Shown: positions 1 through 58,289 of the stretch, one piece after another
How the letters are laid out: every line of letters starts with the position of its first letter
Numbering within the stretch: position 1 is the first letter of the stretch
From: an uncultured Oscillospiraceae bacterium
GTDB lineage: Bacteria > Bacillota > Clostridia > Oscillospirales > Oscillospiraceae
Direction of reading: 5' to 3'
Assembly: GCA_949494735.1 (NCBI GenBank)
Contig: CATABD010000007.1
Coordinates: forward strand, 1-58,289
DNA: 58,289 nucleotides
Notes under the pieces: generated by a model
Seen by the model: the letters and a program-made list of their open reading frames with translations, nothing else
Database searches by the model: none
What the model was told of the DNA's origin: nothing
Program-made: the position numbers and the translations under genes

Positions 1-64
1 GACGGCCTTCTGCCCGTCCCCGCCGCCCCCGTTTTCCCCCATCCGCGAGAAAGGAGAGACCGCT

Positions 65-994
65 ATGTCCACCAAGCCCGCCGTCAAGACGGCGCAGAAC
101 CCCGGAGCCCAAAAGCGCGGCCTCAGCCGCGACGCCCGCAACAACCTCACCGCGTATTCCTTTATCGCACCCAATTTTATCGGCTTTTGCATTTTCACCC
201 TGATCCCTATGGTGTTTGCCATCGGCCTGTCCTTCTGCAATTGGGACGGACAGCATGCCATCGAGTTCGTGGGACTGAAAAACTTCCTGGATCTGGCGGG
301 GGACAAGACATTCAAGACCGCCTTTGTCAACACCATCGTCTACTGCGTGGGCACCGTGCCGCTGACCCTGGTGTGTTCCCTGGGGCTGGCCCTGCTGCTC
401 AACCAGAACGTCAAGCTGCGCAATTTTTTCCGCACCGTGTCCTTCTTCCCCTATGTGGCGTCCCTGGTGGCGGTGGCGGCGGTGTGGAACATGATCTTCA
501 GCCCCAGCATGGGCCCGGTGAACATGCTGCTGTCCTCCCTGGGGGTGGAGAACCTGCCCCGCTGGGCAGCGGGAAAGGACACGGCCATGATTACCGTCAT
601 CCTGTTCAGCGTGTGGAAGAACATGGGCTATTACATGGTCATCTATCTGGCCGGGCTCCAGGGGACCAACCCCGTGCTGGTGGAGGCCGCCGAGCTGGAC
701 GGGGCCAGCAAGTGGCATGTATTCTGGCACGTCACCCTGCCCCAGCTGCGCCCTACCACGTTCTTTGTCACCATCACGCTGACCATCGCCTCCTTCAAGG
801 TGTATGACCAGATGTACATGATTACCCAGGGCGGCCCCGGCGACGCCACCATCACCCTGGTGTACGACATCTACAACATCGCCTTTGTGAACACGCCCAA
901 GTACGGCTACGCCAGCGCGGTGGCCATGGTGCTGTTCGCCCTGGTGCTGGCCATCACGCTGTTCCAGTTCCGCAATTCGTCCAATAACGACTGA
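65..994 (+). CDS. Carbohydrate ABC transporter permease (MalF/UgpA type)
   Basis: One of two inner-membrane permease subunits of a CUT1-type sugar importer. The 309-residue protein has about six hydrophobic segments after a basic cytosolic N-terminus, and a C-terminal EAA loop (EAAELDGASKWHVFWHVTLP, about residues 202-221) that docks the ATPase. The ATG is preceded by AAGGAGAG at good spacing. The second permease follows 15 bp downstream. No ATPase or solute-binding gene is visible; a binding protein probably lies just left of the window, and the ATPase may be a shared MsmX-type protein encoded elsewhere (inference). The substrate cannot be read from the sequence, but the glycosidases downstream suggest an oligosaccharide containing galactose, rhamnose or glucuronate. 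Confidence 0.93.
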   Translation: MSTKPAVKTAQNPGAQKRGLSRDARNNLTAYSFIAPNFIGFCIFTLIPMVFAIGLSFCNWDGQHAIEFVGLKNFLDLAGDKTFKTAFVNTIVYCVGTVPLTLVCSLGLALLLNQNVKLRNFFRTVSFFPYVASLVAVAAVWNMIFSPSMGPVNMLLSSLGVENLPRWAAGKDTAMITVILFSVWKNMGYYMVIYLAGLQGTNPVLVEAAELDGASKWHVFWHVTLPQLRPTTFFVTITLTIASFKVYDQMYMITQGGPGDATITLVYDIYNIAFVNTPKYGYASAVAMVLFALVLAITLFQFRNSSNND

Positions 995-1009
995 GGGGAG
1001 GGGAGAGAT

Positions 1010-1852
1010 ATGAAAATCGGTTCTCAAAAGAGGAGCAACGCCGTCAGCCGGGTGGTTATCTACGCCGTGCTGATCCTCATCACCGCGCTGATGCTCATTC
1101 CCTTTATCTGGATGCTGTCCGCCTCGCTGAAGATGAACAAGGACGTGTTCTCCTTCCCCATCAAATGGATCCCGGAGAACCCCCGCTGGAAGAACTACAT
1201 TGATATCTGGACCAAAATTCCCCTGCTCACCTTTGTGAAGAACAGCACCAAGCTGACCATCATTGTCACCCTGCTCCAGCTGTTCACCTCCAGCTTCGCG
1301 GCCTACGCCTTCGCCAAGATGAACTTCAAGGGGAAGAACCTGCTCTTCCTGGGCTACATCGCCACCATCGCCGTGCCCTGGCAGGCGTACATGGTGCCCC
1401 AGTTCATGATGATGCGGGCCTGGCACCTGAACAACACCCATCTGGCCATCATCTGCCTCCAGGCGTTCTCCGCCTTCGGCGTGTTTTTAATGAAGCAGTT
1501 CTATGAGGGGGTGCCCTCCGAGCTGTGCGAGGCCGCCCGGATCGACGGGCTGACGGAGTACGGCATCTGGTTCCGGGTGATGCTGCCCCTGTCCAAGCCG
1601 GCGCTGTCCACCCTGACCATCTTCACGTTTGTGAGCACCTGGAACGATTTTTTGGGCCCGCTGATCTACCTGACCCGAGACGAGGTCAAGACCATCCAGA
1701 TCGGCCTGCGCATGTTCATCAGGCAATACTCCGCTGAGTACGGCCTTATCATGGCCGCGTCGGTGATTGCCCTGATCCCTGTACTCATCATTTTCCTGGC
1801 GCTGCAAAAATATTTTGTGCAGGGGGTTGCGGCCACCGGCATCAAGGGTTAA
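1010..1852 (+). CDS. Carbohydrate ABC transporter permease (MalG type)
   Basis: Second permease of the sugar importer, 280 residues with about six membrane segments. The EAA loop (EAARIDGLTEYGIWFRVMLP) is the MalG-type ATPase contact. The start has a strong GGGGAGGGGAG ribosome site 15 bp after the stop of the first permease, so the two are co-translated. A good intrinsic terminator follows at 1869, separating most transporter transcription from the hydrolase genes downstream. Partner of the 65-994 permease; substrate unknown. Confidence 0.93.
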   Translation: MKIGSQKRSNAVSRVVIYAVLILITALMLIPFIWMLSASLKMNKDVFSFPIKWIPENPRWKNYIDIWTKIPLLTFVKNSTKLTIIVTLLQLFTSSFAAYAFAKMNFKGKNLLFLGYIATIAVPWQAYMVPQFMMMRAWHLNNTHLAIICLQAFSAFGVFLMKQFYEGVPSELCEAARIDGLTEYGIWFRVMLPLSKPALSTLTIFTFVSTWNDFLGPLIYLTRDEVKTIQIGLRMFIRQYSAEYGLIMAASVIALIPVLIIFLALQKYFVQGVAATGIKG

Positions 1853-1868
1853 ACTCATATTTGCCAGA

Positions 1869-1899
1869 GGGGCAGGGCAGGGGCCCTGCCCCTTTATTT
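1869..1899 (+). terminator. Intrinsic terminator after the sugar permeases
   Basis: A perfect 10-bp GC stem (1869-1878 with 1883-1892, 4-base loop) is followed by TTTATTTG. It lies 17 bp after the permease stop. Read-through or a separate weak promoter would be needed for the hydrolase genes downstream. Confidence 0.8.
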
Positions 1900-1974
1900 G
1901 GGCCCGCTGCCTTGAAGGGCCGTTCTTGCCGGTTTGACCTGAGGGCAAAAAAAACATAAACGGAGCGGATATTT

Positions 1975-3705
1975 ATGGAACGGTATCATTATTCAGCCCA
2001 GGATTTTTCCACCAAGGAGGGGGCGCGGGCCGCCCTGCTGCGGCTGCTGGAGCCCCTCAAGCCCTTTTACAGCCCGGGGGGCGCGCGGGTGGAGCTGGGG
2101 GCCACCAGCACCCATTACGAAAACGGCTCCATCCCCATGGAGGCGTTCGCACGGCCCCTGTGGGGGCTGGTCCCCTTTTGGGCGGGGGGAGGCAGCGAGC
2201 CGGATTTTGAGGATTTATACCGCCGGGGCTTCGCCCACGGCCCCGACCCGAGCCACCCGGAATATTGGCATACCTGCCGGGATTACGATCAGAAGTTCTG
2301 CGAGATGGCGGCGGTGTCCTACGCCATTCTGCTCACCCCGGACAAGGTGTGGGAGCCGCTGGACGGGCGGAAAAGAGATAACCTTGCGGAATGGCTGTGG
2401 GAGATCAACCGCCATGAGTGCGTGGCCAGCAACTGGCAGTGGTTCTGCATACTCACAAACCTGGCCCTGAAAGCGGTGGGCCGGCCCTACAGCCGGGAGC
2501 GGTTGGAGTTCGGCCTGGGCCGCATGGAGGAATATTACGACGCCGGGGGCTGGTATCACGACGGGGCTGGAGGGGAGAAGGATTACTATAATCCCTTCGT
2601 CATGGTCAGCTATGGCCTGCTCTACGCCATGTTCATGGAACGGGAGCGGGGGGAGGAGGCGCGGTGCGCCCGGTTCCGGGAGCGGGCCCGGGCCTTTGCC
2701 AGGGACTACCTGTACTGGTTTGCCCCGGACGGCGCGTCCATCGCCTATGGCCGGTCCCTCACCTACCGCTTTGCCCAGGGGGCCTTCTGGTCCATCGCCC
2801 TGCTGGCCGGGGAGGAGGTGCTCCCCCTGCCGGTGATGAAGGGCCTGATCGCCCGGCACCTGGCCTGGTGGCTCAACCAGCCTATCTGTGACAACGCCGG
2901 AGTGCTTGCCATCGGCTACGCCTACCCCAACTTGCAGATGTCGGAGACCTACAACGCACCCGGTTCCCCCTATTGGGCGCTGAAAGCCTTCGCCTTCCTG
3001 GCCCTGCCCGACAACCACCCCTTCTGGGCGGCGGAGTGCGCCCCCCTGCCCCCCCTGGAGCGGTGCCAATACCTGCCCCACGCCAATATGCTGGTTCAGC
3101 ACGACGTGGAACAGGCGGTGGCCCTGGCGCCGGGGCGGCTGGAGATGGAGCCCTATGCCCACACCGCGGAGAAGTACAGCAAATTCGCCTATTCCAGCCG
3201 GTTCGCCTTCAGCATTGCCCGGGGAAATTACGAGCTGGGCCAGATGGCCCCGGACAGCTCGCTGTGCTTCCGGGTGGGGCGGTACTACTATCAGCGGGAC
3301 GTGGCCCAGCCGGGCTATTCCATTGGCCGGGGGGGTATTGAGACCCGCTGGTCCCCCCTGGACGGCATCCAGGTAACCACCACCATTCAGCCCACCCCCA
3401 CGGGGCATATCCGCACCCACATGATCGACAGCGGCTACGACTGCGAGGCGTATGACGGCGGCTTTGCCGTCAATGCCGACGACCGGCTGCCGTGCAGCCG
3501 CCGGGCGAAGGGGGCCCAGGCCGAGGCCCGCTGCGGGGCGGACTTCTGTGCCGTGGCCTCGCTGGAGGGGGACGGCCGGGGCGAGGTGCTTATCCCCGAC
3601 CCCAATACCAACCTCATATTTCCCAAAACCGCCATCCCCATGGCGGTATACCGCGTCCACAAAGGGGTGCAGACCATCCGCACCCAGGTGGACTATCTGG
3701 CGTAA
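1975..3705 (+). CDS. DUF2264 domain-containing protein
   Basis: A 576-residue cytosolic protein with no signal peptide. The N-terminal two thirds (through about residue 350) is rich in aromatic and acidic residues and resembles DUF2264 (alpha/alpha)6-barrel proteins; the C-terminal part looks beta-rich. DUF2264 proteins occur in polysaccharide utilisation loci and some have been linked to glycoside hydrolase activity on uronic acid sugars, but I cannot assign a reaction here. The gene follows the permease terminator and precedes a GH35 gene by 3 bp, so it belongs to the same catabolic unit. The start has GGAGCGGAT upstream. Family assignment is by recognition only. Confidence 0.8.
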   Translation: MERYHYSAQDFSTKEGARAALLRLLEPLKPFYSPGGARVELGATSTHYENGSIPMEAFARPLWGLVPFWAGGGSEPDFEDLYRRGFAHGPDPSHPEYWHTCRDYDQKFCEMAAVSYAILLTPDKVWEPLDGRKRDNLAEWLWEINRHECVASNWQWFCILTNLALKAVGRPYSRERLEFGLGRMEEYYDAGGWYHDGAGGEKDYYNPFVMVSYGLLYAMFMERERGEEARCARFRERARAFARDYLYWFAPDGASIAYGRSLTYRFAQGAFWSIALLAGEEVLPLPVMKGLIARHLAWWLNQPICDNAGVLAIGYAYPNLQMSETYNAPGSPYWALKAFAFLALPDNHPFWAAECAPLPPLERCQYLPHANMLVQHDVEQAVALAPGRLEMEPYAHTAEKYSKFAYSSRFAFSIARGNYELGQMAPDSSLCFRVGRYYYQRDVAQPGYSIGRGGIETRWSPLDGIQVTTTIQPTPTGHIRTHMIDSGYDCEAYDGGFAVNADDRLPCSRRAKGAQAEARCGADFCAVASLEGDGRGEVLIPDPNTNLIFPKTAIPMAVYRVHKGVQTIRTQVDYLA

Positions 3706-3708
3706 GGA

Positions 3709-5472
3709 GTGGGTTCCATGTCCGCGTTTGAAATCCGGGACTGTTTTTACCTGGACGGCGCGCCGTTCCAGATCATCTCCGGCTGTATCCACTACTTCCG
3801 GGTTCCCCCGGCATACTGGGATGACCGGCTGAAAAAGCTGAAGGCCACGGGCTGCAATACGGTGGAGACCTATATCCCCTGGAACCTCCACGAGCCCAGG
3901 CGGGGGGAGTTCCGCTTTGACGGCGGGCTGGACGTGGGGGCCTTCCTGCGCCTGGCCCAGGCCAACGGGCTGTACGCCATCGTCCGGCCCTCCCCCTACG
4001 TCTGCGCCGAGTGGGAGTTCGGCGGCCTGCCCGCCTGGCTGCTGGAGGGGGAGAATATCCCCCTGCGTACCCACGAGGGGCCGTTTCTGGGGCTGGTGGA
4101 CAGGTATTACCGCGCCCTGTTCCCCCATCTGGTCCCCCTGCAAATCGACCGGGGCGGGCCGGTGCTGCTCATGCAGGTGGAAAACGAGTTCGGCGCCTGG
4201 GGGGCGGAGGATCCGGAGTACCTCGCCGCGCTGGCGGGGCTGATGCGGGACAACGGGGCCACGGTACCCTTTATCACCTCGGACAACCTGGAAAACGAGA
4301 GCCTGAGCAGGGGGACCTGCCCGGGGGCGCTGGCTACCGTCAATTTCGGCTCCGGCGCGGCGGAAAAGCTGGAAGTGCTGCGCCCCTACGCCAAGGGCGG
4401 GCCGCTGATGGTGACGGAATTCTGGGTGGGCTGGTTTGACGCCTGGGGGGATAACGTCCACCACCGCACCGCGCCGGAGGGCGTTGTGGGCGACCTGGAG
4501 CAGATTTTGGATCGGGGCAGCGTCAATTTCTACATGTTCCACGGCGGAACCAGCTTTGGCTGGATGAACGGGGCCAACGACTACGGGCGGCTTACCCCCG
4601 ACGTGACCTCCTACGACTACGACGCCCCCCTGCCGGAGGACGGGCGGCCCGCCGGGAAGTATTTCGCCATCCGGCAGGCGCTGGAGCGGCGCAATCCCGG
4701 CAGCACGGGGGAGCTCCCCCCGCCCCTGCCCCGGCGGGCCTGGGGGGAGCTGCGCTGCCAGGGCAGGGCCGGCCTGTTCCCGTCGCTGGGGAAGCTGGGC
4801 CGGGCTGCGGGTCGGAAGGCCCCCTGCTCCATGGAGCGGCTGGGGCAGGGCTATGGCTATATCCTCTACCGCACCCGGCTTCCCGCGGGGCGCATGGGCG
4901 GGGCGCTGTCCTTTGCCCACGCGGCCGACCGGATGCAGGGATTCTGGAACGGACGGCCTGTGTTCACCCGGTTTGACCGGGAGCTGGCCGCTCCCATCCC
5001 GCTGGAGCTGGACGGCCAGGGGGGGACGCTGGACCTGCTGGTGGAAAACCTGGGCCGGGTAAACTACGGGCGGAGGATGGAGAACCAGCGCAAGGGGATC
5101 GACGGCCCCGTATTGCTGGACGGCGCCGAGATCACGGATTGGGAGTGCCTGCCCCTGCCGCTGGACGATCTGGGCGGGCTGGACTTTTCCCAACGGGGGC
5201 CCGCCGACGCTCCGGCCTTTTACCGGTTTGCGCTGGACGTGGACAGCCCCGCCGACACCTTCCTGGACCTCACCGGCTGGGGGAAGGGGACGGCCTTTGT
5301 CAACGGGCGGGCGCTGGGGCGCTTCTGGGACAAGGGGCCCCAGCGGCGGCTCTACCTCCCCGCGCCCTGGCTGCGGGAAGGGGAGAATGAGCTTATCCTC
5401 TTCGAGACGGAGGGGCGGGCCCGGGAGACCGTCGCCCTGCTGGACGAGCCGGGGCTGGGGCGGGAGGAATGA
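3709..5472 (+). CDS. Beta-galactosidase, GH35 family
   Basis: A 587-residue glycoside hydrolase family 35 enzyme, removing terminal beta-galactose from imported oligosaccharides; no signal peptide, so cytosolic. The N-terminal TIM barrel carries the expected acid/base in QVENEFG (Glu160) and the nucleophile in MVTEFWVGWFD (Glu237). The C-terminal beta-sandwich region ends with the jelly-roll type seen in GH35 (WGKGTAFVNGRALGRFW). It starts 3 bp after the DUF2264 stop with AAGGAG upstream and its stop overlaps the next start (ATGA), so translation is coupled. Confidence 0.93.
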   Translation: MGSMSAFEIRDCFYLDGAPFQIISGCIHYFRVPPAYWDDRLKKLKATGCNTVETYIPWNLHEPRRGEFRFDGGLDVGAFLRLAQANGLYAIVRPSPYVCAEWEFGGLPAWLLEGENIPLRTHEGPFLGLVDRYYRALFPHLVPLQIDRGGPVLLMQVENEFGAWGAEDPEYLAALAGLMRDNGATVPFITSDNLENESLSRGTCPGALATVNFGSGAAEKLEVLRPYAKGGPLMVTEFWVGWFDAWGDNVHHRTAPEGVVGDLEQILDRGSVNFYMFHGGTSFGWMNGANDYGRLTPDVTSYDYDAPLPEDGRPAGKYFAIRQALERRNPGSTGELPPPLPRRAWGELRCQGRAGLFPSLGKLGRAAGRKAPCSMERLGQGYGYILYRTRLPAGRMGGALSFAHAADRMQGFWNGRPVFTRFDRELAAPIPLELDGQGGTLDLLVENLGRVNYGRRMENQRKGIDGPVLLDGAEITDWECLPLPLDDLGGLDFSQRGPADAPAFYRFALDVDSPADTFLDLTGWGKGTAFVNGRALGRFWDKGPQRRLYLPAPWLREGENELILFETEGRARETVALLDEPGLGREE

Positions 5473-7610
5473 GCGCCCCGGTGTGGCTGACCCTCCCCTC
5501 GTGGGCGGGGCGCGCCCCCCGCGACCTGATCCGGGAGGAGGGGGAACCCGGCCCGCGCCCTGTCGCGCCCCAAAACGTCCACGTGCTGGCGCGCAGCCGG
5601 GCGCAGCTGCCGCCGGGGACATATGCCCTGCGGCTCAGCGCCGACGACTACTGCCACGCCTGGCTGGACGGGGAGTGGCTGGGCCAGGGGCCCGCGCCCG
5701 CGGGCAGGGGCCGCTGCTATTACCAGGAGTACCCCGTGGAGGGGGGGCGGACGGTGACGGTGGCCGTCCACCTTTACTACCAGGGGCTGGTCAACCGGGT
5801 TTGGAACAGCGGGGACGGGCGGCTGGCCCTCTGGGCGGAGCTGGCCGGGGAGAACGGGACCCCTGTTTTGTGGGACGGGGGCTGGCGGTACCAGGTCTGC
5901 GCCGCCTATTCCGGCGAAGCCACCGGCTATGACACCCAGTTTTTAGAGGATTTTGACAGCCGCCTGTGGCCCGAGGGCTGGGAGCGGCCCGGCTTCGATG
6001 ACAGCGGCTGGGGCCTCCTCGTCCCGGCCCCATGGGCGGACTATGCGCTGTCCCCCCAGCCCACCGCCAATTTGTGGCGGGGCAGGGTGGAGGCCGCGGG
6101 CCGTTGCACCGTCCCCGGCGGGGTGCTGCTGGACTTTGGGCGCGAGCGGGTGGGGACGCTCCACGCCGCCGCCCGGGGCAGGGCGGGGGACTGCCTCGCC
6201 CTGCGCTTTGGCGAGGAGCTGGACGCCGCCGGCCGGGTGCGGTTCGACATGCGCTGCAACTGCCGCTATGAGGAGAGCTGGACGCTGGCGGACGGGCAAA
6301 GCGTGCTGCACCAGTTTGACTACAAGGCGTTCCGCTACGTGGAAATTCTGGGGCTGGACGCGCCGGGCGTGGAGCTGGCGGAGTGCTGGGTGTGGGAGCG
6401 GCACTACCCCATGCCCGATGGCCTGTGCGCCCTCTCCTGCAAAGCGGATCAGCTGGAGGACATTTTCCGAATCTGCAAAAACGCCGTGCGCTGCGGGAGC
6501 CAGGAGGCGTATCTGGACTGCCCCAGCCGGGAAAAGGGGCAGTACCTGGGGGACGCGGTGGTCACCGCCCGATCCCAGGTGTGGCTGACGGGCAAAACGG
6601 AGCTTTTGCGCAAGTGCGCCGCCGATTTCATGGCGTCGGCCCAGGCGTCGCCCGCCCTGCTGGCGGTGGCGCCGGGGGCGCTGCGGCAGGAGATCGCCGA
6701 CTTCTCCCTGCTCTTCCCCGCCCTGCCCCTGACGGACTATGACTTCACCGGGGACCGGGGCTTCCTCCGGGCGTGCTATCCCGCCGTGGAGGGGATCGCC
6801 CGGTATTTTGCAAGATATCAGAGGAAGGACGGCCTGCTGGAAAACGTATCCCACGGCTGGAACCTGGTGGACTGGCCGGAAAACCTGCGGGACGGCTACG
6901 ATTTCCCCCTCACCCGCCCGGTGGTGGGGGCGGGGTGCCACAACGTTATCAACGCCCTGTGGTACGGCTTTCTGCGGATGAAGGAGCGGATGGAGGGGGC
7001 GCTGGGCCTGCCCCAAACGGGGGACTCCCGCCGGGCGGGGGAGGCGTTTGTACGCGCCTTCTGGCGGCGGGGGCAGGGGCTCTTTGCCGACAGCGAGACA
7101 AGCGCCCACTGCTCCCTCCACGCCAACCTCTATCCCGCCTGCTTCGGGCTGACCCCGGAGGGCGGCGGGGACGCCTATGAGGCGCTGCTGCTCACCCCCG
7201 GGCGGGTGTGCGGCGTGTTGCCCATGTATTTCGCCCTGCGGGGGCTGGGGCGGCTGGGGAGGTACGGCGCGCTGTACCGGCTGCTCACCCGGACGGACGC
7301 CTGCGGCTGGCGGAACATGCTCCGGGAGGGGGCCACGGCCTGCTTCGAGGCGTGGGGAAAGGATCAGAAGTGGAACACCAGCCTGTGCCACCCCTGGGCC
7401 AGCGGGGCCATCCCCCTCCTCATCGAGGAGCTGGCGGGGCTGAGGCCCGACCCGGAGGCGGCGGACGGGTTCCGCTTCCAGCCCAATCTCCCGGAACGCC
7501 TCCATGGGTTTGCCCTGCAAGCGCCCTTCCGGGGGCGGCTGCTGCGGGTGGAACAAAAAAACGGGCGGACGGCGCTGGCCGTCCTGCCCTGGAACGAGAA
7601 AGGGGATTAA
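5469..7610 (+). CDS. Alpha-L-rhamnosidase-like protein, GH78-type
   Basis: A 713-residue protein with N-terminal beta-sandwich domains (about 1-310), including the carbohydrate-binding element with the WLDGEWLGQGP strand, then an (alpha/alpha)6 catalytic region starting near the DCPSREKGQYLGDA motif, which matches the DCPxRxExxGWxGDA signature of GH78. The motif is slightly divergent (KGQYLGDA), so exact sugar specificity is uncertain. A small C-terminal beta-domain follows. No signal peptide. The start codon overlaps the GH35 stop by 4 bp and the GH2 gene follows after 3 bp. Rhamnose removal together with galactose and glucuronate removal fits plant gum, pectin side chain or plant glycoside use (inference). 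Confidence 0.85.
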   Translation: MSAPVWLTLPSWAGRAPRDLIREEGEPGPRPVAPQNVHVLARSRAQLPPGTYALRLSADDYCHAWLDGEWLGQGPAPAGRGRCYYQEYPVEGGRTVTVAVHLYYQGLVNRVWNSGDGRLALWAELAGENGTPVLWDGGWRYQVCAAYSGEATGYDTQFLEDFDSRLWPEGWERPGFDDSGWGLLVPAPWADYALSPQPTANLWRGRVEAAGRCTVPGGVLLDFGRERVGTLHAAARGRAGDCLALRFGEELDAAGRVRFDMRCNCRYEESWTLADGQSVLHQFDYKAFRYVEILGLDAPGVELAECWVWERHYPMPDGLCALSCKADQLEDIFRICKNAVRCGSQEAYLDCPSREKGQYLGDAVVTARSQVWLTGKTELLRKCAADFMASAQASPALLAVAPGALRQEIADFSLLFPALPLTDYDFTGDRGFLRACYPAVEGIARYFARYQRKDGLLENVSHGWNLVDWPENLRDGYDFPLTRPVVGAGCHNVINALWYGFLRMKERMEGALGLPQTGDSRRAGEAFVRAFWRRGQGLFADSETSAHCSLHANLYPACFGLTPEGGGDAYEALLLTPGRVCGVLPMYFALRGLGRLGRYGALYRLLTRTDACGWRNMLREGATACFEAWGKDQKWNTSLCHPWASGAIPLLIEELAGLRPDPEAADGFRFQPNLPERLHGFALQAPFRGRLLRVEQKNGRTALAVLPWNEKGD

Positions 7611-7613
7611 ACC

Positions 7614-9410
7614 ATGCTGTATCCAAAGATGAACCGCTCCCGGATGGTCTTTGACCTGGGGGGCGTGTGGGACTTCCAGACCGCCGGGGCGGACAGCTGG
7701 CCCCATGAGTGGGCCCAGGGCCCCCTGCCCGCGCCCATGACCATGGCGGTGCCCGCCTCCTACAACGACCAGAAGGACGACGTGAATCTGCGCGCCCACT
7801 ACGGCTGGGCGGTATACCAGCGCACGTTCAGCATCCCGGAGCAGGTAACCGGCCAGCGGCTGTGGCTGCGCTTCGGCGCGGTGACCCACGCCGCCCAGGT
7901 GTGGATCGACGACCATTACCTGGGGGAGCACAAGGGGGGCTTCCTGCCCTTTGAATTTGAATTAACGGACTACACGATGTCGGGAGAGCACCGGCTCACC
8001 GTGGCGGTGGACAACCGGGTGGACTTCTCCACCCTGCCTGTGGGCAACGAGGGGGGCGTGGCATTTTTCGGCTCGGACAACCCCGGAATCCCCTCCATCG
8101 AGCTGGCCAAGACCCGGTGCAGGCCCCAGAACCGGCCCAATTTCGACTTTTTCAACTACGCGGGCATCACCCGGCCCGTGGTGCTGTACACCACCCCATG
8201 GGACTATATCAAGGATATCACCGTCATCCCCGGCGTGGACGGGGACAACGGGATTGTGGACTACGCCGTGGAGACCCGGGGCAGGGGCGAGGTGCGGGTG
8301 ACCATCCTGGACCAGGGGGGCCGGGCGGTGGGCTTTGCCACCGGGGCCAAGGGGCGTATCACCATACTCAATGCCAAGCGGTGGAATCCCGGCGCGCCCT
8401 ACCTCTACCGGGCGGAGGTGGCCTTCCAGGATGACGATCTGTACGAGGTGTCCTTCGGCATCCGCACCGTGAAGGTGGAGGGGGATAAATTCCTCATCAA
8501 CGGCAGGCCTTTCTATTTCAAGGGCTTCGGCAAGCACGAGGACAGCTTTTTCCATGGGCGCGGGCTGGACCAGTGCCTCAATGTGAAGGACGTCTCCCTC
8601 ATGCGCTGGCTGGGGGCCAACTCCTTCCGCACCAGCCACTACCCCTATGCCGAGGAGATGTACGACCTGTGCGACCGGGAGGGCATCGTGGTCATCGACG
8701 AGGTTCCCGCCGTGGGCATCAACGCGGGCGGGGCCCAGAACCCCTACGAGGTCATGCGCATCAAGGGGCACCACGGGGACGTGATCCGGGACATGATTGC
8801 CAGGGACAAGAACCACCCCTGCGTGGTGATGTGGTCCATCGCCAACGAGCCGGACACCGAGCACTTCCCCCAGGCGGCCTACGACTATTTTAAGCCCCTC
8901 TACGACCTTGCCCACGCCTGCGACCCCCAGGGCCGCCCGGTCACCCTGGTGTGCTGCCAGAACGATTACACAAAGGACATCATCACCAGGGCCATGGACG
9001 TGTGCTGCGTCAACCGCTACTACGGCTGGTATAATCTCAGCGGCGATCTGGACGCGGCCTGCGACGCGTGGAATACCGAGCTGGACTTCTGGGCGGGCAC
9101 CGGCAAGCCGGTGATGGTCACCGAGTACGGCGCGGACACCTATCCCGGCGTCCACAACGCCAACGGGGAGATGTTCAGCGAGGAATACCAGGCGGACTAC
9201 TATTCCCGCATCAACGCCGAGCTGGACAAGCGGCCCTTCTTCGTCGGGGAACAGGTGTGGAACTTCGCCGACTTTGCCACCATCCAGGGCCCCATGCGGG
9301 TGGACGGCAATAAGAAAGGCCTGCTCACCCGGGACCGCCGGCCCAAGCTGGCCGCCCACTACTTCCGGAAGCGCTGGCACGGCATCCCGGATTTTGGATA
9401 TAAAGCATAG
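7614..9410 (+). CDS. uidA: Beta-glucuronidase, GH2 family
   Basis: A 598-residue cytosolic GH2 enzyme about the length of E. coli UidA. Domains: N-terminal sugar-binding sandwich, immunoglobulin-like middle domain, TIM barrel from about residue 280. Acid/base Glu412 lies in WSIANEPDTEHFP and nucleophile Glu504 in MVTEYGADTYPG, almost the same numbering as E. coli Glu413/Glu504. The NEPDT and TEYGADT wording is typical of glucuronidases rather than GH2 galactosidases. Gut enzymes of this group also release drug and steroid aglycones from glucuronides; whether this one does depends on active-site loops that need a structural model. Last gene of the cluster. Confidence 0.92.
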   Translation: MLYPKMNRSRMVFDLGGVWDFQTAGADSWPHEWAQGPLPAPMTMAVPASYNDQKDDVNLRAHYGWAVYQRTFSIPEQVTGQRLWLRFGAVTHAAQVWIDDHYLGEHKGGFLPFEFELTDYTMSGEHRLTVAVDNRVDFSTLPVGNEGGVAFFGSDNPGIPSIELAKTRCRPQNRPNFDFFNYAGITRPVVLYTTPWDYIKDITVIPGVDGDNGIVDYAVETRGRGEVRVTILDQGGRAVGFATGAKGRITILNAKRWNPGAPYLYRAEVAFQDDDLYEVSFGIRTVKVEGDKFLINGRPFYFKGFGKHEDSFFHGRGLDQCLNVKDVSLMRWLGANSFRTSHYPYAEEMYDLCDREGIVVIDEVPAVGINAGGAQNPYEVMRIKGHHGDVIRDMIARDKNHPCVVMWSIANEPDTEHFPQAAYDYFKPLYDLAHACDPQGRPVTLVCCQNDYTKDIITRAMDVCCVNRYYGWYNLSGDLDAACDAWNTELDFWAGTGKPVMVTEYGADTYPGVHNANGEMFSEEYQADYYSRINAELDKRPFFVGEQVWNFADFATIQGPMRVDGNKKGLLTRDRRPKLAAHYFRKRWHGIPDFGYKA

Positions 9411-9430
9411 AAAATAAAAGCCTGTCCTTG

Positions 9431-9510
9431 GAGCCTGTTTAAAATCCTTTAAAACGCCATCTGCCGGATCTTTTCCCGCCGCGCTTCGTTGGAATTTTTG
9501 AAATGAACAC
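9431..9510. repeat. Imperfect palindromic element downstream of uidA (dispersed family)
   Basis: Begins GAGCCTGTTTAAAATC and ends in an imperfect reverse complement (GGAATTTTTGAAAT). The left arm resembles elements at 11521-11600 and 29288-29329, all placed just after the stop of a gene. Probably a small non-coding palindromic repeat of MITE or REP type; origin inferred. Confidence 0.5.
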
Positions 9511-9529
9511 AGTTATTCCCGCGATTTTT

Positions 9530-9562
9530 GCCCTGCGGGCGAGAAATCCCGCTCCGCAGGGC
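9530..9562. other. GC-rich stem-loop between convergent genes
   Basis: A 9-bp inverted repeat, GCCCTGCGG with CCGCAGGGC, between the convergent uidA and DUF4358 genes. It lacks a T tract on the correct side for either strand, so it is not a canonical terminator, but it could act as an mRNA 3' end stabiliser. Confidence 0.4.
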
Positions 9563-9586
9563 GCAGTGATAGCTTCCAAACGGCGC

Positions 9587-10093
9587 TTACTTTTCCTGCT
9601 GGAAAAAGTTCTGAAACTCCTTCTGCACCAGCCCGCTCTTTTTGGACACGATGAGGGTCACATACCGCCCCTCACGGGTGACTACGGCGTCCTCGGTCAG
9701 GGGGAGCTGTTCCGGGTCGTACTCCTCAAAGGTGCCCTGGCGGGCCTTGATGTGGTCGTGGAGGGACTCCATCAGGGCGGCGGCGTCCCCCTTGTCCTTG
9801 AGCTTGACCACCGCGATCTCCTCCGCCGTCCCGGCGTCGGCGCAGGCGTAGAAGTAGGCCTCCACCTTGCCATAGTCCAGGTCGGAAAGGTAGGTGAAGC
9901 TGTCCGCCCCGTCGGCGTCCCGGCTGGAGCGCTCCACCATCTCGGGGAGGGTGGTGTCCACGTCCATCATGGCCCGGGCCATATCCGCCGGGTCCAGGTC
10001 GGGCCCGGCATCCTCCCCCCCGGCGCAGGCGCACATGGCCAGCAGCGCCAACGCCGCCAGGGTGAGGCCGAGTGTCTGTCTGATTCGTTCCAT
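9587..10093 (-). CDS. DUF4358 domain-containing lipoprotein
   Basis: A 168-residue secreted lipoprotein: hydrophobic signal peptide ending in a lipobox (LLAMCAC), then an acidic mature domain. The body, with a conserved-looking central VVKLKDKGDAAALMESL and the C-terminal VVTREGRYVTLIVS strand, is typical of DUF4358, a family of Clostridia surface lipoproteins of unknown function. It lies 18 bp downstream of the transglutaminase-like gene and shares its operon, so the two may act together at the cell surface. Confidence 0.8.
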   Translation of the reverse strand: MERIRQTLGLTLAALALLAMCACAGGEDAGPDLDPADMARAMMDVDTTLPEMVERSSRDADGADSFTYLSDLDYGKVEAYFYACADAGTAEEIAVVKLKDKGDAAALMESLHDHIKARQGTFEEYDPEQLPLTEDAVVTREGRYVTLIVSKKSGLVQKEFQNFFQQEK

Positions 10094-10111
10094 CTGATTA
10101 CCTCCCGGCGG

Positions 10112-11359
10112 TCAGGGGACAATGGCGTCCCATTGGGTGGCGGGACCGTCGCTGGTGATGATTTTACCGCCGGCGGCGATGCCCCCAACGGGGAAATACT
10201 CCAGCGGCTCATCCGGCCCAACGCCCAGCGCCGCCGGGTCGATATCAAAGGCGGCGGCAATGGCCTGGATGATTTTCCGGCCCTCGGGGGAGGCGGCGTC
10301 AATGCCTTCGGGCTCCTCCTCCACGCTGCGGCTCTCCATCAGCAGGCCCAGGATGTAGCTGTCCCCCTCGCCGGGGTACCAGGCCGCCCGGAAGTAGTAG
10401 CTTTCCTCCAACATGCCGCCCAGCACCTGCTCCAGGCTGCCGGCCAGAAAATCTGCCATGGCCATATCCTGCTCGGAGAGGGCATTTTGGAACTTGAAGA
10501 ACAAAGCGCCGTTCCTGCCGTCCATGGCCTCTTTCAAGGCGGCGGGAACCTCCAGAATGCCCTCCACCTCGATGCCGTTGCGGACGGCGGGGGTGTGCTT
10601 CACGCTCTTGGCCTCGGGCAGCGCGGACTCATCCCAGTTGTGGCCGTTCTTTGCCACCTCGTCGGTCATGTTGAAATTGCCGTACAGCACGCCGTGGGAG
10701 TCGCTGTAGACGTCCACATGGTACCAATCGCCGTCCAGCTGCACCAGATCCCAGGAGTGGTACTCGTTGTGGACGATGTGGCAGTCCATGCCCAGCATGT
10801 TCATGAACAGGCGGAAGGTGGTGGCGTAGCCCACGCACACCGCCGTGCGGCTGGACAGCACGTCGTGGGGGGTGAAAGCGGAGCGGCTCATGCCCGGGCG
10901 GCTGATGACGCTGCGGGAGCCGCGGCCGATGTTTTCCACCAGCCATCTGTAGACGGCTTCCTCTTTCTCATAGCCGTCCATACCGTCCTCAATGACCTGC
11001 TCCAGCACCTCCTCCGCCATGCGCAGGGTGTCCTTGTCCTCCTGGCTGAGGCGGCTGTGGTCGCCGCTTATGTAGGCATCGGAGATGTGGGCGGTGGAGC
11101 GGATCTCGTACTCGCCGCCCACCTTATAGCCGTCCTCCAGATACTGGTTTTCCTGTTTGGCCGCTTCGGCCTGGCGCTCCAGCTCATGGTCGATGTACTC
11201 GCTCATCTTCCGGTTCTGGACGGCGGCCTGGTAGACGTTGAGCCCCAGGCTGGCGATGAGGCAGCAGGAGAGCAGAAGGGCGGCGGCAATTTTGACCGCC
11301 TTTCCGCCCTTGCCGGGGTTCTTGACCGCGGCGCCGGCTGCGTTGGCTTCTGTGTTCAT
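10112..11359 (-). CDS. Membrane-anchored transglutaminase-like protein
   Basis: A 415-residue protein with a single N-terminal membrane anchor (about residues 22-44) and an extracellular transglutaminase-like (cysteine protease fold) domain. The likely triad is Cys175 (RTAVCVGYA), His201 (NEYHSWDLVQL) and Asp216 (WYHVDVYSDS). Such Clostridia proteins may act as peptidases or cross-linking enzymes on surface proteins; the substrate is unknown. An in-frame extension reaches 11593, but the ATG at 11359 has GGAGGGA upstream and gives a clean signal anchor, while the extension reads through the repeat and terminator. A TATGAT promoter element lies about 40 bp upstream. Confidence 0.82.
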   Translation of the reverse strand: MNTEANAAGAAVKNPGKGGKAVKIAAALLLSCCLIASLGLNVYQAAVQNRKMSEYIDHELERQAEAAKQENQYLEDGYKVGGEYEIRSTAHISDAYISGDHSRLSQEDKDTLRMAEEVLEQVIEDGMDGYEKEEAVYRWLVENIGRGSRSVISRPGMSRSAFTPHDVLSSRTAVCVGYATTFRLFMNMLGMDCHIVHNEYHSWDLVQLDGDWYHVDVYSDSHGVLYGNFNMTDEVAKNGHNWDESALPEAKSVKHTPAVRNGIEVEGILEVPAALKEAMDGRNGALFFKFQNALSEQDMAMADFLAGSLEQVLGGMLEESYYFRAAWYPGEGDSYILGLLMESRSVEEEPEGIDAASPEGRKIIQAIAAAFDIDPAALGVGPDEPLEYFPVGGIAAGGKIITSDGPATQWDAIVP

Positions 11360-11399
11360 GGTGCAGGGTCCCTCCATTCCGTCAAAGGATAACAATGGT

Positions 11400-11405
11400 A
11401 TCATA
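11400..11405 (-). promoter_or_regulatory. -10 element for the transglutaminase/DUF4358 operon
   Basis: On the minus strand TGCTATGAT gives an extended -10 (TGnTATGAT) 41 bp before the start. No good -35 is visible at 17 bp, which an extended -10 can tolerate. Confidence 0.5.
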
Positions 11406-11476
11406 GCACAGAATTGCGGACGGCGCCACCGGGAAATTTTGATGTGCGTCAATGGGGATGAAAGACGGGGCAAAAC

Positions 11477-11514
11477 AAAACAGGGCGGCGGGGAAATCCC
11501 CGCCGCCCTGTTTT
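11477..11514 (-). terminator. Intrinsic terminator of the Clp ATPase gene
   Basis: A perfect 17-bp stem (AAAACAGGGCGGCGGGG with its complement, AAAT-type loop) followed by TTTTG on the minus strand. It lies about 80 bp after the clp stop, beyond the palindromic element. Confidence 0.8.
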
Positions 11515-11520
11515 TTGGGC

Positions 11521-11600
11521 GCCGTTTGAAAATTGGCAATATGCCCGGCGGAAAAAGGCCCGCCGCTTGGGCGTGTTGATAATTTTTAGACAAGCCCTAG
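11521..11600. repeat. 80-bp imperfect inverted repeat overlapping the clp stop codon
   Basis: Left arm GTTTGAAAATTGGCAATATG and right arm (minus strand) GTCTAAAAATTATCAACACG face each other around CGGCGG/CCGCCG. The right end, CTAGGGCTTGT on the minus strand, starts with the clp stop codon. Its right arm is closely similar to 29288-29329 and more distantly to 9431-9510. Confidence 0.65.
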
Positions 11601-14161
11601 TCGGTGACAATATTCAGCGTCTCGCCGTCGGCGGACAGCTCCACCCGCGTGACAGGGTCGGCATACCGCTGGATGAGCTTGGCGGCGATGGGGTCCTCCA
11701 GGTCCTTCTGGATCTGGCGGCGCAGGTTCCGGGCCCCGTAGGCGGCGGAGTAGGACTTTTTCACCAGGTAATCCAGCACGCTTTCGTCATAGGTGAAGGC
11801 GATGCCCTTGCCCTTCATCACCCCGTCCAGCTCGGACAGCATGATGCGGGCGATGGCCTTGAAATTATCCTCGGTGAGCTGGTTGAAGTAGACGATCTCG
11901 TCCACCCGGTTGATAAACTCGGGCCGCAGGAAGGCCTCCAGCCCCTTCATGGCCTTCTCCCGGCCCAGCTGGTTGGCGGAGCGGTCAAAGCCCAGGGAGC
12001 CGCCCTTGATATCGCTGCCGGCGTTGGAGGTCATGACGATGACGGTGTTCTCAAAGTTGACCACCTTGCCGTGGGCGTCGGAAATATGGCCGTCGTCCAG
12101 GATTTGCAGCAGCACGTTGAGCACGTCGGGGTGGGCCTTTTCAATCTCGTCGAAGAGTACCACCGTGTATGGCTTGCGGCGGATCTTCTCGGTGAGCTGC
12201 CCCGCGTCGTCATAGCCCACGTACCCCGGGGGGGAGCCGATGATGCGGGAGACGGAGTGCTTCTCCATAAATTCGCTCATGTCCAGCCGGATAAGGGACT
12301 CAGGGGAGGCAAACAGGTCGGCGGCCAGCTGCTTGACAAGCTCCGTCTTGCCCACGCCGGTGGAGCCCACGAAGATGAAGGAGACGGGCTTGTGCTTGGC
12401 GGCAATGCCCACCCGGCCCCGGCGGATGGCGTTGGACACGGCGTTCACCGCCTCGTCCTGGCCCACGATGTGTTCCTTGAGGCGCTCGTCCAGCTTGGCC
12501 AGCCGCTCAAACTCCTGCTCCTGGATGGAGGAGGCGGGGATCTTGGTCCACAGTTCGATGACCCTGGCCAGATGGGCGGCGGTCAGCGGGGGATTGCCCT
12601 TGGCGGCCAGAATGTCCCGCTCCCCGGTGAGCTGGGCCTGCCTGCTCTTCAGCTCGGCCAGGCGCTGGTAGGCTTTGTCGTTGGCGGCGGCCTGTATGTC
12701 CTGCTTCTCACAGCTGACGGCAGCCAGTTTTTTGGCAAGCTCGCCAATCTGTTCCCGGCGGCCCGCCTGGCGCTCCTGGAAGGCGGGGTCGTCCCGGTTG
12801 GGGGCCTCGGCGTCGTCCCGGCTCACCGCCATCTCCAGGGTGTCCCGCTGGCGCTGGAGCTTCTGTTCCTGCTTTTGCAGCTCCTGGAGCTTGGGGTCGT
12901 TCTGGGCCCCGGTGGAGGCCAGGACCACCTCCATCTCCTTGGCGTAGTCGGCCAGCTCCTTGTCGATTTCGGCCAGCCTGGCCAGGTCCTTGTTGTGGAG
13001 GTTCACGTCGGACGACGCCTCGTCGATCAGGTCGATGGCCTTGTCGGGCAGGTAACGGTCGGTGATGTACCGCTCGCTCATCACCACCGCCTGGCGGCAG
13101 ATGTCCGGGCTGATGGCCACGTGGTGGAAGGATTCATAGTAGGGGGCGATGCCCTTCAAAATTTCCACCGAGTCGTCGATGGAGGGCTCCTCCACGATGA
13201 CGGGCTGGAAGCGGCGCTCCAGGGCGGAGTCCTTTTCGATGTACTTGCGGTACTCGGTGAGGGTGGTGGCGCCGATCACCTGGATCTCGCCCCGGCTCAG
13301 GGCGGGCTTGAGGATGTTGGCGGCGTTCATGGAGCCCTCCGCGTCCCCCGCGCCCACAATGGAGTGCACCTCGTCGATGACCAGGATGATGTTGCCCAGC
13401 TTCTTCACCTCGTCGATGAGGCCCTTCATGCGGCTCTCAAACTGGCCGCGGAACTGGGTGCCCGCCACCAGGGCGGTGAGGTCCAGCAGGTAGACCTCCT
13501 TGTCCAGCAGCTTGTAGGGCACGTCCCGGTCATAGATGCGCTGGGCCAGCCCCTCGGCAATGGCGGTCTTGCCCACGCCGGGGTCGCCGATGAGGCAGGG
13601 GTTGTTCTTCTGCCGCCGGTTGAGGATCTGGATGGTGCGCTCAATCTCGTTGGCGCGGCCCACAATGCGGTCCAGCTTGCCCTCGTGGGCCTTGCGGGTG
13701 AGGGAGATGCAGTAGTTTTCCAGGAATTTGCGCTTGGGGGCCTGGGACCGTTCCGTTTTGGCGGCGGTCTTGTCCTCCTTGGCGGCGCCCCCGCGCTGCA
13801 TGGGGTCCCGGTCGGGCGCGCTGTCCGACTGGCCGCCGAACAGCTTGCTCAGGAAGGGGAAGGTGGCGGTGCGCCCCTCGTCCTCCTCGCCGTCGCCGTC
13901 CTGGCCGTCGTCCTGGCCCTCGGCGGCCAGCCCGTCCGGCTCCTCCGCCCCGCCGAAGGCGGACATCATCTCGGTGGAAATGGACTCCAGATCCTCGTCG
14001 GATATGCCCATTTTCTTCATCATATCGTCCACCGGCTTGATGCCCAGCTCCCGGGCGCACTTCAGGCACAAACCCTCGTTTTTAGCCTCGTTATTCTCAA
14101 TTTTGGTGATAAAGATCACCGCCACGTTTTTTTTGCAGCGGGTACACAGAGTGGGATGCAT
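11597..14161 (-). CDS. Clp ATPase with N-terminal zinc finger (ClpE/ClpC-like)
   Basis: An 854-residue AAA+ unfoldase for the ClpP protease. Instead of the usual Clp N-domain it begins with a CxxC...CxxC zinc finger (Cys6, Cys9, Cys32, Cys35), as in ClpE. An acidic low-complexity linker follows. The first AAA module has a P-loop with Lys198, then a long coiled middle domain (about 390-500), then the second AAA module with a P-loop at Lys605 and the ClpP-docking loop GGSLGFD at about 721-727. It is longer than B. subtilis ClpE because of the middle domain. A stand-alone gene with its own promoter; role likely protein quality control under stress. Confidence 0.9.
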
Positions 14162-14179
14162 GATGCCGCTCCTTTCAGG

Positions 14180-14193
14180 GAGAACAAGTTCTC
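14180..14193. promoter_or_regulatory. Palindrome GAGAACAAGTTCTC between promoter and clp start
   Basis: A perfect 6+6 inverted repeat with a 2-base centre, 19 bp upstream of the clp ATG and downstream of its promoter. It could be a repressor operator. It does not match the CtsR direct repeat, and it is 2 bp shorter in the centre than a Gram-positive LexA box. Confidence 0.4.
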
Positions 14194-14218
14194 GCGTTCT
14201 TAATCGCAGTTTGGCAGT

Positions 14219-14247
14219 ACCATATCAGATAAATATGAACACGTCAT
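14219..14247 (-). promoter_or_regulatory. SigA-type promoter of the Clp ATPase gene
   Basis: On the minus strand ATGACG (14247-14242), a 17-bp spacer, and TATGGT (14224-14219), four of six matches in each box. The predicted start of transcription is about 50 bp upstream of the clp ATG. Confidence 0.5.
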
Positions 14248-14314
14248 GAATTTTAGAGTGGTAATTTTCCCGCGCCAAGGGAAATGGGCCGCATTTTTGG
14301 GAAAGGCCGGAAGG

Positions 14315-14995
14315 TCAGGCGGGCAGCCCGCTGAGCAGTTCCCAAAGCCTGTCCACGGTGAACAGGGACAGCACGGGGGTTTCCGGCGGGACGGGGATCA
14401 GGCCGGCCAGCTGGCCCAGCCACACCAGCACCACAGCCAGCAGCCCGCCCTTTACCAGTCCGGCAATGAGCCCTCCCGCCGTGTTCACCTGGGACAGGAT
14501 GGGCAGCTGGAAGGCCAGATCCAGGGCGTGGCTGGCCAAAAACCAGATGAGCAGGATGGCAAGGAAGCTGCCGCCGAACAGCAGGGCCCGGGCGATGGCC
14601 TGGGACAGGTAGCCCGCCAGGGCGTCCAGCGGGGACAGGGGGCCGTGGCCCACCTCATCATTGGCCACCCCCTGCTCCAGAAAGTCGGAAAAGCCCTCGA
14701 ACAGCCCCTTTTCCTGGATGGAGGCCACCAGCTCGTCCACCGTATAACCCTCCTCCGGGTTGGACGGGACGGGCTCCGCGTCCGCCCCCCGGATGGTCTG
14801 GGTGACGATGGGCCGGAGTATGCCGCCCACAGGGACATAAAACTGGTCGGACAGAAACTGGGCGCAGAAGAAGGCCACGAATACCGCCGCCAGCCCGCAC
14901 AGGGACAGCACCAGCCCCTTGGCCGCCCCCCGCCAGGCGAACAGCGCCAGCAGGGCGATGATCGCCAGGTCGAATATGTATGCTTCCATTTCCAC
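14315..14995 (-). CDS. CvpA family membrane protein
   Basis: A 226-residue integral membrane protein with four to five hydrophobic segments, beginning with the CvpA-type FDLAIIALLALFAWRGAAKG stretch (small repeat-forming residues after the first helix). CvpA proteins are linked to colicin V production in E. coli, but their role in Firmicutes is not settled; envelope functions have been suggested. It lies 39 bp downstream of the DUF5711 gene and is the last gene of the minus-strand run, with no clear terminator after it. Confidence 0.82.
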   Translation of the reverse strand: MEMEAYIFDLAIIALLALFAWRGAAKGLVLSLCGLAAVFVAFFCAQFLSDQFYVPVGGILRPIVTQTIRGADAEPVPSNPEEGYTVDELVASIQEKGLFEGFSDFLEQGVANDEVGHGPLSPLDALAGYLSQAIARALLFGGSFLAILLIWFLASHALDLAFQLPILSQVNTAGGLIAGLVKGGLLAVVLVWLGQLAGLIPVPPETPVLSLFTVDRLWELLSGLPA

Positions 14996-15034
14996 AGCAC
15001 GCTCCTTTTCCCAGGCCCCCGGCGGGAAGCGGTG

Positions 15035-16264
15035 TCAAGGGATATAGAATCCGGCGCTGTCCGCCGAGATGAGGATAGCCGAGCCGTCCGGCATGAGCAG
15101 TACCGTCCGGGCGCCCTGGGTGCCCTCCAGGGTGTCGTACAGCTCCAGCTGGTCGGTGTAGATGTCCAGCCGGTCGCCGGTGAGCACGGCCAGATACCGT
15201 CCGGCGGCGGATATGGACATCACCTGCTCGTTGAGCTCCAGAATGCGGCGCTGGCCCTGGCTGTCCACCACCCACAGCTCCGCCTGGCTGCCCGCCCGGA
15301 ACTTGCCCAGCAGGGCGGCGGCAAAGCCGTCCCCGCTGAGGGTGTACCGGCGCAGGTGCTTGTCCGCCCAGCTGACGCCGGAGGAACGGCCGTCGTGGCC
15401 GGTGACGGTGAGCCCCCGGTCGGCCAGGGACCACACGGCCCCGGCCGTGTGCCGGGTTTCCAGCACCACGCCGCCCCCCAGGCGGCAGGTGAAGTCGGGC
15501 TTGTATTCGCCGCTGGCGTAGGTCATGTCGTACAGCTCAAGGCTGGTGGTGAAGGCGCCGTCGGACTGGCCCACGGTGAGTATGCCCAGGGTGTGCCCGT
15601 CGTCGGACAGGGCCGCGTCCATGACAAAGGCGGAGGACAGGTCAATGCGCATGACGGGGGAATAGGAGGCGTCGTACACCGTCACCGTCCCCCGGTAGCC
15701 GCTGGCCTGGGTGACCACGGTGAGCTGGCCGTTTTTGTTCAGCCGGGCGGACAGGATGGATTCCAGCCCCTCCGCCGCCCACACCAGGGAGCGCTGGCCC
15801 AGCACATAGAGCTCGGAGCCCCCCGCGTCGTACACCACGGCCAGGGAGCCGTTGGTGTTCACCACCGGGTTTTCCATGCCGGCGGACTGGTTGATGTACT
15901 GGGCGCCGCTGCCGGAGTAGAGGGAGATGGCGTTGCGGGAGCACACCAGCAGGTCCCCGTCCAGCACGGCAAAGGTGTCGGTGAGTTCGCCGCCATAGGG
16001 GAAGGACTCCGCCCTGCCGCTGTCGCTGCGGATGAGGGAGCGGTAGTGGAACCAGCGCTTTACGCTGTCCACGTTCAGTCTGTCCCGGAAGGCCACCGCC
16101 CCCACCAGCCCCACGGCCACCGCCAGCACCACCAGCGTGGCCGCCAGCCGCACCAGGAACCGGGGCAGCTTGCGCCTGGGCTTGGGGGAGGGGTCCGCCT
16201 CCGGCTGCCTGGCGCTGGGGTTCAGGGGCTGGATTTTCGGTTTTTGCCGGTTTTGCTCGTTCAT
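15035..16264 (-). CDS. DUF5711 family protein (membrane-anchored beta-propeller)
   Basis: A 409-residue protein: Pro- and charge-rich cytosolic tail (1-35), one membrane helix (about 36-59), and a long extracytoplasmic region of repeated beta strands of WD/PQQ style (for example TLGILTVGQSDGAFTTSLEL), typical of DUF5711. Function unknown. The chosen ATG at 16264 has AAGGGAG six bases upstream; an in-frame extension of 22 codons lacks a ribosome site. The gene upstream is truA; the 159-bp repeat array lies between them. cvpA follows. Confidence 0.8.
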   Translation of the reverse strand: MNEQNRQKPKIQPLNPSARQPEADPSPKPRRKLPRFLVRLAATLVVLAVAVGLVGAVAFRDRLNVDSVKRWFHYRSLIRSDSGRAESFPYGGELTDTFAVLDGDLLVCSRNAISLYSGSGAQYINQSAGMENPVVNTNGSLAVVYDAGGSELYVLGQRSLVWAAEGLESILSARLNKNGQLTVVTQASGYRGTVTVYDASYSPVMRIDLSSAFVMDAALSDDGHTLGILTVGQSDGAFTTSLELYDMTYASGEYKPDFTCRLGGGVVLETRHTAGAVWSLADRGLTVTGHDGRSSGVSWADKHLRRYTLSGDGFAAALLGKFRAGSQAELWVVDSQGQRRILELNEQVMSISAAGRYLAVLTGDRLDIYTDQLELYDTLEGTQGARTVLLMPDGSAILISADSAGFYIP

Positions 16265-16628
16265 AAAAACTCCCTTGCCACAGGATGCGTTCGAGATGTG
16301 AAACAGGCGCTTAGAGCACGTCTTCCTCATACCACAGGTTGGTCATATACAGCCCGTCCGGCGGGATTCAAGCAGCCGGGCGGAAATGGATTCCGCCTCG
16401 GCTGCGCCGCTTCGCGGCGGGCCTGCTTGCGCAGGCTTACCGCGCCGCCGAAAAACACAGGCCGATTGCTTAGAGCACGTCTTCCTCATACCACAGGTTG
16501 GTCATATACAGCCCGTCCGGCGGGATTCAAGCAGCCGGGCGGAAATGGATTCCGCCTCGGCTGCGCCGCTTCGCGGCGGGCCTGCTTGCGCAGGCTTACC
16601 GCGCCGCCGAAAAACACAGGCCGATTGC
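16265..16628. other. Intergenic stretch between truA and the DUF5711 gene
   Basis: 364 bp without a gene of its own. It holds the two 159-bp repeat copies (16311-16628) and a 46-bp segment with the DUF5711 ribosome site. No promoter is evident, so DUF5711 and cvpA are probably transcribed through the array from truA. Confidence 0.7.
16311..16628. repeat. Two tandem identical 159-bp units carrying the truA 3' end
   Basis: Unit 1 is 16311-16469 and unit 2 is 16470-16628, with no differences seen. Each consists of 54 bp identical to the last codons and stop of truA (16629-16682) plus about 105 bp of hairpin-rich sequence. Within that, three stems are visible: GGCGGAA/TTCCGCC, GCGCCGC/GCGGCG and GCCTGC/GCAGGC. 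The truA tail MTNLWYEEDVL plus stop is therefore encoded three times in a row. The unit length is a multiple of three. Confidence 0.9.
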
Positions 16629-17384
16629 TTAGAGCACGTCTTCCTCATACCACAGGTTGGTCATATACAGCCCGTCCGGCGGCGCGGTGGGGCCCGCCAG
16701 CGTGCGGTTGCGGGATTCCAGAATCGCGGGGATCTCCGCCGGGTCCAGCTTGCCCTCGGCGGCATAGATGCAGGTGCCTACCATGGCCCGCACCATGTTG
16801 TAGAGGAAGCCGTCGGCGCACACCCGGCACTCGATGACGGTCCCGCGCCGCCGTATGTCAAAGTAGTGGACGGTGCGCACGGTGGTGCGGGTCGCGGTGC
16901 CCACGCTGCGCACCGCGGCGAAGTCATGGGTGCCCACAAACTGCCGCGCCGCATCCGCCATGATCCCCTCGTCCAGCGGCCTGGAGTAGAACCACACCCG
17001 GTTGACGAAAAAGGGATCCCGGATGCGGGAGTTGTAGATTTTATAGGTGTATTCCTTCTTCAAACAGGAGCCGATGGCGTTGAACCCGTCCGGCACCACC
17101 GTGGCCCTGCGCACCGAGATATCGTCGGGCAGGCGGGTGTTCACCGCCAGGGGGAGCCGCTCCACGGGGATGCCGGAGGTGGTGCGGAAATTGGCCACGT
17201 ACACCTGGGCGTGGACCCCCGCGTCGGTGCGGCCCGCGCCGGTAACCTTCACCGGGTGGCACACCACCGAGGCCAGGGCTTTCTCCAAGGTCTCCGCCAC
17301 GGACACGGCGTTTTTCTGCACCTGCCAGCCGTGGTAGGCGGTGCCGGTGTAGCTCAGGGCCAGGGCGATATTGCGTTTCTCCAT
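16629..17384 (-). CDS. truA: tRNA pseudouridine synthase A
   Basis: A 251-residue enzyme converting U38-U40 of the tRNA anticodon arm to pseudouridine. The catalytic aspartate is in the TGAGRTDAGVHA motif (about residues 50-61), and the DGFLYNMVRAMVGT motif near residues 187-200 is also typical. The chosen ATG at 17384 lies 2 bp downstream of the ecfT stop; an upstream in-frame extension runs inside ecfT and is rejected. The gene is intact despite the tandem array immediately after its stop, because each array unit repeats the truA tail. Confidence 0.95.
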   Translation of the reverse strand: MEKRNIALALSYTGTAYHGWQVQKNAVSVAETLEKALASVVCHPVKVTGAGRTDAGVHAQVYVANFRTTSGIPVERLPLAVNTRLPDDISVRRATVVPDGFNAIGSCLKKEYTYKIYNSRIRDPFFVNRVWFYSRPLDEGIMADAARQFVGTHDFAAVRSVGTATRTTVRTVHYFDIRRRGTVIECRVCADGFLYNMVRAMVGTCIYAAEGKLDPAEIPAILESRNRTLAGPTAPPDGLYMTNLWYEEDVL

Positions 17385-17386
17385 CG

Positions 17387-18193
17387 TCACAGCCCCCAAT
17401 GGCCCATCACGCCGATGAGCACCGCCAGCGCCAGGGCGCCCAGGATGAAGAGCACATCGCCGGGCCGGTAGTGGAGCTGCTTCATCCGGGTCCGGCCCTC
17501 GCCGCCGTGGTAGCAGCGGCACTCCATGGCGGTGGCCAGCTCGTCCGCCCGCCGGAAGGCGGAGATGAACAGCGGCACCAGCAGCGGGATGAGCGCCTTG
17601 GCCCGCTGGATCAGGTTCCCGGAGTCAAAGTCCGCGCCCCGGGCCCGCTGGGCGGACATGATCTTATCCGTCTCCTCAATAAGGGTGGGGATGAAGCGCA
17701 GGGCGATGGACATCATCATAGCCAGCTCATGGACGGGGACGCGGAGCTTTTTCAGCGGCCCCAGCAGGGACTCCAGCCCGTCGGTGAGGGCCAGGGGGGA
17801 GGTGGTGTAGGTGAGCAGGAAGGTGCAGGTGATGAGCATGATGATGCGGACCACCATAAAAAAGGCGTGGACAATGCCTTCGCGGGTGATGGTGAAGATC
17901 CAGAAGGACGCCAGGGCCTCGCCGGGGGTGTAGAAGATGTTGAGCACGGCGGTGAACACCAGGATAAACACCACCGGCTTGAGCCCCCGCAGCAGGGCCT
18001 TCGGCTTGACGGTGGACACCTTCACCACAGCCGCCAGGGCCAGGAACAAAACGGCGTAGGTGACAAACCACTGGCCCAAAAACAGGGCTACGATGTAGCA
18101 GATCATGGCGATCAGCTTGGCCCGTGGGTCCAGGCGGTGGATGGGGGAGTCCCCTGGGAAGTACTGGCCCAGGGTGATGTCGCGCAGGGCCAT
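17387..18193 (-). CDS. ecfT: Energy-coupling factor transporter transmembrane protein EcfT
   Basis: The 268-residue membrane scaffold of an ECF-type vitamin/cofactor importer, linking ATPases EcfA1 and EcfA2 to interchangeable S components. It has several membrane helices, and the two cytosolic coupling helices are recognisable by AQRARGADFDSG and AMECRCYHGG. The ATG at 18193 overlaps the ecfA2 stop (TGATG); a GTG one codon earlier is also possible. No S component is encoded nearby, as expected for a shared (group II) ECF module. Confidence 0.93.
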   Translation of the reverse strand: MALRDITLGQYFPGDSPIHRLDPRAKLIAMICYIVALFLGQWFVTYAVLFLALAAVVKVSTVKPKALLRGLKPVVFILVFTAVLNIFYTPGEALASFWIFTITREGIVHAFFMVVRIIMLITCTFLLTYTTSPLALTDGLESLLGPLKKLRVPVHELAMMMSIALRFIPTLIEETDKIMSAQRARGADFDSGNLIQRAKALIPLLVPLFISAFRRADELATAMECRCYHGGEGRTRMKQLHYRPGDVLFILGALALAVLIGVMGHWGL

Positions 18194-19173
18194 CACCGCA
18201 CCCCCTTTTCGTCAGAAGAAGCCTGCTCCATTCCAAATTCAGCCGGGGGCGCTGAAACGTCCATATCCGCAGGCTCCTTCTTCCTCTCCCCATAAAGCCC
18301 AAGGGCGGCTTTGCGGGGGCCCCTATGGAGGGCGGCTAAAATGGCCTCCCTGGCCTGGGGGATGGTGTAGACAGAGGGGGGCACGTCCACCCCCATGGAG
18401 CGCAGCCGGGCGAACACCCTTGTCATGGCGGGCACGCCCAGGCCCATGGCCTCCAGCTCGTCCCCGTGGGCAAAGACCTCCTCCGGGGGCCCCGAGAAGG
18501 GGACGGCCCCCTTGTGGATGACCACCAGCCGTTCTGCCTCCCGGGCCACCTCCTCCATGGAGTGGGACACCAGGATGATGCAGGCGTTTTTCTCCTGGTG
18601 GTAGGTGCGGATGTTGTCCAGGATGCGGGCGGAGCCGGAGGGGTCCAGCCCGGCGGTGGGCTCGTCCAGCACCAGCACCCGGGGCTCCATGGCGATGACG
18701 CCGGCGATGGCCACCCGGCGCTTCTGCCCGCCGGACAGGTCGAAGGGGGACTTCTCCAGCACCCCGGGCTCCAGCCCCACAAACCGGGCGGACTGCTTGA
18801 CGCGGCGGTCCACCTCGTCCCCGTCCAACCCCATGTTTTTGGGGCCGAAGGCGATGTCCTGGTACACCGTCTCCTCAAAGAGCTGGTACTCCGGGTACTG
18901 GAACACCAGCCCCACCTGGCACCGCACCTGCCGGGTGCGCGACTTGTCCTCCCAGATGTCGGCGCCGTCGAACAGCACCTGGCCGGAGGTGGGCTTCAAA
19001 AGGCCGTTGAGGTGCTGGATCAGGGTGGATTTCCCCGACCCGGTGCGGCCGATGACGGCCAGGTATTCCCCGGCCTGGGCGGAGAAATCCACGCGGTCCA
19101 GGGCGGTGTGCTCAAAGGGGGTGCCCTGGCTGTAGGTGTGGGTGAGTTGTCTGGTTTCGATGATAGCTTGCAT
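18193..19173 (-). CDS. ecfA2: Energy-coupling factor ATPase EcfA2
   Basis: A 326-residue ABC ATPase of the ECF importer. P-loop IGRTGSGKST, Q-loop QYPEYQLFEETVYQDIAFGP (the PEYQLFEE wording is typical of EcfA2), signature LSGGQKRRVAIAG and Walker B VLVLDEPTAGLDP are all present. The C-terminal tail after about residue 285 is longer than usual and low in complexity. The ATG at 19173 has AAGGAG upstream. The GNAT gene sits between ecfA1 and this gene, splitting the usual A1-A2-T order. Confidence 0.93.
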   Translation of the reverse strand: MQAIIETRQLTHTYSQGTPFEHTALDRVDFSAQAGEYLAVIGRTGSGKSTLIQHLNGLLKPTSGQVLFDGADIWEDKSRTRQVRCQVGLVFQYPEYQLFEETVYQDIAFGPKNMGLDGDEVDRRVKQSARFVGLEPGVLEKSPFDLSGGQKRRVAIAGVIAMEPRVLVLDEPTAGLDPSGSARILDNIRTYHQEKNACIILVSHSMEEVAREAERLVVIHKGAVPFSGPPEEVFAHGDELEAMGLGVPAMTRVFARLRSMGVDVPPSVYTIPQAREAILAALHRGPRKAALGLYGERKKEPADMDVSAPPAEFGMEQASSDEKGVR

Positions 19174-19230
19174 GTATGAACTCCTTGGAATGGAGATTGA
19201 TAAATGCGGGTGAAGCAAAGCTGGAAGTTG

Positions 19231-19674
19231 TCAAGCTCTCTTCATATATAGTAACGGATACGGATTGCCCTGCTCGTCGAATTCGGCCCTTTTATAGACT
19301 TCAAACCCCATATGCTCATAAAAGCCTTTTGCAATAGGATTCTGCTCATTTACGGTGAGCTCATTTATGGAATAGGTTTCGATCCCATACCGCAGCAATC
19401 GTTTTCCGATTCCCCGCCCTCTGCTCTCGCTTGAGATAAATAGCATTTCAAGCGTTTGATTTGCGACGCCCATAAATCCTGCCGGATGTCCTTTTTCATT
19501 TTCGGCAACTATTAATTGAGGAACCTTTTGCAGCGCCTGGGGAACATACTGCTTGATCGTATTGATTTCATCATTTGACAGAAATAGATGCGTAGCTTTC
19601 ACAGAACTTTCCCATACCGCTAATAGGTGCTGCATCAATTCCAGGTTTCGGTCTGCTATTTCGACTATTCTCAT
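19231..19674 (-). CDS. GNAT family N-acetyltransferase
   Basis: A 147-residue acetyltransferase with the acetyl-CoA loop SRGRGIGKRLLRYGIE and a C-terminal GFYEHMGFEVYKR motif. The substrate is unknown. The gene is visibly AT-richer than both neighbours and uses many A/T-ending codons, and it interrupts the ecfA1-ecfA2 pair, so it was probably acquired and inserted in an intergenic position without breaking either gene. Its ribosome site is GGAGGGAT. A complete reading frame with intact motifs suggests it is functional. Confidence 0.88.
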   Translation of the reverse strand: MRIVEIADRNLELMQHLLAVWESSVKATHLFLSNDEINTIKQYVPQALQKVPQLIVAENEKGHPAGFMGVANQTLEMLFISSESRGRGIGKRLLRYGIETYSINELTVNEQNPIAKGFYEHMGFEVYKRAEFDEQGNPYPLLYMKRA

Positions 19675-19710
19675 GGTTATCCCTCCTCATTGAAGGTTGG
19701 GCCTGCGCTG

Positions 19711-20556
19711 TTACGCCAGCAGCTCCTTCAACACCTGGGCGCACTCATCCACCGTCAGCGCCGTCAGGGGCACGTCCACCCCCGCCTGCCGCAGCTCGTA
19801 GAGCAGCGCCACCGGCTCGGGCACCTCCAGCCCCAGGGAGCGCAGGCCATCCACGTTCTGGAACACCAGCGCGGGCTTGTCGTCCGCCACGATGTGGCCG
19901 TCGTGCATGACCACGAGCCGGTCCGCCTGGGCGGCCTCGTCCATGTGGTGGGTGATGAGCACCACCGTGATGCCGGCTTCCGTGTTGAGACGCCGGATGG
20001 TGTCCAGCACCTCGCGCCGCCCCACCGGGTCCAGCATGGCGGTGGGCTCATCCAGCACGATGCACCGGGGCCGCATGGCCAGCACCCCGGCGATGGCCAC
20101 CCGCTGCTTCTGCCCGCCGGACAGCAGGTGGGGGGCGTGGCGGGCGTAGTCCGCCATGCCCACGGTTTCCAGGGCGGCGTCCACCCGCTCCCGGATCTCC
20201 GCGGAGGGCACGCCCAGGTTTTCCGGGCCGAAGGCCACGTCCTCCTCCACCACGCTGGCCACGATCTGGTTGTCCGGGTTCTGGAACACCATGCCCACCC
20301 GGCGGCGGATGTCCAGCAGGTGTTCCTCGCCGCAGGTGTCCAGGCCGTCCACGTAAACCTTGCCCCCGGAGGGCAGGAGGATGGCGTTGAAGTGCTTGGC
20401 CAGGGTGGATTTGCCCGAGCCGTTGTGGCCCAGCACCGCCACAAACTCCCCCGGCCTGACGGACAGGGTGAGGTTATCCAGCACCGTGGGGGCGACCCCC
20501 TCCCCGGTGGTGTAGCGGAAGGTGAGGTTTTCGGTTTGGAGGATGGGCTGGGCCAT
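19711..20556 (-). CDS. ecfA1: Energy-coupling factor ATPase EcfA1
   Basis: A 281-residue ABC ATPase, partner of EcfA2 in the ECF importer. It has the P-loop LGHNGSGKSTLAKHFN, Q-loop VFQNPDNQIVASVVEEDVAFGPEN (cut here only by recognition: NPDNQ is typical of EcfA1), LSGGQKQRVAIAG, and Walker B CIVLDEPTAMLDP. It begins 6 bp after the VanZ-family stop. The run methyltransferase-vanZ-ecfA1 is tightly packed. Confidence 0.94.
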   Translation of the reverse strand: MAQPILQTENLTFRYTTGEGVAPTVLDNLTLSVRPGEFVAVLGHNGSGKSTLAKHFNAILLPSGGKVYVDGLDTCGEEHLLDIRRRVGMVFQNPDNQIVASVVEEDVAFGPENLGVPSAEIRERVDAALETVGMADYARHAPHLLSGGQKQRVAIAGVLAMRPRCIVLDEPTAMLDPVGRREVLDTIRRLNTEAGITVVLITHHMDEAAQADRLVVMHDGHIVADDKPALVFQNVDGLRSLGLEVPEPVALLYELRQAGVDVPLTALTVDECAQVLKELLA

Positions 20557-20562
20557 AAGCAG

Positions 20563-21156
20563 TTACCTCGTCTGGGAAGGATCGAAGGGATGTACCGGGA
20601 ATTGTTGTGAAAAGCGGGGCAGCAGCAGCCGGATGGCCGCCCCCAGCAGAAAGCCGCCAAACACGCCCAGGGCGTTGAAAATCATATCGTCCACATCAAA
20701 GCACCGCCCCACAAACAGCTGCCAGCACTCGATGAAGGCGGTGACGGCGAAGCTGAGAAGGACGGCCCGCCTCCAGCCGAAGCCCCTCCACAGCAGGGCG
20801 GCGAAAAAGCCGAAGGGGAGGAACATGACGATGTTCCCCAAGATGTTGAACAGGCTGTCCAGCTGGGAGAAGGGGATCAGGCTCACCCGCCGGGACAGGC
20901 CGCTCACATCGAAATAGGGGGCGGTATGCCCCATGAGGGCGGCGGTCACATAGCCGGGCTGGGGGACCAGGGTGAGGACGGCCATGCCGCCGCAGTAGGC
21001 CCAGAACAGGGCCATGGCCCCCTCCCGGATGATGCCGCTGGACAGCCCCCGGGCGTCCAGGCGCCTGCGCCGGGGCCGGAGCAGCAGCAGGTACGCCAGC
21101 GCCCCCGCCCCCAAGCCGGGGAGCATATAGGAGATGTAGCGGGCGATGCGCGCCAT
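20563..21156 (-). CDS. VanZ family membrane protein
   Basis: A 197-residue integral membrane protein with about five hydrophobic segments. The VanZ-like core is visible: NILGNIVMFLPFGFFAALLW, then AFIECWQLFVGRCFDVDDMIFN and LGVFGGFLLG. The NILGN...PFG and ECxQ...R..D..D.. residues match the VanZ domain, known from low-level teicoplanin resistance but widespread with unknown cell-envelope roles. The ATG at 21156 overlaps the methyltransferase stop (TAATG); a longer in-frame reading runs inside that gene. Confidence 0.87.
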   Translation of the reverse strand: MARIARYISYMLPGLGAGALAYLLLLRPRRRRLDARGLSSGIIREGAMALFWAYCGGMAVLTLVPQPGYVTAALMGHTAPYFDVSGLSRRVSLIPFSQLDSLFNILGNIVMFLPFGFFAALLWRGFGWRRAVLLSFAVTAFIECWQLFVGRCFDVDDMIFNALGVFGGFLLGAAIRLLLPRFSQQFPVHPFDPSQTR

Positions 21157-22028
21157 TACCGGGCACCTTCCGCCGTCCACCGCCCCGTGGCCCCGCAGGG
21201 CAGGGCCAGCCCGGTGGCGGCGACGGGCAGGCCCAGCTCGTCGGACACGGTATGCCCGCCGAACCTGCCGCCCACCACGGTCTGCAAGATATAGGTGAGC
21301 ACCGACGGGGACAGCCCCGTGGTGTAGGAGTTCAAAATGACGAACAGCGGGTCGCGGGACAGCACCCCGGCCACCAGCTCCACAAAGGGGTACAAATTCT
21401 CCTCCAGCTTCCACACCTCGCCGGAGGGGCCCCGGCCATAGGAGGGCGGGTCCATGATGACGGCGTCGTATGTCCGCCCCCGGCGTATCTCCCGCTCCAC
21501 GAATTTGGCGCAGTCGTCCACAATCCAGCGGATGGGCCTGTCCTCCAGCCCGGAGGAGCGGGCGTTGTCCTTTGCCCACTGGACCATGCCCTTGGCCGCG
21601 TCCACGTGGCACACCGCCGCCCCCGCCGCCGCGCAGGCGATGGTGGCCCCGCCGGTGTAGGCGAACAGGTTGAGCACGCTCACCGGCCGCCCGGCGCTTT
21701 GGATCATCTCCCGGGCAAAGTCCCAGTTGGCCCCCTGCTCGGGGAACACCCCGGTGTGCTTGAAGTTCATCAGCCCCACGTTGAAGGTGAGGTCTTGATA
21801 GCGCACCTGCCAGCGCTGGGGGACGCTCCTGTCCGCCCACTGGCCGCCGCCGGAGCTGGAGCGGGCATAGCGGGCGTCGGGGCGCTTCCAGCCCCTGTGG
21901 GCGCGGGGGGTGTTCCAGATGGCCTGGGGGTCGGGCCGCACCAGCAGCTTGTCCCCCCAGCGCTCCAGCTTCTCGCCCCGGCCGCAGTCCAGCAGCTCAT
22001 AGTCCGTCCATCGGTCGGCCAGCCACAT
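21156..22028 (-). CDS. Class I SAM-dependent methyltransferase (RlmI-like)
   Basis: A 290-residue methyltransferase with the SAM-binding motif VLNLFAYTGGATIACAAAGA and the substrate motif VIMDPPSYGRG (DPPS, characteristic of enzymes methylating planar nitrogen or carbon of RNA bases). It resembles the C-terminal catalytic part of RlmI-type 23S rRNA m5C methyltransferases without an obvious PUA domain. The target is unproven. The ATG at 22028 is preceded by GGGGGTGGA. First gene of the long minus-strand run; the region just upstream holds the bidirectional terminator. Confidence 0.85.
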   Translation of the reverse strand: MWLADRWTDYELLDCGRGEKLERWGDKLLVRPDPQAIWNTPRAHRGWKRPDARYARSSSGGGQWADRSVPQRWQVRYQDLTFNVGLMNFKHTGVFPEQGANWDFAREMIQSAGRPVSVLNLFAYTGGATIACAAAGAAVCHVDAAKGMVQWAKDNARSSGLEDRPIRWIVDDCAKFVEREIRRGRTYDAVIMDPPSYGRGPSGEVWKLEENLYPFVELVAGVLSRDPLFVILNSYTTGLSPSVLTYILQTVVGGRFGGHTVSDELGLPVAATGLALPCGATGRWTAEGAR

Positions 22029-22103
22029 GGCTCCACCCCCAGAAATAAACAATCAAGGTATTATACAACAGCGGAGGCGATTAGTCAAACCCTGCGGGGG
22101 ATA

Positions 22104-22142
22104 AAAAAGCGCCGGGGCGGCATAAACGCCCCGGCGCTTTTT
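22104..22142. terminator. Bidirectional terminator after the pot operon
   Basis: A 16-bp perfect stem (AAAAAGCGCCGGGGCG and complement, 7-base loop), with A and T tracts usable on both strands. It lies directly after the minus-strand potCD stop. Confidence 0.85.
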
Positions 22143-22147
22143 ACAGG

Positions 22148-24157
22148 TCAGGTCCCCAGCTGGACCCACAGCTCGTTATACAGGGCCCGGGTGGCGGGGG
22201 GGAGGACCAGGTACATCTCGCACCGCTCCAGCACCTCGGCGGGGGCGGCCATGATCTCGTAGAGCCCGGGGTCAAGCTCCTCGCCGTACAGCTCTTCGTA
22301 GTAGGCGGGGTACTGCTCCAATGCCTCGGTGTTGGGGGAGGCGTACCAGATATAGTCCATGTTGGCCAGGTTGGCCTCGGTGGAGGCGATGAAGTTGATC
22401 CACGCCATAGCCTCGTCGTAGTGGGGGGCGTCCTTGAGCACGCACATGGCGTCCACAAACCAGTTGGCCCCCTCCACGGGGATCACGTAGCGCAGATCCA
22501 CGCCGTCCGCCTGGTTGTCCAGCATGGACAGGTAGTCCCCGGCGTAGTAGGTGGCGATGGCGGCGTTGCCCCCCTCCATCTTCTGGAACACCTGATCCAT
22601 TACCTTGCCCTGGAACACCCCCCGGCGGCTGGCCCCGGCAATCAGCCCGAACGCCTCCCGGATCTGGCCGGCGTCGGTGGTGTTCACCGAATAGCCCAGG
22701 TGGAGCAGGGCCGCGCCCAAGGCGTCCCGGGAGTTGTTGATGAGCAGCACGCCCCCGGCGTACTGGTCGTCATACAAAGCGCCCCAGCTGTCCGGCTCCT
22801 CATCCACCATATTGGCGTTGTAGATCAGCCCCAGGGTGCCCCAGGAGTAGGGGACGGTGTACCTGTTCTCCGGGTCGTAGGGCAGGTTGCGGAAGCGCCG
22901 GTCGATTTTTTCAAAGTTGGGAATCTGGCTGTAGTCCAGCTCCTCCAGCATCCCCTCCTCCATGAGTTGGGAGATCATGTAGTCGGAGGGGACGATGACG
23001 TCGTAGTCCGCGCCGCCGCTTTTCAGCAGGGAGTAGAGGGCTTCGTTGCTCTCGGCGGTCTGGTAGTTCACCCGGATGCCGGTGGCGTCCTCAAACTGGC
23101 CGATGAGATCCTCGTCGATATACTCCCCCCAGGAGCAGACGTTGACAACAGGCTGGGAGGAGGTGGCCCCGGTGAGAAACACCACCGCCGCCAGAAAGGC
23201 GCAGGCCATGGCCCCGGCCAGCCCCCGGCGGGCCCACCGATAGGCGGGCTGGTTGAATTTCATGGACAGCTTTTCGAGGAAGGAGGGCTCCCGGACCTCC
23301 TGCCGGGCCTCCCGCCGCTCCTGGCGGATCTCCCGCACGTTGTTGAGCACCAGCAGGGCCAGCACCGACAAAAACAGCAGGGTGGACACGGCGTTGACCT
23401 CCGGGGTGATGCGCTTTTTGGTCATGGAGTAGATGCGCATGGCCAGGGTGGAGGTGGACGAGCCTGCGGTGAAGTAGGAGATGACAAAGTCATCAATGGA
23501 CATGGTGAAGGCGATGAGCGCCCCGGAGACGATGCCCGGCTTGATCTCCGGCAGGATCACCTTCCAGAAGGCCTGCATCCAGGTGCAGCCCAGGTCCTGG
23601 GCCGCGTCTACCAGGTTTTTGTCCATCTGGCGCAGCTTGGGGGCCACGTTGAGGATGACATAGGGAATGTTGAAGGCCACATGGGCCAGCAGCATGGTGC
23701 CGAAGCCCAGGGTGAGGCGGACGGGCAGCTCCACCGCCCCCTGCACGCTGTTGAACCACTGGGCGAAGGCCCCCCAGCCCTGGAAGAAGGCCACGAAGAA
23801 CAGGCACAGGGACACGCCGGTGACGATGTCCGCGTTCATCATGGGGATGTCGTTGACCACCAGCAGGGCGTCCCGCCGGCGCTTGGATAGGGAATAAAGG
23901 CCGATGGCGGCGAATGTGCCCGCAGCGGTGGCGATGGCGGTGGCCAACAGGGAGACCAGCAGGGTGGTGTACAGGCTCTCCATGATGAGCCGGTTTTGGA
24001 ACAGGGCGGAGTACCACTCCAGGGAGAAGCCCTTCCATACGGCGCTGGAGTCCCCGGCGTTGAAGGAGAACACGATGAGCAGGAAAATGGGCAGATACAA
24101 AAACAGGAAGGTCAGGCCGATAAAGAGGCGGCCGCCGATACGGTTTTTCTGCTTCAC
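22148..24157 (-). CDS. Fused spermidine/putrescine permease and binding protein (PotC-PotD)
   Basis: A 669-residue fusion. Residues 1 to about 275 are a PotC-type permease with six helices and the EAA loop DAAQDLGCTWMQAFWKVILP. After a charged linker and another membrane helix (about 315-338), the rest is a PotD-type periplasmic-fold binding domain beginning NVCSWGEYIDEDLIGQFE and containing DVIVPSDYMISQL and YSWGTLGLIYN. The second membrane helix tethers the binding domain outside the cell, so no separate lipoprotein is needed. There is no stop or frameshift at the junction. With potA and potB upstream this makes a complete polyamine importer in three genes. Confidence 0.93.
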   Translation of the reverse strand: MKQKNRIGGRLFIGLTFLFLYLPIFLLIVFSFNAGDSSAVWKGFSLEWYSALFQNRLIMESLYTTLLVSLLATAIATAAGTFAAIGLYSLSKRRRDALLVVNDIPMMNADIVTGVSLCLFFVAFFQGWGAFAQWFNSVQGAVELPVRLTLGFGTMLLAHVAFNIPYVILNVAPKLRQMDKNLVDAAQDLGCTWMQAFWKVILPEIKPGIVSGALIAFTMSIDDFVISYFTAGSSTSTLAMRIYSMTKKRITPEVNAVSTLLFLSVLALLVLNNVREIRQERREARQEVREPSFLEKLSMKFNQPAYRWARRGLAGAMACAFLAAVVFLTGATSSQPVVNVCSWGEYIDEDLIGQFEDATGIRVNYQTAESNEALYSLLKSGGADYDVIVPSDYMISQLMEEGMLEELDYSQIPNFEKIDRRFRNLPYDPENRYTVPYSWGTLGLIYNANMVDEEPDSWGALYDDQYAGGVLLINNSRDALGAALLHLGYSVNTTDAGQIREAFGLIAGASRRGVFQGKVMDQVFQKMEGGNAAIATYYAGDYLSMLDNQADGVDLRYVIPVEGANWFVDAMCVLKDAPHYDEAMAWINFIASTEANLANMDYIWYASPNTEALEQYPAYYEELYGEELDPGLYEIMAAPAEVLERCEMYLVLPPATRALYNELWVQLGT

Positions 24158-24200
24158 AGGAACGCGCCCCCCTTCGTGGCCGTGGGGCCGCTTTGGATAA

Positions 24201-24263
24201 AGTAAGCAAAACGAAGCGGATCAAAGTTCTTTTTGCTTACTTTTTCTTTCAAGAAAAAGTAAG
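24201..24263 (-). repeat. Overlapping inverted repeats between potB and potCD
   Basis: A perfect 13-bp hairpin (CTTACTTTTTCTT at 24236-24248 with AAGAAAAAGTAAG at 24251-24263) shares its left part with a second inverted repeat, AGTAAGCAAA (24201-24210) with TTTGCTTACT (24232-24241). The two stems are mutually exclusive. The AT-rich composition is unlike the surrounding coding DNA. It may be a dispersed repeat or an mRNA processing element that sets potCD relative to potAB. Confidence 0.6.
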
Positions 24264-24266
24264 TCA

Positions 24267-25118
24267 TCAGAGCATCACCGCCTGTTCCTCGCCCTCGCCG
24301 AAGTGGTTCATGACCACCATGCACACCACCACGATGACCATCATCACCATGGAGATGGCGGCGCCCAGGTGGGGGTTGTAGGCCCCGCCCAGAAATTGCA
24401 GCTCAATCAAATCGCCCAGCATCATCTGGTTGCCGCCCCCCAGGAGGTTGGAGATGGCAAACGTGGACACGGACGGCACAAACACCATAGTCACCCCGGA
24501 CAGGATGCCGGGCAGGGACAGGGGGAAGATGACCTTGCGGAATACCCGCACCCCGTCCGCCCCCAGGTCCCGGGCAGCCTCGACAAGGGAGCCGTCCAGC
24601 TTGACGATGACGGAATAGATGGGCAGGATCATGAAGGGCAGGTAGTTATACACCATGCCCAGCACCACCGCGCCGGGGGTGCCGATCATCTGGAGGTGAT
24701 CCACCCCCAGCAGATCCAGCAGGCCGGCGGCCCGGAACAGCTGGTTGAGCAGGCCGTTGTTTTCCAGGATGGACATCCAGGAGTAGGTACGCAGCAGGAA
24801 GTTCATCCACATGGGCAGCATGATGAGGGCCATGGCCAGACGCTGGAACCGGGGGCCCTCCTTGGCCATCCAGTAGGACACGGGGTAGCCGATAAGCAGG
24901 CACACCAGGGTGGCCAGCACCGCCAGCCAGAAGGAGCGCAGGAACACGCTCAGGTACAGCCCCATGCCGGTGAAATTACCCAGGGTTGCCTGGGCGGCGC
25001 CGGTGGCGGGGTCGGCGGCGGTGAAGGCGTATACCGCCATGATGATAATGGGGACAACCACAAACAGGGCCATCCAGATCACGTAGGGGAAGGCAAACCA
25101 GCCGCGCTTACTCCTCAT
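24267..25118 (-). CDS. potB: Spermidine/putrescine ABC transporter permease PotB
   Basis: A 283-residue permease with six membrane helices and the EAA loop [20 protein letters not shown]. It forms the channel with the PotC half of the fused protein. The start overlaps the end of potA by 11 bp, so the two are translationally coupled. Downstream, a 109-bp gap with the overlapping inverted repeats precedes potCD. Confidence 0.93.
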
Positions 25119-26295
25119 GGCCGCCCTCCCGGGAGCCGCTCTCCTCCCCGTCGCCGGACTCGTCCTCCACCACGTCCAGCTCCTCGTACTCCTCGGAGTA
25201 GGAGGAGTAGTCGCCGAACATACCGGAGTACGGGCTCTTTTTCATCACGTGGATGCCGTCCGGGTCGATCTTGATGCCGATGCGGCTGTCCACCGGGCAG
25301 TAGTCGGTGGTCTGGATGAGCCACTTGAAGCCGTAGAAGTCCACGATGGTGTCGTAGTGGACGCCCTTGAAGGTGACGGAGGTGACGGTGCCCTTGAGCT
25401 GGCCCGCCGCCTCGTCCACAATGTCCACGTCCTCGGGGCGGATGACCACGTCCACCGGCTCATCCTTGGCGAAGCCCTTGTCCAGGCACTGGAACTTGCG
25501 GTTGAAGATCTCCACCACACCGTCGGAGCGCATGATGCCGTCGATGATGTTGGACTCGCCGATGAAGTCGGCCACGAAGGCGTTTTGGGGCTCGTTATAA
25601 ATGTCCTCGGGGGTGCCGATCTGCTGGATGCGCCCGCCGTCCATCACCACCACGGTGTCGGACATGGCCAGCGCCTCCTCCTGGTCGTGGGTCACATAGA
25701 TGAAGGTGATCTCCATCTCCTGCTGAATCCGCTTCAGCTCGTTCTGCATATCCTTGCGCAGGCGCATGTCAAGCGCCCCCAGCGGCTCGTCCAGCAGCAG
25801 CACCCGGGGGCGGTTCACCAGGGCCCGGGCGATGGCCACCCGCTGCTGCTGCCCGCCGGACAGGGCGGACACCGGGCGCTTCTCAAAGCCCTTGAGGTTC
25901 ACCGTCTCCAGCATCTCCATCACCCGGTCGTGGATCACCCGTTCGGGGAGCTTCGCCTTGCGTCCGCTGCTGTCCGCTTTGGGGATGCGCAGGCCGAAGG
26001 CCACATTCTCAAACACGTTGAGGTGCGGAAACAGGGCGTACCGCTGGAATACGGTGTTCACCGTCCGCTGGTGGGGCGGGACGTCATTGATCCTCACGCC
26101 GTCAAACAAAACGTCCCCGGCGGTCGGCAACAGAAACCCGCCTATAATCCTAAGCGTGGTTGTCTTGCCGCACCCGCTGGGGCCCAGCAGCGTGAGGAAC
26201 TCCTTATCGTTGATATACAGATTGATGTGGTCGAGCACGACCTCGTCGCCGTAGGACATCACGCAGTCCCGCAGGCGGATCAGCTCCTTGGACAT
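25108..26295 (-). CDS. potA: Spermidine/putrescine ABC transporter ATP-binding protein PotA
   Basis: A 395-residue ATPase of the polyamine importer. P-loop [14 protein letters not shown], signature [15 protein letters not shown], Walker [13 protein letters not shown] and a C-terminal TOBE domain (from about residue 270) are present, in PotA/PotG order. The extreme C-terminus (about 365-395) is a highly acidic tail, [19 protein letters not shown], not usual in PotA. The start has GGGGGAGGAT upstream. First gene of the operon. Confidence 0.94.
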
Positions 26296-26384
26296 GTATC
26301 CTCCCCCATTTCTAAATGATGAGTGTTTTGTCAGCTCCCTTTTTTTATTCCCTGATGGACGCTTTCGCTGTCACGCTCGGCTTG

Positions 26385-26484
26385 GGCGCATGGCTGGGCC
26401 GCTTTCCCTACGACTCGGCCTGGCCGCAGGCCCGCTCGCGGGCCTGCGCTCGGCTTCGCTTCAGTCCAAGCTGCCCTATGCGCC
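26385..26484. repeat. 100-bp structured element with GGCGCAT/ATGCGCC ends
   Basis: Terminal inverted repeats GGCGCAT (26385-26391) and ATGCGCC (26478-26484) enclose a perfect 11-bp central hairpin, CGCAGGCCCGC (26425-26435) with GCGGGCCTGCG (26438-26448). Size, ends and folding suggest a REP/MITE-type mobile palindrome. It lies upstream of both divergent genes. Confidence 0.6.
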
Positions 26485-26654
26485 TATCCTCGCGCTTCTC
26501 AGGTTTTCACGGATAGCGAGATACATAATAGCGGCTTGACCACCATTTGTCAATCATTTTCAGGGGATTTTCCTGGTATTTTGTCGCGAGTTTTTTGGAG
26601 GGGCCGGCGGGCGCTTTCCAGCCCGGAACGGGGTGGAACCTTTGGGAATAGGGT

Positions 26655-26683
26655 TTGACAACATCCGGCCCGGCTGATATAAT
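26655..26683 (+). promoter_or_regulatory. Consensus SigA promoter of the ABC exporter operon
   Basis: TTGACA (26655-26660), a 17-bp spacer, and TATAAT (26678-26683): a perfect match to both boxes. Transcription should start near 26690, giving an untranslated leader of about 145 bases. So strong a promoter implies control after initiation, consistent with the attenuator that follows. Confidence 0.9.
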
Positions 26684-26745
26684 GAGATTTGGCAAAAGAG
26701 CGCCGAAAAGGTGCCTTTTCCACCCCATATAAAGGAGAGGAGGGG

Positions 26746-26778
26746 ATGGCTACGGTGAAATTGAGAACTTCCTTCTAA
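26746..26778 (+). CDS. Leader peptide MATVKLRTSF
   Basis: A 10-codon ORF with an excellent ribosome site (AAGGAGAGGAGG) ending in TAA at 26778. It carries Lys5-Leu6-Arg7, a +X+ tripeptide of the type known to stall ribosomes carrying a macrolide in the exit tunnel. The stop codon lies in arm 1 of the attenuator (26771-26777). With Leu6 in the P site, a stalled ribosome would cover bases to about 26777, exactly masking arm 1. Being this short, it is read as a regulatory peptide, not a functional protein. Confidence 0.7.
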   Translation: MATVKLRTSF

Positions 26779-26830
26779 CCGATAGAAGGAAATAAAATTT
26801 GATCCTTCTATCGCGTATTGCAATAGGAGG
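26771..26830 (+). promoter_or_regulatory. Four-arm translational attenuator of the ABC exporter
   Basis: Arm 1 CCTTCTA (26771-26777) pairs with arm 2 TAGAAGG (26783-26789). Arm 3 CCTTCTAT (26804-26811) pairs with arm 4 ATAGGAGG (26823-26830), with one G-U; arm 4 contains the exporter's ribosome site. The alternative 2:3 pairing, CGATAGAAGG (26780-26789) with CCTTCTATCG (26804-26813), is 10 bp, perfect, and frees the ribosome site. This is the ermC-type switch: stalling in the leader ORF blocks arm 1, arm 2 captures arm 3, and translation of the ATG at 26836 is released. Confidence 0.75.
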
Positions 26831-26835
26831 TCCAA

Positions 26836-28434
26836 ATGAAAAAATATGAACGGCAGAACCGCCCCTGGCTGATAGGGGCATTGGGTAGTGTACTCGCCGC
26901 CAGTCTCTTCGGGGTGGCGCTGCAATTCTTCAAGGGCGAGGTGCTGGACAGCGCCATCGCGGGCCAGGGGGCGCGGACGCTGAGGTACGGCCTGGCCCTG
27001 GCGGGCTTTATTTTGGGCGAGATACTGTTTTTCCACCTCTACAGGCGGCTGGGGGATCGGTTCGCTGCGGGCTGCGTCACGGCCCTGAAGCAGGATGTGT
27101 TCGAGAGTGTCCTGCGGCGGGACTACGTGGTCTTCAAGGGGCGCACGCAGGGGGAGTACGCGGCGAAGTACACCGGCGAGGCAGACGCCATCCGTGCCCG
27201 GCGGTTCTGTATGCTACCGCTGTTCTGGGAGATCGCCTTTAAGATTGTGCTGGTCAGCGGGGCGCTGTTTTTGCTGGACTGGCGGGTGGCGCTGCTTACC
27301 ATCGCGCTGCTGACCACGCCGCTGTATATCCCCAAGCTCATCGAAAAGCGCTCCCAGCGGGCGCAGACGGCCTTCCTCCAGGCGGCGGAAGAGGCGCTGT
27401 CCGGGGTGACAGACTGGCTCCACGGCTTCGAACTCATCAAAAATTTCGCCGTGGAGGACAAAATTCTGGCCCGCTTCCGGCGGCTCAACCAGAACGCCGG
27501 GGAAAAGCTGCTGGACGATTTGAAGCTGGGGGCGGCGGCGCAGCTCATCACCACGCTGATGTCCTACCTGTCCTATTTCATTGTGCTGGCCTGCTCGGCA
27601 TGGCTGGTACTCCGGGGGGATTTTTCCGCCGGGGACTTTTTTGTGGCCATCGGCATGATTGACCAGCTGTCCTATCCCATTATCTCGCTGGCGGGGATTG
27701 TCCGGCAGCTGTCGGCCATCCGGCCCGCCTGCCGGGAGATGGAGCGGTTTATTGATGAGCCGCCCGGGGGCGGCCAGCGGGACGCGGCCCCCAGGCTGTG
27801 CCGGGAGATCCGCTTTCATGAGGTGCACTTTGGCTACGAGGGCCGGGGGACGGTGCTGGACGGATTCGACCTTACCGTCCGAAAGGGCGGACGTTACCTC
27901 TTGAAAGGGCCCAGCGGCTGCGGCAAAACCACGGCGGTAAACCTGCTGCTGCGCTACTATGAGCCGGACGGGGGGGAGATTACCGTGGACGGCTTGCCGC
28001 TGGGCGAGTCGGGCGACCCCTACACCAGGGCGACGGTGGTGCGTCAGGAGGCGGTGCTGTTTCGCGGCACCCTGCGGGATAACCTGAGCATGTACCGGGA
28101 CATCCCGGAGGAGCGGCTTCTGGAGGCGCTGGCCGGCGTGGGGCTGGGGCGCTTTGCCCGGCCCGATGCCCTGGAGGCCATGGTGGAGGAGGGCGGAGCC
28201 AACCTCTCCGGCGGGGAGAAAAAGCGGGTCTGCCTGGCCCGCGCCCTGCTGCGGGACACGGAACTGCTGATTTTGGACGAGCCGCTGGCCAACCTGGACA
28301 AGGGGACGGCGGGGCGCATTGAGGATTTGCTGCTGTCCATCCGGGACAGGACGCTGCTGGTGGTGTCCCACCAGTTCAGCCCCGAAAAGCTGACGGGGTT
28401 TGACCGGGTGGTGGACATGGCGGCGGACGGCTGA
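26836..28434 (+). CDS. ABC exporter, fused membrane and ATPase domains
   Basis: A 532-residue half-transporter of the type I exporter fold. Residues 1 to about 310 form the membrane domain with six helices; the ATPase follows with P-loop GPSGCGKTT (358-366), signature LSGGE (457-461), Walker B LLILDEP with Asp481-Glu482, and the VVSHQ switch histidine. It is probably a homodimer exporting a small hydrophobic molecule, peptide or lipid; the substrate is unknown. It starts six bases after GGAGG, which sits in arm 4 of the attenuator. The inducible leader suggests a drug-response role (inference). The formyltransferase-like gene follows after 20 bp. Confidence 0.9.
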   Translation: MKKYERQNRPWLIGALGSVLAASLFGVALQFFKGEVLDSAIAGQGARTLRYGLALAGFILGEILFFHLYRRLGDRFAAGCVTALKQDVFESVLRRDYVVFKGRTQGEYAAKYTGEADAIRARRFCMLPLFWEIAFKIVLVSGALFLLDWRVALLTIALLTTPLYIPKLIEKRSQRAQTAFLQAAEEALSGVTDWLHGFELIKNFAVEDKILARFRRLNQNAGEKLLDDLKLGAAAQLITTLMSYLSYFIVLACSAWLVLRGDFSAGDFFVAIGMIDQLSYPIISLAGIVRQLSAIRPACREMERFIDEPPGGGQRDAAPRLCREIRFHEVHFGYEGRGTVLDGFDLTVRKGGRYLLKGPSGCGKTTAVNLLLRYYEPDGGEITVDGLPLGESGDPYTRATVVRQEAVLFRGTLRDNLSMYRDIPEERLLEALAGVGLGRFARPDALEAMVEEGGANLSGGEKKRVCLARALLRDTELLILDEPLANLDKGTAGRIEDLLLSIRDRTLLVVSHQFSPEKLTGFDRVVDMAADG

Positions 28435-28454
28435 CGGAGACAGGGGGGAGAAGC

Positions 28455-29231
28455 GTGAAAACCGCCTACCTGGGCATCGACCTGCTAAAGCCTGTGCTGG
28501 ACGCCCTGCTGGGGGAGGGGTGCCGGGTTTTGAAGCTGTTCACCTGCCCGGTGGACAACGTGACGGAGACCAACACCGCCGTCATCGGAACCGCCCGGGA
28601 ACGGGGCATCCCCTGTACCCAGGCGCGGATTACCGCCGCCGACCTGGATTGGCTGGCCTCCCAGGGCTGCGGGCTGCTGGTGTGCGCGGGATACTATTAC
28701 CGCGTCCCGGTGACGGACGCCTTCCCTATGGTAAATTTCCACCCCACCCCCCTGCCTGTGGGCCGGGGGTCGTGGCCTATGCCCCGGCTGATCCTGGAGG
28801 GGGCGGGACTTGGCGGCGTCACCGCCCACAAAATGGCGGCGGAATTCGACACGGGGGATATTCTGCTTCAGGAGCGTTTTCCCCTGGACGGGCGGGAGGA
28901 CCACCAGACCTATATGAAAAAGGTATACGCCAAAATCCCCGCCATGGTTCATGCGCTGGTGGGCGGACTGCCCCAGGTGCTGGCGGGGGCGTCTCCCCAG
29001 GGGGCGGGGGAGTACTGGCCCCTGCCCACGGAACAGGACTGGACCGTTACGCCGGACATGGACGCTGGCCAGGCGGACCGCATCCTGCGGGCCTTTTATG
29101 GCTACGAGTGCGTCTACCGGGACGGGACGGGCAGGACGGAGCTGACCGGGGGCCGGGTAGTCCCGGGCGCGGGGCCCTTTCCCGTGAGGGGCGGGCACAT
29201 CCGGGCGGACAGGGCCAGACGGCTGAGCTGA
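28455..29231 (+). CDS. Formyltransferase family protein (Fmt-like)
   Basis: A 258-residue protein with the formyl-transferase fold, shorter than methionyl-tRNA formyltransferase (about 310). The 10-formyl-tetrahydrofolate site is recognisable: Asn94-x-His96 in VNFHPTPLPVGRG and Asp132 in EFDTGDILLQ, matching the Asn-His-Asp triad. The missing C-terminal tRNA-binding domain argues against initiator tRNA as substrate; an amino sugar or small amine is more likely, but unproven. It starts with GTG behind GGGGGAG and sits in the same operon as the exporter, ending at a strong terminator. Confidence 0.83.
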   Translation: MKTAYLGIDLLKPVLDALLGEGCRVLKLFTCPVDNVTETNTAVIGTARERGIPCTQARITAADLDWLASQGCGLLVCAGYYYRVPVTDAFPMVNFHPTPLPVGRGSWPMPRLILEGAGLGGVTAHKMAAEFDTGDILLQERFPLDGREDHQTYMKKVYAKIPAMVHALVGGLPQVLAGASPQGAGEYWPLPTEQDWTVTPDMDAGQADRILRAFYGYECVYRDGTGRTELTGGRVVPGAGPFPVRGGHIRADRARRLS

Positions 29232-29241
29232 GCAAAAACAA

Positions 29242-29281
29242 AAAAGGACCCCGGGCGCAATCAGCGCCCGGGGTCCTTTTT
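29242..29281. terminator. Bidirectional terminator between convergent operons
   Basis: A 17-18 bp stem (AAAAGGACCCCGGGCGC and complement, loop AATCA) flanked by A and T tracts, serving the plus-strand formyltransferase and the minus-strand cupin gene. Confidence 0.88.
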
Positions 29282-29287
29282 ATCAGG

Positions 29288-29329
29288 GCCGCCGTTTGGG
29301 CATGTTGGTAATTTTCAAACAAGCCCTAG
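29288..29329 (-). repeat. Copy of the GGGCTTGTTTGAAAATTA element after the cupin stop
   Basis: On the minus strand TAGGGCTTGTTTGAAAATTACCAACATGCCCAAACGGC-type sequence (quoted in pieces: GGGCTTGTTTGAAAATTA, then ATGCCC) starts with the cupin stop codon. It closely matches the right arm of 11521-11600, which likewise starts at the clp stop codon. Confidence 0.65.
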
Positions 29330-29676
29330 TATGTGGGGTTGTCCACGTTCACCTTGTCCGTCTCCTGATAGGGCGCCAGGGTGGACACCATTTTCACCGG
29401 CTCACCGTAGGCGTTTTTCACGTAATGCACCTCGCCGGGTTCGATGTGGATCAGGTCGCCCACGCCCAGCACGTGCTTCACGCCGTCCACGACGATATCC
29501 ACCTTGCCCTCCAGGATGAAGAAGTCCTCCTCCATAATGTTGTGGTAGTGGGCCTGGAAGTCCTCGCCGGGGCGGAAGCGGACCAGGGCAAAGTTCATCC
29601 GGGGGCCCTTCATGAGATATTTGGGGCCGCTCTCGCCGAAGCGGTATTCCCGCTCATTTTCGTTGATGATAAACAT
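29326..29676 (-). CDS. Cupin domain protein in the lsr locus
   Basis: A 116-residue single-domain cupin. Motif 1 gives metal ligands in HYHNIMEEDFFILEG (two His, one Glu) and motif 2 ends GDLIHIEPGEVHYVKN (final His), so a complete metal site is present. Small cupins are often isomerases or binding proteins. The ATG at 29676 has GGAGGAG upstream; it lies 36 bp downstream of lsrK, in the lsrR-lsrK unit. No lsrG is seen in this locus, so this cupin could replace LsrG in isomerising phospho-AI-2; that is a hypothesis. An unrelated sugar-related role is equally possible. Confidence 0.85.
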   Translation of the reverse strand: MFIINENEREYRFGESGPKYLMKGPRMNFALVRFRPGEDFQAHYHNIMEEDFFILEGKVDIVVDGVKHVLGVGDLIHIEPGEVHYVKNAYGEPVKMVSTLAPYQETDKVNVDNPTY

Positions 29677-29712
29677 ACTATTTCTCCTCCAATCCAAAAG
29701 TTGGCCAAGGGC

Positions 29713-31275
29713 TCACAGGCCGGGGGCGATCCACATGTTCCGGGTTATGCCCTGACCGCATAGCGCCAGCTGGGCGGGGTAGAGCTTCTGCCAATTGCCG
29801 TACAGCTCATCGTACACCGGCATGACGGATGGGTCGGGCTGGAACTGCCGGTCCCACTTGACGGTGCGCGCCACGGCGTCCTCCACACCGTCGTACAGCC
29901 CCACGCCCACGCCCGCCAGGATGGCGGCCCCCAGGGCGGTGGCTTCCTTCACCACGGGCACCTTTACCGGCTTGCCGGTAACATCGGCCACAATCTGGCT
30001 CCACAGGGGACTTTTGGCCGCGCCGCCGGCAAAGATCAGCTCGTCGGGCTCGTGGCCGGTGGACTCCTTCACCAGTTCGATGTGGCTGCGAACCAGCAGG
30101 GCGGTGTTTTCCAGGATAGCCCGGTAGAAGGTGTATTTGTTGAACTTTTCCGGCTCTAAAAGGAAGTTGGTAAAGGTGGGGCTGGCGTGCTTCCAGTCGA
30201 TGAAGTTCATGGTGTCGCTGAAGCAGCACTGCATCCCATAGCACCCGGCGGGGATGTCTTTGGCCTTTTCGTTCATCAGGTCGTAGGTGTCCCGGCCGGT
30301 GCGGCGGGCCTCCTCCGCCTCGGCCTGACAGAAGCCGTCCCGGAACCAGCGCATCACCAGGCCGGGCTTGAAGGCCAGGGCCTCGTACTGCCACAGGCCG
30401 GGCAGGGCGGCGCAATTCACCCGCACCCGGCAGCCGGGGTCGGTCTTGCCGAAGTCGGTGTTGAATTCGTACTGCCAGAAGCTGCCGCCGAACACGGCGG
30501 CCTGGTTAGCCCTATACGCGCCCACGCCGATGGCGCCCAGCTGGCAGTCGCCGCCGCCCACCACCACGGGGGTGCCCTCCAGCAGCCCGGTGTCGGCGGC
30601 GCCCTGGGCGCTTACTACGGCAAAATTGGTGCCGCACTCCACGACAGGGGGGAAAATGTCGGCGCGCAGGCCGCACTTGGCGGCGATCTCCGGCAGCCAG
30701 TCCCGGCTTTGCAGGTCCATGATGCCGGTGGTGCTGCCGTTGCTGGGCTCCACCGCCAGCTTCCCCGTGAGCTTGTAGATGAGCCAGTCGTTGAACATGC
30801 CCACGGCGGCGGCCTTTTCATAGACCTCGGGCAGGTTGTCCCGCACCCACAGGATGCGGGGCAGGGCCCCCAGGGCGTAGGTCTGGCCGGATTTTAAGTA
30901 CGCTTCCTTCTCCAAAGCCGGATCCAGCTCCTTGAGCTGGCCCACCTGGGCGTCGCTCCGGGCGTCCACGTTGGCGCAGGCCCAGATCTCGTTGCCGTCC
31001 TTGTCATAGAGCAGGATGCCCTCCCGCATACAGGTGGTGGACACGGCGGCGATGTCGCGGGGGTCGATGCCGCTCTCCCCCAGCACGCCCCGGACGCAGC
31101 CCCGGGCCAGCTCCCAGTTGTGGACCCAGTCGAAGTCCATGCTGCCCGGCCAGCGGGGATCCTCCCGGTGGGACCACTCCCGCTGGACGCAGCCCACCTG
31201 CTCCCCGTCCAGGGAAAAGACCACGGCCCGGACGCTGCCGGTGCCCGCGTCCACCGCCATCAAGTATTTCGCCAT
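29713..31275 (-). CDS. lsrK: Autoinducer-2 kinase LsrK
   Basis: A 520-residue FGGY-family kinase. The N-terminal phosphate loop DAGTGSVRAVVFSLDG and the C-terminal FAGGAAKSPLWSQIVADVTG adenosine motif are those of this family, and the size matches LsrK (about 530). It phosphorylates imported AI-2 (DPD) in the cytosol, trapping it and producing the inducer of LsrR. The lsr neighbours decide between LsrK and other FGGY kinases. It lies 49 bp downstream of lsrR. Confidence 0.9.
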   Translation of the reverse strand: MAKYLMAVDAGTGSVRAVVFSLDGEQVGCVQREWSHREDPRWPGSMDFDWVHNWELARGCVRGVLGESGIDPRDIAAVSTTCMREGILLYDKDGNEIWACANVDARSDAQVGQLKELDPALEKEAYLKSGQTYALGALPRILWVRDNLPEVYEKAAAVGMFNDWLIYKLTGKLAVEPSNGSTTGIMDLQSRDWLPEIAAKCGLRADIFPPVVECGTNFAVVSAQGAADTGLLEGTPVVVGGGDCQLGAIGVGAYRANQAAVFGGSFWQYEFNTDFGKTDPGCRVRVNCAALPGLWQYEALAFKPGLVMRWFRDGFCQAEAEEARRTGRDTYDLMNEKAKDIPAGCYGMQCCFSDTMNFIDWKHASPTFTNFLLEPEKFNKYTFYRAILENTALLVRSHIELVKESTGHEPDELIFAGGAAKSPLWSQIVADVTGKPVKVPVVKEATALGAAILAGVGVGLYDGVEDAVARTVKWDRQFQPDPSVMPVYDELYGNWQKLYPAQLALCGQGITRNMWIAPGL

Positions 31276-31324
31276 GGGGATAACCTCCTAACAATAGATT
31301 AAAATTGATTTGTCATGGTATTCA

Positions 31325-32272
31325 TCACGTTTCCGCCTCCAGCAACAGCTGGGCGGTGTCCTCATCGGTGATGAGCATATCCAGGTAGCCCCCCCGGAGG
31401 ACGGCCAGGATGGCCTCCGCCTTGTCCGCCCCGCCCGCCGCGCCGATGACATTGTCCAGCGTCCTGAGCTGGTCCATGGGGGTGCTCATCAGCCGGCCCT
31501 CCAGATCGTGGGACACCACCCGGCCGTTTTTGTCCAGGAAGTGGCTGAGCACATCGCCCACCGCCCCCTGCATCTTGAGGAAGGTGAAATCGTTGTTGTT
31601 GAGAATCCCGTTTTTTACAATGGTGGCCCGGTCGTTGAGGCAGCCGATGCCCACCACGCTCATGCTGGACAGGGGGATCATGCGGAAAATTTCCTCCACG
31701 TCCGGCTCCCGCCGCAGGGAATCCCGCAGGCTGGCGCTGGACAGCAGAAGGGGGGAGGGGATGAGGTACAGCCGGGCGTTGAACACGTTGGAGTTGGTGT
31801 TGGGCAGGTAGTAGTTCACCCCTCCCGCCATGCTGACCACGTTCAGGGGGACCTGGGCGGCGGTGGCCAGGTGGTTGAGGATGCGGCTGGTGGTGTCGCC
31901 GTAGCCCATGTTGATGAAGGCGTTGTCCGCCGCCCGGCGCAGGATGTACATGGCGGCGGCCTGGGCGATGCTCTCGTTGGGGCTGGGCAGGGTGGACGCG
32001 CCGGGGACGATAAAGGCATCCCGCAGGCCGTAGCGGGCAAGCAGCTCCCGCTCCATCTCCATCCGATGGCCGCTGTCCTGCTGGACGTTGAACTGGATGA
32101 CGCCCGCCTGCCTGGCCCGTTCCAGCAGGGCGATGACCTTGGAGCGGCTCACGCCCAGCAGGTGGGAGATGTTCTGCTGGGTATAGTTTTCTATGTAGTA
32201 GTACCACACCGCCTTAATCATCAGCCGGTGCTCGTACTCGGCCTTATTGAGCCTGTCAATCTTTTCGTCCAT
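31325..32272 (-). CDS. lsrR: Transcriptional repressor LsrR
   Basis: A 315-residue SorC/DeoR-type regulator: an N-terminal helix-turn-helix (YTQQNISHLLGVSRSKVIAL, about 31-50) followed by a sugar-phosphate-binding domain. In known Lsr systems LsrR represses lsrACDBFG and its own operon until it binds phospho-AI-2. The arrangement here, divergent from lsrA with lsrK downstream, is the same as in E. coli. A promoter and a TGGCA/TGCCA palindrome lie just upstream. Confidence 0.9.
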   Translation of the reverse strand: MDEKIDRLNKAEYEHRLMIKAVWYYYIENYTQQNISHLLGVSRSKVIALLERARQAGVIQFNVQQDSGHRMEMERELLARYGLRDAFIVPGASTLPSPNESIAQAAAMYILRRAADNAFINMGYGDTTSRILNHLATAAQVPLNVVSMAGGVNYYLPNTNSNVFNARLYLIPSPLLLSSASLRDSLRREPDVEEIFRMIPLSSMSVVGIGCLNDRATIVKNGILNNNDFTFLKMQGAVGDVLSHFLDKNGRVVSHDLEGRLMSTPMDQLRTLDNVIGAAGGADKAEAILAVLRGGYLDMLITDEDTAQLLLEAET

Positions 32273-32308
32273 TGCACCGCCTCAAAATTCGACAAAAGTT
32301 TTTTGAAC

Positions 32309-32327
32309 TGGCAAATGTCTTATGCCA
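32309..32327. promoter_or_regulatory. Candidate LsrR operator TGGCA-N9-TGCCA
   Basis: A perfect 5+5 palindrome with a 9-base centre, extended by one more matching base on each side. It covers the predicted transcription start of lsrR, consistent with autorepression. Assignment to LsrR is inference. Confidence 0.35.
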
Positions 32328-32329
32328 AT

Positions 32330-32359
32330 AGTATAGCACCCGCCTGCGCCAACTGTCAA
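32330..32359 (-). promoter_or_regulatory. lsrRK promoter
   Basis: Minus strand: TTGACA (32359-32354), 18-bp spacer, TATACT (32335-32330). Five or six matches per box; about 60 bp upstream of the lsrR start. Confidence 0.8.
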
Positions 32360-32525
32360 ATGATTGCGGGAGAATTCCGCCATTTTCCGCAAAATCGTGG
32401 AAAACACCAAAAAACGCCAATTATTATTGTGCAGATACGACAAAAAGACCTGCTTTTCGTCTGAGGACTGAGGATTTTTCGCCGAAAATTGCCAAAAAAT
32501 TCACGGAGGAATCAGTTGCGCACAG

Positions 32526-32554
32526 TTGACAAACGCCGAAAAATTCTCTATGAT
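32526..32554 (+). promoter_or_regulatory. lsrACDBF promoter
   Basis: TTGACA (32526-32531), 17-bp spacer, TATGAT (32549-32554), about 70 bp before the lsrA ATG. Confidence 0.85.
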
Positions 32555-32623
32555 AGGGTCAAGAGCAAAAGCTGTTTTCTAAGGACATTTGTGCATTGCG
32601 ACAAGAGGAATGGGGGAGTTTAA

Positions 32624-34156
32624 ATGGAAGCCAACCAAAACGCGGGGAGCGGTGTTCCCCTGCTTTCGGTGCGGGGTATCTATAAGTCCTTCGGCCTGAA
32701 CGCCGTGCTCAAGGGCATCGACCTGGACGTGATGCCCGGCGAGGTGCTGGCCCTGATCGGCGGCAACGGCGCAGGCAAGTCTACGCTGATGAAGATCATC
32801 ATGGGCATCTACAGCCATGACAGCGGCCGGCTTGCCATGAACGGCGAGGCGGTGGCCCTGAACCGGCCCTCCGACGCCCTGGCCCGGGGCATTTATATGG
32901 TGCCCCAGGAGCCGCTTCTCTTCCCCAACATGAACGTGGAGGAGAATATCACCATCGGCTTTGACCGGGGCAAGGCGGAGCTGCACAAGGAGCTGGCGGA
33001 CACCATGGCGGACATTGGCTGGAACCTGGATCTGGGCCGGAAGGCCAGCAGCCTGTCCATCGCCGAGCAGCAGCTGGTGGAGATCCTCCGGGGCATCCTG
33101 CGCCACGCCAGGCTGCTCATCCTGGATGAGCCCACCTCCGCCCTCACCTTCGACGAGGTGAAGAGCTTGTTTAAAGTGGTGCGGGACTTGCGGGAGAAGG
33201 GCATCGGCATCATTTACATCACCCACCGCCTGGCGGAGGTGTTCGATATTGCCACCCATGTGGCCATCATGCGGGACGGGGCCATCACCATCCAGGGCCC
33301 GGTGGCCGGCTTTACCCGCGAGGATCTGGTGAAGGGCCTGCTTCCCCCCGATGCCGAGGGGGGCGTACAGGCCCGGGCGGCGGTGGAGTCCTCGGTGGAC
33401 TACGGGGCGGACCCAGTGCTGGAGCTGGAGAGCTTCAGCGGCTACGGCTTTTCCGATGTGAGCCTGAAGGTGTGGCCGGGCGAGATCCTGGGCGTGGCCG
33501 GCGTGGTGGGCGCGGGGCGCACGGAGATGGCCACCACCATCTTTGGCATGGATAAGGTCCTGGGGGGCAGGGTGCTGCTCAACGGGAAAGATATCACCGG
33601 GAAAAGGACCCGGCAGGTTATCGCCGCGGGGCTCAATTATGTGCCGGAGGACCGGCACCTCAACGGCCTGTTCAAGATCTGCGATGTGGCGGCCAACACC
33701 ACCAGCGCCAGCCTCTTCGGCGGCGCGCTGGGCAAGGTGCTACTCAACCGCAGGGCGGAGTATGACATCACGGAGAAATATGTGAAAAACTTCCGCACCA
33801 AGGTCACCGGCCACGACCAGCTGACGGGCAGCCTGTCCGGCGGCAACCAGCAGAAGATCGTTATTGGGCGCTCACTGGCCACCAATCCGGGCATCGTCAT
33901 CCTGGATGAGCCCACCCGCGGCATCGACGCCGCCGCCCGGGGCGATGTATATAACATCATCCACCAGCTGCGGGAGCAGGGTCTGTCTATCCTGCTCATC
34001 TCCAGCGACATGGAGGAGCTGGTGGAGCTGGCCGACCGGGTGGTGACCATGTACCAGGGCCGGATCAACGCGGAGTTCCAAAAAGCGGACATCAACCAGG
34101 ACAATCTCACGTCGGCCGCCTTTGGCATCGTGGAACAGGAGGCGAAAGGGGCATGA
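32624..34156 (+). CDS. lsrA: AI-2 import ATP-binding protein LsrA
   Basis: A 510-residue tandem ABC ATPase of the sugar (CUT2/RbsA) type that powers AI-2 uptake. The first half has a complete P-loop GGNGAGKST with Lys52 and signature LSIAEQQLVEI; the second half has the degenerate P-loop GVVGAGRTE typical of these proteins and signature LSGGNQQKIVIGR. GGGGGAG precedes the ATG. Stop overlaps lsrC start by 4 bp. Confidence 0.92.
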   Translation: MEANQNAGSGVPLLSVRGIYKSFGLNAVLKGIDLDVMPGEVLALIGGNGAGKSTLMKIIMGIYSHDSGRLAMNGEAVALNRPSDALARGIYMVPQEPLLFPNMNVEENITIGFDRGKAELHKELADTMADIGWNLDLGRKASSLSIAEQQLVEILRGILRHARLLILDEPTSALTFDEVKSLFKVVRDLREKGIGIIYITHRLAEVFDIATHVAIMRDGAITIQGPVAGFTREDLVKGLLPPDAEGGVQARAAVESSVDYGADPVLELESFSGYGFSDVSLKVWPGEILGVAGVVGAGRTEMATTIFGMDKVLGGRVLLNGKDITGKRTRQVIAAGLNYVPEDRHLNGLFKICDVAANTTSASLFGGALGKVLLNRRAEYDITEKYVKNFRTKVTGHDQLTGSLSGGNQQKIVIGRSLATNPGIVILDEPTRGIDAAARGDVYNIIHQLREQGLSILLISSDMEELVELADRVVTMYQGRINAEFQKADINQDNLTSAAFGIVEQEAKGA

Positions 34157-35178
34157 ACGCGGTAAAAAAAGTTCTGAAAGCCCGGGAGATGACCGCCCTT
34201 CTCTTCCTGGCGGCTCTCTTTGTGGTGGTGGGGATCATCAACCCCGCCTTCCTGGCCGACAGCAAGAACGTGGCCAACTGCTTTAACGATTCGGTGGTCT
34301 ACATACTCATCGCCGTGGCCATGGCCTTCGCCATCTTTATCGGCGAGATCGATGTGTCGGTGGGCTCTAACCTGGGCCTGGTGGCCGCAGTGGTGGGCAC
34401 CATGCTCCAGGACGGGAAAAACTGGTTTTTAGCGTTTTTCATCGGCATTCTCATGGGCACCGTGGTGGGGCTCATCAACGGCTGGGGCGTGGCGGTGATG
34501 AAAATTCCGTCCCTCATCTTCACCCTGGGCACTAATGGCATCCTCCGGGGGCTGATGTACCTCCAGGTGGGCACCAAGCAGGTCACCGACCTGCCTATCG
34601 GGTTCAAGGGAGCCTCCTCCTATGCCCTGTTCGGCCTGCCGCTGACGGTGTGCTTCTTCTGTGTGCTGCTGGCTGCGGCGGCCATCCACGGGGTGCTGAC
34701 CCGCACCAAGCGGGGGCGCTATTTCATCGCCGTGGGCGACAACGCCGGCGGCGCGGAGCTGGTGGGCATCCCCGCCATCCGCACCAAGGTGCTGGCTTAT
34801 GTGATCTGCGGCGTGCTGTGCGCCGTGGCGGGCATCCTCTTCGCCAGCCGGGCCGGCCAGGTCACTTCCCAGTCGGGCAACGGCTATGAGATGAAGGCGG
34901 TGGCAGCCTGTGTGCTGGGCGGCATCAGCCTGTCCGGCGGCGTGGGCAGCGTGGTGGGCGCGGGCATCGGCGCGGTCATCATGGCCTCCATCAGCGCCCT
35001 GCTGGTGTTCATGGGCTTCTCCTCCAACTTCGACAGCGCCATCACCGGCGTTATCCTCATCACCATTGTGGTGGTGGACGCCCTGGTGCAGCGCCGGGCC
35101 GCCGTGCGCAACCGGCACGCCCGTCTGGCTGCCCGGACCACCGCCCGCACCGGCGGAAAGGAGGCTGCGGAGCAATGA
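34153..35178 (+). CDS. lsrC: AI-2 import permease LsrC
   Basis: A 341-residue BPD_transp_2-type permease with eight to ten membrane segments, including the conserved GSNLGLVAAVVGTM and NDSVVYILIAVAMAFAIFIG stretches and the cytosolic NAGGAELVGIPAIRTKVLAY loop. Position between lsrA and lsrD, with 4-bp overlaps on both sides, supports LsrC. The C-terminus is a basic, Arg-rich tail. Confidence 0.9.
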   Translation: MNAVKKVLKAREMTALLFLAALFVVVGIINPAFLADSKNVANCFNDSVVYILIAVAMAFAIFIGEIDVSVGSNLGLVAAVVGTMLQDGKNWFLAFFIGILMGTVVGLINGWGVAVMKIPSLIFTLGTNGILRGLMYLQVGTKQVTDLPIGFKGASSYALFGLPLTVCFFCVLLAAAAIHGVLTRTKRGRYFIAVGDNAGGAELVGIPAIRTKVLAYVICGVLCAVAGILFASRAGQVTSQSGNGYEMKAVAACVLGGISLSGGVGSVVGAGIGAVIMASISALLVFMGFSSNFDSAITGVILITIVVVDALVQRRAAVRNRHARLAARTTARTGGKEAAEQ

Positions 35179-36239
35179 GCGGTATTTTCCCCAAACTGGA
35201 TTCCCAAAACGGACTGCGCCGTTTGTGGGGCGGCCCCAATTTCCGCTGGAACCTGTTCCTGCTGGCGTTGCTGCTGGCGGAGTGCGTGGTGTTCGGCGCG
35301 GCCAATGCGAAATTCCTCTCCCTCAACCGCGTCTTTATCGCAGCGGTGGGCGACCTGCCCATCTGGTTCATCTCCATTTTTGTCACCTTCGTTATGATTA
35401 CCGGCGGCATCGACATTCAGTCCTGCGCCATTGTGGGCTTTACCTCCATCGTCATCGGGGTGGGCTGGCAGGCGTTCGGCATGAACATCTGGACCGCCGC
35501 CGCGCTGGGCGTGGTGGTGGCCACCCTGTGCGGGGCGCTGTCCGGCTTCTTCGTGGCCTACTGCGGCGTGCAGGCCATGGTGGTTACCCTGGGCGGTTCG
35601 TTCCTCTACGGCGGGCTGGCGCTGCTGGTGTCCACCCTGTCGGGCACCGCCGCCTACAACGGCATCAGCGGCTTCCCGGATGGCTTCAAGGCCCTGGCCA
35701 AGACCACCCTGTTCGGCGTTGTGCCCCTGCCCATTGTCATCTTCCTGCTGCTGCTGCTGTGTGCCTACCTGCTGCTCCACAGGAGCAAGTATGGCCGCAA
35801 GGTGTTCCTGGTGGGGGTGAACCCCCAGGCGGCGGAGTACTCCGGCGTCAACGCCCGGGCGGTGGTGATGAGCACCTATGTGCTGTCCGGGCTAGCCGCC
35901 GGTATCACAGGCGTGGTGATGACCTCCCAGCTGGGCATCGCCAAGTCCGACCTGGGCGGCAATTTCACCATGATGATTATCACCGCCTGTGTGCTGGGCG
36001 GCACCCTGTCCACCGGCGGCAAGGGCTCCGTCATCGGCACTGCCCTGGCGGCTGTGGCCATCACGTTGCTGCGCTTTGGCATGCCGCTGTGCTTCGGCAT
36101 CAATAAGCAGTATCTGGATATCCCCATCGGCGTGCTGCTGGTAGTGGTGGTGGTGGGCCGGGCCGTGGCCGGGAACCCGGCGGTGGCCGCATGGCTGGGC
36201 AGGCTGCGCCCGAAAAAAAAGAGCAAGGCGGGCGCGTGA
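35175..36239 (+). CDS. lsrD: AI-2 import permease LsrD
   Basis: A 354-residue permease of the same family as LsrC, with which it probably forms the heterodimeric channel. Features: ITGGIDIQSCAIVGFTSIVI and the NPQAAEYSGVNARAVVMSTY cytosolic loop. It starts 4 bp inside the lsrC end. Downstream, two stem-loops precede lsrB. Confidence 0.9.
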   Translation: MSGIFPKLDSQNGLRRLWGGPNFRWNLFLLALLLAECVVFGAANAKFLSLNRVFIAAVGDLPIWFISIFVTFVMITGGIDIQSCAIVGFTSIVIGVGWQAFGMNIWTAAALGVVVATLCGALSGFFVAYCGVQAMVVTLGGSFLYGGLALLVSTLSGTAAYNGISGFPDGFKALAKTTLFGVVPLPIVIFLLLLLCAYLLLHRSKYGRKVFLVGVNPQAAEYSGVNARAVVMSTYVLSGLAAGITGVVMTSQLGIAKSDLGGNFTMMIITACVLGGTLSTGGKGSVIGTALAAVAITLLRFGMPLCFGINKQYLDIPIGVLLVVVVVGRAVAGNPAVAAWLGRLRPKKKSKAGA

Positions 36240-36248
36240 AAAATTTAT

Positions 36249-36313
36249 TCCAAGGCTTCGCTTTTGGAATAAGAGAACGGTATATTCCGGGGCTTCGCCC
36301 CTGAATATAAAAT
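36249..36313 (+). other. Two stem-loops between lsrD and lsrB
   Basis: TTATTCCAA...TTGGAATAA with a GGCTTCGCT-containing loop, then TATATTC-GGGGC-TTCG-CCCC-GAATATA. Neither has a T tract, so they are more likely mRNA processing or stabilising elements that raise lsrB relative to lsrACD. Confidence 0.6.
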
Positions 36314-36333
36314 ATCTATGGAGGTATGAAAAC

Positions 36334-37500
36334 ATGAAAGTGAAAAGACTCGTAGCGCTGCTTCTGTCCCTGTGCATGATCTTCGCCCTGGCCGCCTGCG
36401 GCGAAAAGACCGGCGAAGAGTCCAAGGCTCCCGAGAGCTCCGCCCCTGTGGAGGAGAGCAAGGCGCCCGGGAACGAGGGCAATAATGACCCCGCGCCTGC
36501 GGGCGGCTCCGTCGAGGGCAAGACCGTGGCCTTCATCCCCAAAGTCAGCGGCAACGCCTTCTTTGAGGTGGCCAACACCGGCGCCCAGGAGTTCGCCAAG
36601 GACTGGGGCATCACCGTGGACTACATCGGCTCCCCTAACGCCACTGTGGCCGACCAGGTGCAGTGCATCAACGACGCCATCTCCAAGGGCGTGGACGCCA
36701 TCTGTATCTCTACTGTGGACGCCGCCGGCGTGGCCGATGCCCTCCAGGCCGCCAAGGCCGCGGGCATCGCCGTGTCTACCTGGGACTCCGATTCCAAGCC
36801 CGGCGACCGCGCTCTGATGGTCTCCCAGGGCACCCCCGAGGTTCTGGGCCAGATGCTGGTGGACCTGTCCGTCGAGGGCCTGAAGGCCCGCGGCGTGGAC
36901 CCCGACAAGGACCCCGTGAAGTACTGCTGGCACTACTCCCAGGCCACCGTCACCGACCAGAACTCCTGGCAGGTGGAGGGCGAGAAGATCATCAAGGAGA
37001 AGTATCCCAACTGGGAGAACGTCCAGCCCGACAACTACTACTCCGAGCAGGACGCTGAGAAGTCCGTCACCATCGGCAAGGCCGTGCTGGCCGCCCATGC
37101 CGACATCGACCTGATCATCTGCAACGACTCCACCGCCCTTCCCGGCCAGCTGGAGGCCGCGCAGCAGGCCGGCCTGACCAAGGACGACGTGACCATCACC
37201 GGCTTCGCCACTCCCAACGCCATTAAGCCCTACTGCACCGCCAACATCCTGCACAACTGGGGTCTGTGGGACTGCAAGGTGCAGGGCGCCCTGGGCTGCT
37301 ATGTGGCCGCTTACATCGCCGCCGGCAACGACGTGAAGGTGGGCGACACCATCGACGTGCCCGGCATCGGCTCCGTTGAGGTCATGCCCAACAACTGCCT
37401 GAATCCCGACGACACCACCGCCGACACCAACAACGGCGTGGTGCTGCTCCCCGAGCGCGCCATCTTCAACGCCGAGACCATGAACAACTACGACTTCTAA
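36334..37500 (+). CDS. lsrB: AI-2-binding lipoprotein LsrB
   Basis: A 388-residue solute-binding lipoprotein: signal peptide ending in lipobox LAAC (Cys22), a Pro/Glu-rich linker to about residue 55, then a periplasmic-binding-protein type 1 fold (FIPKVSGNAFFEVANTGAQE start, VDAICISTVDA, IICNDSTALPGQLEAAQQAG). It captures AI-2 outside the cell for LsrACD. Codon use is strongly biased (AAG, GCC, GAC), suggesting high expression. GGAGG lies eight bases before the ATG. Confidence 0.92.
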   Translation: MKVKRLVALLLSLCMIFALAACGEKTGEESKAPESSAPVEESKAPGNEGNNDPAPAGGSVEGKTVAFIPKVSGNAFFEVANTGAQEFAKDWGITVDYIGSPNATVADQVQCINDAISKGVDAICISTVDAAGVADALQAAKAAGIAVSTWDSDSKPGDRALMVSQGTPEVLGQMLVDLSVEGLKARGVDPDKDPVKYCWHYSQATVTDQNSWQVEGEKIIKEKYPNWENVQPDNYYSEQDAEKSVTIGKAVLAAHADIDLIICNDSTALPGQLEAAQQAGLTKDDVTITGFATPNAIKPYCTANILHNWGLWDCKVQGALGCYVAAYIAAGNDVKVGDTIDVPGIGSVEVMPNNCLNPDDTTADTNNGVVLLPERAIFNAETMNNYDF

Positions 37501-37535
37501 GAAGCCGTCCGCTGTTATGATCTGAAAACCACGGC

Positions 37536-37600
37536 GGAGCGGGGCCCGGCCCCGCTCCGCTCCCAAAGGGGCGCCGGTTTCGCGGCGCTCTTTTGGGAGC
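37536..37600 (+). other. Paired GC-rich stem-loops between lsrB and lsrF
   Basis: Stem A, GGAGCGGGGC with GCCCCGCTCC (37536-37558), and stem B, GCTCCCAAA...TTTGGGAGC with inner GGCGCCG/CGGCGC (37559-37600). Without a clear T tract they look like partial terminators or RNA stability elements after the highly expressed lsrB. Confidence 0.6.
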
Positions 37601-37652
37601 GGGAGCGGTTTTCCCGCCGTTGACAATTTACCAATACAAGGAGGATATATTT

Positions 37653-38534
37653 ATGGCTGATTTGGAAGGTTTGAAGGTGTCCAAGGACTACCACGTGGAC
37701 GTCCCCTTCGCCAATCAGAAGGGCTTCTTCCTCAAGGGCATCAACAGCCTGGACTGGGGCATGAAGAAGCACATGGCCAACATTTTCAACCCCGAGAGCG
37801 GCAACACCGTCATGTTCGCCTTTGACCACGGCTATTTCATGGGCTCCACCGCAGGGCTGGAGCGCCTTGACCTGCTGCTGCCCCAGCTGGCCCCCTATGT
37901 GGACTGCTTCATGGGCACCCGGGGCGCGCTGCGCACCTGCGTTCCCCCGGAGATCGTGAAGAGCGTGGCCCTGCGGGTCACCTCCGGCTCCTCCATGCTC
38001 CAGGACGACCTGAGCCACGAGGTGGTGGCGGTGGACATTGAGGACGCCATCCGCATGAACGCCGACTGCATGGCGGTGCAGACCTTCATCGGCGCGGACG
38101 GCCAGCTGTCCAGCCTGGACAACCTGAACCGAGTCATCAGCGCCGGTATGCGCTACTCCATTCCCACCATGGGCGTGTGCGCCGTGGGCAAGGACATGGC
38201 CCGCACCGACCGCTTCTTTAAGCTGGCCACCCGCATCATCGCCGAGATGGGCGTCCAGGTGGTCAAGACCTACGACTGCGAGAACTTTGAGGAGGTTGTG
38301 GCCGCCTGCCCGGTGCCCATCGTGGTGGCCGGGGGCAAGAAGCTGTCCGAGCCGGACGCCCTCAAGCTGGCCTACGGCGTGATCCAGAAGGGCGCCCACG
38401 GCGTGGATATGGGCCGGAACATCTTCCAGAGCACCCATCCCGTGGCCATGGCCCAGGCGGTGTCCATGATCGTCCACAAGGGGGCCACCGACAAGGAGGC
38501 CCTGGAGTTCTTCCAGGACGAGATCCACAAGTAA
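37653..38534 (+). CDS. lsrF: 3-hydroxy-5-phosphonooxypentane-2,4-dione thiolase LsrF
   Basis: A 293-residue class I aldolase-fold (DeoC/FbaB) enzyme that transfers the acetyl group of phosphorylated, isomerised AI-2 to CoA, ending the signal. Start ATG at 37653 with AAGGAGG upstream. The FDHGYFMG, FMGTRGALR and PIVVAGGKKLSEPDALKLAYG motifs are those of LsrF-type enzymes; the active-site lysine is likely in VQVVKTYDCE. Terminator directly downstream. Confidence 0.92.
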   Translation: MADLEGLKVSKDYHVDVPFANQKGFFLKGINSLDWGMKKHMANIFNPESGNTVMFAFDHGYFMGSTAGLERLDLLLPQLAPYVDCFMGTRGALRTCVPPEIVKSVALRVTSGSSMLQDDLSHEVVAVDIEDAIRMNADCMAVQTFIGADGQLSSLDNLNRVISAGMRYSIPTMGVCAVGKDMARTDRFFKLATRIIAEMGVQVVKTYDCENFEEVVAACPVPIVVAGGKKLSEPDALKLAYGVIQKGAHGVDMGRNIFQSTHPVAMAQAVSMIVHKGATDKEALEFFQDEIHK

Positions 38535-38552
38535 GAGGCTGCGCTGAGAATG

Positions 38553-38591
38553 GGGGAGGGGAAAGACAGATGCCTTTCCCCTCCCCTTTGT
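38553..38591 (+). terminator. Intrinsic terminator after lsrF
   Basis: A perfect 13-bp stem (GGGGAGGGGAAAG, 38553-38565, with 38574-38586) followed by TTTG. It separates the lsr operon from the AEC transporter gene. Confidence 0.8.
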
Positions 38592-38659
38592 GGTTGGCGC
38601 GGGATATTCTCCGCCCTATTGGGGCGGAGAAGCAATTGATTGAGAAATGAGGGATGTTT

Positions 38660-39586
38660 ATGGCGTTGCAGGTGCTCCAAATGGTGCTGCCCATCGTGGC
38701 GCTGCTGGCGCTGGGCATGGTGTGCCGCCGGAAAAATATCTTCGACATGAAGGGCTTGGCGGGGCTCAAGGCGGTGGTGGGGGACATCTGCCTGCCGGTG
38801 GTGCTGTTCAACGCCTTTTTCACCGCCAAATACTCCCTGTCGGTGGCGCTGATTTTCGTGCTGGTGTACGCCGGGTTTGCCCTGGCCCTGGGGCTGGGCT
38901 TCGCGCTGCGGAAGCTGGCCGCCCCCCATGGGAAGTTTTTCCCCTTTCTGCTGGCCAGCGCCGAGGGCGGCATGCTGGGCTACGCCCTGTACGGCGTGCT
39001 GATGGGGGAGCAGTCCGGCTTTGCCGCCGTGGATCTGGGGCAGACGGTGTTTGCCTACACGGCGTTTCTGGGCTTCCTCTCCCTCACCGACGGGCGCAGG
39101 CCCACGGTGGGCGGTCTGGTAAAGAACATGGTGACCAACAAGTGCTGCATCGGCATGGCCCTGGGCATCCTCCTGGGGGTGCTGGGTGTGGGGGAATGGG
39201 TGCTGTCCGGCCCCGCCGCCGGAGTGGTGACGGGGACCATCTCCATGCTTACCGCGCCCACCAGCGCCCTGGTGCTGCTGGTGGTGGGCTATGAGCTGGA
39301 CCTGGACAAGTCCCTCCTGCGGCCCGTGGCGGTGACGGTGGCGTGCCGCCTGGCCGTCATGGGGGGGCTGCTGGCGCTGGTGAGCTTCATCCTGTTCCGC
39401 ATCGTGCCCTATGACGAGGGGCTGCAGATCGCGCTGATGATCCTCTATGCCCTGCCGGCCCCCTTTATCATCCCCCTGTTTGCCGATGTGGGGGAGGAGG
39501 GGAAGTACATTTCCACCGCCCTGTCGGTGCACACCATCTGCACCATCGCGCTCTTTGCGGCTATCGCGGCGTTCAGCCTGCGGTGA
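38660..39586 (+). CDS. AEC family transporter
   Basis: A 308-residue membrane protein with about ten helices, of the auxin efflux carrier family (PF03547), usually exporting or importing small organic acids. Typical segments: PIVALLALGMVCRRKNIF at the N-terminus and ALPAPFIIPLFADV near the C-terminus. The ATG at 38660 is six bases after GAGGG; an ATG two codons earlier (38654) directly abuts that site and is less likely. It is beyond the lsr terminator, so a functional link to AI-2 is doubtful. Confidence 0.88.
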   Translation: MALQVLQMVLPIVALLALGMVCRRKNIFDMKGLAGLKAVVGDICLPVVLFNAFFTAKYSLSVALIFVLVYAGFALALGLGFALRKLAAPHGKFFPFLLASAEGGMLGYALYGVLMGEQSGFAAVDLGQTVFAYTAFLGFLSLTDGRRPTVGGLVKNMVTNKCCIGMALGILLGVLGVGEWVLSGPAAGVVTGTISMLTAPTSALVLLVVGYELDLDKSLLRPVAVTVACRLAVMGGLLALVSFILFRIVPYDEGLQIALMILYALPAPFIIPLFADVGEEGKYISTALSVHTICTIALFAAIAAFSLR

Positions 39587-39590
39587 GAGG

Positions 39591-39633
39591 AAAGGGGCCT
39601 CCGTATCAATTTGATACGGAGGCCCCTTTTTAT
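39591..39633. terminator. Bidirectional terminator between AEC gene and purD
   Basis: A long stem, AAAGGGGCCTCCGTATC with its complement, short AAT-type loop, flanked by T tracts on both strands; serves the AEC gene and the end of the pur operon. Confidence 0.88.
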
Positions 39634-39639
39634 CGGAAA

Positions 39640-40899
39640 TTAAAACGCGCGGCCGATGTCGCGGCGGAAGTGCATCCCCTGGAAGGAGATGGGCGCGGCG
39701 GCGGCGTAGGCGCTGGCGATGGCCTGGTCCAGGGTGCCCCCCAGGGCGGTGACGCCCAGCACCCGGCCCCCGTTGGTGAGGTATTCGCCGTGTTCCCCCA
39801 GCCTGGTGCCCGCGTGGAACACCACGGCGGACTTTCCCGCCTCCTCCAGCCCGGAGATGGGATAGCCCTTCTGATAGTCCAGCGGATAGCCGCCGGAGGC
39901 CAGCACCAGGCAGCAGGCGGCCTGATCCTTCCAACGGATGTCCATCCGGTCCAGCGTGCCCTCCCGGCAGGCGGTGAAGATGTCCAGGAGGTCGCTGTCC
40001 AGCAGGGACAGCACCGCCTGGCACTCCGGGTCGCCGAACCGGGCGTTGTACTCCACCACGCGGGGGCCGTCGGGGGTGAGCATCAGCCCGAAGTAGATGA
40101 CCCCGTGGAAGGGCCGGCCCTCCGCCTTCAGCGCCCGGATGGTGGGCAGGAAAATCTCGTCCATACACCGCCGGGCGGTTTCCGGCGTGTACTGGGGCGG
40201 GGGGGAGACGGCCCCCATGCCGCCGGTGTTGGGGCCCCGGTTGCCGTCAAAGGCCCGCTTGTGGTCCTGGCTGGCGGGCATGGTGCGCACATGTTCGCCG
40301 TCGGCAAAGGCCAGCACTGTCACCTCCGGCCCGGTCATGCACTCCTCAATGACCACGGTGGAGCCGGATTCGCCGAACTTCTTGTCCGCCATCATCTCCC
40401 GGGCGGCGGCCTTGGCCTCGTCCACGGTGGCGGCCACCACCACCCCCTTGCCCAGGGCCAGCCCGTCCGCCTTGACCACGATGGGCGCGCCCTGTTCCTC
40501 AATATAGGCCAGCGCCTTGTCCAGTTCGGTAAAGGTTTCATACCGGGCGGTAGGGATGTGGTATTTCTTCATCAATTCCTTGGAAAACGCCTTGCTGGCC
40601 TCGACGATGGCGGCGTTGGCCCGGGGGCCGAAGGCGGGTATGCCCGCCCCCTCCAGGGCGTCCACCATCCCCAGGGCCAGGGGGTCGTCCGGGGCCACCA
40701 CCACAAAGTCCATGGCGTTGTCCTTCGCCCACTTCACCATGCCGTCCACGTCGGTGGCCTTCACATCCACGCACTTGGCGGTTTGGGCAATGCCCCCGTT
40801 GCCCGGGGCGCAGAACAATTCGGTGACCTTGGGCGACTGCTTCAATTTCCAGCAGATGGCGTGTTCCCTGCCGCCCGACCCAACAACCAAAACTCTCAT
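39640..40899 (-). CDS. purD: Phosphoribosylamine-glycine ligase PurD
   Basis: A 419-residue GAR synthetase making GAR from phosphoribosylamine, glycine and ATP. N-terminal VLVVGSGGREHAICWKL, the ATP-grasp core with PIVVKADGLALGKGVVVA, and the VVEYNARFGDPECQAVL motif are all intact. The start overlaps the stop of the small ORF upstream (ATGA). Last gene of the pur operon. Confidence 0.96.
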   Translation of the reverse strand: MRVLVVGSGGREHAICWKLKQSPKVTELFCAPGNGGIAQTAKCVDVKATDVDGMVKWAKDNAMDFVVVAPDDPLALGMVDALEGAGIPAFGPRANAAIVEASKAFSKELMKKYHIPTARYETFTELDKALAYIEEQGAPIVVKADGLALGKGVVVAATVDEAKAAAREMMADKKFGESGSTVVIEECMTGPEVTVLAFADGEHVRTMPASQDHKRAFDGNRGPNTGGMGAVSPPPQYTPETARRCMDEIFLPTIRALKAEGRPFHGVIYFGLMLTPDGPRVVEYNARFGDPECQAVLSLLDSDLLDIFTACREGTLDRMDIRWKDQAACCLVLASGGYPLDYQKGYPISGLEEAGKSAVVFHAGTRLGEHGEYLTNGGRVLGVTALGGTLDQAIASAYAAAAPISFQGMHFRRDIGRAF

Positions 40900-41135
40900 A
40901 GGTGATTCTCCTCGTTTTCCTGGGCCGCGTTGTCAATCAGCCCGTATTGCCGGTACATGGACAGCATGTATTGGCAGGTCATTTTGTTGCTCCAATACTG
41001 CCGGAAGGTGGCGGATTTCTCCTTCTTTTCCGCCTTGAGCCTGTCCATCCGGGCCACAAGCTCGGCATAATTTGCCTGCACGTCCGCCAGCATTTTTTCA
41101 AAGGCGGCCAGCCGCGCCTGGTCGTCCGTCCTCAA
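40896..41135 (-). CDS. Small protein of 79 residues between purH and purD
   Basis: The reading starts at TTG (41135), overlapping the purH stop by 4 bp (TTGA), and ends in a 4-bp overlap with purD. It is amphipathic, mostly helical, with the pattern EKMLADVQANYAELVARMDR and a C-terminal YWSNKMTCQYMLSMYRQYG segment. The coupled starts on both sides make a real gene likely although no ATG is available until 12 codons further. It resembles no family I can name with confidence. A role in purine synthesis is suggested only by position. Confidence 0.65.
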   Translation of the reverse strand: MRTDDQARLAAFEKMLADVQANYAELVARMDRLKAEKKEKSATFRQYWSNKMTCQYMLSMYRQYGLIDNAAQENEENHL

Positions 41136-42304
41136 TGGTGGAACAAACGGGTCCCGGTGAAGGCCATCACCATGCCGTGCTTGTCGGCGGTGGAGATCAC
41201 ATGGTCGTCCCGGATGGAGCCGCCGGGCTGGACGATGTACTTCACGCCGGATTTGAAGGCCCGCTCCACGTTGTCGCCAAAGGGGAAGAAGGCGTCGGAG
41301 CCCACGGTGACGCCGGACTGCTTGGCGATCCACTCCTTTTTCTCCGCTGCGGTGAGCGCCTCGGGGCGCGCCTTGAAGGTGTTCTGCCACACCCCCTCGG
41401 CCAGCACGTCGTCGTGCTCGTCGGAGATGTAGATGTCGATGGCGTTGTCCCGGTCGGGGCGGCGGATGCCGTCCACGAAGGGGAGGCCCAGCACCTTGGG
41501 ATGCTGGCGCAGCCACCAAGTGTCCGCCTTGTTCCCGGCCAGCCGGGTGCAGTGGATGCGGCTCTGCTGGCCCGCGCCCACGCCGAGGGTCTGTCCGTCC
41601 TTCACATAGCACACCGAGTTGGACTGGGTGTATTTCAGGGTGATGAGGGAGAGCAGCATGTCGTGCCGGGCCTGCTGGGGCAGGTCCTTGTTCCGGGTGA
41701 CGATGTTTTCCAGCATATCCTCGCCGATGGTCAGGTCATTGTAGCCCTGCTCAAAGGTGATGCCGAAGATATTGCGGCGCTCAATGGGGGCGGGGGTGTA
41801 ATCCGGGTCGATCTTCACCACGTTGTAGCCGCCCTTGCGCTTGGTTTTCAAAATTTCCAAAGCCTCGGCGGTGTAGTCCGGGGCGATCACGCCGTCGGAT
41901 ACCTCCAGGGCCAGATACCGGGCGGCGTCCCCGTCGCAGGTGTCGCTCAGTGCCGCCCAGTCGCCGTAGGAGCACAGCCGGTCGGCCCCGCGGGCCCGGA
42001 TATAGGCGCAGGCGATGGGGGAGAGCTCCCCCTTGGGGGCAAAGTAGATCTGCCGCTCCACCTCGGACAGGGGCAGGCCCAGGGCAGCCCCGGCAGGGGA
42101 GACGTGCTTGAAGGAGGCGGCGGCGGGCAGGCCGGTGGCGGCTTTCAGGGCCTTCACCAGCTGCCAGGAGTTCAGCGCGTCCATGAAATTGATGTACCCC
42201 GGCTTGCCGTTGAGGACGGTGAGGGGCAGCTCACCGCGTTCCATGAAGATGCGGGCGGGCTTCTGGTTGGGATTGCAGCCGTATTTCAGTTCCAGTTCGG
42301 TCAT
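41132..42304 (-). CDS. purH: AICAR formyltransferase, stand-alone (PurH transformylase domain)
   Basis: A 390-residue protein with only the AICAR transformylase part of PurH; the N-terminal IMP cyclohydrolase (MGS-like) domain is absent. It uses 10-formyl-tetrahydrofolate to convert AICAR to FAICAR. The catalytic Lys-His is in SFKHVSPAG, and PTGS-like folate contacts, SDAFFPFGDNVE and YIVQPGGSIRDDHVI, are present. Start ATG at 42304. FAICAR is probably closed to IMP by the PurO-type protein encoded directly upstream. Confidence 0.92.
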   Translation of the reverse strand: MTELELKYGCNPNQKPARIFMERGELPLTVLNGKPGYINFMDALNSWQLVKALKAATGLPAAASFKHVSPAGAALGLPLSEVERQIYFAPKGELSPIACAYIRARGADRLCSYGDWAALSDTCDGDAARYLALEVSDGVIAPDYTAEALEILKTKRKGGYNVVKIDPDYTPAPIERRNIFGITFEQGYNDLTIGEDMLENIVTRNKDLPQQARHDMLLSLITLKYTQSNSVCYVKDGQTLGVGAGQQSRIHCTRLAGNKADTWWLRQHPKVLGLPFVDGIRRPDRDNAIDIYISDEHDDVLAEGVWQNTFKARPEALTAAEKKEWIAKQSGVTVGSDAFFPFGDNVERAFKSGVKYIVQPGGSIRDDHVISTADKHGMVMAFTGTRLFHH

Positions 42305-42306
42305 GT

Positions 42307-43017
42307 TCAAGCCTCCCAATGTTTGTTGATGATGGAGGTCTCGTCGTCCCCCGTCTCCAGGTCGATATACCGCACAAACAGGGACACCCGGTTGTCCTCG
42401 TTCAGCGCCAGCCACAGGTCGCCCGCCAGCGTCTCCGCATCGGGGGCGGTGATGGCCACCCGCCGGGGTTCCCCCTCAAAGGAGGGCAGGGGGCTGCCGT
42501 CCCGCTCGTAGGTGTGGATGAAATGGCCCACCCCGGCTCTGGGGGCCTCGTACTCAAAAAAGTACCGGCAGGCGCAGGCGGGGTCGCCGTCCAGGCTTTT
42601 GAGGATGGATAGGTCATAGGAGCCGTTGGGCTTCACCACCCCGGAGATGCGGGGGGTGTAGTTGGGGCCGTCCGGCTCGAAGGTGCGGGTGTTCAGGGCG
42701 TGGCGGTAGCAATGGCCCGCCAGGATGTTGTCCCGGATGGTGTCGGTTTGGTCGCCGTTGGTGACGATGATGACGCCGTTGTCCATCCGCCGCACCGGGT
42801 GGTAGATGATGAGGGAGGGGTCGGTCATTTTAGACTCATCGAAGGCCCGGGTGCGGATACCGTCCTCTGTCTCCTCAAAGACCCGGTTGCGGCTGTTCTC
42901 GCTGCGGCCCATGATGAAGTAGGCGATGACGGCGCTTTTATTGTCGGCGGAGCGGCCCAGCATAATGCCCCGGCCGGGATAGGGGTTGTTCTGTAAATAT
43001 TCAACCATGTCGGTCAT
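42307..43017 (-). CDS. purO: IMP cyclohydrolase, PurO type
   Basis: A 236-residue protein of the PF07826 IMP cyclohydrolase family, first known in archaea as PurO. Typical segments: YPGRGIMLGRSADNKSAVIAYFIMGRS and the VGHFIHTYERDGSPLPSFEG stretch near the C-terminus. It closes FAICAR to IMP, the last step of the pathway, completing the function missing from the neighbouring short PurH. It starts inside the purN-side junction: its ATG overlaps the purN stop (ATGA). Confidence 0.87.
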   Translation of the reverse strand: MTDMVEYLQNNPYPGRGIMLGRSADNKSAVIAYFIMGRSENSRNRVFEETEDGIRTRAFDESKMTDPSLIIYHPVRRMDNGVIIVTNGDQTDTIRDNILAGHCYRHALNTRTFEPDGPNYTPRISGVVKPNGSYDLSILKSLDGDPACACRYFFEYEAPRAGVGHFIHTYERDGSPLPSFEGEPRRVAITAPDAETLAGDLWLALNEDNRVSLFVRYIDLETGDDETSIINKHWEA

Positions 43018-43679
43018 TGAAGACACTCCTTTGAAAGTTGTAGCGGCTTCAAAATACGGACGGTCCGGCCCTCCACCTTCAAGCGGCCCTGGCAGAACAG
43101 GGACACCGCCTTGGGAAGGATGACCCACTCCGCCTGCTCCATGATCCGGCGCTGGAGGGCTTCGGGGGTGTCGCCCTCCTCCACCGCCACCGCCTTTTGG
43201 AGCACGATGGGCCCGCCGTCGCACTCCTCGCTGACGAAGTGGACGGTTGCGCCGGACAGCTTGACGCCGTATTCCAGCACCTTCTCATGGACGTGGAGGC
43301 CGTAGTACCCCTTGCCGCAGAAGGAGGGGATGAGGGCTGGGTGGACGTTGAGAATGGCGTTAGGGTAGGCATTGACCATCTCTTCTGTGAATATGGTCAT
43401 GAAGCCCGCCAATACCACCAGGTCGATGTTCAGCCCCTTGAGCTTGTCCACCAGGGCTACGGTCATGGCCCGGCTGTCCGGGTAGTCCTTCCGGGCCACC
43501 ACATAGCTGGGGATGCCCGCCTGCTTGGCCCGCTCCAGGGCGTAAACGCCGGGTTTGGAGGCGATGACGGCGGCGATGCGGCCGCTAATAATGTCCCCCT
43601 GTTCCTGGGCGTCGATGAGGGCCTGCAAATTGGTGCCCCCGCCGGACACCAGCACGGCGATGCGTTTGACCGCGCTCAT
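43014..43679 (-). CDS. purN: Phosphoribosylglycinamide formyltransferase PurN
   Basis: A 221-residue GAR transformylase using 10-formyl-tetrahydrofolate. The N-terminal VLVSGGGTNLQALIDA phosphate loop, Asn-His in ILNVHPALIPSF and the Asp of SEECDGGPIVLQ (Asn-His-Asp triad) are intact. Start overlaps the purM stop by 4 bp. Confidence 0.95.
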   Translation of the reverse strand: MSAVKRIAVLVSGGGTNLQALIDAQEQGDIISGRIAAVIASKPGVYALERAKQAGIPSYVVARKDYPDSRAMTVALVDKLKGLNIDLVVLAGFMTIFTEEMVNAYPNAILNVHPALIPSFCGKGYYGLHVHEKVLEYGVKLSGATVHFVSEECDGGPIVLQKAVAVEEGDTPEALQRRIMEQAEWVILPKAVSLFCQGRLKVEGRTVRILKPLQLSKECLQ

Positions 43680-44716
43680 AGCAGCTCCACACCCCCGCCG
43701 CCGGGAACCACTTCGCCGATGATCCTGGGGGCCGCTCCCGCCCCATCCAGGGCGGCCACGGCTTTTGCTGCGTCCTCCTTGTCCACCACCAGCACCATGC
43801 CCGTGCCCATATTGAAGGTGTTAAACATATCCCGCTCCGGGATGCCGCCCTTTTCCTGGAGCAGAGAGAAGATGGGGGGGATGCTCAGGGCGGATTTTTG
43901 GATTTTGGCGGTCATCCCCTCGGGCAGGCAGCGGGGGATGTTCTCGTAGAACCCGCCGCCGGTGATGTGGCTGGCGCCGTACACCCGGGCGGCCCGGAGG
44001 GCGGCCAGCACGGGCTTGACGTACAGCCTGGTGGGGGTGAGCAGCTCCTCCCCCAGGGATTTGCCGTCCAGCCCGTCCAGGGGCCTGTTGAGGTCGGCGT
44101 GTTCGATGTCGAACACCTTGCGCACCAGGGAGAAGCCGTTGGAGTGCAGGCCGCTGGAGGGCAGGGCCAGGATCACGTCCCCGGCCTTCATCCGGCTGCC
44201 GTCAATCATCTTCGCCTTGTCCACAATGCCCACGGCAAAGCCCGCCAGGTCGTAGTCGTCCGGGTTCATCACGCCGGGGTGCTCGGCGGTCTCGCCGCCG
44301 ATGAGGGCGCAGCCGGACTGGACGCAGCCCTCCGCCACGCCGGACACAATGGACGCCACCTTTTCCGGGTCGTTTTTGCCGATGGCGATATAGTCCAGGA
44401 AGAACAGGGGCTTGGCCCCGCAGCAGATGATGTCGTTGACGCACATGGCCACGCAGTCGATGCCGATGGTGTCATGCCTGCCCATGAGCTGGGCCACCCG
44501 GATTTTGGTGCCCACGCCGTCGGTGCCGGACACCAGGATGGGCTCCTCCATGCCGGCCGTATCGGGGGCGAACAGGCCGCCGAAGCCGCCGATGCCGCTG
44601 ACCACGCCGGGGATCATGGTGCGCTTCACGTGCCGCTTCATCAGCTGGACGCCCTTGTACCCCGCCTCGATGTCCACCCCGGCGGCGGCGTAGGCTTGGG
44701 AGTGGGAGTTGTTCAT
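43676..44716 (-). CDS. purM: Phosphoribosylformylglycinamidine cyclo-ligase PurM
   Basis: A 346-residue AIR synthetase, near the usual 340-350. Conserved SGTDGVGTKIRVAQ, VMCVNDI-type AMCVNDIICCGAKPLFFLDY, IGGETAEHPGVM and HITGGGFYENIPRCLP motifs are present. The ATG at 44716 overlaps the DUF3795 stop. Longer in-frame reading upstream is rejected because it runs within that gene. Confidence 0.96.
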   Translation of the reverse strand: MNNSHSQAYAAAGVDIEAGYKGVQLMKRHVKRTMIPGVVSGIGGFGGLFAPDTAGMEEPILVSGTDGVGTKIRVAQLMGRHDTIGIDCVAMCVNDIICCGAKPLFFLDYIAIGKNDPEKVASIVSGVAEGCVQSGCALIGGETAEHPGVMNPDDYDLAGFAVGIVDKAKMIDGSRMKAGDVILALPSSGLHSNGFSLVRKVFDIEHADLNRPLDGLDGKSLGEELLTPTRLYVKPVLAALRAARVYGASHITGGGFYENIPRCLPEGMTAKIQKSALSIPPIFSLLQEKGGIPERDMFNTFNMGTGMVLVVDKEDAAKAVAALDGAGAAPRIIGEVVPGGGGVELL

Positions 44717-44979
44717 TGCCCCGCCCCTTTCCACAGCCTGCACTGCTCGATGCGCTTGCCGCCATCGCCCTGTTTCTCGTCGTAGGCGAACTGGTTGAGC
44801 AGCTGGCAGGGGAACTCCGCGCACTGGCCGCAGTGGTCATGGGGCTTGCCCTCGGTGCAGGCTTTCACAGGGCAGGCGTCCCCCCAGAAGGGCTTGTCAA
44901 TGTTCACACAGCCGGCGCAGCCCATCTGCTCCCGGTACTCACACTGCCCGCACAGGATGCCGCATCTTGACTCGATCAT
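44713..44979 (-). CDS. Cysteine-rich DUF3795-like protein
   Basis: An 88-residue protein with eleven cysteines arranged as CGxxCxxCxYR...CAGC...CPVKACxxxK...CxxCAEFPC, the pattern of DUF3795, probably binding zinc or an iron-sulfur cluster. Function unknown. It lies between purF and purM in the purine operon and overlaps the purM start by 4 bp, so it is coupled to purine synthesis by position. Confidence 0.82.
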   Translation of the reverse strand: MIESRCGILCGQCEYREQMGCAGCVNIDKPFWGDACPVKACTEGKPHDHCGQCAEFPCQLLNQFAYDEKQGDGGKRIEQCRLWKGAGQ

Positions 44980-45000
44980 AAATATCCCTCTCCTTGTCTT

Positions 45001-46422
45001 TTATTCTTTCCCAGTCCAGCAGTAGGTACAGATTTTGTCCTTGTCGATGCCGATGGCCTCCAGCAGTCCGTCCAGCGACTGGTAGCCCAGCGAGTCGAAG
45101 CCCAGCTTTTCGCAGATGGACTTGAGAAGGCACTGGCCCCGCCGGGTGGAGGAGTCGGCGTATTCCTCCAGGTGCTTCTGCCCCTCGTCCCCCTCCAGCT
45201 CCTGGACGGTTTTCCGGGCCAGCAGCTCCATGGAGGAGTTGCTCCGGGAGAAGTTCAGGTATTTGCAGCCGTACATGATGGGGGGGCAGGCGGAGCGCAT
45301 GTGCACCTCCCTGGCCCCCGCGCCGTAGAGGAAGTCCACCGTCTCCCGCAGCTGGGTGCCCCGGACGATGGAGTCGTCCACAAAGAGCAGCTTTTTCCCC
45401 TGGATGAGCTCGGGGACGGGGATCTGCTTCATCTTGGCCACCTGGTTGCGCACCTCCTGGTTGGCGGGCATGAAGGAGCGGGGCCAGGTGGGGGTGTACT
45501 TCACGAAGGGCCGGGCGAAGGGCTTGCCGCTGGCGTTGGCGTAGCCGATGGCGTGGGGGACGCCGGAGTCGGGCACCCCGGCCACCCAGTCCACGTCTGG
45601 GATGGCCCCTTTGGCCGCCTCTGCCCGGGCCATGATCTCGCCGTTGCGGCAGCGGGTGACCTCCACGTTCTGCCCCTCGTAGTTGGAGTTGGGATAGCCG
45701 TAGTAGGTCCACAAAAAGGCGCAGATGCGCATTTTGTCCCCGGCGGGGGCCAGGGTCTCCCAGCCGTCCGCGGTGACCCGGACGATCTCGCCGGGGCCCA
45801 GCTCGTAGGCGTTTTCATACCCCACCTTGGTGCAGGCGAAGGACTCGAAGGACACACAGCAGCCCTCGCCGTTCCGTCCGATGAGCACGGGCAGGCGGCC
45901 CAGCCGGTCCCGGGAGGCCACGATGCCGTCGGGCGTGAGTATGAGGATGGTGGACGAGCCGTCGATAACCTGCTGGGCGTACCGGATGCCCTCCACCAGC
46001 GAATCCTTCTGGTTGATGAGGGCGGCGGTGAGCTCGCAGGCGTTCACCTTGCCCGAGCTCATGGCCATGAACTGCCGGGCGTGGCCGTTGAAATAGTCCT
46101 CCACCAGCTCCTCCGCGTTGTTGATGATGCCCACGGTGGAGATGGCGTACACGCCCAGGTGGGAGCGCACCAGCAGGGGCTGGGGGTCGGTGTCGCTGAT
46201 GCAGCCGATGCCGGAGGTGCCGTGGAACTTTTGCAGGTCCTTTTCAAACTTGGTGCGGAAGGGGGTGTTCTCGATGGAGTGGATCTGCCGCTGGAAACCG
46301 TCTTCCTGGTCATAAATAATCATGCCGCCCCGGCGGGTGCCCAGGTGGGAGTGGTAGTCCACGCCGAAGAAAATGTCAAGGGTCACGTCGCGCTTGGAAA
46401 TCGCGCCAAAAAATCCGCCCAT
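45001..46422 (-). CDS. purF: Amidophosphoribosyltransferase (PurF) lacking the N-terminal cysteine
   Basis: A 473-residue first-step enzyme of the pathway, making phosphoribosylamine from PRPP. The PRPP site LLFVDDSIVRGTQL and a C-terminal ICTYC cysteine cluster are intact. The N-terminus reads MGGFFGA where active PurF has Met-Cys-Gly-[VI]-[FV]-Gly: the glutaminase nucleophile is Gly2. The LGTRRGGM segment also differs from the usual LQHRGQEAAGI. The glutaminase should therefore be inactive, so it may use free ammonia or a partner. GGAGG precedes the ATG, and no upstream cysteine start is available in frame. Confidence 0.9.
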   Translation of the reverse strand: MGGFFGAISKRDVTLDIFFGVDYHSHLGTRRGGMIIYDQEDGFQRQIHSIENTPFRTKFEKDLQKFHGTSGIGCISDTDPQPLLVRSHLGVYAISTVGIINNAEELVEDYFNGHARQFMAMSSGKVNACELTAALINQKDSLVEGIRYAQQVIDGSSTILILTPDGIVASRDRLGRLPVLIGRNGEGCCVSFESFACTKVGYENAYELGPGEIVRVTADGWETLAPAGDKMRICAFLWTYYGYPNSNYEGQNVEVTRCRNGEIMARAEAAKGAIPDVDWVAGVPDSGVPHAIGYANASGKPFARPFVKYTPTWPRSFMPANQEVRNQVAKMKQIPVPELIQGKKLLFVDDSIVRGTQLRETVDFLYGAGAREVHMRSACPPIMYGCKYLNFSRSNSSMELLARKTVQELEGDEGQKHLEEYADSSTRRGQCLLKSICEKLGFDSLGYQSLDGLLEAIGIDKDKICTYCWTGKE

Positions 46423-46433
46423 ACAGAGCCTCC

Positions 46434-46580
46434 TTATTTCTTATGCTTGCGCCGGAAAAGCCAAATTGCGCCCCCGACAAGGGCCGCGGCCAGGAGCAGC
46501 ATGAGGATAAACCCCATGGGGTCGCCCCCCGTAAAGACAGCAGTGGGGCCGTCCGGGCCGCCGATGATGCCAAAATCCAT
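46434..46580 (-). CDS. 48-residue membrane protein between purC and purF
   Basis: Small ORF with sequence MDFGIIGGPDGPTAVFTGGD followed by a hydrophobic helix (about 24-41, ILMLLLAAALVGGAIWL) and basic end RRKHKK. The IIGGPDGPTAVF motif resembles the IGGADGPT signature in the beta subunit of sodium-pumping decarboxylases (OadB), but only that element is present. It starts 3 bp after the purC stop and ends 11 bp before the purF ATG, so it is in the operon. Function unknown. Confidence 0.6.
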   Translation of the reverse strand: MDFGIIGGPDGPTAVFTGGDPMGFILMLLLAAALVGGAIWLFRRKHKK

Positions 46581-46583
46581 GGC

Positions 46584-47294
46584 TTACTTCCCCATCAGGC
46601 GGCGGCTCATCTCCTGATAGGCCCCCTCCACGTTGCCCAGGTCCCGGCGGAAACGGTCCTTGTCCAGCTTTTCGCCCGTCTTGGAGTCCCAGAAGCGGCA
46701 GGTGTCGGGGCTGATCTCGTCGGCCAGCACGATGGTCCCGTCGGCCGTCTTGCCGAACTCCAGCTTGAAGTCCACCAGGGTGACGCCGCAGGCGGCAAGC
46801 TCCGCCTTCAAAAAGTCGTTCACCTGGAAGGCGTACTTTTTGATGAGCTCGATCTCCTCCCAGGTGGCCAGCTTGAGGGCCACGGCGTGGTGGTCGTTGA
46901 TGAGGGGGTCGTGGAGGTCGTCGTTTTTGTAGGAGAACTCCACGGTGGGCGCGTCGAACACGATGCCCTCCTCCACGCCGTACCGCTTGGCGAAGGACCC
47001 GGCGGAGATGTTGCGGATAATGACCTCCAGGGGGACGATGGACACCTTCTTCACGGCGGTCTCCCGCGCGGAAAGCTCCTCCACGAAGTGGGTAGGCACC
47101 CCCGCCTTCTCCAGCTGCCGCATGAGGAAGTTGGTCATCTGGTTGTTGATGGCCCCCTTGCCGGTGATGGTGCCCTTTTTCAGCCCGTCAAAGGCGGTGG
47201 CGTCGTCCTTGTAGGACACGATGACCACGTTGGGGTCCTCGGTGGAGAAAACTTTTTTGGCCTTGCCCTCGTAGAGCTGCTCGATCTTGTTCAT
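46584..47294 (-). CDS. purC: SAICAR synthetase PurC
   Basis: A 236-residue enzyme joining CAIR and aspartate (ATP-dependent). It has the N-terminal [10 protein letters not shown] and the [17 protein letters not shown] stretch and the C-terminal [15 protein letters not shown] motif, with the [18 protein letters not shown] segment. Start ATG at 47294 behind GAAAGGAAG; stop is 3 bp before the small ORF. Confidence 0.96.
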
Positions 47295-47308
47295 AATAAA
47301 ACTTCCTT

Positions 47309-47815
47309 TCAAAAGTGTGCTGATTCATTCAGCTCCGTCTGGAGCTTGGCCTCCTTCTCGGCAATCTGCGCGGCCATATTGTCCCGGGCCCCGTCCAGCT
47401 TTGCCGCCAGCCCATCGTCGGAGACGGCCAGAATCTGGGCGGCCAGCACGGCGGCGTTCTTGGCCCCGTTGATGGCCACGGCGGCCACGGGGATGCCGCT
47501 TGGCATTTGGACGGTAGAGAGCAGGGCATCCAGCCCGTCCATGGCCCCTCCCTTCATGGGGATGCCGATGACGGGCAGGGTGGAATTCCCGGCAAAGGCC
47601 CCAGCCAGGTGGGCGGCCATGCCCGCCGCGCAGATGAACACGCCGAAGCCGTTGGCCCGGGCGTTCTTGGCAAAGTCCGCGGCGGCGGCGGGGGTGCGGT
47701 GGGCGCTGAGTATGTGGGCCTCATAGGGGATGCCGAACTCCTCCAGCTGGGCGCAGGCCCCCTTGACCACCGGCCAGTCGGAGTCGGAGCCCATGATGAC
47801 GGCGACTTTTTTCAT
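47309..47815 (-). CDS. purE: N5-CAIR mutase PurE
   Basis: A 168-residue class I PurE with [21 protein letters not shown] (catalytic His) and [22 protein letters not shown] motifs. It isomerises N5-CAIR to CAIR; the PurK partner is not in the window. First gene of the pur operon, with a 170-bp leader containing a predicted terminator. The start is AAGGAGG-preceded ATG at 47815; upstream in-frame extension is a leader reading. Confidence 0.96.
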
Positions 47816-47842
47816 GAAAATCCTCCTTTGGGTGTACAAAGT

Positions 47843-47884
47843 AAAAAGAAGCAGGCCGCCGCGCGTATGCGGGCAGCCTGTTTT
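47843..47884 (-). terminator. Terminator-like hairpin in the purE leader (attenuator candidate)
   Basis: On the minus strand AACAGGCTGCCCGC...GCGGCGGCCTG forms an imperfect 10-12 bp stem followed by CTTCTTTTTA, between the promoter and purE. This is the layout of a transcription attenuator. No complementary antiterminator was established and no known purine, ZTP or PRPP riboswitch core could be recognised. Confidence 0.5.
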
Positions 47885-47886
47885 GC

Positions 47887-47958
47887 TCAGTGGACAAATT
47901 TGGACGCAATGGGGCCGCGGAGACGGAAGCCCGGATGGACAGGTTGGGGATGCGCCAC
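47887..47958 (-). CDS. Possible 23-residue leader ORF in the purE leader
   Basis: GTG start (47958) behind GAGGTGG, reading MAHPQPVHPGFRLRGPIASK and stopping at TGA a few bases before the terminator-like hairpin. The position suits a leader peptide coupled to attenuation, but the codon content is not specific for a purine-related signal. Low confidence: could be a chance ORF. Confidence 0.25.
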   Translation of the reverse strand: MAHPQPVHPGFRLRGPIASKFVH

Positions 47959-47990
47959 GACAGCCACCTCTTTTCCAAATGGTCAGTTCC

Positions 47991-48019
47991 ATTTTAGCTA
48001 AGGGGAACTGAGAAATCAA
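47991..48019 (-). promoter_or_regulatory. pur operon promoter
   Basis: Minus strand TTGATT (48019-48014), 17-bp spacer, TAAAAT (47996-47991), four and five of six matches. Leader of about 170 bases to the purE ATG. Confidence 0.65.
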
Positions 48020-48088
48020 GGCTTTTCCCCATTTTCGTAGGCTTATACAATCCTTTGGGGCGGGGGAGGGCCGTCCAAGGCGAAACGC

Positions 48089-49168
48089 TCAAAACAACCC
48101 CGTCGCCTCCAGAATGCCGGACACTTGGGCCGCGCGGCCAGCCCAGGAGGACTGCCGGGCCAGCTCCCGCCGCCGCCGGGGGAAGGAAGGATCCTCCCCA
48201 AAGGCGCTCTTGCACCGGCGCAGGAAACCGGGGCCGTCGTAGGCGGCGGCCGCCAGCTCCGGGATGGTCTCCTGGACGCTGGGATCCACCACGGTGACGA
48301 CGGGCCTGCCCGTGGCCAGGTATTCGTATACCCGGCTGGGAACCACATCGCCCACCGGACGGTCCCGGCGGGCCAGGTCGAACAGCAAATCGCAGCAGTA
48401 TAGATAGTCCGGCACATCCAGTGGGTTTACCGGCCCGGTGAGCACGATGTTTTCCTGCCCCCGCAGCTGGTCCGCCCCCGGCCTGGTCACCGGGCCCATG
48501 AGTACAAAGGTCCACTCTGGCCGGTGGCGGGCGGCGTAGAGCAAGGGATCCAGATCCACCTGGCCGTCTACCCGGCCCAATCTTCCCAGCACACGCGTGC
48601 CTGGGAGGTTGGCCAGGGCAGGGGGGACGGTGTGCTCCTTCTGCTGGAACAGCACAGGATTCACCCCGTTGGGCAGCAGGGCGATGTTGTCATTGCAGGG
48701 GGACAGCCGTTTGATGAGGCCGAAGGAGGCGGCAAACACCACCTCGGCGTGACGGGTGAGGTCGCTCTCCCAGTCCAGAAATTCGTCGCCCCAATAGCGG
48801 TTACAGTCGTATACCACCCCCCGGTAGGCCAGCTCGTCCAGAAATTGGGCGTGGAGGGGGGAGGAACACCACAGCACAGGCTCCCGGAATCGGTGCTTTT
48901 CCATCACCTGCTGGATGAAGCCCACCGCCCGGTCCAGCCGCCGGCGCTGGAGCACCGACGTGTCCTGGGGGTAGGGGAGGGGGGCGGGCAGGGTATAGAC
49001 GGTGATATGGGCGCGCACCCGCCGGCCCTGCCCGGGCATGGGTCCGCCCCGGCGGGGGGCGGGTTCGAAAAAGAGGATCTGTGCGCCGGTGAGCCGGGCC
49101 AGCAGCTGTTGGGTGCGGTCGGGCCGGGCCCGCCAGGGGGCGTGGGCCAGGCAGAGCAGCTGCTTCAT
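48089..49168 (-). CDS. Glycosyltransferase, GT4-like
   Basis: A 359-residue protein with the GT-B features of retaining glycosyltransferases: Gly-rich turn LGRLGRVDG, NIVLTGPVNPLDVPDYLYCCDLLF and the PSRVYEYLATGRPVV motif (donor-binding E-x7-E region). Acceptor and donor unknown; the csaB gene upstream, with which it overlaps by 4 bp, suggests a cell-wall-linked polymer. No clear terminator follows, so transcription may run on toward the pur promoter. Confidence 0.85.
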   Translation of the reverse strand: MKQLLCLAHAPWRARPDRTQQLLARLTGAQILFFEPAPRRGGPMPGQGRRVRAHITVYTLPAPLPYPQDTSVLQRRRLDRAVGFIQQVMEKHRFREPVLWCSSPLHAQFLDELAYRGVVYDCNRYWGDEFLDWESDLTRHAEVVFAASFGLIKRLSPCNDNIALLPNGVNPVLFQQKEHTVPPALANLPGTRVLGRLGRVDGQVDLDPLLYAARHRPEWTFVLMGPVTRPGADQLRGQENIVLTGPVNPLDVPDYLYCCDLLFDLARRDRPVGDVVPSRVYEYLATGRPVVTVVDPSVQETIPELAAAAYDGPGFLRRCKSAFGEDPSFPRRRRELARQSSWAGRAAQVSGILEATGLF

Positions 49169-50313
49169 GGGGCCACCCCCGGGCCGTCCCCGTCCGCCAG
49201 CAGGCGGCGCAGGACGTCGGAATTGTTTTGCTCCAGGCGGCGCAGGCGCTCCACGGCGGCGTGGAGCTCATCCCGGTGGTTGCAGAGGGCCAGCGCCCGA
49301 TCCAGCATGTCCCGCAGGCTGTCGCTGGTGAGCCGGTCCAGATCCTGGTAAAGCTCCTGGCCCATATAGGATAAAAAGCCGCTGACCTTGGGGTCGTAGG
49401 TGATGCCCACCAGGGGGACGCCCCGCCCGGCGGCGAAAATCAGGCCGTGAAGCCGCATGGAGATCACCGCCTGCATCCGGGAGGTGAGCCCCAGCATCAG
49501 CTCGGAGCTGAGGGGCTGGCGCAGAATACAGGGCCGTGGGCCGTCCAGGTGGGCGCACACCAGGTCGGCGGCGTCGCCATCGGAAATGTGGTTGATGGAC
49601 AGGAATACCGGGGTGAGGCCGTACTTGTCCCGGGCATAGCGCACCGCCCCGGCAATGACGGGCGCCTTGTCCTCAAAACCTTTCCAGGTGCGCAGGCACA
49701 CGCCCAAATAGGCTCCGCCGGACTCCAGCCCCAGCTTGGCCATCAGCGCGTCCGTCTCCTCCTCCGGCGCAGGCTGGAGGGAGAGCACCGGGTCGGCGGC
49801 CAGGACGGTCTCTGGCTTGTCCACCCCGAAGCGCTTGAGCTCGGCCAGGCTGGCGTCCTCCCGGAGAGTGATGGCGTCCACGCAGGTATTGAGCACCCGG
49901 CGGACCAGCGCCACATCCCCCGGACGGGTCACCGGCCCGATGCCGCAGCCGTACATGAGCACCTTGCACCCCCTGGCCCTGGCGGCGCGCAGGGTGAAGA
50001 GATAGTACAGCAGGCTGCGCCGGGAGGTGGCGTCCTGGATCAGGCTGCCGCCCCCGTTGATATAGAGCCGAACCCGGCCCATGACACGCAGTATGCCGGG
50101 GATGTCGAACATGTGCAGGGCGGCCACGCCGTGGCGGGCGGTGGTCTCGGCGGGGTTCCGGGACAGGACGGTGAGCGTCTCCCCGCCCGCAGCGGCGCGG
50201 GCCTCCCGGAGGATGGCCTTCAGGATGGCCTCGTCGCCGGTGTTGCCCAGCCCGTAGGAGCCGCAGATCAAAATCCCCGAGCGCTTATTAGATTGTAAAC
50301 CGCGTTGGCCCAT
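49165..50313 (-). CDS. csaB: Polysaccharide pyruvyl transferase CsaB
   Basis: A 382-residue enzyme of the PF04230 family that adds a ketal-linked pyruvate to a secondary cell-wall polymer; pyruvylated sugar is the anchor for S-layer-homology domain proteins. Motifs: ILICGSYGLGNTGDEAIL at the N-terminus, YINGGGSLIQDATSRRSLLYY and AVISMRLHGLIFAAGRGVP. Start ATG at 50313. The gene is flanked by two glycosyltransferases in one operon. Confidence 0.9.
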   Translation of the reverse strand: MGQRGLQSNKRSGILICGSYGLGNTGDEAILKAILREARAAAGGETLTVLSRNPAETTARHGVAALHMFDIPGILRVMGRVRLYINGGGSLIQDATSRRSLLYYLFTLRAARARGCKVLMYGCGIGPVTRPGDVALVRRVLNTCVDAITLREDASLAELKRFGVDKPETVLAADPVLSLQPAPEEETDALMAKLGLESGGAYLGVCLRTWKGFEDKAPVIAGAVRYARDKYGLTPVFLSINHISDGDAADLVCAHLDGPRPCILRQPLSSELMLGLTSRMQAVISMRLHGLIFAAGRGVPLVGITYDPKVSGFLSYMGQELYQDLDRLTSDSLRDMLDRALALCNHRDELHAAVERLRRLEQNNSDVLRRLLADGDGPGVAP

Positions 50314-50345
50314 ATCGCTGTCGCTCCTCTGATCCGCGCCGCCCG

Positions 50346-51401
50346 TCACAGCCCCAGTACGGCGTCGGCGCGCCGGGTGATTTCGGCGTTGTAATCTGAC
50401 AGGTCGTCGTAAACCTTTTCCGCGGGCTTTTGGGCGGCCAGCAGGGCCTGTACCATGTCGCCGCAGCCGGTGACGCCGGGGTTGTAGGGCTCCAGGTTTT
50501 TGGAGATATACAGGGGCAGGCCCAGGGCCTTTGCCTCCCAGATGACCATGCCCTGGCCCTCGTAGCGGGAGGTGAGGACAAAACCGTCCATCTTGTCCAT
50601 ATAGCAGAAGGGGTTGGTCTGGTTGCCCAGCAGGGTGACAAACCCCTCCAGCCCCAGCTCCCTGATCTGCCCCTCCAACGCCGCCCGGCCGGGGCCGTCG
50701 CCGATGAGGTAGAAATGGAAGTCGGTGCGGGACTGCTTTACCTGGGCCAGATAGCCCATCAGCAGGTCGTAGCCCTTCTGATGGCAGATGCGGCCTACCG
50801 AACACAGGTTGAGCTTGGCGGGATCCACGGAAAAATCCACGTCCAGCTTGGCTTTGCGGAAGATTTCACCGGTGTCGATGTGGTTGGGGATGGCGGTGAT
50901 GGGTTTATCCTGAATGCCGGACACCCGGCGGAAGCCGTCGATGATGCCGGGGGATACGGCCACAAATTCATCATAGTGGCGCAGCTTCCCCTTAAAGAAG
51001 TGCCAGAGTATGCGGTATTTCGGCTCGTTTTTCCGCTTGACCTCCACGTCGTTGTGAATCCACATCACCCGTTTTTTGGCGTTGGCGTTGATGACGCCCG
51101 CCGCGCACTCGTTCTGGTAGCTGTTGAAATCCACCGCCACGTCGTACCGCCTGCCGCCGGTAACGTCGCCCAGCAGCACCTGGGTCAGGCCGAAGTACAG
51201 CACCCGGAAGAAGCCGGGCGGGGGTGTGAGGTATTTGATGTGCAGGTTCTCATGGGCGGGCAGGTCGAAAAAACACTGGTCGTCAAATAGATAGACGTCG
51301 ACGCAGCAGCGGCTGAAGTCGATGTCGTTGAGGATATTCACCAGGGATTTCTGGACGCCGCCCACCCGGAGGTCTGTTTGGAAGAACGCGATCTGTTTCA
51401 T
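50346..51401 (-). CDS. Glycosyltransferase, GT4 family
   Basis: A 351-residue GT-B enzyme. The C-terminal donor-binding domain shows CSVGRICHQKGYDLLMGYL and FVLTSRYEGQGMVIWEAKAL (E-x7-E). It probably adds a sugar to the lipid-linked precursor of the same polymer as CsaB. First gene of the operon: a strong promoter with a TATAAT box lies about 50 bp upstream. Donor and acceptor unknown. Confidence 0.88.
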   Translation of the reverse strand: MKQIAFFQTDLRVGGVQKSLVNILNDIDFSRCCVDVYLFDDQCFFDLPAHENLHIKYLTPPPGFFRVLYFGLTQVLLGDVTGGRRYDVAVDFNSYQNECAAGVINANAKKRVMWIHNDVEVKRKNEPKYRILWHFFKGKLRHYDEFVAVSPGIIDGFRRVSGIQDKPITAIPNHIDTGEIFRKAKLDVDFSVDPAKLNLCSVGRICHQKGYDLLMGYLAQVKQSRTDFHFYLIGDGPGRAALEGQIRELGLEGFVTLLGNQTNPFCYMDKMDGFVLTSRYEGQGMVIWEAKALGLPLYISKNLEPYNPGVTGCGDMVQALLAAQKPAEKVYDDLSDYNAEITRRADAVLGL

Positions 51402-51450
51402 GAATGGCCCGCCTTTCGCAATGACTGGATGGTTGGGGGATTAATTTTAC

Positions 51451-51479
51451 ATTATAATATAGCCCGACACTTTTTGCAA
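51451..51479 (-). promoter_or_regulatory. Promoter of the csaB/glycosyltransferase operon
   Basis: Minus strand TTGCAA (51479-51474), 17-bp spacer, TATAAT (51456-51451). Confidence 0.85.
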
Positions 51480-51487
51480 GCAGCCGC

Positions 51488-51516
51488 TTGCCAAGGGCGG
51501 CCAAATCAGATACAAT
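51488..51516 (+). promoter_or_regulatory. Promoter of the PAP2 phosphatase gene
   Basis: TTGCCA (51488-51493), 17-bp spacer, TACAAT (51511-51516), divergent from the csaB operon promoter; the two -35 boxes are 8 bp apart, so the promoters may compete or share a regulator. Confidence 0.8.
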
Positions 51517-51577
51517 AGAGGGCATCTACCAGTATACATATTTTTTCCCGCAGGTCAAGGGAGAAGGGGGAATTGCC

Positions 51578-52147
51578 GTGCCGGAAGTCATTCAGCAGCT
51601 GGACGAACAGATTCTGGTCTGGATCGCCCAGAACATACGCTGCGCCGTACTGGATCCGTTTATGAAGCTGTACACACAATTGGGCAACACGGGGATGTTG
51701 TTCATCGCCCTGGGGGTGCTGCTGCTGCTGTTCAAGCCCACCCGGAGGGCGGGAGTGTCGGCGCTGTGCGCCATGCTCATCGGACTTATTGTGGTGAACT
51801 TCACCATCAAGCCCATTATGGCCCGGCCAAGGCCGTGGCTGGTCATCGAAAACTTTGTCAACCTGGTGCCGGAGCACGACCCCAATTCCTTCCCCTCGGG
51901 GCACACCAACGCCGCCTTTGCCTTTGCTCTGGCGGTGTGCATGTCCGCGCCGAAAAAGTGGATGAAGGTATCGGCGGTCTGCGCAGCCGTGGTGATGGGC
52001 CTGTCCCGGCTGTACGTGGGGGTTCACTTCCCCAGCGATGTGCTGGCGGGGGCGGCCATCGGTTCGCTGTGCGGCCTGTTGGGCGCGTGGGTGGCCGGCA
52101 AGGCGTGGGAGCGGCTCAGCCGCCGCACCCCGCAAGCTCCAGAATAA
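51578..52147 (+). CDS. PAP2 family membrane phosphatase
   Basis: A 189-residue integral membrane phosphatase. The three PAP2 motifs are intact: KPIMARPRPW, PSGHTNAAF and SRLYVGVHFPSDVLAG, with catalytic histidines in the second and third. It probably dephosphorylates undecaprenyl pyrophosphate or another lipid phosphate at the outer face of the membrane, fitting the glycosyltransferase neighbours. GTG start (51578) behind GGAGAAGGGGG; a longer in-frame ATG at 51488 lies in the promoter. The last 32 bp overlap tcdA, convergent. Confidence 0.88.
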   Translation: MPEVIQQLDEQILVWIAQNIRCAVLDPFMKLYTQLGNTGMLFIALGVLLLLFKPTRRAGVSALCAMLIGLIVVNFTIKPIMARPRPWLVIENFVNLVPEHDPNSFPSGHTNAAFAFALAVCMSAPKKWMKVSAVCAAVVMGLSRLYVGVHFPSDVLAGAAIGSLCGLLGAWVAGKAWERLSRRTPQAPE

Positions 52148-52835
52148 CCGCCTGGGCCAGCAGCAGCCCCGCCGCGGCGGGCACCCACATGGCGCTGGCG
52201 GGGATGGACCGCCGCCCCGGCGGGGGGGTCTCGTCCCCCTCCCCGGCGCTGCGGGGCTGCTCGGGGGAAAACACCACCTTGTGGTGGGGGATGCCGCGGC
52301 GGCGCAGCTCTTTGCGCACCACCCGGGCCAGGGGGCAGCCCTCGGTCTGGGCGATGTCGGCGATGCGCAGCAGCTGGGCGTCCCGCTTGTTGCCCGTGCC
52401 CAGGGCGGAGATGATGGGGATGCCCCGGGCGTGGGCGGTCTCAATCAGGTCCAGCTTGCAGCTCACCAGGTCGATGGCGTCCACAATGTAGTCGTAGCCT
52501 GTCCGGAAAAATTCCTCCCGGCTGTCCGCCTCATACCGCAGGGGCAGGGGGTGGAGGACACAGCCGGGGGCGATGCCGGCAAGGCGCTGGGCGCAGGCCC
52601 GGGCCTTTTCCATGCCCACGGTGGCCCACACTGCGGCGGCCTGCCGGTTGAGGTTGCTCACCGAAACCGTGTCCTGGTCGGCCAGAGTGAGCTCCCCCAC
52701 GCCGGAGCGGCACAGGGCCTCGGCACACCAGCTCCCCACGCCGCCCAGGCCCAGAACGGCCACATGACTTTTGCCCAGCCGTTCCATGGCGGGGGCGCCC
52801 AGCAGCATCCGGGTGCGGATGAATTGCTCGTCCAT
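52116..52835 (-). CDS. tcdA: tRNA threonylcarbamoyladenosine dehydratase TcdA
   Basis: A 239-residue E1-like (ThiF fold) enzyme that cyclises t6A37 of tRNA to ct6A. The Rossmann site VAVLGLGGVGSWCAEALCRSG, the DTVSVSNLNRQ motif and DYIVDAIDLVSCKL are all typical. Usual length (about 240-270). Start ATG at 52835 with GGGAGG upstream. It converges with the PAP2 gene with a 32-bp overlap of coding sequence. Monocistronic in appearance. Confidence 0.9.
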   Translation of the reverse strand: MDEQFIRTRMLLGAPAMERLGKSHVAVLGLGGVGSWCAEALCRSGVGELTLADQDTVSVSNLNRQAAAVWATVGMEKARACAQRLAGIAPGCVLHPLPLRYEADSREEFFRTGYDYIVDAIDLVSCKLDLIETAHARGIPIISALGTGNKRDAQLLRIADIAQTEGCPLARVVRKELRRRGIPHHKVVFSPEQPRSAGEGDETPPPGRRSIPASAMWVPAAAGLLLAQAVILELAGCGG

Positions 52836-52858
52836 ATTTGGAATACCTCCCATAAAAC

Positions 52859-52885
52859 AAGGGCCAGACAGTTTGTCTGGCCCTT
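52859..52885 (-). terminator. Terminator of the foldase gene
   Basis: A perfect 12-bp stem, AAGGGCCAGACA with complement, 3-base loop, followed on the minus strand by TGTTTTAT. Lies 13 bp after the stop. Confidence 0.8.
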
Positions 52886-52897
52886 GCGCGTTTGTGG

Positions 52898-54454
52898 TTA
52901 CTTGCCCAGGTAGCGGGCGCCGCCGGCCTCCGCGGCGGGGTAGCCCTCAGCCAGGCCGTCCACCCACTCGGTGAGCGCGGTCTTGGCCAGGGCGGAACGG
53001 GCGGAGCCCATCCAGACCGGCTCGTTCTCGCCCACGTAGTATACCAGGTGATAACCGTAGTAGTCATCGCTGGCGAGGGCGCCGTCAGCGGCAATATGCT
53101 GGACCAGGTCCACATCGCCGCCCTTACGGGCGCTGTCGAACAGCCACTGGTCAAACTCGGGGACAAAGCGGCCTTGGGAAATGCGCTGGTACAGGCCGCC
53201 GTTGGTGTTGGAGCCTCCGTCCTCGGAGTTCTCGTCGGCCAGCTTGGCGAAGGCGTCCTCGCTCTTGTCGCTGGAGTCCCAGGCGGCCTGGATTTCATCC
53301 ATCTTGGCCTTGGCGGCGGCCCAGGCCTCGTCGGTGGGGGCCTCCAGGGTGTTCTCCTCGCCGGTGGCGCTCTCGGCCCGGACCAGGATGTGGCGGGTGT
53401 CCCGGGTGGGCTCGTCGGCCAGGTAGCGGCCATGGAAGGAGATGACGTAATAGCCGTTCTCAGTGTCCACCAGCTCGCACACGTCCTCGTCCAGCTGGAG
53501 CAGCTGATCGCGGAAGGTGGCGTTGACGTTGCCGGTGCCCACGGTCTTGGCGTGGTCGGCGGCGGTGGCCAGCTCGTACTTGTCGATCTGGGACTGGAAG
53601 GAGCTGCCGCCCTTCACGGCCTCCAGGGCGGCCTCGGCCTTATCCTTGGCGCCGTCCTTGGCCTCCTGCTTGAGCTTGTTCAGCTCCTCGTCGGGCAGCG
53701 CGTTGCCGTCGGCGTCCTTGTCGTTGACGGCGGGGATGGCAAAGTAGAGGTAGGAGTGCTCAATGGTGTCCAGCGCGTCGGCGTTTTCCTCGTAGTAGGC
53801 GTCCAGGTCGGACTGCTGGTATCCGTCGTAGAGGGCATTGCCCTTTTCGGTGTTGGCCAGGTCGGCCATCAGGGAGCGGGCGGTCATTTTCTCAAACACG
53901 GCAGGGGTCATATAGGGCCCGTAGACGGCCCGGAGATAGGCGCCGTAGCTGTAGCCGCCGGAGGACGCCTGGGATTTGTAGGAGTTGATGGTGGCCTCCA
54001 GGCTGTCCTTGATCTCGTCCTCGGTGTGGCCGTCCTTCACGGCCTGGTCGGCCAGGGCCAGGTTGCGCTGGGCGGACTTCAGGGCGGTCTCCATGAAGTA
54101 ATCCCGGTAGGTCTGGTTTTCCGCCTCGTTGTAGAACTGGTCGTCGTCGCCCTTGGTGGTGTCAAAGCCGATATAGGCGCCCATGCTGGCGTAGTAATAG
54201 CGGGTGTCGTAATAATAGAAGCTCAGCTCCGCCGTGGTCAGCTCCTCATTTCCCAGGGTGAGGGCGACGGCCCGGGCCTGGAAGAAACCGGAGTTCCAGA
54301 CCAGAAGCGCGACAACCAGAACGGCGATGATGCCGCCGGCCACGGAATAGGTGACGGTTTTGCGCCTCCGGGCCGCCTGCTCCTGCTGGAATTTGGCGGA
54401 CCGCTCGGAGGGGCCGGTGTTCTGACGCTGCTTTTTCTCTCTGGATGCGCTCAT
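52898..54454 (-). CDS. Membrane-anchored peptidyl-prolyl isomerase (SurA/PrsA-like)
   Basis: A 518-residue protein with a basic cytosolic N-terminus, one membrane helix (about 34-55) and an extracellular chaperone/isomerase region. The C-terminal half contains a parvulin domain: DTRHILVRAES, GGLYQRISQGRFVPEFDQW and YYGYHLVYYVGEN. A helical SurA-like chaperone segment of about 200 residues precedes it. It folds exported proteins outside the membrane; no lipobox. Own promoter upstream and terminator downstream. Confidence 0.9.
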   Translation of the reverse strand: MSASREKKQRQNTGPSERSAKFQQEQAARRRKTVTYSVAGGIIAVLVVALLVWNSGFFQARAVALTLGNEELTTAELSFYYYDTRYYYASMGAYIGFDTTKGDDDQFYNEAENQTYRDYFMETALKSAQRNLALADQAVKDGHTEDEIKDSLEATINSYKSQASSGGYSYGAYLRAVYGPYMTPAVFEKMTARSLMADLANTEKGNALYDGYQQSDLDAYYEENADALDTIEHSYLYFAIPAVNDKDADGNALPDEELNKLKQEAKDGAKDKAEAALEAVKGGSSFQSQIDKYELATAADHAKTVGTGNVNATFRDQLLQLDEDVCELVDTENGYYVISFHGRYLADEPTRDTRHILVRAESATGEENTLEAPTDEAWAAAKAKMDEIQAAWDSSDKSEDAFAKLADENSEDGGSNTNGGLYQRISQGRFVPEFDQWLFDSARKGGDVDLVQHIAADGALASDDYYGYHLVYYVGENEPVWMGSARSALAKTALTEWVDGLAEGYPAAEAGGARYLGK

Positions 54455-54559
54455 GGTATATCAATCCTCTCAGTATTCGTGTAATGGCGGCGGGCGGGGA
54501 CCCGCCGGCGCAAGGGTATGTTTCCCCAAAAATATAGAACCCTGCGGACGCTGCCCACC

Positions 54560-54588
54560 ATTATAGCATGGGGAAACTGCCGTTGCAA
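54560..54588 (-). promoter_or_regulatory. Promoter of the foldase gene
   Basis: Minus strand TTGCAA (54588-54583), 17-bp spacer, TATAAT (54565-54560); untranslated leader of about 100 bases. Confidence 0.85.
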
Positions 54589-54616
54589 GGCCAAATTCGC
54601 CCCGCAGATGAAAATT

Positions 54617-54652
54617 CACAAAAAGAGGCGGGAGGGCCGCAGCCCTCCCGCC
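54617..54652 (-). terminator. Terminator after the 6S RNA candidate
   Basis: An 11-bp perfect stem, GGCGGGAGGGC with GCCCTCCCGCC and loop of 4, followed by TCTTTTTG on the minus strand. Confidence 0.82.
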
Positions 54653-54659
54653 CGGTTGC

Positions 54660-54850
54660 TTATAGGACCCCCGCCGTGGCCGTGCCGCCCCATTAAAAAC
54701 CTGCACAAGAATGCAGGTGGGTCGCCTCCGCTTGGTTTTACCGCTCCCAACGTCCAGAATCCTCCGGAGAGGGCCGGGAGGTCTGCGAACCACCGCGCGA
54801 GTGGGGCGTCCCGTTTCAGAAATGTGGGTTTTAACAGGGCAAGGTCACGT
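54660..54850 (-). ncRNA. ssrS: 6S RNA candidate
   Basis: A roughly 190-base non-coding segment, terminated by an intrinsic terminator. Its 3' half carries GCGGTAAAACC, GGAGGCGACCCACCTGCATT and a downstream AGGT partner, recalling the 6S pattern in E. coli (CCTTAAAAC... GACGACACATTCACCTT). The 5' half has CTGAAACGGGACGCCCCAC and CGGTGGTTCGC as in the 6S left arm. The ends can close by GACC/GGTC. 6S binds RNA polymerase and tunes transcription in stationary phase. The match is by eye. Confidence 0.6.
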
Positions 54851-55023
54851 AGTTAGAACCCGGCAGGGGTAAATGCGTTTGAGCCGTTGCGCACAGCGGG
54901 CTAACGCCGAAGCGCAGGGAAAACCGGGGCGGGGCCGCAGGCCCCAAAACGGTTTTCCCGAAGTCGGAGGGGTTAGAACCGCGTCATGCGCAGGCGAAAC
55001 GTAGGTGCGATGCGTTTGAGCCG
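54851..55023. repeat. Direct repeats flanking a 43-bp hairpin
   Basis: GTTAGAACC (54852-54860 and 54972-54980) and ATGCGTTTGAGCCG (54873-54886 and 55010-55023) occur in the same order twice. Between them is a hairpin, GGGAAAACCG (54917-54926) with CGGTTTTCCC (54950-54959), with an inner GGGGC/GCCCC stem. It could be a degenerate duplication or an RNA structure. Confidence 0.5.
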
Positions 55024-55035
55024 CCGCAAAACGGG

Positions 55036-55314
55036 CTACTCCTCCTCGTCCTCGAACAGCTCCTCCATGAACTGCTGGTACACCGCGTCCAGCTCCTGCT
55101 CGTCGTCGATGTCGGCCAGGAGCTGTTCGCCGTCCTGTTCGATGACCTTGAGCAGGATCAGGCCGAAATCCTCGTCGTCCTCGTCCATGTCCGCCGGGAC
55201 AAAGGCCATATACTCCTGGCCGTTATATTCAAGGGTGCCCAGATGCTCCAGTTCAAATTCATTGCCCTCGTCGTCGGTGACCGACACAAAATCGGGGCCG
55301 AACTCTTCGCTCAT
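55036..55314 (-). CDS. DUF1292 domain-containing protein
   Basis: A 92-residue very acidic protein with the DUF1292 core VTDDEGNEFELEHLGTLEYN and EYMAFVPAD followed by an acidic tail ending EELFEDEEE. Small DUF1292 proteins are widespread in Firmicutes and of unknown function. It has its own promoter at 55359-55387 and a short gene length typical of the family. Confidence 0.87.
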   Translation of the reverse strand: MSEEFGPDFVSVTDDEGNEFELEHLGTLEYNGQEYMAFVPADMDEDDEDFGLILLKVIEQDGEQLLADIDDEQELDAVYQQFMEELFEDEEE

Positions 55315-55358
55315 GGCAGTGCGCCTCCTTCCGGCGGCCCTTTGCCGCCTCTGCCCTT

Positions 55359-55387
55359 ATTGTAATGGCTGGGCGGGAAAAAAGCAA
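55359..55387 (-). promoter_or_regulatory. Promoter of the DUF1292 gene
   Basis: Minus strand TTGCTT (55387-55382), 17-bp spacer, TACAAT (55364-55359). Confidence 0.6.
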
Positions 55388-55454
55388 GAGGAAACATGAA
55401 ATTTCTACGAAAGCCTCCGCCAGGGCAGCTCGAAAGCCGTCGTTTTGCCCAGGG

Positions 55455-55483
55455 TGGACAAATTGCGCCCGGCGTGGTATAAT
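55455..55483 (+). promoter_or_regulatory. Promoter of the penicillin-binding protein gene
   Basis: TGGACA (55455-55460), 17-bp spacer, TATAAT (55478-55483); about 90 bp before the ATG. Confidence 0.8.
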
Positions 55484-55573
55484 ACACCAATATACGGGGC
55501 GCAGCGCCCCGGGAGAGAGGGACCCGCGCCGCTCCGCGCAGGGGCGGCCTGAATACATCGGAGGGATCTCAAT

Positions 55574-58289
55574 ATGCCAGATACCAACCAAAACCAGACC
55601 CCGGAGCGCAGGGAGGCCCAGCCGGGCGCCCAGCGCCAGCCGTCCCGGGCCAGGGGCCGCAAGCGCCGCCGGCGCCCCATTTGGCTCACCATTATCATCC
55701 GCTTTTTCCAGACCATCGGCACGCTGCTGCTGGTGGGTATCGTAACCGGCTGTTTTATGGTATGCTTCGCCGCCGTCTATGTGAAAACGGCGGTGATGCC
55801 CAGGACGTTCCTGGACCTGTCCGACTACACCATGGACGAGAACTCGGTGATCTACTACCAGGACAAAAACACCGGGGCGCTGGTGGAGCTCCAGACTCTA
55901 ATCGGCAAGGAAAACGCGGAGTTGATAGAGTATAAGGATATCCCGGAGGACCTCATCAACGCCTTCGTGGCCATTGAGGACAAGCGCTTCTGGAACCACC
56001 AGGGGGTGGACTGGCGGCGCACCGCCTCGGGCCTCCTGCGCATGTTCACCGGCGGAAATATCCAGGGCGGCTCCACCATCACCCAGCAGCTCATCAAAAA
56101 CGTGACCGAGTATGACGACGTGACCGTCACCCGGAAGATCCTGGAGATTTTTACCGCCCTGGAGCTGGAGAACAACTACAGCAAAGAGGACATCCTCACC
56201 CTGTATATGAACCAAATTTGGATGGGCAACGGCTGCCGGGGCGTCCAGGCCGCGGCCAAGTACTACTTCGGCAAGAACGTGTGGGAGCTGGACCTGGCCG
56301 AGTGCGCCAGCCTGGCCGCCATCACCAACAACCCCTCCCTCTACGCCCCCTACGGTACGGTGGACGTGGTGCGCTACCAGTGCCAGAATCCGGAGTGCAG
56401 GCTCTACTCCCTGACCAGGGACGAGGTATGCGAGTACTGCGGGGCGGAGGATTCCTATGACAGCGGCTCAGTCTGGACCAACCGGGAGTTCAACAAGGCC
56501 CGGCAGGAGAACATCCTGAAGGAGATGGCCAAGGAGGACCAGGCCCGGCCCGCGCCCTATATCACTGAGGCGGAGCGGGACGCCGCCATCGCGGAGAAGC
56601 TGGCGTTTGGCCGGGACAGGCAGACTGCTTCCGATGATCCGGATGCCACCCAGGATAACAAACCGTCCACCGTCTACTCCTGGTATGTGGAGCAGGTCAT
56701 CAACGAGGCGATTGAGAAGCTGAAGGAGACCACAACCCTCAGTGAAGATATGTGCCGCAAGCGGGTGTTCAGCGGGGGCTTGTCCATCGTGTGCGCCTAC
56801 GACCCGCAGGTCCAGGCGGCGGTGGACGCGGTGTATAACAACCGGGAGAACCTGGACCAGGTGTCCACCAAGACCGGGCAGCGGCTGATCTCCGCCATCT
56901 CGGTGGTGGACAATTCCACCGGCCTGGTGGTGGCCATGGGCAGCACGGAGGAGAAGACGGTCAACCGGGGCTGGAACACCCCGGTGGACACCAAGCGCCA
57001 GCCCGGCTCGTCCATCAAGCCCCTGTCCGTCTACTCCCCGGCCATTGAGATGGGGCTGATTACCCCCGCCACCGTTGTCGATGACAGCCCCCAGGAGCTC
57101 AACGGCAGGCCCTGGCCTGTCAACGTCACGCCTACCTACGGGGGGCTGACCACGGTGCTGCACGGCGTCACCCAGTCGCTGAACACGGTGGCGGTGCGGG
57201 TGCTGGAGCAGGTCACCCCCCAGGCGTCCTACGATTTCATGGTCAACCGCTACGGCATTACCTCCATGGTGCCCTATTTTGAGAACAGTAACGGCCAGGT
57301 GAGCTCGGATATCGACCGCAGCCCCCTGGCCATGGGCGGCCTGACCAAGGGCGTGTCCACCTTTGAGATGGCGGCGGCGTTTGCCACCTTCCCCCGGGGC
57401 GGCCAGTTGACCAAGGCCACCACTGTGCTGGAGATCAAGGACGCCGGCGGCAAGGTGGTTGTGGACAACAAGCCTGAGCCCACGTGGCCCATCAAATCCA
57501 CCACCGCCTATTATATCAACTCCATGCTGTCCAACGCCGTCAGCTCGGGCACCGGCACGGGGGCACGCATCTCCGGCCAGACTGTGGCGGGCAAGACGGG
57601 CACCACCAACGATACCTTCGACTACTGGTTCTGCGGCTACACCTCCTACTACACCGGGGCGGTGTGGACGGGCTACCCTAACAGCGAGGTCATCAACCGC
57701 AACTACAAAAACCCGTCGGTGTCCATGTGGCAGAAGGTGATGGAGATCCTCCACGAGGGGAAGGAGAACATGGCCTTTGAGGTGCCGGGCACCCTGAGTT
57801 CCTACAACATCTGCAAAGACTGCGGCAAGCTGTCCCTGCCCGAGTGCACCCAGGACGTGCGGGGCAACCGGGTGCAGAGCTTCCGGCTGTTTGCCGAGGA
57901 CGCGCCCAAGGAGCACTGCCAATGCCATGTGCCGGTGAAGGTGTGCGTGGACAGCCCGGTGAACAACGCCAAGGGGGAGCCCATCGGGCGCTACCATCTG
58001 GCCGGGGAGTTCTGCCCGGAGGAGAGCGTTCAGACGGTGTATATGGTGGACTTCCAGCGCGAGCAGGTGGGTTCCACCCATGTGGGGGACTCGGACGCCC
58101 TGGTGGGCTGGTACGAGTACCTGGGGGAAGAGGGCAGATACTGCCACGTCCACACCAGCGAGCCTGTCCCCTCGGAGGAGCCCATCCCGTCGGACGACCC
58201 CTTTGCGGAGCCCACGGACGATCCCTTTGTGGAACCTACAGACGATCCCTGGGGGTGGCTGTTCCCGTCCACCCCCACGCCGGATGTGA
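55574..58289 (+). CDS. Class A penicillin-binding protein (transglycosylase/transpeptidase), partial
   Basis: At least 905 codons, open to the window edge with no stop, so the C-terminus is missing. Cytosolic basic tail, one membrane helix (about 37-70), then the GT51 transglycosylase with Glu135 in VAIEDKRFWNHQGVDW and GGSTITQQLIKN. The transpeptidase has Ser479-x-x-Lys482 in PGSSIKP, SLN in TQSLNTVAV and Lys674-Thr-Gly. Within the transglycosylase region Cys270, Cys275, Cys286 and Cys289 form a CX4C-X10-CX2C insertion like a zinc ribbon. The C-terminal tail is Pro/Asp/Glu-rich with DDPFAEPTDDPF-type repeats. It builds peptidoglycan at the outer membrane face of the cytoplasmic membrane. The start ATG follows GGAGGGAT. 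Confidence 0.94.
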   Translation, partial: MPDTNQNQTPERREAQPGAQRQPSRARGRKRRRRPIWLTIIIRFFQTIGTLLLVGIVTGCFMVCFAAVYVKTAVMPRTFLDLSDYTMDENSVIYYQDKNTGALVELQTLIGKENAELIEYKDIPEDLINAFVAIEDKRFWNHQGVDWRRTASGLLRMFTGGNIQGGSTITQQLIKNVTEYDDVTVTRKILEIFTALELENNYSKEDILTLYMNQIWMGNGCRGVQAAAKYYFGKNVWELDLAECASLAAITNNPSLYAPYGTVDVVRYQCQNPECRLYSLTRDEVCEYCGAEDSYDSGSVWTNREFNKARQENILKEMAKEDQARPAPYITEAERDAAIAEKLAFGRDRQTASDDPDATQDNKPSTVYSWYVEQVINEAIEKLKETTTLSEDMCRKRVFSGGLSIVCAYDPQVQAAVDAVYNNRENLDQVSTKTGQRLISAISVVDNSTGLVVAMGSTEEKTVNRGWNTPVDTKRQPGSSIKPLSVYSPAIEMGLITPATVVDDSPQELNGRPWPVNVTPTYGGLTTVLHGVTQSLNTVAVRVLEQVTPQASYDFMVNRYGITSMVPYFENSNGQVSSDIDRSPLAMGGLTKGVSTFEMAAAFATFPRGGQLTKATTVLEIKDAGGKVVVDNKPEPTWPIKSTTAYYINSMLSNAVSSGTGTGARISGQTVAGKTGTTNDTFDYWFCGYTSYYTGAVWTGYPNSEVINRNYKNPSVSMWQKVMEILHEGKENMAFEVPGTLSSYNICKDCGKLSLPECTQDVRGNRVQSFRLFAEDAPKEHCQCHVPVKVCVDSPVNNAKGEPIGRYHLAGEFCPEESVQTVYMVDFQREQVGSTHVGDSDALVGWYEYLGEEGRYCHVHTSEPVPSEEPIPSDDPFAEPTDDPFVEPTDDPWGWLFPSTPTPDV

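Follow-up and report, generated by a model that had tools for sequence, protein, structure and literature searches.

A putative ermC-like translational attenuator with a Lys-X-Arg leader peptide precedes an ABC half-exporter in uncultured Oscillospiraceae

In attenuation of the ermC type (ermCL-ermC; the logic is named in PMC4191407 and PMC5118997), a short leader ORF is followed by mutually exclusive hairpins, the last of which holds the Shine-Dalgarno sequence of a 23S rRNA methyltransferase gene, and a ribosome stalled on the leader frees that sequence. PMC8298421 and PMC6238534 describe +X+ as the stall motif for ketolides and, among others, for macrolides, the P site holding X while the A site takes the next positively charged residue; for ErmDL, PMC8298421 places the Leu of Arg-Leu-Arg in the P site of the stalled ribosome and Arg in its A site. 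The very short leaders of mef(E)/mel, msr(A), msr(C), erm(D) and erm(K) carry tripeptides of the type R/K-L-R/K according to PMC4335068, where the leader mef(E)L, MTASMRLR, controls an MFS efflux pump and msr(C) appears with MTASMKLRFELLNNN, its leader containing MKLRF. Leader control of ABC half-exporters is described in PMC4191407 for bmrB-bmrCD of Bacillus subtilis, in which a leader peptide sensing 50S-targeting drugs acts by transcriptional attenuation; for multidrug ABC transporters, its authors present this case as the first of its kind. Among titles and abstract openings, we found no description of a translational +X+ attenuator before an ABC exporter, subscription journals lying mostly outside this coverage, which leaves absence unproven.

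The window analyzed here, a 58,289-nt stretch of DNA from an uncultured Oscillospiraceae bacterium (contig CATABD010000007.1), contains a leader ORF with its own ribosome site, followed by four arms whose pairings exclude one another and the last of which holds the Shine-Dalgarno sequence of an ABC half-exporter gene (Table 1). An earlier note on this DNA had proposed an erm-type attenuator, following ermC logic, before an ABC exporter. Comparison with relatives and modeling of ribosome positions support this, and we consider it likely that the element is an ermC-like, ribosome-operated translational attenuator with a +X+ leader. Though it would work like ermC attenuation, the element is no erm determinant: the downstream gene encodes ABC_membrane plus ABC_tran domains instead of a 23S rRNA methyltransferase, and the leader is 7-10 residues long with K-[L/R]-R. 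ErmCL stalls by a sequence other than K-[L/R]-R.

Table 1. Coordinates of the candidate attenuator and the genes behind it in the window
Feature	Coordinates	Strand	Details
Consensus sigma-70 promoter	26655..26683	+	TTGACA-17-TATAAT; 12/12 matches, TG ahead of -10
Ribosome site of leader ORF	26733..26745	+	purine-rich, AGGAGAGGAGGGG
Leader ORF	26746..26778	+	MATVKLRTSF*, ATG 26746 to TAA 26778; alternative start GTG 26755 gives (f)M-K-L-R-T-S-F
+X+ codons	26758..26766	+	AAA TTG AGA = Lys-Leu-Arg; presumed stall with Leu (26761-26763) in P site
Arm 1	26769..26777	+	TTCCTTCTA; overlaps last leader codons and stop; 9/9 pairs with arm 2
Arm 2	26780..26791	+	CGATAGAAGGAA; partners arm 1 (via 26783-26791) or arm 3 (via 26780-26790)
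Arm 3	26803..26813	+	TCCTTCTATCG; partners arm 2 (11 bp) or, via 26804-26811, arm 4 (8 bp, one G-U)
Arm 4	26823..26830	+	ATAGGAGG; holds exporter Shine-Dalgarno AGGAGG 26825-26830
ABC half-exporter, presumed regulated gene	26836..28434	+	532 aa, ATG 26836; PF00664 (ABC_membrane) and PF00005 (ABC_tran) above cut-off
Formyltransferase-fold protein	28455..29231	+	258 aa; PF00551 N-terminal domain; second gene of presumed operon, in window's genus only

The four arms with mutually exclusive pairings that had been read from the letters are present at 26769-26830. Helix 1:2, given earlier as 7 bp, has 9 bp; helix 2:3 is a perfect 10 bp as claimed, or 11 bp counting one extra A-U; and helix 3:4, with 8 bp including one G-U as read by eye, hides the exporter ribosome site and is also paired in the minimum free-energy (MFE) fold. 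This MFE structure of the ribosome-free leader RNA consists of 1:2 plus 3:4 at -48.4 kcal/mol, compared with -33.92 +/- 3.59 kcal/mol for 200 dinucleotide shuffles, none of which was as low (0/200). We also ran a crude repeat test on both window strands, scoring an 8-mer followed by its reverse complement and then by the same 8-mer at attenuator-like spacing. The + strand gave a single start (26770) and the - strand two, of which one is this same element; among 40 first-order resampled windows, 2 had any match. The same test picked up an A+T-rich stem-loop with repeated 8-mers between polyamine-type transporter genes (about 24210-24270, - strand). Inverted repeats are common between genes, and the arms might on that ground be a chance pattern or a non-regulatory repeat. 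The z-score of the fold (-4.03) and the fact that covariance models recover the element from three further genera, each time ahead of an orthologue of this exporter, speak against this, and since conservation already contradicts it we give it practically no weight. The window element is real and above chance, and its conservation in 13 relatives is far stronger evidence than the repeat test. No Rfam family matched the attenuator at gathering score, the sole match being PhotoRC-II (E 0.7, half its gathering score). Elsewhere in the window, a 6S RNA match (54664-54872, - strand) lies at the edge of the Rfam gathering score (47.6 vs 46.4 bits).

Upstream, the perfect consensus promoter claimed in the earlier note is borne out, and the 12/12 match recurs in both same-genus orthologues; in the 11 other relatives, 6 to 9 of the 12 positions match. 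A 5´ hairpin just past the promoter (26690-26722, + strand), possibly an mRNA stabilizer, is predicted in the same-genus relative G021 too and is different in the other, G032. As to the proposed 10-codon leader ORF, both the ORF and its ribosome site are present, but ATG 26746 is not a conserved start: the codon directly ahead of Val is ATG in 12 of the 14 leaders found, GTG in G021 and ACG in the window. Given this ACG where relatives have a start, the window leader may begin at ATG 26746 or at GTG 26755, and Lys-Leu-Arg is present in either case.

The fourteen leaders, window included, come from four genera of one family, and all precede orthologues of the same ABC half-exporter; in the 13 relatives, the stretch available for comparison is 314 to 530 residues long and 61-88% identical to the window's protein. 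In the window's genus, the exporter is found in 3 of 42 genomes (own, G021 with 88% and G032 with 78% identity), and the upstream regions of G021 and G032 align to the window across the attenuator. A covariance model (R2) built from these three leaders matched 11 of 400 family genomes at E <= 0.1. Besides the own genome and G021, four genomes of the same family belonging to three other genera (G391, G287, G410 and G270; E 3.7e-9 to 5.7e-6) carry the leader ahead of an exporter that shares 62-63% identity with that of the window, and five weak matches (G305, G133, G447, G118 and G172; E 0.001 to 0.031) contained no such leader on reading. When 400 family genomes were searched with the exporter protein (E <= 1e-70), six were returned (own, G021, G391, G287, G410 and G270), which are the same six that carry the attenuator at E <= 5.7e-6; the two 400-genome sets list the same genomes and have the same tally of 245 good genomes and 106 genera, and are thus apparently identical. 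With a second model (R3), built from seven leaders, the element was recovered from 8 of 35 genomes of G410's genus and from 1 of 3 of G270's, and the exporter is present in 2 of 34 genomes of the genus of G391. Order-wide searches returned the own copy only (1/394 by exporter, 1/320 by R3); the other known carriers were not in the order samples, so these searches bound frequency, not range. Based on the genus, family and order counts, the attenuator is rare, patchy and, as far as seen, limited to one family. Exporter matches on plasmids were all below 60% identity among the best 5000 records, no relative was found on viral contigs, and a contig search with the exporter gave one close match (G021) plus four at 24-27% identity.

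Across these relatives, the leader, its +X+ motif and the arms, on whose conservation the earlier note had staked its proposal, are retained, with K-X-R and helix 2:3 kept in all 14. The leader core reads V-K-[L/R]-R-[T/I/V/F]-S-F-stop in 14/14, with K-L-R in three leaders and K-R-R in 11; the Lys-Leu-Arg noted in the window is thus an instance of a motif whose Lys and closing Arg are kept throughout. Val is encoded by GTG (11) or GTA (3), Lys by AAA (11) or AAG (3), and X by TTG (2) or TTA (1) for Leu in the window's genus and by CGC (10) or CGT (1) for Arg in the rest. The closing Arg of K-X-R is AGA (3), CGT (5) or CGG (6), followed by a codon for T, I, V or F; TCC TTC, which is also arm 1, is found in all 14, and the stop is TAA (10) or TGA (4). 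The retention of Lys and Arg through synonymous codons argues for selection on the peptide and not on RNA alone, and on this codon evidence the leader peptide is under selection. The pairing record indicates that the arms are under selection as well. All 11 pairs of helix 2:3 are formed in all 14 leaders, and all nine of helix 1:2 in 13, with 8/9 in G819. Arm 3 is identical throughout. A single position of arm 2 varies, with G in place of A in G032 and G270, and the last base of arm 1 changes from A to G in G287, G827, G826 and G825, a G-U pair being kept in each case. Compensatory arm changes had been proposed as a check: pairing is kept by G-U changes, but because the arms are near-invariant, covariation is limited to these. 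Linkers between arms 2 and 3 (9 to 16 nt) show little likeness among leaders, and a comparison of seven exporter genes across the K-L-R and K-R-R groups gave 45-60% identity at third codon positions. Arm 4 differs by group (ATAGGAGG versus AATAGAAAGGATA and variants), and in the seven leaders folded with a ribosome at the stop codon it is predicted to pair back on arm 3 with the ribosome site inside.

In the proposed mechanism, ribosomes translating the leader without drug would reach its stop codon and cover arms 1 and 2, so that 3:4 pairs and the exporter ribosome site is hidden; RNA free of leader ribosomes would likewise hide the site through 1:2 plus 3:4. With a drug in the peptide exit tunnel, the ribosome would halt at Lys-X-Arg with X in the P site and cover arm 1 alone. 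Arm 2 would then capture arm 3, arm 4 would be released and the ABC exporter made. We modeled ribosome positions by masking nucleotides -14 to +15 around the P-site codon and computing the openness of the exporter ribosome site. Mean openness over the 14 leaders was 0.29 with the mask at V, 0.67 at K, 0.65 at X and 0.52 at R, falling to 0.12, 0.10 and 0.10 at the three codons that follow. Stalling at K, X or R would thus turn the switch on, and a ribosome passing to the end would leave it off. The earlier claim that a ribosome with Leu in the P site covers arm 1 holds in silico, where the stalled ribosome occupies arm 1 only and the terminating one leaves 3:4 in place: the X mask opened the site more than the stop mask in 14/14, also with the mask edge shifted one base either way. 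The Lys mask opens the site as well as the X mask does, and the geometry therefore does not single out X. As a control, the stretch from the Arg codon to the ribosome site was shuffled; a switch of at least 0.25 was obtained in 17 of 560 shuffles versus 10 of the 14 real leaders.

In these models, switch strength is uneven among the relatives and weak in two. With the mask, the ribosome site of G032 is only 0.17 unpaired, and for G270 the values are 0.21 vs 0.12 by the AAGGAT measure and 0.61 vs 0.17 with another choice of site. The ribosome-free fold is already partly open in four K-R-R leaders (G828 0.64, G827 0.65, G831 0.57 and G826 0.81), and shuffles matched or beat the real switch in 1/40 for G032, 5/40 for G827, 7/40 for G831 and 9/40 for G826. 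The open folds and shuffle-matched switches imply that in these leaders the off state has to come from a ribosome at the stop codon or from 1:2 folding first.

The same models bear on what the leader might sense. Phenicols prefer Ala, Ser or Thr before the P site. A chloramphenicol-type stall at the conserved Ser-Phe-stop was rejected as the inducing event, since the ribosome would cover arm 2 and 3:4 would stay shut. Alternatively, the same switch might respond to a lack of charged tRNA-Arg or tRNA-Lys, as in amino-acid attenuation, in place of a drug. An Arg-starved ribosome would have X in its P site and hence be placed as in a drug stall; moreover, conservation falls on Lys and Arg, and leaders of the larger group contain two consecutive Arg codons. 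Leaders of amino-acid operons, however, usually hold runs of the sensed residue, where here there are one or two, with a single Arg in the window's group; Lys is conserved as much as Arg, and the downstream gene encodes an exporter and no biosynthesis protein. We regard starvation as an improbable signal.

We also weighed the level at which the drug-responsive switch would act. Described leader-controlled efflux genes use transcriptional attenuation (PMC4191407, PMC4335068), and hairpins acting on RNA polymerase as in bmrBCD or mef(E) could be expected here too. In the window, however, the stretch from leader to exporter contains no terminator-like hairpin followed by a run of T, no terminator-like site was found on the + strand from 26577 to 26988, which covers the leader-exporter gap, and the last hairpin holds the ribosome site. 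Control of initiation is thus the better reading, and transcriptional attenuation, ruled out as the main mechanism, is very improbable. The same features set the locus apart from its closest described counterparts. The earlier note knew of no such control of an ABC half-exporter plus formyltransferase operon; for ABC half-exporters, leader control by ribosome-targeting drugs is in print with bmrB-bmrCD, albeit as a transcriptional case, with a 53-residue leader and two ABC genes (PMC4191407). Here the leader has 7-10 residues, neither an intrinsic terminator nor an antiterminator separates leader and exporter, and a single ABC gene is followed by a formyltransferase-fold gene instead of a second half-transporter. 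According to PMC4335068, transcriptional attenuation governs mef(E) and erm(K), unlike this terminator-free element. Mef belongs to the MFS pumps and Msr to the ABC-F proteins, whereas the window gene encodes an ABC exporter; no homology is described between the arms of the mef(E), msr or erm leaders and those of the window. ErmDL, whose Arg-Leu-Arg is of the same tripeptide type as Lys-Leu-Arg, controls an erm gene from a leader of a 14-residue family, and its stalling is experimental (PMC8298421), whereas stalling here is presumed from sequence.

For the translational switch, the inducers are probably macrolides or ketolides, since +X+ is their known stall motif. The exporter itself gives the type of transporter: transmembrane and ATPase domains are fused as in type IV ABC half-exporters, no NCBIfam subfamily reached its cut-off among the best 25 of 177 matches, the best of which are generic type IV exporters, and the best solved relatives by sequence are P-glycoprotein-like ABCB proteins (E 1e-65 and weaker), a likeness that points to the type of exporter and not to its cargo. 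With these best family matches below curated cut-offs and the cargo not readable, the leader might instead sense a non-macrolide ligand of the exit tunnel or peptidyl transferase, such as a peptide or metabolite from neighbors or from the cell itself, which the exporter would remove; leader peptides can respond to ligands of several kinds, TnaC and SpeFL being named in PMC10314930. Yet Lys/Arg-X-Lys/Arg is described as a macrolide and ketolide motif (PMC8298421, PMC6238534), and the macrolide-resistance leaders of Table 3 in PMC4335068 (MTASMRLR, MTASMRLK, MTASMKLRF...) share the tripeptide type. We therefore hold such a ligand to be rather unlikely, and drug efflux to be the likeliest purpose of the exporter.

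The earlier note had placed the formyltransferase in the attenuator-controlled unit. It stands behind the exporter in 3/3 genomes of the window's genus and in 0/4 genomes of the other genera read, this count covering four of the 11 other-genus carriers; as part of a conserved regulated unit it is ruled out, and it is incidental to the attenuator, although probably co-expressed with the exporter in the window's genus. The protein falls short of the NCBIfam Fmt equivalog for methionyl-tRNA formyltransferase (53.3 bits vs a cut-off of 201.5). Among solved structures, a GDP-sugar formyltransferase comes closest to it by sequence (E 4e-9), with N-x-H-P and D-x-G aligned, stretches that we take to hold the catalytic residues of formyltransferases. 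Among 300 family genomes, 10 had a match at E <= 1e-15, own included; the window's exporter was not found beside the gene in the nine others, two of these stretches having weak ABC matches about 5 kb off at 30% identity. Three relatives (L048, L055 and L056, in G332, G308 and G211) adjoin MATE transporters whose C-terminal part is a histidine-kinase-like ATPase domain (3/3 tested, MatE plus HATPase_c_2), and at L056 the gene ahead of the MATE protein resembles, by eye, an anti-sigma-antagonist (STAS) protein. A formyltransferase beside an exporter thus recurs, with differing exporters. At L051, L052 and L053 (G257, G123 and G339), the protein ahead of the formyltransferase relative starts MDxIPL...LDG.TGSELLKRGMPAG and, by eye, looks like a methyltransferase of the homocysteine/methionine type. 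A literature search joining formyltransferase, antibiotic resistance, efflux and N-formylation found nothing. Behind the window's formyltransferase, a very long palindromic terminator-like hairpin (29241-29281, 18 pairs counted) was called on the - strand; being symmetric, it may end both converging units.

It is conceivable, if doubtful, that the locus provides uncultured Oscillospiraceae-like gut bacteria with a dedicated efflux system of macrolide type that can be induced, in which a previously undescribed single-gene family of ABC half-exporters always comes with its own +X+ translational attenuator and, in one genus, a formyltransferase would modify the drug or a drug-derived amine before export. 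If induction as proposed holds true, a standard leader motif would assign an inducer class to an ABC exporter family whose sequence does not reveal its cargo, and this in gut bacteria known chiefly from metagenome-assembled genomes. The element would then be a translational counterpart to the transcriptional bmrBCD, and +X+ leaders with different X (Leu or Arg) would have persisted before a single pump through deep divergence. With L or R at the X position, the 14 natural variants provide a ready test set for how far +X+ stalling tolerates changes in its middle residue.
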